Part shown: positions 1 to 36,999 of the stretch, in pieces
How the letters are laid out: each line of letters begins with the position of its first letter
How positions within the stretch are numbered: position 1 is the stretch's first letter
NCBI RefSeq assembly: GCF_030503435.1
Contig: NZ_JAUKPO010000044.1
Location: 1-36,999, forward strand
DNA from: Rhodocytophaga aerolata
GTDB taxonomy: Bacteria; Bacteroidota; Bacteroidia; Cytophagales; 172606-1
DNA: 36,999 bases
Reading direction: 5' to 3'
Translations under genes and position numbers: made by a program
Notes under the pieces: model-generated
Told to the model about the DNA's origin: nothing
The model's input: only the letters and a program-made list of their open reading frames with translations
Database searches by the model: none

Positions 1-1
1 G

Positions 2-952
2 ACAGGGGATTGGGGTATTTTTCCCGGGTTGCTCTTCATGTTTGGCCAAATGGAAAATAAAGTAAATCCTTATCCGGGTTCGTCTTCTCCGATTGCTGAA
101 AACACAGAGCCGGAAAAGGATACTACTCCGGCGGAACCAGAAACCAGTCCTGTGCCTAACCCTCCCTCAACAAATGCCAATGGTACAGGATATATCGTGA
201 GAGAATACTGGAACAACATTGTTGGGTATTACTTATCTAGTATTCCACTAAAAAGTGCTCCCACCGGTACTGAGGTATTAACTAAACTGGAAGGTCCGGT
301 AGATATAGCAGATAACTATGGTACACGCATCCGTGGATACATACATCCGCCAGTTTCCGGAGAATATACACTGTATCTGGCCGGAGACAATGTATCGGAA
401 CTTTGGTTAAGTACAGATGAAAATCCTGCTAATAAAGAATTACTAGCGAAAATAGAAAAATGGACTACTCCTAGGGAATGGGAAAAGTTTGATTCGCAAA
501 AATCTGAAAAAGTTGTTTTACAAGCAGGTAAGAAGTATTACATAGAAGTGCTTCATAAAGAAATGGCTGGCGGAGATCATATTGCCGTAGGCTGGAAACT
601 TCCGGATGGCACCTTGGAAAGACCCATCCCCGGCATCAGGCTCTCTCCATTTGCTAACCCAACAGCTAAGCTGGACACTGAACAGATTTCCCAGGAGATT
701 GTGGTACAAGCTTTTCCTAACCCTTTCCGCGATCTGGTGCATGTAAATATTGGTACTCAATCTGGTGATGCAGTAATAACGCTGGTAGATGCCATAGGAA
801 AAATCAGCTACCAAAGTAAAGTGAAGCTTTCCGGCGATGAAGCAAAACTGACACTGGATTTATCAGCGAAAACGTTGGTGCCAGGTATCTACTTCCTGCG
901 CGTAGAAACGGCCAATGGGAATAAAAAGGTTATTAAACTTATAAAATCTTAA
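2..952 (+). CDS. C-terminal part of a T9SS-secreted PA14-domain protein (cut by window edge)
   Basis: The reading frame is open to the left edge without a stop, so this is the 3' part of a longer gene; the TTG at 29 is probably not the real start. After a Pro/Glu/Thr/Ser-rich linker (about nt 85-180) comes a PA14-type beta-sandwich (about nt 185-650; motifs GYIHPPVSGEYTLYLAGD and KKYYIEVLHKE). PA14 domains in secreted bacterial proteins usually bind carbohydrate. The last 80 residues form a type A T9SS sorting domain (FPNPF near the start, PGIYFLRV and a basic KKVIKLIKS end). The protein is therefore expected to be exported by Sec, cross the outer membrane by T9SS and be released or anchored at the surface. 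The catalytic part, if any, lies outside the window. Family calls are strong; overall function is unknown. Confidence 0.85.
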   Translation, partial: TGDWGIFPGLLFMFGQMENKVNPYPGSSSPIAENTEPEKDTTPAEPETSPVPNPPSTNANGTGYIVREYWNNIVGYYLSSIPLKSAPTGTEVLTKLEGPVDIADNYGTRIRGYIHPPVSGEYTLYLAGDNVSELWLSTDENPANKELLAKIEKWTTPREWEKFDSQKSEKVVLQAGKKYYIEVLHKEMAGGDHIAVGWKLPDGTLERPIPGIRLSPFANPTAKLDTEQISQEIVVQAFPNPFRDLVHVNIGTQSGDAVITLVDAIGKISYQSKVKLSGDEAKLTLDLSAKTLVPGIYFLRVETANGNKKVIKLIKS

Positions 953-988
953 TAGCCTAGATGCTGATATACTTATAAAGTACCTTTT

Positions 989-1017
989 AAAAGGCTGCCC
1001 GTTGGGTAGCCTTTTTT
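989..1017 (+). terminator. Rho-independent terminator of the PA14/T9SS gene
   Basis: A 12-bp stem (AAAAGGCTGCCC, loop GTT, GGGTAGCCTTTT; one G-T wobble) runs into a T tract, 37 nt after the stop codon. Confidence 0.85.
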
Positions 1018-1168
1018 GGTATGTAGTGAACATACAGCCTTTTTTTCGCCGGTATTATCAGGCAATATAAGCTGGTAAATAAAACCATGTTTATTTTTAA
1101 ACAAACACACTCTTAGAGAAGTATAGTAAGTAATTGTCCTTTATTACTTACCTAAAACCTAGTATCCC

Positions 1169-2239
1169 ATGTTCACAACTACCAACAAAGCAAGCTACTT
1201 TCTCAGAAAGAAAGCATTCATACCGGCATTTGTTATTTTGTGTTTATTTTCTTCTTGTACCAACAACCGTTTACTGGATGAGCTGGAGTCAATATTTCAG
1301 TCTCCGGAGAAAAAAACAGCCATTCCGGATAAAATCAACTTTTCAAAAGAGGCATTGTATCCGGAAGGGGTAAGCCACGATGCAAAAGGCCAACGGTTCC
1401 TTGTTAGCTCTCTGCGGTTTGGCACTATCGGAAGTGTATCGTATACTGGCGAATATACGCCGTTGGTAGAAGATGCCGATTTAATTTCTACGATTGGAAT
1501 TAAGGTGGACGAACCGCGTAACCGTGTATTGGTAGCTGTTTCCGACCCTGGCGCCGGCTTAAAAACATCTCCTGCTACAGCAGGGCAACTGGCTGCTGTG
1601 GGTATATATAATCTTGCAAATGGCAACAGAATGCATTTTGTAAATCTGGGTGCTCTACGGCCAGGTAAAATGCACTTTGCGAATGATATTACCCTCGATC
1701 CTCAAGGAAATGCTTATATAACTGATAGTTTTTCGCCTATTATCTATAAAGTAGATGTAAATGGCAATGCCACTGTTTTATATGAAGATGACCGGTTTGC
1801 CACACAGCCAGGTGAATTCGGATTCAATGGGATCGTTTATCATCCTTCAGGCTATTTAATTATAGCTTTTTCCAAAGAGAATAAGTTATACAAATTTCCA
1901 ATAAACAATCCTTCCAGTTACAGTGAAGTACAACTGAATACTACTTTAATGGGGCCAGATGGCCTGTTGCTAAGCAACAACGGCAAACAGCTCATCGTCG
2001 TTAATAATGCCGGAGGAGTAATGCCTGGTAAAGTAATGTCATTTACCAGTGAGGATATGTGGGCAACCGGCAGCTTACAGACAACATATGAGACCGGAGC
2101 CGTATTTCCCACAACAGCCACTGCTTATAAAAAAGAAATATTTGTGGTGTATGCCTATCTCAACAGGCTCTTTTCCGGAGCAAGCCCTGTTACTGAATTT
2201 AGCATACAGAAAGTACCTTTTGCAACTGTGAATATCTAA
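1169..2239 (+). CDS. SMP-30/NHL beta-propeller-like lipoprotein
   Basis: 356 residues. The N terminus is a lipoprotein signal with LFSSC, so Cys30 is the likely lipidated residue. The body reads like an SMP-30/gluconolactonase or NHL-type six-bladed beta-propeller: repeated blade segments such as YPEGVSHDAKGQRFLVS, NDITLDPQGNAYITDS, NGIVYHPSGYLIIAF and GPDGLLLSNNGKQLIVV. In this fold the D/N-x-x-G turns often hold a metal site for lactone hydrolysis, but many members only bind. It stands alone between two terminators, so neighbours do not help. The ATG at 1169 leads directly into the signal peptide. Fold: fairly sure. Activity: unknown. Confidence 0.72.
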   Translation: MFTTTNKASYFLRKKAFIPAFVILCLFSSCTNNRLLDELESIFQSPEKKTAIPDKINFSKEALYPEGVSHDAKGQRFLVSSLRFGTIGSVSYTGEYTPLVEDADLISTIGIKVDEPRNRVLVAVSDPGAGLKTSPATAGQLAAVGIYNLANGNRMHFVNLGALRPGKMHFANDITLDPQGNAYITDSFSPIIYKVDVNGNATVLYEDDRFATQPGEFGFNGIVYHPSGYLIIAFSKENKLYKFPINNPSSYSEVQLNTTLMGPDGLLLSNNGKQLIVVNNAGGVMPGKVMSFTSEDMWATGSLQTTYETGAVFPTTATAYKKEIFVVYAYLNRLFSGASPVTEFSIQKVPFATVNI

Positions 2240-2259
2240 CCTTGCTGTCTGTACCAAAC

Positions 2260-2300
2260 CTCAGCGGCAATTATGCCAGTTAAGTATAATTGCCGCTGAG
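2260..2300 (+). terminator. Perfect 15-bp hairpin after the propeller lipoprotein gene
   Basis: CTCAGCGGCAATTAT (2260-2274) and its exact reverse complement (2286-2300) are separated by 11 nt, about 20 nt after the stop. The tail ATTATT is only weakly T-rich, so termination is likely but not certain. Confidence 0.65.
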
Positions 2301-2486
2301 ATTATTGCTCATTCCTCTCATCAAACTTTAAAATATAACTCATTCTGAATGAATAAGTAACTGGGTTTTTCAGAGCCGCAAAATAACCTGCATGCATAAT
2401 TTTTTTGTGGTAAGGTTTACCAGAGGATAATTTTTACATTAAGCCATAAACAAGCTTAAAACGTATCTATATTATTTATCTGTGTT

Positions 2487-3113
2487 ATGAAAAAGACATT
2501 TTTAATCGCCTTCCTTTTAGTAAGCCTGGTAACCGTTGGATTTTCTCAGAGTACAAAAGGTTTGGCCCGAGTAACCAAAATGCAAGGCTATGAAGTATAT
2601 GCTTTGTGCGAACCCCTAAGAGAATATGAAGTAGTTTTTGATGTTACCACAGGCGCCAAAGCTTCTTCTATGCTGACTGGCGGAGTGGTAAACGAAGGTA
2701 TCTCCGATAAACTCAGCCAGTTTGTAAACCGGGCTATGAAAGAGGCCAAAGAAAAAAATCAGACTTTCGATGCTATCTTATATAGTGGAGGTAAAAAAGT
2801 GGTAGCTATTAAATTTAAGGAGGCTGGCAATGAAAAGACTAAAGGCATTGCGAAAGTAAATAAATTGGAAGGCCTGGAAGTATATGTGATGAGCGAACCC
2901 ATGGAAGATTATGAAACCATTATTGACGTAAACACCGGATTAAAAGCAAAATCTTATTTATCTGGTGGCTTAGTTAACAACAGTATAGAAGAAGATATGG
3001 CACAATACGTTCGGAGAACCATCCGTGAAGCGGAAGAAGCAAAGAAAGAGAAGCCAGAAGCTGTTGTATATACAGGAGGAAAACGGGCAATAGGGGTGAA
3101 GTTGAAATCATAA
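2487..3113 (+). CDS. Secreted protein of two homologous ~90-residue repeats, function unknown
   Basis: 208 residues with a clear signal peptide (residues 1-21, ending VGFSQ). The mature part is an internal duplication: residues 23 to about 114 and 118-208 align along their length. Paired motifs are TKGLARVTKMQGYEVY / TKGIAKVNKLEGLEVY, LREYEVVFDVTTGAKA / MEDYETIIDVNTGLKA, LTGGVVN / LSGGLVN, and ILYSGGKKVVAIKFK / VVYTGGKRAIGVKLK. The middle of each repeat (SDKLSQFVNRAMKEAKEK, EEDMAQYVRRTIREAEEA) looks like an amphipathic helix between beta strands. I do not recognise the family. There is no lipobox and no sorting domain, so a periplasmic location is inferred. Bounded by its own terminator, it is probably monocistronic. 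Confidence 0.85.
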   Translation: MKKTFLIAFLLVSLVTVGFSQSTKGLARVTKMQGYEVYALCEPLREYEVVFDVTTGAKASSMLTGGVVNEGISDKLSQFVNRAMKEAKEKNQTFDAILYSGGKKVVAIKFKEAGNEKTKGIAKVNKLEGLEVYVMSEPMEDYETIIDVNTGLKAKSYLSGGLVNNSIEEDMAQYVRRTIREAEEAKKEKPEAVVYTGGKRAIGVKLKS

Positions 3114-3135
3114 TATAACTATAACCAATACTTGT

Positions 3136-3170
3136 AAGCTGCTTTCTAGGAAACTAGGGAGCAGCTTTTT
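3136..3170 (+). terminator. Terminator after the two-repeat protein gene
   Basis: AAGCTGCTTTCTAG (3136-3149) pairs with CTAGGGAGCAGCTT (3154-3167) around a GAAA loop and is followed by T residues. Two mismatched positions lie in the middle of the stem. Confidence 0.8.
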
Positions 3171-3177
3171 GCTTTCT

Positions 3178-3705
3178 ATAGGAGGCACCTTAGAAACATT
3201 GCTAAATACAGAATCTGCTGAGTTCAGGTTGGTTACGTTCGTTAATATACTCAGGCTTCCATCCGTTTACATTACCACTGCATCGGCTTCGGTTAAGGAG
3301 GTAACTTTATTAGAACGTAAAACAGCCAAAATTTCTTCTTCAGTAACCCGTTCGTCTTTCATTGCCTTATGCAAAAACTCTCCTTTAAAAACCAGTAAAG
3401 TAGGTTTTGCTTTCACGAGTGTGCTAAATTTTTGGAACGGACAGAAAGCCAGGTAATGCTCAACTGAAGAAAAATGAGCAGGCCGAAGGCAAGCAACCAG
3501 TCGGCAGGGCAACATCTTTGCTGAGTAGTAAAGTGGCCAGCGTTGAACCCAACGCAACAGTCACAATGAAGTCAAAGGCATTCATTTTTGTAAGCGTGCG
3601 TTTGCCCGAAATACGGAGTAAAATTATCATACTAAGGTACGCACAAATGCCAACGATGAAGGTTCGTTGCATACTTTCCCATGTATCAAAAAATAACTTA
3701 TCCAT
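3178..3705 (-). pseudogene. Broken DUF421 (YetF-like) membrane protein gene
   Basis: The minus strand from ATG 3705 encodes the start of a DUF421 protein: transmembrane segments, then ISGKRTLTKMNAFDFIVTVA and GSTLATLLLSKDVAL. The frame then breaks. One frame over the family-like sequence continues as DWLLAFGLLIFLQLSITWLS, as if one base were lost near 3508. A second one-base loss in an A run near 3430 restores the third frame, which gives KFSTLVKAKPTLLVFKGEFL and the cytoplasmic domain motif ERVTEEEILAVLR. At 3267-3269 a TAA stands where the family normally has Glu (VVM-stop-TDGSLSIL against VVLETDGS). So three independent lesions are visible. The intact family are small multi-pass inner-membrane proteins of poorly known role. 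A sequencing error could explain one lesion but hardly all three. Confidence 0.85.
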
Positions 3706-3779
3706 CCTATAAATTGGTCATGTGCCACAAGCTTTATAAGGTATACGGGAATAGAACGGCTTTAGGTAAAAAATAAAGA

Positions 3780-3825
3780 AAGCAACGTATATAGTTAATA
3801 TTTCATTGAACCATATACGTTGCTT
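3780..3825 (-). terminator. Terminator of the M1 peptidase gene
   Basis: AAGCAACGTATAT (3780-3792) and its exact reverse complement (3813-3825) form a 13-bp stem with a 20-nt loop. Read on the minus strand, a T-rich tract follows just downstream. Confidence 0.75.
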
Positions 3826-3849
3826 GCCCATACAAAGGAAACTTATTGT

Positions 3850-5751
3850 TTATTTTACCATCGTATCCAGGGTATTGGTTGCTACAAAATGATAATTGGG
3901 CCTGGCTTTGGCATAAATGGCTTTGGCTCTTTCTTTTCCTTCAGGTGTTTTCAGTAAGGCCTGGTAGAGAGGAGTAAGAAACTTGCGGCGGCCTACATTC
4001 ACCAGAAAATTTTCTAAGGCAGGATAAGCCGGAGAATACTTGGCTTGTACGGCCTTTAGTAGCCAGGCAGCCAGTATTTCTGAGTTACCGGATTGGGTAA
4101 AATGAAAAGCTTTGTCGAGTTCCGCCATTTGGGCAGTGCTTAGCGATTCAGGCAATATACGGATGAACCGTAGCCACTCATGCGAACTCCACTCTTTGGT
4201 TTGTAGCTGAGTAGCCGCTGTACCCGATTGCCACTTTTTGGCAGCTTCTTCCACCGCAGCAAATCTTTCAGAAGTTACCTGTGGAATATTCGATGGTAGC
4301 CCCGGGCTGTAGATCCATTCCTGAATGTTTAGTTTTTCAAATGCTTCCGGATTTTCGCTGAAAAGTTCTTTCTTCAGATAGTCCAGAAATCTTTCTGTAT
4401 TCATAGACTGGAATGCATAGGTTTGAAAGTAATTTTTTACAAAAGTATCCCACTTCTCGCGGCCTACTGTGTTTTCCAGCAGCCGGAGGAAGAAAAAGCC
4501 TTTTTCGTAGGCAATATCACTTACACCATCGTCTGGGTTGCGTCCAGTAAGATTTAGTTTTAGCTGGGTGTCGGGGCTGTCTTTTCCGAACTCCTCTACA
4601 GTTTGAACCAGGTCCTGGTAACCTAAAGCTGCCAGCATGTCTGCATAGGATTTTCCGTACAGTTCCTCCATAATCCGGCGTTCAAAGTATACAGTAAATC
4701 CTTCATTGAGCCAGAAATCATTCCAGGTTTGGTTAGTTACCAAGTTGCCAGACCAGGAATGAGCCAGTTCATGGGCAACCAGGCTAGTTAACGAACGGTC
4801 TCCGGCCAGAATGGTGGGAGTTGCAAAGGTAAGTTTTGGATTTTCCATTCCACCAAACGGGAAACTGGGAGGCAATACTAATAAATCATACCGTCCCCAG
4901 GCATATTCGCCATATATTTTTTCTGCCGCTTGCAGCATCTTTTCCAGATCAGCAAATTCATTTACGGCCTTCGGTAAAGTCACGGGTTCCGCATATACAC
5001 CAGTATGCGGACCGACACTTTCAAAAGCCAGATCGCCTACAGACAATGCCAGCAAATAAGCCGGTATAGGTTTATCCATCTTAAACGTGTATACACCCTC
5101 CGCATTTTTTTCTGTCGGGTTATCTGCACTCATCACGGCAAGTAATTCTTTCGGCACTTTTACTCTGGCCGAATAGGTAAACCGGATACCAGGGCTGTCT
5201 TGTACTGGTGCCCAGCTACGTGCAAGTATGGCCTGTGACTGAGTAAATAAGAAAGGATGCTTTTTTCCGGCAGTTTGTTCTGGCGATAACCATTGTAAAG
5301 CACCTGCCTGGTCACTGGTACTATAGTGTATAGTTACTTGTTTAGTCTGGGGGGTAATGGGTATAGCCAGGGGCTGTCCCAAATGTTCTACCACTGTACC
5401 CAAAGAGAATTGTACAGGAGTTTGGTTCTTATCTAAGGTAACTTTTTGGATGGTCAGTTTGTCCGTATCCAGATATAAGGTATCGGCCTGAGATTTATTT
5501 TCTATATCTAGAATGGCTTGCCCTGTTAACGTTTTACTAGAAAAGTTTACTGTTAAGTCTAGAAACAGGTGTTTGAGTACCGCTTCATTGGGCCAGGCAA
5601 AGGAATGAATATCTTTTGTAGAAATCATAGGTGGTGTATCTGGTTGGCTAGTGGTTTCCTGGTTGTTTGGCTGTTGCTGACAAGCAAAAGTAAATAAAAG
5701 AGAACCAGTTACTAATAGGTTGAGGTATTTTTTGGAATAGGGTATATGCAT
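3850..5751 (-). CDS. M1-family zinc metallopeptidase lipoprotein
   Basis: 633 residues. The signal ends FTFAC, so Cys24 is the predicted lipidation site, followed by a Gln/Asn/Thr-rich linker. The protein shows the M1 (gluzincin) hallmarks in order: the exopeptidase motif GGMEN at 300-304, the zinc site HELAH (His327, Glu328, His331) and the third zinc ligand Glu350 in WLNEGF. The N-terminal beta domain includes a long HYST-type saddle. The size and the helical C-terminal domain fit the leukotriene A4 hydrolase/aminopeptidase B-like branch rather than the longer PepN type. It should trim N-terminal residues from peptides at the periplasmic or outer membrane face. It is monocistronic, with a hairpin terminator downstream. 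Confident on family; substrate preference is unknown. Confidence 0.93.
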   Translation of the reverse strand: MHIPYSKKYLNLLVTGSLLFTFACQQQPNNQETTSQPDTPPMISTKDIHSFAWPNEAVLKHLFLDLTVNFSSKTLTGQAILDIENKSQADTLYLDTDKLTIQKVTLDKNQTPVQFSLGTVVEHLGQPLAIPITPQTKQVTIHYSTSDQAGALQWLSPEQTAGKKHPFLFTQSQAILARSWAPVQDSPGIRFTYSARVKVPKELLAVMSADNPTEKNAEGVYTFKMDKPIPAYLLALSVGDLAFESVGPHTGVYAEPVTLPKAVNEFADLEKMLQAAEKIYGEYAWGRYDLLVLPPSFPFGGMENPKLTFATPTILAGDRSLTSLVAHELAHSWSGNLVTNQTWNDFWLNEGFTVYFERRIMEELYGKSYADMLAALGYQDLVQTVEEFGKDSPDTQLKLNLTGRNPDDGVSDIAYEKGFFFLRLLENTVGREKWDTFVKNYFQTYAFQSMNTERFLDYLKKELFSENPEAFEKLNIQEWIYSPGLPSNIPQVTSERFAAVEEAAKKWQSGTAATQLQTKEWSSHEWLRFIRILPESLSTAQMAELDKAFHFTQSGNSEILAAWLLKAVQAKYSPAYPALENFLVNVGRRKFLTPLYQALLKTPEGKERAKAIYAKARPNYHFVATNTLDTMVK

Positions 5752-6009
5752 AGCAAAATATAAAATAGCTGATAATACGTAGGTGGACTTACACTAATAC
5801 AAAAAACGAAGTTAAGCAATGCTTCTGATATCCGGGCAGCGCTTTTTGTAAGAAATACCAGCCTTGAATGGAGAAAGGCAAGCTTGATAGCCTTTGCTAG
5901 GCTACCCGTAAGTGGCTAAATTCAGAAATCATCAGGAGAGCGTAAGCATGTTTTAGGTAGGCGGAATAAACTAGTGTAGATTATACAAATAGTTCATCAA
6001 CAAAAAATA
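5752..6009. other. Gene-free stretch between the M1 peptidase and GT61 genes
   Basis: About 260 bases, or 320 including the hairpin at 6010-6043. It should hold the promoter of the M1 peptidase gene on the minus strand. I see no coding sequence and no convincing regulatory motif. Confidence 0.5.
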
Positions 6010-6043
6010 ACCGCATACATGATTAATTAATCATGTATGCGGT
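6010..6043 (-). terminator. Perfect 17-bp inverted repeat, terminator of the GT61 gene
   Basis: ACCGCATACATGATTAA is followed directly by its exact reverse complement. On the minus strand a TTATTTTTTG tract follows, about 32 nt after the stop codon of the glycosyltransferase gene. Confidence 0.75.
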
Positions 6044-6074
6044 GAGAGGAAAAGTAAGTATTTATAAGTACCTA

Positions 6075-7316
6075 TTAGGCATTCACAGGTTTGGCTGAAG
6101 TGGTAGACGACATAATCTGGCGGAGCCTGTTCTCTACTTCTTCAATATCAGCTATAATATGACTCTCATTGGATTCCCGTATATTTTTAGGTTTGCCCTT
6201 TAAATCTGACTCACATATCATATACTGGTAATTGATATCTCTGCGTTTGGAAATGATCTGATAGGTAGGCTTAATATAATGTTCAGAAAATATTTCCAAT
6301 AGGGCAGTGCCTTCCTTGCAATAGGAAAGATGAGCTAAACCTGCTCCATGTGCTGACACAATTACTTTAGCTGAAGCGAATAATTTTGCCTGCTGTTCGT
6401 AAGGCATTTTACTTAACAAAACATTCTTGAAGCCATACTTGCCTAACAACGCTTTTAGCTTATCTTCATTTAATACCTGGCGTATTTTAGAATCTCCGCG
6501 TTCAATATAAATCAACTCAGAGTGGTTGGCCGGGGCTCCTTTTTCCAGAATTAGCTGCCTGTACGAATCACACACCCATTTAGGAATAATCCTTCTGTAT
6601 TTGGTATGTGAACTAACAATCAGGTTATCTGCCTGAATATGGGCATGGCGGGCAATCTGAATAATTTTTTTGCCTTCCAAGCCTAACAGGTTTAAAACTT
6701 CTGTATGATATTTTTTGTCTAAGGCTGGTGTCAGGAAGTAATCTACTTTGTCGAACAATCCACTTTTTTTAAGCAAAAATAGACGAGCCACCGCATCATA
6801 CATCCAGTGAAAAATATTGGTGGTACAAGAGGCGCCAGCCAGCATTGAGAAAACAGTACCTTTATACTTTACCGGCTCTATAAATAATTTTTGCTTAAAG
6901 ATGTACATATCGGCAGCCGATGCGCCTATTACTGAGTCAGTGGTCTGGTAAGAAATGGGTTCAATCAGTTTGTTTTTTCCGGAAATTACCGATGTGCAGT
7001 GCCCCAAATAATTTTGCTCTATTCTACCGTTAGGAATAGAAACAATAAAAGAATCGGGAATCATATCTGCTGGCTGTGGCCGCAACTCTGGATTGCATTG
7101 CTGATAAAAAGGATCTTGCAGGTTTAAATCATTCGGGTACGAAGGAACAATATTATAAAAAGAAGCCCCTTCTGATTCTACTAACCCATTTTTTCCGGTG
7201 ATAGATGAGTAATACCCAGTAGGGCGGTAATGCTGATTATAAGGAAGACGGTATATGGAGAAATCAATGGCTCTGTTCTTAATCTTCTGGATAAGCTGCT
7301 TTGAGGTCATTTGCAA
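6075..7316 (-). CDS. Glycosyltransferase family 61-like protein
   Basis: 413 residues, no signal peptide, mostly soluble. The C-terminal half carries the GT61 (formerly DUF563) signature: LIYIERGDSKIRQVLNEDKL, the region KMPYEQQAKLFASAKVIVSA, then HGAGLAHLSYCKEGTALLEI. The HGAGL segment is the conserved core of this family. A central FHWMYDAVARLFLL segment also matches. GT61 enzymes move xylose, GlcNAc or other sugars from nucleotide donors, and in bacteria they are often found in polysaccharide gene sets. Here it stands alone, with a terminator downstream and no polysaccharide genes adjacent, so the acceptor cannot be inferred. The start at 7316 is followed by MTSKQ; Met3 is an equally possible start. 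Confidence 0.82.
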   Translation of the reverse strand: MQMTSKQLIQKIKNRAIDFSIYRLPYNQHYRPTGYYSSITGKNGLVESEGASFYNIVPSYPNDLNLQDPFYQQCNPELRPQPADMIPDSFIVSIPNGRIEQNYLGHCTSVISGKNKLIEPISYQTTDSVIGASAADMYIFKQKLFIEPVKYKGTVFSMLAGASCTTNIFHWMYDAVARLFLLKKSGLFDKVDYFLTPALDKKYHTEVLNLLGLEGKKIIQIARHAHIQADNLIVSSHTKYRRIIPKWVCDSYRQLILEKGAPANHSELIYIERGDSKIRQVLNEDKLKALLGKYGFKNVLLSKMPYEQQAKLFASAKVIVSAHGAGLAHLSYCKEGTALLEIFSEHYIKPTYQIISKRRDINYQYMICESDLKGKPKNIRESNESHIIADIEEVENRLRQIMSSTTSAKPVNA

Positions 7317-7752
7317 AATAATTAATATATATGGATCAATAGATGCTATAAAAATTTCTCTATAAGAAAGTTATGGTACCGCTTAACGCAATTGCCGGAA
7401 AATACAGGTGACAAACAGCAATTGGTGTAAGGTTCAGAACTTATAGGGATTCATGTATTAAAAGTACGATTTGCCACTGATATTACATAATTTCGTTTCT
7501 GGTATTTTATCCGTTCCCTGTTTAATCTTCCTTTATTGCCGCAGAATACAATTTTGAGTTACCTCTATATAGGTTTTATAGGATAAAAGTAAATGTAATG
7601 TTTTATCTTATTTCTAATTTTTTTGAAATAGCCTAAATGGCCACGGGTAGTGTTTCAAAAGCTGCTTGAAGCTGTATAAAAATAAATATATTTATTCTCA
7701 AATTAATCTAATATAGCTTGTAAAGCACTAAGTAACAAAAAATTAATATTGC
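7317..7752. other. Gene-free divergent region between the GT61 and tetR genes
   Basis: About 490 A/T-rich bases (including 7753-7809) separate the two divergent starts. The rightmost part carries the candidate tetR promoter listed next. In the rest I see no ORF of note, RNA gene or repeat. Confidence 0.5.
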
Positions 7753-7789
7753 GGAAACTTTGAAATACAAAAATGTTTCCATAGTTTTA
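7753..7789 (+). promoter_or_regulatory. Candidate promoter and operator of the tetR-RND operon
   Basis: A TTTG box (7759-7762), a 19-nt gap and TAGTTTTA (7782-7789) match the Bacteroidota -33/-7 pattern TTTG...TAnnTTTG except for the last base. The -33 box lies inside an inverted repeat, GGAAAC (7753-7758) and GTTTCC (7775-7780) spaced by 16 nt, which could be the TetR binding site. The ATG follows 20 nt after the -7 box. This is motif matching only. Confidence 0.4.
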
Positions 7790-7809
7790 TAGCCAGAAAT
7801 CAATTCTTC

Positions 7810-8418
7810 ATGGAAGTAAAAGAACGCATATTGACCGCTGCTGAAGAACTGTTTATGCAATACGGGTTCAGAAGTATCTCAATGGATGATATTGCCAAAC
7901 ACATCAGTGTTTCAAAAAAGACTATTTACCAGTTTTTTGAAGACAAAGATGAGATTGTGAATATAACGGTACGCAGGCATTTTGAGAAAGAAAAAGAGGT
8001 ATGTAATCATCAGGTGTTTTGTAATGCCTCCAATGCGGTAGAAGAGATGGTGAAGGTTGCCAAGCTGATTAAACTTAATACGCTGAATATTAATCCGGCC
8101 ATTATTTTCGACTTGCAGAAATACCATCCCAAAGCATGGCAGATACTTCAGGATTTTAAACAAGATTTTATTCTCCATAGCATTGTCCGCAACCTTAAAC
8201 AAGGGATTGAAGAGGGCTTATACCGGCCTGATATTGATGTAGAAGTATTGGCCCGGCTCCGCCTGGAGGAGGTGCAAATGGGTTTTGATAGCAGTATCTT
8301 TTCACCCGTAAAATTTAACCCTTATCAGACGCATATGCAATTGCTAGAGCATTTCATCAGGGGTATTGTGACCGATAAAGGCCTGGCATTATTTGATCAA
8401 TATAAAAACCGAGATTAA
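7810..8418 (+). CDS. TetR/AcrR-family transcriptional regulator
   Basis: 202 residues. The N-terminal helix-turn-helix is typical of TetR: ILTAAEELFMQYGFRSISMD, then the recognition helix region ISVSKKTIYQFFEDKDEIV (to about residue 53). The C-terminal ligand domain is variable, as usual. It is the first gene of a tight operon: the TolC-like gene starts 9 nt after its stop, followed by the fusion protein and pump. By analogy with AcrR-type systems it probably represses this operon and releases on binding a substrate of the pump. A candidate operator overlaps the upstream promoter. Family is certain; repression is inferred. Confidence 0.93.
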   Translation: MEVKERILTAAEELFMQYGFRSISMDDIAKHISVSKKTIYQFFEDKDEIVNITVRRHFEKEKEVCNHQVFCNASNAVEEMVKVAKLIKLNTLNINPAIIFDLQKYHPKAWQILQDFKQDFILHSIVRNLKQGIEEGLYRPDIDVEVLARLRLEEVQMGFDSSIFSPVKFNPYQTHMQLLEHFIRGIVTDKGLALFDQYKNRD

Positions 8419-8427
8419 TCTTTTCCT

Positions 8428-9819
8428 ATGAATAAACCACCATTTTACCCAGTAATCTTTATCTGGGCACTGCTGCTGTTTTCTACAGGAGCAATCGCTC
8501 AGGATGCAGCCAGCAGAGGGTACTCCCTGCAACAAGCGGTAGACTTTGCCCTAGCCAACAATGTAAATGTGAAGAATGCGCAGGTAGATGTAAAAAGTTC
8601 CAATGCCCGTGTAGGTGAAGTCCGGGCGATTGGTTTGCCTCAGGTAAGTGGCCAGGCACAACTAATCCATAACATTGAAATACAGAATGTGATTCTGGAA
8701 GTAGGCGCCGGACCTTCATTTGGCGGAGACCCAACAGCACCTCAGCCACCTGTAGGCACACCATATTCGTTTCCTTTTCAGTTAAAAAATAATGCGGTAG
8801 TCTCTGTAAATGCTAATCAGCTACTTTTTGACGGATCGTATTTTATTGGCTTGAAGGCTGCCAGTACTTATAAAGAGCTGGCCCGCAAAAACCTGAATCA
8901 GTCTAAGATTCAGACAGTAGAGGCAGTGACGAAAGCCTATTATGGCGTACTCGTAAACCGGGAGCGGCTGGAGTTGCTCGACCTAAACGTAAAATACCTC
9001 GATACGCTGGTCCGGGAAACGAAAGCCATGTATGACAACGGATTTGTGGAAAAAATTGATGTAGACCGCCTGGAAGTACAGCTAAATAACCTGGATTACC
9101 AGCAACAGCAAGTAGACAGGTTGCAGGAGTTAAGCCTGAATCTTCTCAAATTCCAGATGGGGCTGGACATGAAACAGAATATTCAACTGACCGATAGCCT
9201 GTATTTTGAGGGGATAGAGAACTTTACCGTTGACCCTGTTGCAGATTTCGACTATAGCCAGAGGAACGAATATTCGCTATTGCAGACGCAAAAAGAGTTG
9301 GCTTATCTGGATGTCCGCAACAACCGGTCTCAATACTTGCCTCAACTGGCGGCTTTTGGAACATTCGGATACAATCCGGCGGCTACTAAACTTAGTAATA
9401 TTACCCAGAAGGAACGTTGGATAGATTATAGTTTTGTTGGCCTGCAGCTGAACGTACCTATTTTCGATGGCTTATCTAAACACTACAAAATTCAGCAGGC
9501 CAAACTCGCCTATGAAAAAACAAACCAGAATATGAGTTTGCTGCAAAACTCCATAGATCTGGAAATCAGGCAGGCAACCATTACGCTTACCAATAACCTG
9601 GATGCTTTAAAGTCGCAGAAACGCAACCTGGATCTGGCCGCTGAAATTGTACGCGTTACCCGCATTAAGTACCAGCAGGGGGTAGGCTCTAATATTGAAG
9701 TGAACAATGCCATTACTGCTTATAAAGAAGCGGAAACCAACTACTATTCGGCATTATATGATGCATTAATTGCTAAAGTAGACCTCGACAAAGCAACTGG
9801 TAAATTATTGGCTGAATAA
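8428..9819 (+). CDS. TolC-family outer membrane efflux protein
   Basis: 463 residues with a signal peptide ending GAIAQD (cleavage around residue 25). The mature protein holds the two OEP repeats: long coiled-coil helices (for example SLQQAVDFALANNVNVKNAQ and YDNGFVEKIDVDRLEVQLNN) interleaved with beta strands such as VSVNANQLLFDGSYFIGLK and QLNVPIFDGLSKHYKIQQ. The sequence IKYQQGVGSNIEVNNAITAY in the second half is characteristic. It should form the trimeric outer membrane channel of the tripartite pump encoded by the next two genes. It starts 9 nt after the regulator gene, and the fusion protein gene begins 34 nt after its stop. Confidence 0.94.
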   Translation: MNKPPFYPVIFIWALLLFSTGAIAQDAASRGYSLQQAVDFALANNVNVKNAQVDVKSSNARVGEVRAIGLPQVSGQAQLIHNIEIQNVILEVGAGPSFGGDPTAPQPPVGTPYSFPFQLKNNAVVSVNANQLLFDGSYFIGLKAASTYKELARKNLNQSKIQTVEAVTKAYYGVLVNRERLELLDLNVKYLDTLVRETKAMYDNGFVEKIDVDRLEVQLNNLDYQQQQVDRLQELSLNLLKFQMGLDMKQNIQLTDSLYFEGIENFTVDPVADFDYSQRNEYSLLQTQKELAYLDVRNNRSQYLPQLAAFGTFGYNPAATKLSNITQKERWIDYSFVGLQLNVPIFDGLSKHYKIQQAKLAYEKTNQNMSLLQNSIDLEIRQATITLTNNLDALKSQKRNLDLAAEIVRVTRIKYQQGVGSNIEVNNAITAYKEAETNYYSALYDALIAKVDLDKATGKLLAE

Positions 9820-9853
9820 TAGTTTATAGAACAACAAATCGAAACCCACTTAT

Positions 9854-11014
9854 ATGAAAAATATACCTATGTTATTTGCCTTTGGGCTCCTTCTTTTTGC
9901 CTGCAATAACACCTCTGAAGTAGATCAGAAAAAAGAGGAATTGGCCAAACTGAAATCCCAGCAACAGGAGATTGCCGGAAAAATAAAATCTCTGGAAACA
10001 GAACTAGCTACCCTGGCTCCGGTAAAGAATACAGAAGGCCGGGTAAAACTAGTAGCTGTTAAAGCCGTAGAGCCGCAAACATTTAAGCATTACCTTTCAG
10101 TACAGGGCACTGTTGAGTCAGACGAAAATATACTGGTGAGCCCGAAAACGGGAGGTGTGATAACGTCAGTTAGGGTAAACGAAGGCGACCGGGTAAGCCG
10201 TGGCCAGGTGCTGGCTATCATAGACGATGCCGTTTTGCTGCAAAGTATCGAAGAATTAAAAACCGGTTTGGACCTGGCTAATACTGTCTTTGAAAAGCAG
10301 CAAAATTTATGGAATCAGAAGATTGGTTCTGAGGTGCAATACCTGCAGGCAAAAAACAGCAAAGAGAGCCTTGAAAGGAAATTAGAAACCCTGAATTCCC
10401 AACTGGCCATGACCCGCATTACCTCACCAATAAGTGGAGTAGTAGACGAGGTGAATATTAAACCTGGAGAAGCTGCTGCACCGGGGCTGGGAGTAATCCG
10501 GGTGGTAAATCTTTCAAATATCAAAGTAAAAGCCAGAATGGCCGATAGTTATATTGGAAAGGTGAAGAAAGGCGATGAAGTAAAAATTACTTTGCCCGAT
10601 ATTAAAGAAGAAATGCAAGGCAAAGTTAGTTTTGTAGGCCAGGTAGTAAATCCGCAAAGCCGCACGTTTGATCTGGAAGTTTCACTTTCTAATAAAGACA
10701 ACAAACTAAAACCCAACATGCTGGCAGTAGTTAATATCAACGACCAAACTGCCCAGGATGCAATAGTGATTGATGCAAATTATGTGCAGCAGTCAGAACA
10801 TGGCGACATTGTGTTTGTAGCCGGCAAAGAAGGAAATAACCAGAAAGCCCAGATGCGCAAAGTTAAAACCGGCCTGTCTTACAACGGGCAGGTAGAAGTA
10901 CTGGCAGGGCTGAAAGTTGGCGAGCAGCTGATTACATCCGGCTACCAGGACCTGGTAGACGGGCAGACTATTAAAGTATCCTCTTCAGCAGCAAATTTAA
11001 CTTCTGCTAATTAA
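9854..11014 (+). CDS. RND efflux membrane fusion lipoprotein (periplasmic adaptor)
   Basis: 386 residues. The signal ends LLFAC, so Cys17 should be lipidated. A short coiled coil (about 24-55, KKEELAKLKSQQQEIAGKIK) precedes the adaptor core. The core is a lipoyl/barrel-sandwich half (ILVSPKTGGVITSVRVNEGD, VSRGQVLAIID), a helical hairpin, then the second lipoyl half (ITSPISGVVDEVNIKPGE), a beta-barrel and the membrane-proximal domain. It should bridge the inner membrane pump to the TolC channel. The lipid anchor is common in this family. Gene order between the channel and the pump supports the role. Confidence 0.94.
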   Translation: MKNIPMLFAFGLLLFACNNTSEVDQKKEELAKLKSQQQEIAGKIKSLETELATLAPVKNTEGRVKLVAVKAVEPQTFKHYLSVQGTVESDENILVSPKTGGVITSVRVNEGDRVSRGQVLAIIDDAVLLQSIEELKTGLDLANTVFEKQQNLWNQKIGSEVQYLQAKNSKESLERKLETLNSQLAMTRITSPISGVVDEVNIKPGEAAAPGLGVIRVVNLSNIKVKARMADSYIGKVKKGDEVKITLPDIKEEMQGKVSFVGQVVNPQSRTFDLEVSLSNKDNKLKPNMLAVVNINDQTAQDAIVIDANYVQQSEHGDIVFVAGKEGNNQKAQMRKVKTGLSYNGQVEVLAGLKVGEQLITSGYQDLVDGQTIKVSSSAANLTSAN

Positions 11015-11104
11015 CCGTTCGTGTGAATGCCCAGGATATGCTTACTCTTATGTGTAAAATAAACCGGGCATTATCGATGACCTATTCAACAAAATGATCT
11101 GCAT

Positions 11105-14100
11105 ATGAAAGATTATAAACATAAACAACTAGCCTTTACCAACTGGTGTATAGAAAACAAAACCACTATCTATATCTTCATCATCATGGTGACGGTAGCT
11201 GGCTTGTTTACTTACCAGAATTTGCCTAAGGAATCATTTCCGGAAATAGTAGTGCCGCAAATGGTAATCACAACAATATATCCTGGTACTAGTCCGGAAG
11301 ATGTAGAAAACCTGATTACCAAACCCATTGAAAAGGAGCTAAAAACGGTAAAGGGAGTAAAGAAGGTAACCTCTAACTCCGTTCAGGACTTTTCCGCAGT
11401 TATTGTAGAGTATAACACTGGTGAAGAGGTAGCAGAAGCTAAGCAACGCACGCAAGATGCAGTGGATAAAGCCAGATCTGAACTACCTAATGACTTAGAT
11501 GAAGAACCGAGTGTGCAAGAATTAGATTTCTCGGAGTTTCCGGTAATGCAGGTGAACGTATCCGGGAATTACCCCCTGAAGAAGCTGAAGGAATTTGCTG
11601 AAGTGATGCAAGATGAAATAGAAGCACTACCTCAAGTTCGCCGCGCAGACTTAATTGGTGCTCTAGAGCGGGAGATACAGATAAATGTAGACCTTTACCG
11701 GATGCAGGCTGCAGGTATCAACTTTGGTAACATTGAGCAAGCAGTGTCCAGTGAAAACGTCAATATTTCTGGCGGCGATCTGAATGTAAACGATGTGCGC
11801 CGTACATTAAGGGTAACCGGGGAGTTTAAAAACATCAAAAGCCTGGAAAATATTATAATCCGTTCTTCTACCGGTAATACGGTATTTCTAAGGGAAATTG
11901 CCAGTGTAGAAGATAGTTATGAAGAACGCCAGGACTTTGCCCGGCTGGATGGCAACCCGGTAATTTCTCTGAGTGTAATTAAACGTAGTGGTGAGAATTT
12001 AATTGAAGCTTCCGATAATATTCAGCAACTAGTACAGCGGATGAAAGCGGAAACTTTCCCAGAGGGACTAAATATTACCATCACCGGCGACCAGTCCGAC
12101 CAGACCCGTACCGATCTGCATGACCTGCTGAATACAATCATACTTGGGTTTATCTTTGTGGTATTTGTGCTCATGTTCTTTATGGGTACCAGAGATGCCA
12201 TATTTGTTGCCCTTTCGGTTCCATTGTCTTCATTGCTGGCATTTCTGATTCTGGCACTTATTGATTATTTCTCTCCGGGACTTAGTCTTACCCTGAATTT
12301 CATGGTAATGTTTGCCTTTCTGTTAGGCTTAGGTATTGTGGTAGACGATGCTATTGTAGTAATTGAGAATACACACCGTATTTTTAATAATGAAGATATT
12401 CCGATAAAAGAAGCAGCTAAAAAAGCAGCAGGTGAGGTGTTTATTCCGGTGCTTTCCGGTACCATTACCACCATTGCGCCATTTGTGCCTTTGCTTTTCT
12501 GGCCGGGCCTTATCGGGGAATTTATGAAGTTTCTGCCTATTACCTTAATTGCAACCTTGTTTGCCTCTCTGGTGGTAGCCTATGTCATGAATCCGGTATT
12601 TGCTGTTTCCTTTATGAAGAAGCACGATGAAGAAACGTCTGGTAGCGCACGTACCTTACTTAAGCCTTTATTAATAATGGGTATTATTGCGGTAATCTCT
12701 TATTTCTTTAGCATTGGGTTAGGCAACTTTGTTGTATTCCTGATGTTATTATATGTAGTCAACCATTATGTGTTTTCTCCGCTGATCTACAAGTTTCAGC
12801 ACAATTTATGGCCAAGGCTCATGTATCATTACCGCAGGCTTATCTCTTTTGCTATCTCCGGACGCAGGCCAGTGTACTTTTTAATGGGTGTATTTGGTTT
12901 GTTGGTATTCACCTTCTTTGTATTTGTGACCTTCATGCCAAAAGTAGAGTTTTTCCCTTCCGGCGAACCTAACTTTGTGTATGTCTATAACCAGATGCCG
13001 ATTGGTACGGATGCTACCAAAACAGATTCCATTACAAAAATCCTGGAGCAACGGGTAAATAAAGTATTGGCACCTTACCGGGGCGTAGTTACATCGGTTA
13101 TTTCCAACGTAGGAATTGGCGCCGGCGACCCAATGAACCCGGACCTGACGGTTACTCCACATAAGAGCAAACTTACAGTAGCTTTTGTCAAGTTTGAAGA
13201 ACGCCTGGATGTATCTACCAGAAAAATTCTGGAAGAAATACGAGCCAGTGTGCAAGGTATACCTGGTACAGAAATATCGGTGGAGCAGGAGAGTGGAGGA
13301 CCGCCGGTTGGTAAGCCTATCAGTATAGAAATCGCCGGAGCAGACTTTGATCAGCTATTGAAAATACAGGGCATGGTACGCAATGCCATTGCCAGAGCCG
13401 GAATACAAGGCATAGAAGAACTAAAATCTGACCTGGTGCTGAACAAACCAGAAATTATTGTAGATATTGACCGGGAAAAAGCCGCCCGGGAAGGTATTTC
13501 TACTGCACAGATTGCCCTGGAGATCCGGACAGCTTTATATGGGAAGGAAGTTTCGCAATACCGGGAAGCCAAAGACGAATATCCTATAATGGTGCGGTTA
13601 GATACCAGTTACCGCAACCGCATGGAGAACATTCTGGCCATGAATATTTCTTATCTGGATATGGCTTCCGGGCGGTTCAGGCAAGTTCCCCTCAATGCCG
13701 TGGCTGATGTGCAATATGGGACATCATTTAGCAGTATAAACCGTAAAAATCAGGAGCGTTTGGTTACCCTGTCATCCAATGTATTAACGGGTTATAATGC
13801 CAACGAAATTGTGGGGCAGGTACAAGAAGTAGTAAACGAACTGGATCTGCCAACTGGCTATACGATAAAAATGGGTGGTGAGCAGGAAGATCAGCAAGAA
13901 ACCTTCTTATTCCTGGTGGCTGCATTAGTAGCTGCGGCTTCACTAATTTTTGTGGTGCTGGTGACACAGTTCAATTCAGTTTCCAAGCCGTTAATCATTT
14001 TCACCACCATTCTGTTCAGCTTTATTGGTGTATTGTTGGGCTTCGTTGTATTCAATATGACCTTTTCTATCTTAATGACTGGGGTGGGAATTGTAGCTCT

Positions 14101-14491
14101 GGCTGGTATTGTGGTAAAAAATGGAATTATTCTCATTGAATTTACCGATGAACTCCGTTCGCGCGGCTACGATTTACATACAGCGGTAGTAGAAGGGGGG
14201 GCCATCCGGTTAAATCCGGTTATTTTGACGGCATCTGCGGCAGTTTTAGGCCTTATACCCTTGGCGATTGGTTTAAATATTAACTTTGTCAGCTTGTTTA
14301 CTCACCTGAATCCGGAAATATTCATTGGCGGGCAGAGTTCTGTATTCTGGGGACCTTTGGCCTGGACGATTATCTTCGGCCTTACTTTTTCTACGTTCTT
14401 AACCCTGGTAATTGTGCCGGTTATGTATACCCTGGTAGAACGTGTAAAATTACGGGTAAAAAAGCGCAGAGAAAATGAAGTGTTAGCGTAA
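11105..14491 (+). CDS. RND-family efflux permease (AcrB/MexB type)
   Basis: 1128 residues. The first transmembrane helix is followed by FPEIVVPQMVITTIYPGTSP and the porter motif around DVENLITKPIEKELK. The first block of transmembrane helices ends in LGLGIVVDDAIVVIENTHRI, where the Asp pair is the proton-relay site on TM4. The second block carries GIVVKNGIILIEFTDELRSR with the Lys expected on TM10. Both large periplasmic loops are present, so this is a full-length proton-driven pump. It is slightly longer than AcrB. It follows the fusion protein gene by 90 nt. Substrate is not readable: the GxxxD and Asp-Asp set fits the drug/hydrophobe type, without the His/Glu signature of heavy-metal pumps. 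A strong terminator closes the operon. Confidence 0.94.
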   Translation: MKDYKHKQLAFTNWCIENKTTIYIFIIMVTVAGLFTYQNLPKESFPEIVVPQMVITTIYPGTSPEDVENLITKPIEKELKTVKGVKKVTSNSVQDFSAVIVEYNTGEEVAEAKQRTQDAVDKARSELPNDLDEEPSVQELDFSEFPVMQVNVSGNYPLKKLKEFAEVMQDEIEALPQVRRADLIGALEREIQINVDLYRMQAAGINFGNIEQAVSSENVNISGGDLNVNDVRRTLRVTGEFKNIKSLENIIIRSSTGNTVFLREIASVEDSYEERQDFARLDGNPVISLSVIKRSGENLIEASDNIQQLVQRMKAETFPEGLNITITGDQSDQTRTDLHDLLNTIILGFIFVVFVLMFFMGTRDAIFVALSVPLSSLLAFLILALIDYFSPGLSLTLNFMVMFAFLLGLGIVVDDAIVVIENTHRIFNNEDIPIKEAAKKAAGEVFIPVLSGTITTIAPFVPLLFWPGLIGEFMKFLPITLIATLFASLVVAYVMNPVFAVSFMKKHDEETSGSARTLLKPLLIMGIIAVISYFFSIGLGNFVVFLMLLYVVNHYVFSPLIYKFQHNLWPRLMYHYRRLISFAISGRRPVYFLMGVFGLLVFTFFVFVTFMPKVEFFPSGEPNFVYVYNQMPIGTDATKTDSITKILEQRVNKVLAPYRGVVTSVISNVGIGAGDPMNPDLTVTPHKSKLTVAFVKFEERLDVSTRKILEEIRASVQGIPGTEISVEQESGGPPVGKPISIEIAGADFDQLLKIQGMVRNAIARAGIQGIEELKSDLVLNKPEIIVDIDREKAAREGISTAQIALEIRTALYGKEVSQYREAKDEYPIMVRLDTSYRNRMENILAMNISYLDMASGRFRQVPLNAVADVQYGTSFSSINRKNQERLVTLSSNVLTGYNANEIVGQVQEVVNELDLPTGYTIKMGGEQEDQQETFLFLVAALVAAASLIFVVLVTQFNSVSKPLIIFTTILFSFIGVLLGFVVFNMTFSILMTGVGIVALAGIVVKNGIILIEFTDELRSRGYDLHTAVVEGGAIRLNPVILTASAAVLGLIPLAIGLNINFVSLFTHLNPEIFIGGQSSVFWGPLAWTIIFGLTFSTFLTLVIVPVMYTLVERVKLRVKKRRENEVLA

Positions 14492-14511
14492 ACATACAAA
14501 CTTTTAACTAT

Positions 14512-14573
14512 AATCTGTCAGTTGTTACTCACTCATGAACTACCTGGGTGCGAACAGCTTGACAGATTTTTTA
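14512..14573 (+). terminator. Terminator of the RND operon
   Basis: AATCTGTCA (14512-14520) pairs with TGACAGATT (14560-14568). The stem continues inward after a bulge (GTTGTT with AACAGC), and six T residues follow. Confidence 0.75.
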
Positions 14574-14643
14574 TAGATACAATCATTACCTTCTTTGAAG
14601 CAAACAACTTTTATAAAATTTTTGTTAACCAAACAACGTAATT

Positions 14644-14678
14644 GAATAAAGCCTGTAGACTAATTGCAGGCTTTATTC
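14644..14678. terminator. Second hairpin between the RND operon and the phosphoesterase gene
   Basis: GAATAAAGCCTG and its exact reverse complement form a 12-bp stem with an 11-nt loop. The T tract after it is poor, so it may be a back-up terminator or another structure. Confidence 0.45.
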
Positions 14679-14791
14679 GTCTTATGTACTACATAATCTA
14701 CTAGGTGCACGTTTACATGGTTGTAAAGCATGTAGTAACTCATTTACTTTTCATTGTTAACTAAACAGGAGTGCATGTTCACTCTAAATTT

Positions 14792-16060
14792 ATGGTCCGA
14801 AGTCTTTTTTCTCTACTAGTTTTTCTTTTTGTAGTTCTCTTTATTGAATGGTATGTTTTACAGGCAGTAAAAAATGCAGAAGGAGTGCTTTCACCTGGTC
14901 TACGTAAAACGGTGGTAACACTTCTTTGGACGCTAAGCCTGGCAAGTGTGGGTTCCATTTTATTAATGGTGCTGGTTCCGGCGGTGCGGGATGCAGGAAC
15001 GCTGCGAAACTTTCTGATTTCCCTGATTTTTATCAATTTCATGGTAAAGTTATTTATGACAGTCTTTCTGTTCATAGACGATTTTGTCAGACTCATCCGG
15101 TGGATCGCTGGTCAATTTACTACTACACCGGTAGCAGATACACCACAGCCTGGTACAGGTACAAACCTAATTCCCCGTTCCGAATTTTTAGTGAAAACTG
15201 CAATAATTGCCGGCTCTTTGCCAGTTATAGGAGTTGGCTATGGAATTATTGTAGGGGCACACGATTACCGCATCCGCAGAGTAACCTTAAACCTGCCGAA
15301 TCTGCCAAAATCCTTCGATGGGGTTAAAATTGGTCAGTTATCCGATATACATTCAGGTAGCTTCTTTAACAAAACCGCTGTTAGAGGCGGTGTAGATATG
15401 CTAATGCGGGAGAAAGCCGATGTGGTTTTCTTCACCGGTGACCTGGTGAATAACGTAGCTAAAGAAGTAGCCGATTATATGTCTATTTTCCGGCATGTGA
15501 AAGCGCCTATGGGGGTATATTCTACCCTGGGCAATCATGATTATGGCGATTATGTACAATGGCCAAGTATAGCAGCCAAAAAACAAAACCTGCTTACCCT
15601 AATGGAGGCTCATAAGGAATTAGGCTGGGATTTGCTGATGAACGAAAACAGGATATTATCTCAGGGTGGCGATACGTTGGCCATTATTGGTATAGAAAAT
15701 TACGGTGCCCGGGGAAATTTTGCCAAATACGGCAAGCTGGCTCCTGCCTATGAAGGTACGCAAGAAGCCCCGGTCAAATTACTGCTTTCGCATGACCCCA
15801 GTCATTGGGATGCACAGGTACGAACCGAATATCCGGATATTGATGTGATGTTTGCCGGACACACACACGGTATGCAGTTTGGTGTTGAAGTTGGTAATAT
15901 TAAGTGGAGCCCGGTTCAGTATGTATACGAGCAGTGGGCAGGCTTATATCAGAAAGGAAAGCAATATTTGTATGTGAACAGAGGCTTTGGCTATATTGGT
16001 TTTCCGGGCCGGGTAGGCATGCCTCCAGAAATCACTATTTTTACCCTGAAAGCTGTGTAA
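14792..16060 (+). CDS. Membrane-anchored metallophosphoesterase
   Basis: 422 residues from the ATG at 14792; an in-frame GTG at 14771 would add seven residues and cannot be excluded. The N-terminal 160 residues contain about four hydrophobic segments. The rest is a calcineurin-like phosphoesterase: LSDIHSG with Asp185 and His187, FFTGDLVNN, TLGNHDYGD, LLLSHDP and GHTHGMQFG with His357 and His359. Together these are the full set of two-metal ligands. The layout resembles YkuE/YpbG-type and related membrane phosphoesterases, some of which act on phospholipid or lipid A precursors. The substrate cannot be told from sequence. It is separated from the RND operon by a terminator and ends at a bidirectional hairpin. 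Confidence 0.9.
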   Translation: MVRSLFSLLVFLFVVLFIEWYVLQAVKNAEGVLSPGLRKTVVTLLWTLSLASVGSILLMVLVPAVRDAGTLRNFLISLIFINFMVKLFMTVFLFIDDFVRLIRWIAGQFTTTPVADTPQPGTGTNLIPRSEFLVKTAIIAGSLPVIGVGYGIIVGAHDYRIRRVTLNLPNLPKSFDGVKIGQLSDIHSGSFFNKTAVRGGVDMLMREKADVVFFTGDLVNNVAKEVADYMSIFRHVKAPMGVYSTLGNHDYGDYVQWPSIAAKKQNLLTLMEAHKELGWDLLMNENRILSQGGDTLAIIGIENYGARGNFAKYGKLAPAYEGTQEAPVKLLLSHDPSHWDAQVRTEYPDIDVMFAGHTHGMQFGVEVGNIKWSPVQYVYEQWAGLYQKGKQYLYVNRGFGYIGFPGRVGMPPEITIFTLKAV

Positions 16061-16096
16061 AAGACACCTACGGGTTTTGCTGCCGTTGTTAAATAA

Positions 16097-16120
16097 AAAA
16101 TGCCTGATGACAGGCATTTT
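16097..16120. terminator. Bidirectional terminator between convergent genes
   Basis: AAAATGCCTG, loop ATGA, CAGGCATTTT: a perfect 10-bp stem with A and T flanks on both sides. It serves the phosphoesterase gene (plus) and the histone-like gene (minus). Confidence 0.8.
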
Positions 16121-16140
16121 CTAAATGTCATTTCGGAAAG

Positions 16141-16410
16141 TTACTTTTTAGAAGCTGCTTTTTTAGCAGGTGCTGCTTTTTTGGCAGGTGCTGCTTTCGC
16201 CTTAGCAGTAGCGGTAGTACCGTTGGATTTTTCTGTAGCTGTGTTCTTTTGATTTTGAACTTCTACTCTAATATCCTGAGCAAGATTTTTAAGGTCCTGC
16301 ATCCCTTTTCTTACGCGGGTGCCGGCAGCCTGATTCCCCTTGTCATAAAACTTTTCAAAGTCTCCTTCAAGTGACATAACAAGGTCCCTTATTTCATCAA
16401 ATCTTTTCAT
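16141..16410 (-). CDS. Histone H1-like DNA-binding protein
   Basis: 89 residues. The N-terminal half is a short helical domain (MKRFDEIRDLVMSLEGDFEK, then an RVRKGMQDLKNLAQDIRVEV helix). The C-terminal 30 residues are Lys/Ala/Pro repeats (AAPAKKAAPAKKAASKK), like the tail of eukaryotic histone H1 and chlamydial Hc1. Such proteins are widespread in Bacteroidota and bind DNA without sequence preference, as part of the nucleoid. It is monocistronic with its own terminator. The repetitive tail is prone to length change by slippage. Confidence 0.88.
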   Translation of the reverse strand: MKRFDEIRDLVMSLEGDFEKFYDKGNQAAGTRVRKGMQDLKNLAQDIRVEVQNQKNTATEKSNGTTATAKAKAAPAKKAAPAKKAASKK

Positions 16411-16516
16411 TCGTGTAAATGTTAAGGTTAAGAATATGTTTTAACAATGCCCGAATATAATAATTAAAATAAAACATACAAATAATTATATTAAATAAAA
16501 GGCCTTTTTTAGCAAA

Positions 16517-16540
16517 AAAAGCGGGTTTTTGCCCGCTTTT
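16517..16540 (-). terminator. Terminator of the alpha-oxoamine synthase gene
   Basis: AAAAGCGGG and CCCGCTTTT form a 9-bp stem with a 6-nt loop. On the minus strand a run of seven T residues follows. Confidence 0.85.
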
Positions 16541-16569
16541 CTCACTTTATACCTATTTAGAGGCCTTTT

Positions 16570-17814
16570 TTACACCAAAGAGACGTTTGCCGTGTTGGCA
16601 TATACGCCTAATTTCAGCTTATCGGTCACTTTATCAAAGGCATCTAAGGTCTTCTTTACATCTTCTAAAGTATGCACAGCAGTTGGAATCAAACGAAGCA
16701 TAATTACGTCTTTAGGCACAACCGGATACACCACTACAGAACAGAAGATATTGTAATTTTCCCGTAAATCGATAATCAGATTATGTGCTTCCATCTTACC
16801 TCCACTTAAATATACAGGAGTAACCGGCGTTTGTGCATTGCCAATATTGAAGCCTCTCTCACGCAAGCCACTCTGCAAAGCTTTCACTATCGTCCATAGG
16901 TTTTCTCTCAGTTGCGGCTGTGTCCGGATCAGCTCAAGACGTTTAATGGCACCTAATACCAATGGCATAGGCAAGGCTTTAGCAAAAATCTGAGAACGGG
17001 TATTGTAGCGGAGGAAATCGATAATATTGCTTTCGCCAGAAATAAAGGCGCCAATACTGGCCATAGATTTGGCAAAGGTAGAGAAATACAGATCAATACC
17101 ATCCTGCACTCCTTGTTCTTCTCCGGCGCCAGCACCTGTTTTACCCATCGTTCCAAAGCCATGTGCATCATCTACCAATAACCTGAACTGGAATTTTTCC
17201 TTCAGGGCTACTATTTCTTTCAGCTTACCCATGCTGCTCGACATGCCAAACACTCCTTCGGTAATTACCAGAATAGCACCGCCGGTTTCTGCTACTATTT
17301 TAGAAGCAGCCACCAATCGCTTTTCTAAATTATCTACATCGTTATGTGCAAAAATAAAACGCTTGCCTAAGTGCATTCGTACCCCGTCTATAATACAGGC
17401 ATGTGCTTGCGCATCATACACAATAACATCATGGCGGTCAACTAACGCATCAATCACCGACATAATCCCTTGGTAGCCATAGTTCATCAGCATTGTTGCT
17501 TCTTTGGCAACAAAATCTGAAAGTTGCTGCTCCAATAGTTCATGCTGATCTGTGTTACCAGACATCATACGGGCACCCATCGGCGTGGCTAACCCATACT
17601 GGGCGGCGGCCTCAGCATCGGCTTTGCGTACTTCCGGATGGTTTGCTAACCCTAAATAGTTATTAAGGCTCCAGTTCAACATCATTTTACCTCTGAATTT
17701 CATGTATGGGCCAATTTCTCCCTCCAGCTTTGGAAAGGCGAAATACCCATGTGCCACTTTGGAATGCTGTCCCAGAGGGCCTCTATCAGCTAAGCGTTTT
17801 TCAAATAAATCCAC
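16570..17814 (-). CDS. PLP-dependent alpha-oxoamine synthase, probable serine palmitoyltransferase
   Basis: 414 residues of fold-type I aminotransferase shape. Visible motifs are NNYLGLANHPEVRKA, GARMMSGNTDQHELLEQQL, DAQAHACIIDG, the cofactor Asp in VDDAHGFG (215-218 is DDAH) and the Schiff-base Lys249 in STFAKSMASIGAFI. These place it with 2-amino-3-ketobutyrate CoA ligase, AONS and serine palmitoyltransferase. In Bacteroidota a stand-alone member with no biotin genes nearby most often condenses serine with an acyl-CoA to start sphingolipid synthesis. The N-terminal extension (RGPLGQHSKVAHGYFAFPKL) differs from the shorter Bacteroides enzyme as I remember it, so a paralogue with another substrate is possible. 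Enzyme class is sure; the exact reaction less so. Confidence 0.8.
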   Translation of the reverse strand: MDLFEKRLADRGPLGQHSKVAHGYFAFPKLEGEIGPYMKFRGKMMLNWSLNNYLGLANHPEVRKADAEAAAQYGLATPMGARMMSGNTDQHELLEQQLSDFVAKEATMLMNYGYQGIMSVIDALVDRHDVIVYDAQAHACIIDGVRMHLGKRFIFAHNDVDNLEKRLVAASKIVAETGGAILVITEGVFGMSSSMGKLKEIVALKEKFQFRLLVDDAHGFGTMGKTGAGAGEEQGVQDGIDLYFSTFAKSMASIGAFISGESNIIDFLRYNTRSQIFAKALPMPLVLGAIKRLELIRTQPQLRENLWTIVKALQSGLRERGFNIGNAQTPVTPVYLSGGKMEAHNLIIDLRENYNIFCSVVVYPVVPKDVIMLRLIPTAVHTLEDVKKTLDAFDKVTDKLKLGVYANTANVSLV

Positions 17815-17990
17815 TTGTGAGCGTTTTAAATTTCTAAATTAAATAAGGATTTCCGTAAGTTAAATCAGACAAATCTACAAGTAAATCATATGATTACAAA
17901 ATCTGATTTTTTGTATTTTCTTGAAAAAAAGCCTGTATGTGAACTGGTATATCAAATGTAAAATTGGGGTAAATATCAAAGTTGCTTGTT

Positions 17991-20594
17991 TTAGAAAACA
18001 AGGCTAGCACCTATGGAATATAGTCTGGCTACAGGATACGTATGACTGGTATAGGTACCCGGCCTTGGTCCATTTATGCCTGCCATTTCCGGGTCAATGC
18101 CTTTGAATTTAGTAAAAGTAAATAAATTGTTCCCTGATAAATAAATACGGACTTTTTGTATGGGGTTGTTCTTTACCGGAAGTGTATAGCCTATAATAAG
18201 GTTATCAATCTTTATATAATCTCCTCTTTCAATAAAGTAATCGGTATCTCGCAGCTGATAAAGTTTATCAAGTACTTGAAGATCTAGATCTTGAACTTCA
18301 GTTAAAATGTTGCGGGAACTATTCGAGTCCATATACAAATCCATATATTTATACCGGTGAAAATTCCATATATGGAAGCCTAATGCACCGCTTAAATTCA
18401 GCGTTACATCCAAATTGTTAAATGTAAAGCTATTAACAAACCCCAGAAAAGTTGTTGGTGCACCGTTGCCTAATGGCACTTTATCTTCTGTTCTTAAATC
18501 CTTATATAGCAATTCTTTGCCTGATTTGCTGATATAACGGGCTTCCTGATCAACTGTAAACCCGGCAAGTTTATAGCCATACAAAACCCCAACTGGTTGA
18601 CCTTTGGTTAGACTATTCGGATAGGTAAAAGGGCTATCGTGTACTATATTCTTGTTAAAGGAGATATTGAAATTAATATTCCATTCAACAGATGAGGAAA
18701 CAATGGGTTGTGCCTTTAATAAAAATTCCCAACCCTTATTCTGAAGCTTACCCGTATTATCTGTATATTTTAGATTACTCCCAAATTCATAAAATATGGC
18801 TTGGCTCATTAGTAAATCATACGTTGTACGGTTGTAGTAGTCAGCCTGCAACAGTAGTCTTTCCGATAAAAAACCTATGTCAATCCCAGCATTGATTTCT
18901 GTAAGTTTCTCTCCATGCAGACCAGGGTTTAGTGGTAAAGACTCACTAAAGCTGAAATGATAGATACCTTTTTCACGCCCGGTAATCCCATACCCGGCCC
19001 GTATTTTTAAGTCACTTAATCCTGTTCGATCTTTTAAGAATTGTTCATTATTGATCTTCCAGGCAGCCTCATAGGCTGGGTAGTATTGCGGGGAGGCATA
19101 TAAATTATACAAAGGTGATTGATCCTGCCGGAGGCTGGCAGAGAGAAAATACTTTTGTTTAAAGTTATACTGAAATCTTGCAAAAATAGATTCCAGTTTA
19201 TACGCATACCTGCTGTTTGCATATCTGTATCCGGATAAATTTCCATTAACAAGCAGAGAGTCTTTCATTTCGCGCTGACTTACCTGTTCTTGCCTGGAGA
19301 TCCCCATTAATAAATCTATAGTGTGGTCACTAAATGAAGTAGTATAGTTTAGGGTGGCTTCTATGGTTGTGGTTTTGTCTTTCTCCGTGTTTTTACCAAA
19401 ATACTGGCTATTTGCTATAACTTTTTTATCTACTCGTTGGTACTTGTCAATTTCTGCCAGAAGCTGATAAGCAAAAACTGAAGTAAAAGTTAAGCCTTTA
19501 ACAATCCGGTAACTAGCTCTGGCAGAAGCAAGCCAGTCGTTCCTGTGAGGGTTTTTATAGTAAACATTTATTAGATCTAAAGGATTGGCGAAACCTCGTA
19601 AATCTGTTCCATTCAAAGCAACAGTAGGGTTATACACTTCTGCCTGTTCATAGATATTTATGGCTTCATTCGCATACAGGTTGTAGTGCTTTTTATACCT
19701 CATCGGGGTAAAGCTAAGTGAACCATTCAAAGTTAATTTATCATTAAAAGCTTTCTGGGAGAGATTAATCCGGCTGTTGAACAAACGTTTGCCATTGTTT
19801 TTCAAAATACCCTTATGGTCCCGGTAGTTGAGAGATAGGTAATAAGCCGTTTTAGAAAAGCCACCAGACATAGATACGTGGTGTACCTGGCTTACTTTGC
19901 TCTGGCTAACTTCTTTTTCCCAGTCTGTACTTGCCCCAAGGTCATACATACCATTAGCATAATTTCTGAGTGTTTGTACAGAACTTTTTGTCCAATTATT
20001 TTTTACTTGCCGCCATTCGTCTGCCGCAAGAAAACCGGTTTCACTGCTTATATCCTGCATATATCCATATGTCGAATAGGTGACGACAGGCTTACTGGCT
20101 TTTCCTTTTTTGGTTGTAATCAGTATTACGCCGTTGGCTCCACGTACACCATAGATAGCAGCTGATGAAGCACTCCGCAATACATCTATAGATTCTATAT
20201 CTTCAGGCATTACTATACTCAGGTCTGCCTGCGGAATACCATCAATCACATATAACGGCTTTGTAGAGCCATATAAAGTACTGATGCCACGTATCTGTAT
20301 TTGTAATGCTTGTAATGGATTATTACCCTCTGCACGTATCATAGCTAATCCGGCAACCCGGCCCTGTATAAGTTCCAACGGTGAATAAATAATAGTCCCT
20401 TTATTAAAATTCTGCGTAGTGACATGGGTAACAGCTCCTGTGTTAGTAGTTGACCGCTGCATTCCGTATCCAATTTGGATGTCTGCCGGGCTCTCCGTTT
20501 GTAGGGTTGTGGAGTCTGATACATTGCTCTGTTGTGCCATAACAAAGGGTACCATAGTATTCAATAGGAAAATAACTAGTAAAAGTCTTCTCAT
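17991..20594 (-). CDS. Short SusC/RagA-like TonB-dependent outer membrane receptor without SusD partner
   Basis: 867 residues with a signal peptide ending FVMAQQ. The plug domain carries SusC/RagA features: [11 protein letters not shown] in the place of the usual VGYGTQ box, [39 protein letters not shown] and [20 protein letters not shown]. The remainder alternates beta strands of a 22-strand barrel and ends [14 protein letters not shown]. It differs from a standard SusC in three ways: it is about 150 or more residues short, it lacks the N-terminal carboxypeptidase-regulatory-like domain, and no SusD gene is next to it. It starts 99 nt after the GH1 gene on the same strand, but a terminator lies between them. 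Uptake of a sugar or other ligand across the outer membrane is the likely role. Confidence 0.88.
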
Positions 20595-20634
20595 AAAAAG
20601 CCCTCGTTGTAAAGTAAATTGCTACATACAAAAA

Positions 20635-20668
20635 GGCCACCCAGGGTAGGGCAGCCTTTTTCTTTTCA
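20635..20668 (-). terminator. Terminator of the stand-alone GH1 gene
   Basis: Read on the minus strand, AAAAAGGCTGCC pairs with GGTGGCCTTTTT (two G-T wobbles) and ends in five T residues. It separates the GH1 gene from the SusC-like receptor gene. Confidence 0.75.
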
Positions 20669-20693
20669 AAGTGTATATTTAATAAAGGTCTCG

Positions 20694-21923
20694 TTATAAG
20701 GTAGCAGCCACCATTTTACGGTCGACTGGCTTAAGGTCAGCATTGGACCAGTTTAACACCGGTTCCTGGCTCCATTCTTTTATCAACTTCTGGTAAGCTT
20801 CGCCTAGGGGACGGATGTTGCGGTCCATGTCGTACATGCCCAGTGAATTAATATTTCCGTTGTCTTCCCGTAAAGCTGTGTCCCAGTCTACCTGGTCAAT
20901 CAGGCTGTACCAGGTAAATCCGACAATTGGCACGCCATCATTTTTCAGTCTCACCAGGTTAGCCCATTGTTTCTGCAACCACTCTATGGCCATCGGTTCT
21001 TTCATATTGGTCTCGGTATGCATCAGAGGCAATCCGTACCGTTGATAATATTGCATAGCCACAGTATAGTACCCAAACAAATCTCCGGAAGCAGAGGTAT
21101 GTCCATTGGGATGAACCATATGCTCATTGGTTACATAATAATCAGTGCCTACAATAAAAGTAGCCTTTGTTGAATGGTTACGGAACCAGGCATATTCTGC
21201 TTTGGTCATGCCATTATTCAGCAAATACTGTTGCATACTTTCAGAAGGTGCATGACCTACGGTGAGGTCAAGCGGCAAGAAACGTTTCTGGTTCAGAAAG
21301 TCTGCTTTGGCCTGGCAGCTGGGGTCTTCGGCGTGAAAGTACTCACACGATTCACTCTGAATAAACACGGCATTCGGCTGTATCTCCAAAATTGCCTCAA
21401 TAGCCATCAGGTTAGCCTTGCACAAGTTTTTAAGGGCAGTTACATAGCTTTTCTCACTGCTCAGCCGCTCGTTCCACCAGCCATACTGGGCTGAGAACAT
21501 GGCAGCAATAAATATCTCATTAATAGGAGTGTAATACCGCTGATCTGGGAAACGCTTGGCATAGGCCCGGGCGTAGTCTGCAAAGTATACCGGAAAATCT
21601 GGGTTCTGGAAGTTGCCTATCCAATCTGGCACACCAAAATGACAAAGGTCAACAATGGGTGTAATTCCCAGACGTTTCATTTCGTAATTGGTTTCGTCTG
21701 TGAAACTCCAATCAAATCTACCAGGGGCTTGATGTATTTTATAATAGGGCCCACCGTACCGTAAAAACTCAATGCCACTTTCCTTTACTAAGTGCAGGTC
21801 TTCTTTCCAATATTGATAATGTTTGGCTTTTTCTAATTCATCTACCCGTTTGGTAGAGCCATCCGGCAACACAATAGTAGGATAACTATTTTCGATTCCG
21901 GTGGCAAACATAAATTTATTCAT
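20694..21923 (-). CDS. GH1-family glycoside hydrolase-like protein
   Basis: 409 residues from the ATG at 21923 (MNKFMFATGIENS). An in-frame start at 21986 would add 21 residues that look like untranslated leader. No signal peptide, so cytoplasmic. It is a GH1 (beta/alpha) barrel: the acid/base Glu136 sits in TPINEIF and the nucleophile Glu304 in LMHTETNM, spaced 168 residues apart, a little closer than in classical beta-glucosidases. The substrate loop differs too: GH1 enzymes usually show TENG where this has TETN. FTWYSLIDQVDWD matches the WSL.D.FEW region near the end. It is clearly related to the GH1-like half of the protein at 25099, which lies in the divergent operon. Hydrolase or transglycosidase activity on a beta-linked sugar is expected; the substrate is unknown. 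Confidence 0.85.
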   Translation of the reverse strand: MNKFMFATGIENSYPTIVLPDGSTKRVDELEKAKHYQYWKEDLHLVKESGIEFLRYGGPYYKIHQAPGRFDWSFTDETNYEMKRLGITPIVDLCHFGVPDWIGNFQNPDFPVYFADYARAYAKRFPDQRYYTPINEIFIAAMFSAQYGWWNERLSSEKSYVTALKNLCKANLMAIEAILEIQPNAVFIQSESCEYFHAEDPSCQAKADFLNQKRFLPLDLTVGHAPSESMQQYLLNNGMTKAEYAWFRNHSTKATFIVGTDYYVTNEHMVHPNGHTSASGDLFGYYTVAMQYYQRYGLPLMHTETNMKEPMAIEWLQKQWANLVRLKNDGVPIVGFTWYSLIDQVDWDTALREDNGNINSLGMYDMDRNIRPLGEAYQKLIKEWSQEPVLNWSNADLKPVDRKMVAATL

Positions 21924-22674
21924 ATAAAATAAATAGGTGAAATCAGTTTTTTGTATACAATATCTGTTCCTGAAATGCTGTAGCAACCAATAAAAGCAAA
22001 ATTATTCCGGAGGCTACTATTTTTCAAAACTAGAAGGAATCAGGCCATTTTCCTCGCCTAATCCGGTAGTAAACATACATGTAATATTTTCATTAAAAAG
22101 TTTGCAGAAATACATGTTAAAATAGGCTTATTTTAAGTTGGTAACCTAAGACAGGAAGCAGATTTTTACTCCAGGAAATCTTCTGTATTTAATGTAGTAA
22201 TCTTACTATCAATAAGTTGTAAATAATAAATGGAAACTGTTATCAACTAAAAAAGGTAACCGCCGGCATATGTATGTATGTTACCTGTTGTAAAATATTT
22301 GCTAAATAAATTTAATTTTTATGATATAATCCGTCAAATACAACCAAAATTTGTAAGGCTCCGTATAAATCTTCAGTTGAACCTGGCTTGATTCCCTTCC
22401 AGCAAAATATATCAATAGATCATGGCCGCATTACCCTTGGATGTATCGGATGAACAGAAAAAAGTTACTATACGGATAGATGCTCCTGATTGAATTATTT
22501 TTAGGAGATTTTAGCAAGCATGACAACAAACCATCCTTCTCTTTCCTCCCGGAGGTTTGTAGCAGATTAGCCGCCAGTGCTTTGCCATGTACTTTTTTAA
22601 TGCTTGTGCCTGGTAACAAGCTTCTTAAGGCTGAATAAGCCAAAAATATAAAATACTTTAACTTAACTATATAC
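21924..22674. other. 750-base divergent intergenic region upstream of the glycan locus
   Basis: A/T-rich region between the minus-strand GH1 gene and the plus-strand glycosyltransferase gene. It must hold the promoters of both. An inverted repeat AGGTAAC...GTTACCT lies at 22254-22286 with 19 nt between the arms. No convincing gene is seen in any frame. Confidence 0.5.
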
Positions 22675-23922
22675 ATGAGTTCTACTTTTCATGAATGGGC
22701 CCCTACTGCGGGTAGGGCTGAAAAAAATGTCTCTACTTTTAATACTGCTACTCTTTCCAATCAGGCCGGTGCAATGCAGGAACTATGGACTACGTTTGCT
22801 GATCTGGCTAAACCCTTACCCGATCTGATTTGTTTTTCCCACCTGCGATGGGATTTTGTATTTCAGCGGCCTCAGCACCTATTAAGCCGGTTTGCTTCGC
22901 AAATCCGGACGTTTGTTATTGAAGAGCCTATTTTTGATGCACCTCAATCGCCCGGGTTTATGCACCTAAGCAGCCGGGGCGAAAACCTGACCATAGCCGT
23001 TCCACACCTGCCTGGGGGCTATAGTGCCACGGAACACAATGCCATGCAAAAACAGCTGGTAGACCAGCTGCTGCAAGAGCAATCTATTAGTCATTTTGTG
23101 GCCTGGTATTATACGCCTATAGCCTTAAATTTTAGTAACCATCTAAAACCAGCCGTTACTGTGTACGACTGTATGGATGAACTTTCTGCCTTTGCCGGTG
23201 CACCGCCCGAACTGCTTATCAGAGAACAAGAACTTTTTGCCAAAGCGGACCTGGTATTTACCGGAGGACAGAGCTTATATGAAGCCAAGCGGGAGAAACA
23301 TCCGGCTGTATATGCTTTCCCAAGTAGTATAGAGCGTGCCCATTTTGCACAGGCCAAACATATCACCCAGCAACCGGCCGACCAGCAAGATATCCCTCAA
23401 CCTCGTATGGGCTTTTACGGGGTAATTGATGAACGGATGGATATAGACCTGCTAGGAAAAGTAGCCGAACTTCGCCCGGAATGGCAGCTAATCATGCTGG
23501 GGCCAGTAGTGAAAATTGATCCGGCAACCTTACCTAAGCCTGGCAATATCCACTATTTAGGCATGAAGTCTTATAAAGAGTTGCCAGCTTATTTGAGCGG
23601 ATGGGATGTAGCCCTGCTTCCTTTTGCCATGAATGAGTCCACCAGATTTATTAGTCCGACAAAAACACCGGAATATTTATCTGCGGGCATACCAGTGGTT
23701 TCTGCACCCATCCGGGATGTAGTAAAACCCTATGGCGAATTAGGACTCGTACACATTGCCGCTACTGCAGAAGAGTTTGTAAAAGCTATTGAGCTGGCTT
23801 TACAGCAACAGACTGATGCCAAGTGGCAGGCCGAAGTAGATAAATTTTTGTCGCAGCTTTCCTGGGATAAAACCTGGGGATATATGACTCATTTAATTTG
23901 CAGCCAGTTACAAAGCCGGTAA
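22675..23922 (+). CDS. Glycosyltransferase (GT-B fold, GT4-like)
   Basis: 415 residues, soluble. The N-terminal half has ICFSHLRWDFVFQRPQHLLS, a hallmark of a group of bacterial glycosyltransferases found with UDP-galactopyranose mutase. The C-terminal half has the GT-B nucleotide-sugar site: GFYGVIDERMDIDLL, KSYKELPAYLSGWDVALLPF and FISPTKTPEYLSAGIPVVSA, in which the Lys/Glu pair contacts the donor phosphate and sugar. It is the first gene of a three-gene set with glf starting 56 nt after its stop, so UDP-galactofuranose is a plausible donor. The start at 22675 lies in a Bacteroidota-like A/T-rich context. The first 35 residues look poorly conserved. Family call is firm; donor is inferred. 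Confidence 0.85.
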   Translation: MSSTFHEWAPTAGRAEKNVSTFNTATLSNQAGAMQELWTTFADLAKPLPDLICFSHLRWDFVFQRPQHLLSRFASQIRTFVIEEPIFDAPQSPGFMHLSSRGENLTIAVPHLPGGYSATEHNAMQKQLVDQLLQEQSISHFVAWYYTPIALNFSNHLKPAVTVYDCMDELSAFAGAPPELLIREQELFAKADLVFTGGQSLYEAKREKHPAVYAFPSSIERAHFAQAKHITQQPADQQDIPQPRMGFYGVIDERMDIDLLGKVAELRPEWQLIMLGPVVKIDPATLPKPGNIHYLGMKSYKELPAYLSGWDVALLPFAMNESTRFISPTKTPEYLSAGIPVVSAPIRDVVKPYGELGLVHIAATAEEFVKAIELALQQQTDAKWQAEVDKFLSQLSWDKTWGYMTHLICSQLQSR

Positions 23923-23978
23923 AGCAAAATTTTTTCTAATAATCTATTAACAAACCACCTAAACAACCAAATCAAGAT

Positions 23979-25130
23979 ATGTTTGATTATTTAATTGTAG
24001 GCGCAGGTTTTGCAGGCAGTGTACTAGCAGAACGGCTGGCAAACGAGGCAGGAAAAAAAGTATTAATTATAGATAAACGAAACCATATTGGTGGAAATGC
24101 ATATGATTTTTACGATGATGCCGGAATACTTATTCACAAGTACGGGCCTCATATTTTTCATACCAATTCACCGGAAGTATTCTCCTACTTGTCCCGCTTT
24201 ACGCAATGGAGACCCTATGAACACCGGGTACTTACAACAGTAGAAGGAAAGCTTTTGCCTATCCCCATCAACCTGGATACCGTAAATAAGCTTTACGATA
24301 AGAACTTTACTTCTGAAGAACTGGAACAATTTTTAAACTCCATCAAAGAAGATGTAAAACAGATCCGTACGTCAGAAGACGTAGTAGTAAGCCAGGTAGG
24401 CCGCGATTTGTATGAGAAATTCTTCCGGGGTTATACACGTAAGCAATGGGGCATGGACCCCTCGGAACTGGATAAGGCCGTAACTTCCCGTATTCCAACC
24501 CGCACCAACCAGGACGACCGCTATTTTACAGATACCTACCAGGCTATGCCTCTGCATGGATACACCAGGATGTTCGAAAAAATGCTGACTCATCCCAACA
24601 TCCATATCATGCTCAATACCGACTATAAGGATTTGAAAGGCGTTATCCCCTATAATAAATTGATTTTTACAGGTCCGGTAGACGAATACTTTGATTATTG
24701 CTATGGAAAATTACCTTACCGCTCATTAAACTTTGTACATAAAACCTATGATGTACGGCAATTCCAGCCAGTAGCGGTAGTAAATTATCCTAATGATCAC
24801 GAATACACCAGGATTACCGAATACAAACACTTAACTGGCCAGACCAATGAAAAAACAAGTGTAACTTATGAGTTTCCCTGCTGGAATGGCGACCCTTATT
24901 ATCCAGTGCCTAAGCCTGAAAATGCTGAACTTTACCAGAAATACAAAAACCTGGCAGATGAAACACCAGATGTTCATTTTGTGGGCAGGCTGGCTACTTA
25001 CCGGTATTATAACATGGACCAGGTAGTAGCACAGGCTTTGGCAACCTATAATAAATTATCTCAGCGTACACTGGCTGAACAACTAGTAACCAAAAAGAAT
25101 GGCTGGAAATCACAATTATCCGCCAGTTGA
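23979..25130 (+). CDS. glf: UDP-galactopyranose mutase
   Basis: 383 residues, the usual length. It begins with the FAD dinucleotide motif (VGAGFAG, Gly8-Ala-Gly10 to Gly13) followed by DKRNHIGGNAYDFYDDAG. Further family motifs are HKYGPHIFHTNSPEVFSYL, GYTRKQWGMDPSELDK, IPTRTNQDDRYFTD and, near the end, FVGRLATYRYYNMDQVVAQA, which holds the Arg and Tyr residues that bind substrate and FAD. The enzyme converts UDP-galactopyranose to UDP-galactofuranose, the donor for cell-surface galactofuranose. Its last 32 nt overlap the next gene, which suggests translational coupling. This is the most certain enzyme call in the locus and points to a galactofuranose-containing glycan. Confidence 0.97.
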   Translation: MFDYLIVGAGFAGSVLAERLANEAGKKVLIIDKRNHIGGNAYDFYDDAGILIHKYGPHIFHTNSPEVFSYLSRFTQWRPYEHRVLTTVEGKLLPIPINLDTVNKLYDKNFTSEELEQFLNSIKEDVKQIRTSEDVVVSQVGRDLYEKFFRGYTRKQWGMDPSELDKAVTSRIPTRTNQDDRYFTDTYQAMPLHGYTRMFEKMLTHPNIHIMLNTDYKDLKGVIPYNKLIFTGPVDEYFDYCYGKLPYRSLNFVHKTYDVRQFQPVAVVNYPNDHEYTRITEYKHLTGQTNEKTSVTYEFPCWNGDPYYPVPKPENAELYQKYKNLADETPDVHFVGRLATYRYYNMDQVVAQALATYNKLSQRTLAEQLVTKKNGWKSQLSAS

Positions 25131-27312
25131 GGTTTGGGCAGGTGTAGAATGTACGGTCAACAGGGTAGCCGATCATTTCAACGATCAGCTCCTGTTGAAC
25201 GGGCATCATCACCGCCTTGATGATCTGGAACACATTGCCTGGCTGGGAGTACGCACCATCCGTTATCCGGTTTTGTGGGAACGTACGGCCCCTAAAAGCC
25301 TTGCAAAGCCCGACTGGCATTGGACCGATCAACGTCTTTCTAATTTAAAAAGCCTGGGCATTAATCCTATTGCCGGATTAACCCACCATGGCAGCGGACC
25401 TTCCTACACAAGTTTAGCGGATGCTTCTTTTGCAGAAGGACTCGCACAGTATGCGGGTATGGTGGCCAGGCGGTATCCATGGCTTACACATTATACACCT
25501 GTAAATGAACCCTTAACCACTGCCCGTTTCTCAGGTTTGTATGGGCACTGGTATCCACACAAACAAAGTCCTTTGTTGTTTGTACAAATGTTGCTGAATC
25601 AATGCAAAGCCACCGTTTTGGCTATGAAACAGATTAGGCAGGTACAGCCAGATGCCTTGCTGGTTCAAACAGAGGATCTGGGGCAAACCCACAGTACACC
25701 TGAACTTGCCTATCAGGCAGACTTTGAAAATAGCCGCCGCTGGCTTACTTATGATCTGCTTTGTGGGAAAGTGAACAAAGGCCACCCGATGTATGCGTAT
25801 TTTCAATGGCTGGGAATTCCCGACAGCGAAATTATTTTTTTTCTGGAAAACCCTTGTCCGCCAGATATTCTCGGGGTAAACCATTACCTGACGAGCGAAC
25901 GTTTTCTGGATAGCCGTACAGATTTCTACCCGCAGCATATGCGGGGAGGCAATGGCAGACATGCCTACGTAGACACAGAAGCCATTCGTATTCCGGAAGT
26001 AGAGGTAGCTGGGCCATACAAGTTGATCAGGCAGGTGTGGGAGCGGTACAAACGGCCGATTGCTATAACAGAAGCTCATCTGGGCTGTACCAGAGAAGAG
26101 CAGCTTCGATGGCTGCACCAGATCTGGCAGACAGCCGGCAAACTACGGGAAGAGGGTGTAGATATACGGGCAGTTACTGGCTGGTCAATGCTGGGCTCCT
26201 ATGATTGGGATAGTTTGCTAACCAATATCCGTGGACATTATGAACCAGGATTATTTGATGTACGGGCCCCTCAACCCAGGCCAACTGCACTAGCCAAGTA
26301 TATCAAAAGCCTTACCAGTGGACAACCTATAGAATATCCCGTACTGGATAGCCCAGGCTGGTGGCAACGCAACGACCGCTGGATCGGCCACTGTTTACAA
26401 CCTATACTGGATAATGCAGCAGACGAGGTAGTATTGCCAGCCCGCGGCCGGCCCATTCTGATCACCGGAGCCACAGGCACATTGGGTAATGCCTTTGAAA
26501 GAATATGTTCCCAAAGAGGCTTATCATTTATATTACTTAACCGGCAGGAGATGGATATTTCCTCTGCTGAACAGGTTGAAGCAGCTGTTACCAAATATCA
26601 TCCCTGGGCAATTATCAATACAGCTGGCTATGTACGGGTGGAACAGGCAGAAAGTGAGCCGGAAAAATGTTTCCGGGAGAACGTAACCGGCGCCGCTGTA
26701 CTGGCAGAGGTTTGCCGCAAGAAAGGAATTCGATTGCTTACCTATTCATCAGACCTGGTTTTTGATGGACAAGCAACTAAACCTTATACAGAAAAAGATA
26801 CGGTGCACCCACAAGGTGTCTATGGAGAAAGTAAGGCAGAAGCAGAAAAGCAAGTTATGGGTATTCTGCCCAGCGCCTTAGTAATCCGGACAAGTGCATT
26901 TTTCGGCCCATGGGACGAACATAATTTTTTGACCTTATTCTTACGGTCCCTGCAAAACGGTGAACCTTTCGATGTGAAAACAAATGAGTATATAAGTCCA
27001 ACCTATGTGCCTGATCTCGTGCATACCAGCCTGGATCTGTTAATAGATGGCGAAGAGGGTATTTGGCACCTGGCAAACCAGGGCTCGATTAGCTGGGCAG
27101 ACTTTGGAAGAACCGTTGCTTTGCAGGCCGGATTCGATGCAGATATGGTAGAAACCTGGTACCAGAAGCAACTAAAACAGGCAGATACAGATGCTAAAAA
27201 GTCTACAGCCCTTAGTAGCTACAAATTGCACAGTATGCCACTATTGGCGAATGCCATTTCAAGGTATGTACACGAATGTACACTTTGGAAAGTACCTGTT
27301 ATTGCACTATAG
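25099..27312 (+). CDS. Fusion of GH1-like glycosidase and RmlD-like sugar-nucleotide reductase
   Basis: 737 residues in two parts. Residues 10 to about 410 are a GH1-like barrel with acid/base Glu137 (TPVNEPL) and nucleophile Glu325 (AITEAHLG), 188 residues apart as in true GH1 enzymes; both catalytic Glu are kept. Residues 450-737 are an extended SDR of the dTDP-4-dehydrorhamnose reductase (RmlD) type: ILITGATGTLG (Gly457-Gly463), AIINTAGYVRVEQAE, SSDLVFDG and the catalytic Tyr575-x-x-x-Lys579 (YGESK). The region ISPTYVPDL is also typical. It overlaps glf by 32 nt, so the two are co-translated. It may make or reduce a sugar nucleotide and then use or edit the glycan product. No signal peptide; cytoplasmic. 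Domain calls are strong; the combined role is unknown. Confidence 0.88.
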   Translation: MAGNHNYPPVEVWAGVECTVNRVADHFNDQLLLNGHHHRLDDLEHIAWLGVRTIRYPVLWERTAPKSLAKPDWHWTDQRLSNLKSLGINPIAGLTHHGSGPSYTSLADASFAEGLAQYAGMVARRYPWLTHYTPVNEPLTTARFSGLYGHWYPHKQSPLLFVQMLLNQCKATVLAMKQIRQVQPDALLVQTEDLGQTHSTPELAYQADFENSRRWLTYDLLCGKVNKGHPMYAYFQWLGIPDSEIIFFLENPCPPDILGVNHYLTSERFLDSRTDFYPQHMRGGNGRHAYVDTEAIRIPEVEVAGPYKLIRQVWERYKRPIAITEAHLGCTREEQLRWLHQIWQTAGKLREEGVDIRAVTGWSMLGSYDWDSLLTNIRGHYEPGLFDVRAPQPRPTALAKYIKSLTSGQPIEYPVLDSPGWWQRNDRWIGHCLQPILDNAADEVVLPARGRPILITGATGTLGNAFERICSQRGLSFILLNRQEMDISSAEQVEAAVTKYHPWAIINTAGYVRVEQAESEPEKCFRENVTGAAVLAEVCRKKGIRLLTYSSDLVFDGQATKPYTEKDTVHPQGVYGESKAEAEKQVMGILPSALVIRTSAFFGPWDEHNFLTLFLRSLQNGEPFDVKTNEYISPTYVPDLVHTSLDLLIDGEEGIWHLANQGSISWADFGRTVALQAGFDADMVETWYQKQLKQADTDAKKSTALSSYKLHSMPLLANAISRYVHECTLWKVPVIAL

Positions 27313-27550
27313 AAAAAATCATGAATGTTGCCTGTTCTTGTAAGGCATTATGCCAACTGGATTAGAGTCCTTTCAAGTCTTAGCAACTAAGTAACTTATT
27401 TTGCTGACTTACGTGCATGCACTAAGTCGTTGCTGGAAACAGTTCACCTGCTTTATGTTGAATTTTATCACCTGAGACATTTCATATACCTTCTTTGCTA
27501 CTAAGTAAAGTGAACAGGGGAGAAGCATAGGTAGTTACCTAAAATAAATT

Positions 27551-28615
27551 ATGCCAGTAAGCAAAATTCCTTTTTTAATATACGGTGCATACGGATATAC
27601 TGGCGAGTTACTTACCCGGCTAGCCGTTGAAAAAGGACACCGGCCTTTGTTAGGTGGAAGAGACGAAGCTAAGTTAAAACCTCTGGCTCAAGAACTCAAA
27701 CTGCCATATATGGCCTTTACGCTTACCCAGGAAGAAGAAGTAAATAAGGCTTTACAACAAGTTAATGTGGTGATTCACTGTGCCGGTCCTTTCTCCAAAA
27801 CCGCTAAATTGATGGTGTACGCCTGCTTGCGCAACAAAGTACATTACCTGGATATTACCGGTGAAATCGACGTATTTGAATGGATTGCTGCCCAGGATTC
27901 GCTGGCCAAAAAAGCAGAAATTGTATTGTTACCGGGTGCAGGGTTCGATGTAGTACCCACAGATTGTCTGGCGGCCTATTTAAAGACCAGATTACCGGAT
28001 GCACAACACTTAGAAATGGCTTTTTATGGAGTACAGAATATGTCCAGAGGTACTGCTCTAACTATGCTGGAAAATATGCACCAGGGTGGGATGATCCGGG
28101 AAAATGGCCTGTTAAAGAAAGTACCAGCTGCTTACAAAACCAGGAAAATTGACTTTGGCCCTACACAAAAAGAAGCTGTAACTATTCCCTGGGGAGATGT
28201 ATCTACTGCCTATTTCAGTACTGGCATTCCCAATATACACGTATTTACGGCTGTAAGTACTGGGGCATTGGCTTTTATTAAATTATCCAGGTATACTGGT
28301 AAACTGCTGACTACTCCTTTCTTACAAAATACCCTGAAAAAACTGGTAGAGAGCCAGATAAAAGGCCCTAGTCCACGGCAACGCCAACAAGGCCGGTCAT
28401 ATATCTGGGGTGAGGTGCGCAATACACGTGGCGAATCTAAAATTTCCCGTCTGCAAACCCCGGAAGGGTATTCGCTTACGGCTCAAACGGCACTCCTGGC
28501 TGCAGAACTGCTGGAAGATGGAAAAGTAGCTCCCGGTTTTTTAACACCTTCCCTGGCATTCGGGCCAGATTTCATTCTTCAAATTCCAGGCACCCTTAGA
28601 GAAGATGTACAATAA
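27551..28615 (+). CDS. Saccharopine dehydrogenase-fold NAD(P)-binding oxidoreductase
   Basis: 354 residues. The N terminus is a Rossmann fold with GAYGYTGE (Gly12, Gly15, Gly18), followed by GGRDEAKLKPLAQ and VVIHCAGPFSKTAKLMV; all are typical of the saccharopine dehydrogenase/trans-acting enoyl reductase-like family. The middle PGAGFDVVPTDCLAAYL and GTALTMLENM also match. No membrane segments. Members act on quite different substrates, from lysine catabolism to lipid enoyl reduction, and the neighbours do not settle it. It stands alone, with 238 nt before and 135 nt after it. Family: confident. Substrate: unknown. Confidence 0.85.
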   Translation: MPVSKIPFLIYGAYGYTGELLTRLAVEKGHRPLLGGRDEAKLKPLAQELKLPYMAFTLTQEEEVNKALQQVNVVIHCAGPFSKTAKLMVYACLRNKVHYLDITGEIDVFEWIAAQDSLAKKAEIVLLPGAGFDVVPTDCLAAYLKTRLPDAQHLEMAFYGVQNMSRGTALTMLENMHQGGMIRENGLLKKVPAAYKTRKIDFGPTQKEAVTIPWGDVSTAYFSTGIPNIHVFTAVSTGALAFIKLSRYTGKLLTTPFLQNTLKKLVESQIKGPSPRQRQQGRSYIWGEVRNTRGESKISRLQTPEGYSLTAQTALLAAELLEDGKVAPGFLTPSLAFGPDFILQIPGTLREDVQ

Positions 28616-28750
28616 AATCTTTTTGTTCTTCTAAAAAAATAGATAATTTACTGTCTTTTCAATTATGACCTATCTAGTTAGTGAGAGTTAGCTTATCAGC
28701 AGATCTGGCAACTTTAGCTGGATATTTTTTAGATTAAACGCTTGCCATGT

Positions 28751-31700
28751 ATGAAACACCTATCCGATCCTTTTTTTCAGCAAACCAGACGAAGCAAAAA
28801 CCGGACATTGCTTTATCTTTTTTCCGTTTTGCTTTTGACAACCCTTGCAACACAAGTTGCCGCACAAGTTTTTCCTCAGGGATTCAGCCAGGTAACGGTG
28901 GCGCAGAATCTGAATAAAGCAACCTTTGTAGCCTTTGCTCCGGATGGACGTATCTTTATAGGGGAGCAGGCAGGCAGAGTACGCATCGTAAAGCAGGGTA
29001 GTTTACTCAGCACCCCTTTTTTAACCTTGAGCGTTAATTCTTCCGGCGAACGTGGAATTATCGGTTTTACTTTCGATCCCAATTTCACAAACAATGGCTA
29101 TGTCTATGTCTATTATACAATGCCGGATGCCAGTAGGAACCGAGTAAGCCGTTTTACAGCCACCGGAGATGTAGTACAAGCTGGCAGTGAGAGAGTAATT
29201 CTGGAATTAGATCCATTGAGCAGTGCTACGAACCATAATGGCGGAGCCATGAAATTTGGAAAAGATGGCAAGTTATATATTGCTATAGGAGATAACGCCA
29301 ATACAGCCCACCCGCAGAACCTGGATACCTATCATGGAAAAGTAGTACGTATTAATCCGGATGGTTCAGTGCCGGCTGGCAATCCCTTTACCACAGGTAC
29401 TGAACAAAAACGCCGGATATGGGCCTATGGATTCCGCAACCCTTATACCTTTGATGTACATCCGGTTTCGGGTCAACTATTTGTGAACGATGTAGGGCAA
29501 AGCACCTGGGAGGAAATAAATAATGTAACCACTGGCGGGGGAAATTACGGCTGGCCGCGGGCAGAGGGGATGAGTACGAATACAGCTTTTGTTAATCCGG
29601 TACATGCCTATCCTACTTCCGGCAATCCCGGAAACGATATTGGCTGCGCGATTGTGGGAGGTACATTTTTTAATCCGGTTTCCACCAACTATCCACCAGA
29701 ATATGTAGGCCGGTACTTTTTTCAGGATTATTGCAATGGCTGGATTCGCAGTATACCTGTACAGGGAGGAAGCAGCACATTGTTTGCCTCTAACCTGGTA
29801 AGTTTTTCCCTGGCACTTACCACCGGAACCGACGGAAATTTGTATTACCTCAACCGGAATACCAGTACCCTCTACAAAATTGTCTACACCCCCAGTGCTA
29901 CGCTTCCTGTTATTACCAGCCATCCGGCAAACCGCACGGTTGCTGAAGGACAATCAGTTACTTTTAGTGTAAGTGCTTCAGGTACGGCTCCCTTACGCTA
30001 CCAGTGGCAAAAAAATGGAGTTAACCTGAGTGGCGCTACTTCTGCTACCTATACCATTACTACCACCAAAACAACCGATGCCGGACAATACCGGGTACTA
30101 GTAAGTAATGCTGTAGGTAGTGTAACCAGCAATACAGCAACCCTTACTGTACAAACCACAAACAAAGCTCCCGTAGCTACCATACTAACGCCTGCAGCTG
30201 ATAAGTTATATCAGGGGGGAGAAACCATTAGCTTTTCCGGTAGTGCCACCGATACAGAAGATGGCAGTTTACCAGCCAGTGCCTTTAGCTGGGAGGTTGT
30301 ATTTCATCACGATACGCATTTTCATGATGGTCCGCCGGTGGCAACCGGGGTAAAAAGTGGATCATTTCAGATTCCAAGCAGCGGCGAAACGGCCCACAAT
30401 GTTTGGTATAGATTGTATTTAACTGTAACGGATTCTAAAGGGCTAACTCACAAAATTTACCGAGATATTTATCCGTATAAGTCCATTATCAGTTTTGCCA
30501 CAGAACCAGCAGGATTAACTGTAAACCTGGATGGAAGACCGGTTACAACGCCAGTATCTGTTACTGGCGTAGCCGGGATTACACGGTCCATTGGGGCAGA
30601 TGCTACGCAGATACTAAATAATGTAACCTATGAATTTGCGTCCTGGAAACATGGGGGAACTAAAGAGCAAACCATTACTACTCCGCTGACAAACACTACT
30701 TATACGGCTGTTTTCCGGCAAAAAACAGATTTAAGAAACGGCGAAAACCCACCTGCCACTGTGGCTGGCTTGGTATATCAGTATTATGAAGGCAATTTTA
30801 CCCTCTTACCAGATTTTGCCAGGCTCACGCCCATAAAAAGCGGCTTTACAAGTAACTTTACCTTAACGCAGCGCAACCGGAATGATGAGTTTGCTTTCCG
30901 CTTTACCGGGTTTATTCAGATTCCGGCAGATGGTGTGTATACGTTTTATACCAACTCCGACGATGGTAGCCAGCTATATATCGGTAATACACTGATCGTA
31001 GACAATAATGGTTTACATGCTGCTCAAGAAAGATCTGGAAGTATCGGCTTAAAAAGCGGAAAACATGCCATTACCGTAACGTTCTTTGAAAAGACAGGCG
31101 GTGAACTGCTAAATGTAAACTACGCAGGTCCGGGTATAAGTAAACAGTTGATTCCGTCATCGGCTTTATTCAGAATTCCGGAAAATGCCTTTACTGCGAA
31201 GGTGAACTTTCAACCAGAATCCAGTGCGGTACCATCCGGATATGTAGCCGATTATGGAGATAGCTTTGGCAGCCGGGGAAATAACCTGAGTTATGGATGG
31301 AATGCGCCAACCAAAGAAACGCGTGAACGCAATACCACAGACGATGTTAAGTTCAGAACGTTGAATCATTTACAAAAAACTTCCAATCCGAATGCCACCT
31401 GGGAAATAGCCCTACCGAATGGAACCTACCAGGTAACCCTAGTTTGCAGCGACCCATTGTACACAGATCAACTTAATACGTTGTTGGTGGAAAATATGAC
31501 GTTAACAGACCCGGATGGCTACGACCTGATAGATCAATATTCGTTTACGGTTTCTGTAACCGATGGCCGGTTAACCATCAAGCCTGCTTCGGGTGCTGTG
31601 AATGCTAAAATTTCCTTTGTTGAGATAAGCCAGATCCCGCAATCAGTAGCTAAACTCGAAACAACGGATTTGCCTTCATCAGAAATAGCTTTGTTTCCTA

Positions 31701-31930
31701 ACCCCACAACAGAAAGCCTGACGCTTCAAATTACAGCCACCCAGGAAGAAACTGTATCCCTAACACTGACAAATACACTCTCCCAAGTTGTAAAGGCCAG
31801 TACCTACTCATTGGCTAAAGGAGAAAATAATATCAGACTAGAAACCGGGCAGCTTTCAAGTGGAACGTATCTGCTTACGATTATACAAGGCAGCAAACAA
31901 ACGGTGAGAAGAATCAGCATCGTAAAATAG
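28751..31930 (+). CDS. T9SS-secreted PQQ sugar dehydrogenase-like protein with Ig-like, PA14 and malectin-like domains
   Basis: 1059 residues from ATG 28751; the TTG at 28742 is a weaker start. Signal peptide to about residue 38. Residues 40-380 are a sorbosone/soluble glucose dehydrogenase propeller: NHNGGAMKFGKDGKLYIAIG holds the catalytic-type His162, and YGFRNPYTFDVHP the Arg229 expected near PQQ. Then come an Ig-like domain (384-470, YQWQKNGVNLSGATSATYTI), a PKD-like region (471-575), a small beta domain (579-655), a PA14 domain (672-810, YTFYTNSDDGSQLYIG), a malectin-like region (815-960) and a T9SS sorting domain (977-1059, LFPNPTTESLTL and TYLLTI). It likely oxidises sugars outside the cell, with the extra domains binding carbohydrate. 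PQQ must be made elsewhere or imported. Domain borders are approximate. Confidence 0.88.
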   Translation: MKHLSDPFFQQTRRSKNRTLLYLFSVLLLTTLATQVAAQVFPQGFSQVTVAQNLNKATFVAFAPDGRIFIGEQAGRVRIVKQGSLLSTPFLTLSVNSSGERGIIGFTFDPNFTNNGYVYVYYTMPDASRNRVSRFTATGDVVQAGSERVILELDPLSSATNHNGGAMKFGKDGKLYIAIGDNANTAHPQNLDTYHGKVVRINPDGSVPAGNPFTTGTEQKRRIWAYGFRNPYTFDVHPVSGQLFVNDVGQSTWEEINNVTTGGGNYGWPRAEGMSTNTAFVNPVHAYPTSGNPGNDIGCAIVGGTFFNPVSTNYPPEYVGRYFFQDYCNGWIRSIPVQGGSSTLFASNLVSFSLALTTGTDGNLYYLNRNTSTLYKIVYTPSATLPVITSHPANRTVAEGQSVTFSVSASGTAPLRYQWQKNGVNLSGATSATYTITTTKTTDAGQYRVLVSNAVGSVTSNTATLTVQTTNKAPVATILTPAADKLYQGGETISFSGSATDTEDGSLPASAFSWEVVFHHDTHFHDGPPVATGVKSGSFQIPSSGETAHNVWYRLYLTVTDSKGLTHKIYRDIYPYKSIISFATEPAGLTVNLDGRPVTTPVSVTGVAGITRSIGADATQILNNVTYEFASWKHGGTKEQTITTPLTNTTYTAVFRQKTDLRNGENPPATVAGLVYQYYEGNFTLLPDFARLTPIKSGFTSNFTLTQRNRNDEFAFRFTGFIQIPADGVYTFYTNSDDGSQLYIGNTLIVDNNGLHAAQERSGSIGLKSGKHAITVTFFEKTGGELLNVNYAGPGISKQLIPSSALFRIPENAFTAKVNFQPESSAVPSGYVADYGDSFGSRGNNLSYGWNAPTKETRERNTTDDVKFRTLNHLQKTSNPNATWEIALPNGTYQVTLVCSDPLYTDQLNTLLVENMTLTDPDGYDLIDQYSFTVSVTDGRLTIKPASGAVNAKISFVEISQIPQSVAKLETTDLPSSEIALFPNPTTESLTLQITATQEETVSLTLTNTLSQVVKASTYSLAKGENNIRLETGQLSSGTYLLTIIQGSKQTVRRISIVK

Positions 31931-31986
31931 CTATCATTATTCATTACGCGTGTATAACTGAATACTTGCCTTATCGGCAATAGATT

Positions 31987-32020
31987 TATCTGAGCTTATA
32001 CTATTGGATAAGCTCAGATA
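31987..32020 (+). terminator. Terminator of the PQQ dehydrogenase-like gene
   Basis: TATCTGAGCTTAT and its exact reverse complement form a 13-bp stem with an 8-nt loop; GGATTTTCTTT follows. Confidence 0.75.
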
Positions 32021-32075
32021 GGATTTTCTTTGTCGTAAAAAAGATGTAGTATGGAGCCAAAATAACTTTCCAACG

Positions 32076-33107
32076 ATGAAGCAGCACTCTATTTTTATCT
32101 TACTTATTTTCCTTACAACCCTGAGTTGCTCCGAAAAATCGGCACAAAACCAGGAATCAGCAAAAAATCAGCAAACGGATACCAAAAAAATACGTGTGAT
32201 ATTTGACACAGATGCCAATAATGAAGTAGATGACCAGCATGCCTTAGCTTACCTGCTTTTCAATGGAGATACTTTTGCCATAGATGGTATCACAGTTAAT
32301 GCAACGAAGAATGGTGGAGATATCAACGAACAATTTCAGGAAGCCGAGCGAATAGTAAAACTCTGTTCCTTAGATGGTAAAATTCCTTTATTAAAAGGGG
32401 CCAATGGAAGCTTTGATCAGATAAAGAATCAAACCAATGCGGATACCTTTGATGGTTCCCATGCCGTAAATTTTATTATAGAACATGCAAAACAAGCTAC
32501 TTCAGAAAAACTTGTTTTGTTAGCCGTTGGTAAATTAACCAATGTAGCACTAGCCTTAAAAAAAGACCCCTCCATTGCTGCACAAATTCGAGTAGTATGG
32601 CTTGGGTCTAATTACCCAGAGCCTGGAGAATATAATCAGGATAACGATACCGTATCTATGAATTATGTGCTGAATACGCCCGTAGATTTTGAGATGGTAA
32701 CGGTCCGGTATGGGAAGCCTTCAGGCACCGATGCTGTAAAGGTAACCAAAGAGGAAATCCATCAGCGGATGTCTGGTAAAGGTCCAAAAGTTACTACTCC
32801 TGTAACTGGCCGCCACCAGGTGGCTTTTAGCACGTTTGGAGATTATTCAGTAAATCTGTTCGATCATATAGAATATTATGGTAATCCGCCGGCCAGAGCC
32901 TTATTCGATATGGCAGCCGTAGCTATTGTTAAAAACCCTTCTTGGGCAAAAGCCAGACAGATTCCTTGTCCTATTCTCATCAATAACCAGTGGGTAGAGC
33001 GTCCGCAGAATCAGAGGAAAATTACCGTTTGGGAAGATTTTAACCGTGATCAGATTATGCAGGATTTTTACCAAAGTATGGATCACTATGTGCTAGCCCA
33101 GAAGTAA
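32076..33107 (+). CDS. Nucleoside hydrolase lipoprotein
   Basis: 343 residues. The signal ends LTTLSC, so Cys18 is the lipidated residue, followed by a polar linker. The Asp-rich calcium site of inosine-uridine-type nucleoside hydrolases is at residues 44-53 as DTDANNEVDD, two residues longer than the textbook DTDPGxDD. The region IDGITVNATKNGGD then supplies further ligands. Later DTVSMNYVLNTPVDFEMVTV and ALFDMAAVAIVKNPSW fit the family C-terminal half. The enzyme splits the N-glycosidic bond of ribonucleosides. As a lipoprotein it would scavenge nucleosides outside the cytoplasm. The gene stands alone. Family: sure; substrate preference not readable. Confidence 0.9.
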   Translation: MKQHSIFILLIFLTTLSCSEKSAQNQESAKNQQTDTKKIRVIFDTDANNEVDDQHALAYLLFNGDTFAIDGITVNATKNGGDINEQFQEAERIVKLCSLDGKIPLLKGANGSFDQIKNQTNADTFDGSHAVNFIIEHAKQATSEKLVLLAVGKLTNVALALKKDPSIAAQIRVVWLGSNYPEPGEYNQDNDTVSMNYVLNTPVDFEMVTVRYGKPSGTDAVKVTKEEIHQRMSGKGPKVTTPVTGRHQVAFSTFGDYSVNLFDHIEYYGNPPARALFDMAAVAIVKNPSWAKARQIPCPILINNQWVERPQNQRKITVWEDFNRDQIMQDFYQSMDHYVLAQK

Positions 33108-33455
33108 CTGGCTTCAACCTGTATACCGACACAGCAGGCAGCTAACCCTATTACCTGATTCTGACTGTTCTCAAAACGTAGCGATATCTTTAACATAGCT
33201 GACGTATATACTAATCGTGCCCAAGTATATCATGTTACCTTGCTCTAAAGTTGGCATAACATTGAAATAATCTGTGTCTTGCAGAGCTTGGGCACGTATG
33301 AATTTCTGATCACTGATAGTCAGGAAGTTGTTCCCTTGTTTAAAATCATTCTTAATTATAGCCTAAACCATTTTATAAATTCCCAGTAATTTTCAGGTAA
33401 CACAGCCGGAGTAGTTTTGGAAATCTTAAGTTAACCATTCTAACCTAATCCAATT
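33108..33455. other. Gene-free region with a 10-bp inverted repeat flanking 61 nt
   Basis: About 350 bases without a credible ORF. CGTGCCCAAG (33216-33225) and its exact reverse complement (33287-33296) bracket 61 nt that can form an inner hairpin (ATGTTA with TAACAT, 33232-33262). It may be a structured transcript or a small mobile remnant. The remaining sequence should include the promoter of the next gene. Confidence 0.4.
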
Positions 33456-34946
33456 ATGCTCAACCCTACGCTGAAAAGAAGTTTAGCACTTACATTCTTG
33501 GCTGGAACATTGTCTCTGTCAAGCTGTGAGTACCTGAAAGATTACCTGCCACAGAACCCCAACAACCCCTTGCCTGGTGCCGTCACTTTAAAAAATCATT
33601 CGGTAACACCTGCTTTACTTAAAGCCAAACCAGGGTTTGAAAATACACAACTGTATTCCATTATCAGCAGTGATGATAGCTTGCCTCAATCTCCTGGCTT
33701 CCGGTTTGGCGGGTCGGCAGATGGTGCCGGCTGGCTCAGAAGCCAGGATGGGAAAGGCTTTGTGTATGTAACCAACCACGAAGACAACTTTGCCGTATCC
33801 CGCATCACCTTCGATCAGACATTAAAACCAGTAAAAGGGGAATATATTTTGAATTCTGACGGAGGCCAGTGGCGCTTGTGTTCTGCTACACTGGCAACAC
33901 CAGAAGAGCATGGTTTCGGTCCTTTATTTATTACCTGTGGCGAAAGTGGCCCGGAATCCCGTACGCATGCCCTAAATCCGTTTGCTCCGGTAAATTCAAA
34001 AGAACTATCCCGCGAAAAGCCTGCTTTGGGACGCTGGAGTGCAGAAAATGCCGTTCCACTACCTAAAGATGCTTATGCTGGCAAAACTGTTGTTATTATA
34101 GGTGATGACGATTCAGGTACAGGTGGCGGACAAGTGGCCTTATATATGGGTAACCAGGGCGATTTAGATAATGGCAGTGTGTATATCCTGAAGCGGTTAA
34201 ATGGCAATCAGCGGGAAATGGATATGAACAAATGTTGCAGCTACGATATTGAGTTTGTAAAAGTTGAAAATGCCGCTGAACTGACTGGGGCTGAAATGAA
34301 TGCCAAAGTAGACTCCCTGCAAGCCATTAAGTTTGGCCGGGTTGAAGACATTGATTACCGCAAAGGAGGTGGAGCCAATGGCCGTGAGATCTATTTCAAT
34401 GTAACTGGGCAGAATAATACTGGTGCCAACGCCGATTATGCCAGATCCAAATACGGACGTGTGTATAGACTAGTATTAGATCCGAAAGATCCCTTGAAAG
34501 GAAAATTATCGGTGGTGCTGGATGGAGACGATAGAAATGCGAATAACCCTGCCAGCTTATTTCAGAACCCTGACAATATTGTGGTTACAAACAATTATGC
34601 CTATATCAAAGAAGATCCGAATGGATACGATGTAACCCATGATGCCTATATCTATCAGTACAACCTGAACACTGGTGCATTAAAAGTAGCCTTTGAATTG
34701 GATCATCGCCGGGATGCAGACGATGCAGCTAAATACAATGTAGGCGGAACTTCCAGTTATGGAGACTGGGAATATGGAGCTATGGTAGATATTTCTGATT
34801 TGACAGGTATTCCAGGTACTTTTTCTATCAATATTCAACCACATACCTGGACAGGCGAAGCCTATAAAAATCCGGATGGTGGCTCCCTCCGCCCCAATGA
34901 AGACCAGGCGAGCCAAATGGTTATTGTCAAAGGACTTCCCAGATAA
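33456..34946 (+). CDS. PhoX-like (DUF839) beta-propeller lipoprotein
   Basis: 496 residues, with a lipoprotein signal ending LSLSSC (Cys24). The pattern of motifs follows the PhoX alkaline phosphatase/DUF839 family in order: GAGWLRSQDGKGFVYVTNHED (PhoX has VNHE here), WRLCSATLATPEEHG and FITCGESGPE (the Cys pair and Glu-containing metal site), VVIIGDDDSGTGGGQVALYM, FGRVEDIDYRKGG and FQNPDNIVVTNNYAYIKEDP. PhoX enzymes are calcium- and iron-dependent phosphomonoesterases, usually exported by Tat; this one has no twin-Arg and is a Sec lipoprotein. Whether the metal ligands are complete cannot be judged by eye. It is followed by a terminator, and a diheme peroxidase gene starts 86 nt downstream. 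Confidence 0.75.
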   Translation: MLNPTLKRSLALTFLAGTLSLSSCEYLKDYLPQNPNNPLPGAVTLKNHSVTPALLKAKPGFENTQLYSIISSDDSLPQSPGFRFGGSADGAGWLRSQDGKGFVYVTNHEDNFAVSRITFDQTLKPVKGEYILNSDGGQWRLCSATLATPEEHGFGPLFITCGESGPESRTHALNPFAPVNSKELSREKPALGRWSAENAVPLPKDAYAGKTVVIIGDDDSGTGGGQVALYMGNQGDLDNGSVYILKRLNGNQREMDMNKCCSYDIEFVKVENAAELTGAEMNAKVDSLQAIKFGRVEDIDYRKGGGANGREIYFNVTGQNNTGANADYARSKYGRVYRLVLDPKDPLKGKLSVVLDGDDRNANNPASLFQNPDNIVVTNNYAYIKEDPNGYDVTHDAYIYQYNLNTGALKVAFELDHRRDADDAAKYNVGGTSSYGDWEYGAMVDISDLTGIPGTFSINIQPHTWTGEAYKNPDGGSLRPNEDQASQMVIVKGLPR

Positions 34947-34964
34947 TGTATTCCTATCTCTTAC

Positions 34965-34992
34965 CCTGCCAGATAACCGGTTATCTGGCAGG
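34965..34992 (+). terminator. Terminator of the PhoX-like gene
   Basis: CCTGCCAGATAACC is followed directly by its exact reverse complement (14-bp stem), then TTCTTTT. Confidence 0.85.
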
Positions 34993-35032
34993 TTCTTTTG
35001 CTCTGTAAATTCCCAAACATAGGTGCCATTCT

Positions 35033-36946
35033 ATGACCAGTAAACAATTTATATATATAGCCTTACCGTTTATAGGGTTTCTGTTACTTCTGGGGGTGTG
35101 TATGCCTAAAAGAAATTCTGTGGAAGAGCCGGAAAAACTAACTAACTACCCGCAGCATATTACCCAGCTGGACTCCACACTTTCTGACCTGCTTCGGCTG
35201 GTAACTACTAATTCATCAGCAGATTCCATACAAGCAGCATTTCGCAAAGCCAGAATCGGCTATAAAAAGATTGAATTCATTGCAGAATATTTTAATCCCT
35301 ACACAGCAAAAGCTATCAATGGAGCAGCCATATATGAGGTAGAAGAAGATGATCCTTTACAGAAATTAGTGCCTCCGACAGGTTTTCAGGTAGCAGAAGC
35401 ATTCGTATTTCCAGCCTACGATAGTATCAATAAAAAAGCGTTAGTGCAGGAAATTAAACTCATAAAATCCTCTCTGAACAGATTACGGTTGGTTAATGAA
35501 ACTACAGCTATAAGTGACAGGCATATTTTTGATGCTATGCGCCAGCAGCTTTTCCGGATTATTTCTCTGGGTATTTCCGGGTTCGATTCTCCCATTGCTT
35601 TACATTCCATGCCTGAAGCAGCTGCCTCCGTGCAATCCCTGCAAGAGACCTTCGCCTTGTATAAACCTGACCTTCAGAAAATTTCTCCCGACCTTTCTCA
35701 AAAAATAGAATCTACTTTCTCAGAAGCTATAGCCTATCTGCAAACGAATACCGATTTTACTACCTTTGACCGGGCCGCTTTTATTACTACCTATGCCAAT
35801 CCCTTAACCACTTACCTGGCCAAAGCCAGGGATGCTTTAGGTATTGCTACACCTGCCGACCTACGGGCTTTCTCTTCCAAAGCATATACCCTGTTTGACG
35901 AGGGGGCTTTCAATGTTAATTTTTACGCGCCATCTTACCAGGCACACCTTACACCTGAACGGATAGCCTTAGGCAAGATGTTGTTTTTTGATCCGGTGCT
36001 TTCTGGCAATGGTTCCCGTTCCTGTGCCTCCTGCCATATCCCGGAAAAAGGATTTGCTGATGGGAAAGCTAAAAGTATTGCCTTTGATTTTAAAGGCTCA
36101 GTGAGCCGCAATGCCCCAACTTTACTCAACGCTGCTTTACAAAGCTCTTTGTTTCACGATATGCGGGTAAATTTTTTAGAAGATCAGGCAAGTGAGGTAG
36201 TAAATAATACAAATGAAATGCATGGGTCTTTTAAAGAAGCGGTAGTTTTAGTAAAGCAAAGCCAGGAGTATGTGCATCTTTTTGAAGAAGCTTTTCCAGA
36301 AAGTGCGGATAGCTCATTAACTGAGCAGCATATAAAAGTTGCCATTGCCAGCTATGTACGTTCTCTAACCAGCCTTAATTCCAGGTTCGATCAGTATATG
36401 AAGGGAGATAAAACCACACTGACTACTCTGGAAGTGAAAGGGTTTAATGTTTTTATGGGAAAAGCCAAATGTGGCACTTGTCATTTTATGCCTTTATTCA
36501 ACGGAGCAGTGCCACCGAACTTTGCTCAAACAGAAGCTGAAATTTTAGGGGTGCCAGGAACTACGGATACCTTACACCCTGAACTAGATGCAGACCTGGG
36601 AAAATTTGATCTTTACAAAAAAGACCTGCACAAATATGCTTTTAAAACGCCTACTGTCCGCAATGTAGCTTTAACGGCCCCTTATATGCATAATGGTGTA
36701 TATTCAACCTTAGAAGAAGTAATCGATTTCTATAACCGGGGTGGCGGACAAGGGATGGGTATAGATTTGCCAACTCAAACACTACCCCCTGATAAATTAG
36801 ATCTGAACACAGAAGAAAAAGAAGCTCTAGTTGCTTTTATGCAAACATTAACCGATACTACCGGACTAACAGACGTACCCAGGCATTTACCTTTATTTCC
36901 TAACCAAGTAGTACTCAATAAAAGAAAAGTGGGAGGGAAGTATTAA
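35033..36946 (+). CDS. Diheme cytochrome c peroxidase (MauG type) with imelysin-like N-terminal region
   Basis: 637 residues. The N-terminal signal ends LLLGVC (Cys23 could be lipidated). Residues 290-637 are a CCP/MauG domain: RIALGKMLFFDPVLSGNGS, heme site CASCH (331-335), second heme site CGTCH (480-484) and LTAPYMHNGVYSTLEEVID, whose Met is the usual distal ligand region. The first 280 residues are helical and resemble imelysin-like (M75) proteins: AYF/AEYF repeats and a GFQVAEAFVF segment where the family has GxHxxE, so the His is Gln119. CCPs reduce hydrogen peroxide in the periplasm using electrons from a cytochrome; MauG relatives oxidise proteins. Other CCPs lack this N-terminal domain and are about 300-350 residues. 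Peroxidase call is strong; the role of the extra domain is unclear. Confidence 0.88.
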   Translation: MTSKQFIYIALPFIGFLLLLGVCMPKRNSVEEPEKLTNYPQHITQLDSTLSDLLRLVTTNSSADSIQAAFRKARIGYKKIEFIAEYFNPYTAKAINGAAIYEVEEDDPLQKLVPPTGFQVAEAFVFPAYDSINKKALVQEIKLIKSSLNRLRLVNETTAISDRHIFDAMRQQLFRIISLGISGFDSPIALHSMPEAAASVQSLQETFALYKPDLQKISPDLSQKIESTFSEAIAYLQTNTDFTTFDRAAFITTYANPLTTYLAKARDALGIATPADLRAFSSKAYTLFDEGAFNVNFYAPSYQAHLTPERIALGKMLFFDPVLSGNGSRSCASCHIPEKGFADGKAKSIAFDFKGSVSRNAPTLLNAALQSSLFHDMRVNFLEDQASEVVNNTNEMHGSFKEAVVLVKQSQEYVHLFEEAFPESADSSLTEQHIKVAIASYVRSLTSLNSRFDQYMKGDKTTLTTLEVKGFNVFMGKAKCGTCHFMPLFNGAVPPNFAQTEAEILGVPGTTDTLHPELDADLGKFDLYKKDLHKYAFKTPTVRNVALTAPYMHNGVYSTLEEVIDFYNRGGGQGMGIDLPTQTLPPDKLDLNTEEKEALVAFMQTLTDTTGLTDVPRHLPLFPNQVVLNKRKVGGKY

Positions 36947-36999
36947 TAATGAATAATGAATAATGAATAATGAATAATGAATAATGAATAATGAATAAT
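36947..36999. repeat. 7-bp tandem repeat (TAATGAA) running off the window
   Basis: Seven perfect copies of TAATGAA plus four bases fill 53 nt, starting directly after the stop codon of the peroxidase gene, with no mismatch. The array continues beyond the right edge, so its full length is unknown. The unit closes all reading frames. Confidence 0.97.

Follow-up and report, generated by a model that had tools for sequence, protein, structure and literature searches.

A GH1-RmlD fusion protein usually encoded beside UDP-galactopyranose mutase across phyla

Several described proteins resemble parts of the protein analysed here. MAT2B, a subunit of methionine adenosyltransferase 2, plays a regulatory role, and plant SFR2 is a GH1 protein with a galactose theme which is membrane-bound and is not known to have an RmlD domain. 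Solved structures exist for the UDP-galactopyranose mutase (UGM) of Deinococcus radiodurans (3hdq). Among the matches listed, we met no account in the open-access literature of what galactofuranose (Galf) serves in D. radiodurans, nor did we find among them a study of a fusion of GH1 and RmlD-like domains, its function or its gene set. Here we describe such a fusion from Rhodocytophaga aerolata and its relatives ("the window" refers to the whole stretch of DNA that was analysed, 36,999 nucleotides). The gene set to which it belongs, consisting of a glycosyltransferase (GT) gene, glf and the fusion gene (GT-Glf-GH1RmlD), is widespread and apparently undescribed.

Architecture and GH1 active site of the fusion protein

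The fusion gene and its parts have the following positions in the window.

25099-27312, + strand: GH1-RmlD fusion gene (ATG start, 737 aa, no stop inside)
25099-26388, + strand: GH1 domain, residues 1-430 (PF00232 Pfam match at 27-371; region conserved in 106 orthologous proteins)
25507-25509, + strand: codon of E137, the presumed acid/base (aligns with NEP of solved GH1 enzymes; 106/106)
26071-26073, + strand: codon of E325, the presumed nucleophile (aligns with TE of solved GH1 enzymes; 106/106)
26389-26430, + strand: linker, residues 431-444 (pLDDT <50)
26455-27225, + strand: RmlD-like domain, residues 453-709 (PF04321; motifs at 455-463 and 575-579)

A first-pass annotation of this DNA had placed a GH1 and an RmlD-like domain on one polypeptide, and the Pfam searches agree: the protein encoded by this single frame matches Glyco_hydro_1 (PF00232) with 42.0 bits (cut-off 22.6) and RmlD_sub_bind (PF04321) with 200.9 bits (cut-off 27). 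The genome carries one full copy. The possibility that two genes were joined by an assembly artefact or by chance read-through was considered; nothing in the window favours it, and it has a parallel only in a Sphingomonas daechungensis plasmid where the two halves are annotated as separate genes. The identical in-frame join recurs in independent assemblies from the same family and from other phyla, which rules out an assembly artefact, and we regard the probability of either event as negligible. An AlphaFold2 model of the fusion (57 aligned sequences) comprises two confidently predicted domains (pLDDT 91.0, pTM 0.91), with pLDDT below 50 only at residues 1-4, in the linker and at residues 733-737. 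When this model was searched with Foldseek, RmlD proteins occupied ranks 1-16, MAT2B rank 17, and GH1 glycosidases followed from rank 18.

Both catalytic glutamates reported by the first-pass annotation are present, E137 within NEP and E325 within TEAHL. Across an alignment of 106 proteins (105 named rows plus the window protein; frames were required to contain NEP, which dropped 0 rows), these two residues are invariant, as are H96, H97, R143, Y148, W151, Y263, W362 and W370. In a profile alignment with solved beta-glucosidases, H97 (conserved in 106/106) aligns with the usual Trp and D369 (95/106) with the usual Glu, positions which we take to be glycone-site residues of beta-glucosidases. 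The glycone site therefore differs from that of a beta-glucosidase, and the GH1 beta-glucosidase equivalog TIGR03356, for which Trp and Glu are the type residues at these positions, is missed by a wide distance (53.3 against 478.5 bits). In a crude hydropathy scan, none of the 106 rows showed a signal-like hydrophobic N-terminus, which suggests that the GH1-RmlD enzyme is probably cytosolic. The conservation of its catalytic pair strongly suggests that the GH1 domain is the conserved, active part of the fusion.

Distribution and gene neighbourhood

A scan of genome_contigs with the GH1 domain of the window protein recovered at least 570 confirmed relatives. The best 80 of these at least 570, ranked by similarity to that domain, formed the locus set to which all counts out of 80 below refer; because the loci were chosen in this way, unfused relatives may be under-counted. 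Six loci (L001, L002, L105, L108, L109 and L027) were left out of the domain survey as duplicates. The frame continues into RmlD in 79 of the best 80 loci, the remaining one (L045) stopping at a contig end; two others (L027 and L093) end within RmlD. Judged by their record titles, these 80 loci span 11 phyla, and 49 of them are cyanobacterial. Matches were also found on 44 plasmids, and on 19 of these the match extends over 80% or more of the protein's full length; the plasmids add Deinococcota, so that the fusion is found in at least 12 phyla. The first-pass annotation had held that the two domains are rarely combined; the near-universal fusion in the best 80 of at least 570 loci and the plasmid matches led us to reject this. 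Where these plasmid copies carry an annotation, it reads "family 1 glycosylhydrolase", "sugar nucleotide-binding protein" or "SDR family oxidoreductase".

The fusion is widespread over phyla, yet patchy within them. From the phylum to which the window's genome belongs, 296 genomes were sampled; five of them, the window's own included, contain a match at E 1e-120, and one of these matches is a GH1-only protein of 460 aa. In the phylum of the Nostocales cyanobacterium that carries locus L037, 7 of 194 genomes match, again including that genome itself, and every match has an open frame of 730-774 aa. The matching records include several names from desert, biocrust and radiation-tolerant groups.

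Three further genes lie upstream of the fusion gene in the window. The first-pass annotation was silent on the overlapping glf and the glycosyltransferase that precedes it.

20694-21986, - strand: second, separate GH1 gene, GH1b (PF00232 45.4 bits; own clade; divergent from the GT gene)
22675-23922, + strand: TuaH-like glycosyltransferase (GT), precedes glf
23979-25130, + strand: glf, UDP-galactopyranose mutase of D. radiodurans type (shares a 32-nt overlap with the fusion gene)

The Glf protein scores 423.4 bits against the UDP-galactopyranose mutase equivalog TIGR00031 (cut-off 303.75). Among solved UGMs it is closest to 3hdq of D. radiodurans (620.1 bits, E 1.3e-185), the next scoring 298.5. 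The GT matches Glyco_trans_1_4 with 30.8 bits (cut-off 27), and its score of 79.3 against the TuaH model is far under the cut-off of 550. GH1b adjoins GT-glf in the window, in G001 (a genome of the same genus), in G002 and at L101. One imperfect 15-nt inverted pair was seen around the intergenic region 21987-22674.

The order GT-Glf-GH1RmlD is conserved, the fusion usually being the third gene. Among the best 80 of at least 570 loci, a Glf more than 55% identical to that of the window is encoded in 62 (median identity 69.5%, range 65.6-81.6), and in 56 of these 62 it lies directly upstream on the same strand; at L090 the only Glf is divergent. Twelve of the 80 loci have at least 3 kb of upstream sequence and show no Glf, and five loci end too soon upstream to judge. 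GT homologues occur in 66 of the 80 loci, and 34 of the 80 encode GT and Glf as a single ORF. At L089, from a single MAG, an ORF of 1329 aa comprises both the GT and GH1-RmlD; its GH1 part rests on 58.5% identity, Pfam giving no GH1 at E 0.001.

Plasmids repeat this linkage. The glf gene adjoins GH1-RmlD on plasmids of Gloeothece, Caballeronia, D. aetherius and Sphingomonas hankookensis, in slightly different order, and one Ensifer and two Mesorhizobium plasmids carry GT-glf-GH1 with no detectable RmlD. Elsewhere the genes are further apart: glf lies approximately 12 kb from the fusion in Azospirillum thermophilum, and GT-glf approximately 126 kb from it on the same plasmid in D. deserti. The 11.5 kb examined in Runella contain GT-GH1RmlD but no glf. 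In a comparison of 59 genomes (the window's own and its relatives), Glf of the D. radiodurans type (at least 71% identity) was found in 11 of 12 genomes with a GH1 orthologue versus 3 of 47 without (Fisher p 1.5e-8, which is only a guide because these genomes are kin). D. radiodurans itself has GT-glf, and no GH1 orthologue was found on that replicon. G001 has GH1b, then GT-glf on the opposite strand, then a relative of the window gene at 27551, with nothing fusion-like between glf and that relative; its fusion, L013, is located elsewhere and has an altered Gly motif. GT-Glf can thus stand without the fusion beside it. Taken together, the recurrent gene order strongly suggests a link between the fusion and Galf.

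Other sugar-related genes accompany the set in part of the best 80 of at least 570 loci. A GH2 gene is present in 22 of them, from 7 phyla. When the GH2 proteins of L075, L053 and L090 were matched to solved structures, each of the three had 7xyr and 7sf2 as its best matches, followed by 9j6m/9j6n, the latter two bearing the name beta-D-galactofuranosidase. The structures matched best are GH2 furanosidases (PMC12243196). By these matches, the three GH2 neighbours resemble furanosidases, including a beta-D-galactofuranosidase. The window itself has no linked GH2 homologue; the three in its genome are all on other contigs. In G003, approximately 2 kb separate the GT gene from a GH2 homologue that is 26% identical. 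GalE is near the fusion in 23 of the 80 loci, all of them cyanobacterial, and GalK and GalT in 12 each, in both cases 11 cyanobacterial loci plus L090, a betaproteobacterial locus where GalK-GalT-GH2 face GT-GH1RmlD-Glf. A GH43 neighbour occurs in 12 of the 80 loci. The best solved matches of its representative at L072 are GH43, xylanase, xylosidase and arabinanase entries, and for this reason we give it no role in Galf metabolism.

These neighbours bear on another explanation, namely that the protein is an ordinary catabolic beta-glycosidase which gained RmlD by chance and whose neighbourhood is incidental. The GH1 fold and catalytic pair would suit such an enzyme, and the GH2, GH43, GalK and GalT neighbours could themselves be catabolic; however, the protein falls far short of the GH1 beta-glucosidase equivalog, its non-standard active-site positions are conserved, the linkage to GT-Glf is repeated across phyla and on plasmids, and the fusion is retained in all but one of the best 80 of at least 570 loci. 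We consider this explanation improbable.

Conservation and loss in the RmlD-like domain

The window protein carries both RmlD motifs intact, as the first-pass annotation had reported: GxxGxxG as ITGATGTLG at residues 455-463, and YxxxK as Y575-K579. Of the 98 relatives with an inspectable domain, both motifs are intact in 83, and at least one is altered in the other 15 (under a stricter motif rule, both are intact in 71 of 86), in contrast to the GH1 catalytic pair, which is present in all 106 aligned proteins. Catalysis is possible in those 83 fusions, since both motifs are kept there. Altered fusions occur close to the window's own lineage, with L007-L010 coming from the same family and L013 from the same genus. 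L008 lacks the motifs, and its predicted structure still shows two folded domains (pLDDT 87.9, pTM 0.88).

The domain departs from RmlD in two respects. Its score of 207 bits falls below the cut-off of the RmlD equivalog TIGR01214 (224.05), and two aromatic positions have changed. The window domain has Leu553 and Ala600 at positions that presumably bind substrate in RmlD, and seven stand-alone RmlD-like proteins have Phe/Tyr (7/7) and Trp (5/7) there (alignment of 13 of the 86 fusions with the seven stand-alone proteins). Leu is found at 553 in 86 of 98 relatives and Ala at 600 in 87 of 98.

Five orthologues have no detectable RmlD match; in two of them (L114 and L118), the 131 and 148 residues that follow the GH1 match are possible remnants. 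A GH1 protein without detectable RmlD still adjoins glf in Ensifer, in Mesorhizobium and at L016. On a quick GH1 tree, which omitted five distant GH1 rows, the label "eroded" (10 rows, compared to 15 altered under the other motif rule) requires 7 changes, at least 5 of them forced by starred branches, and the label "absent" requires 3 changes, at least 2 of them so forced.

Of the 16 genomes searched, 10, the window's own among them, encode a separate RmlD protein above the cut-off, and the remaining 6 gave none above it. The fused domain was therefore rejected as the sole rhamnose reductase of those 10 genomes.

The first-pass annotation had proposed a sugar-nucleotide enzyme joined to a transferring or editing glycosidase. 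A bifunctional protein close to this idea, with RmlD acting as a reductase on a 4-keto sugar nucleotide or on an oxidised glycoside and GH1 transferring or editing the product, fits the intact motif sets of the window protein and of most relatives, and the domain arrangement is predicted confidently. The score below the equivalog cut-off, the two changed aromatic positions, the altered motifs and missing domains of other relatives, and the separate RmlD proteins all weigh against it, and we think it rather unlikely. Of the sugar-nucleotide proposal, the intact motifs stand, and the case for a working reductase is weakened. The first-pass annotation also raised a transglycosidase role like that of SFR2 for the GH1 part, which it may have; the gene lies among biosynthetic genes, and its product showed no signal-like N-terminus in the crude scan. 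Our own reading of these patterns is that the RmlD-like domain may be an accessory domain and often non-catalytic.

A putative role in galactofuranose metabolism and comparison with known systems

On balance, the fusion probably belongs to a conserved Galf pathway as a cytosolic enzyme of two domains, a competent GH1 domain and an accessory RmlD-like domain. Glf would make UDP-Galf, which the TuaH-like GT would spend, or it would spend another sugar, in building a glycoside. The GH1 domain, of the retaining type with both catalytic Glu, would trim, recycle or transglycosylate that glycoside; its action on the GT product is proposed with moderate confidence. The RmlD-like domain would dock on the barrel; it would descend from an NAD(P)-binding reductase whose substrate site has since changed, and several lineages have altered or lost it.

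A more speculative extension, which we put forward tentatively and consider doubtful as a whole, is an intracellular galactofuranoside cycle common to many phyla, among them several with dry or irradiated habitats. GT and Glf would produce a Galf compound, either soluble or linked to lipid, for GH1-RmlD to remodel, and a GH2 furanosidase together with GalK and GalT would channel its galactose back into UDP-Gal. The substrate of the GH1 domain would be a furanoside or a glycoside capped with Galf, an NAD(P)-sensing domain derived from RmlD would gate this activity, and the product would be a stress protectant.

The gene set makes the purpose of Galf testable in at least 12 phyla. It also offers a case of an SDR domain that has lost catalytic motifs in several lineages, yet is still fused and predicted to fold. 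The current annotations as a glycosylhydrolase or a sugar nucleotide-binding protein each cover half of the protein.

Compared to known systems, the fusion shares its fold and its NEP and TE catalytic Glu with GH1 beta-glycosidases (PF00232, e.g., 9uct), and differs from beta-glucosidases in having His97 and, in most relatives, Asp369 in place of Trp and Glu, and in scoring far under their equivalog cut-off. The fold, Gly motif and YxxxK of RmlD (1vl0 and 3sc6) are alike in the window protein; unlike RmlD, its domain is fused, falls below TIGR01214 and has changed aromatic positions, and in relatives the motifs are often altered. MAT2B is likewise an RmlD-fold domain complexed with another enzyme, but it is a separate subunit with an unrelated partner, so the analogy extends only to the accessory use of RmlD. 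The UGM of D. radiodurans and its GT-glf pair are of the same Glf type with the same type of GT adjoining, whereas the D. radiodurans replicon that carries them, which was searched, has no GH1 orthologue.

GH1b and other genes in the window and a congener

The window holds a second, diverged GH1 gene (GH1b), which lies head to head with the TuaH-like glycosyltransferase (GT) gene. GH1b adjoins GT-glf, where glf encodes UDP-galactopyranose mutase, in genomes G001 and G002 and in locus L101 as well as in the window. Two other window genes are listed with it.

20694-21986 (-): GH1b
28742-31930 (+): gene for a large protein that combines glucose/sorbosone dehydrogenase, Ig, PA14 and Por secretion-tail domains
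6075-7316 (-): GT61-family glycosyltransferase gene

The G001 locus (L127, 4346-10092), from a congener, has the order GH1b, GT-glf and a relative of window gene 27551, the gene downstream of the GH1-RmlD fusion in the window; the fusion gene is absent between GT-glf and this relative.

Variant arrangements of GH1-RmlD

On a Sphingomonas daechungensis plasmid (L115, 8097-10138), the annotation assigns GH1 and SDR to two separate genes, and the match is likewise split in two. L059 carries two complete GH1-RmlD genes, one on either side of a single open reading frame encoding both GT and Glf (GT-Glf ORF).

Neighbouring genes at other loci

Among the best 80 of at least 570 confirmed relatives, a PhyH-family oxygenase is encoded close to the gene set (GT, Glf and GH1-RmlD) in 17 loci, 16 cyanobacterial and one planctomycete, for example:

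L029, 3572-4375: PhyH-family oxygenase

An FRG-domain gene lies immediately 3' of GT-glf in both D. radiodurans (L129, 7113-7631) and D. deserti (L132, 7098-7976). On an Azospirillum argentinense plasmid (L133, 4879-10260), the GT-Glf ORF is followed by a 387-aa 'beta-glucosidase', for which a Pfam search returned no match at 1e-5. The ORF is also followed by a gene for an ABC transporter whose membrane and ATPase portions are fused, and this neighbourhood hints that a product may be exported.
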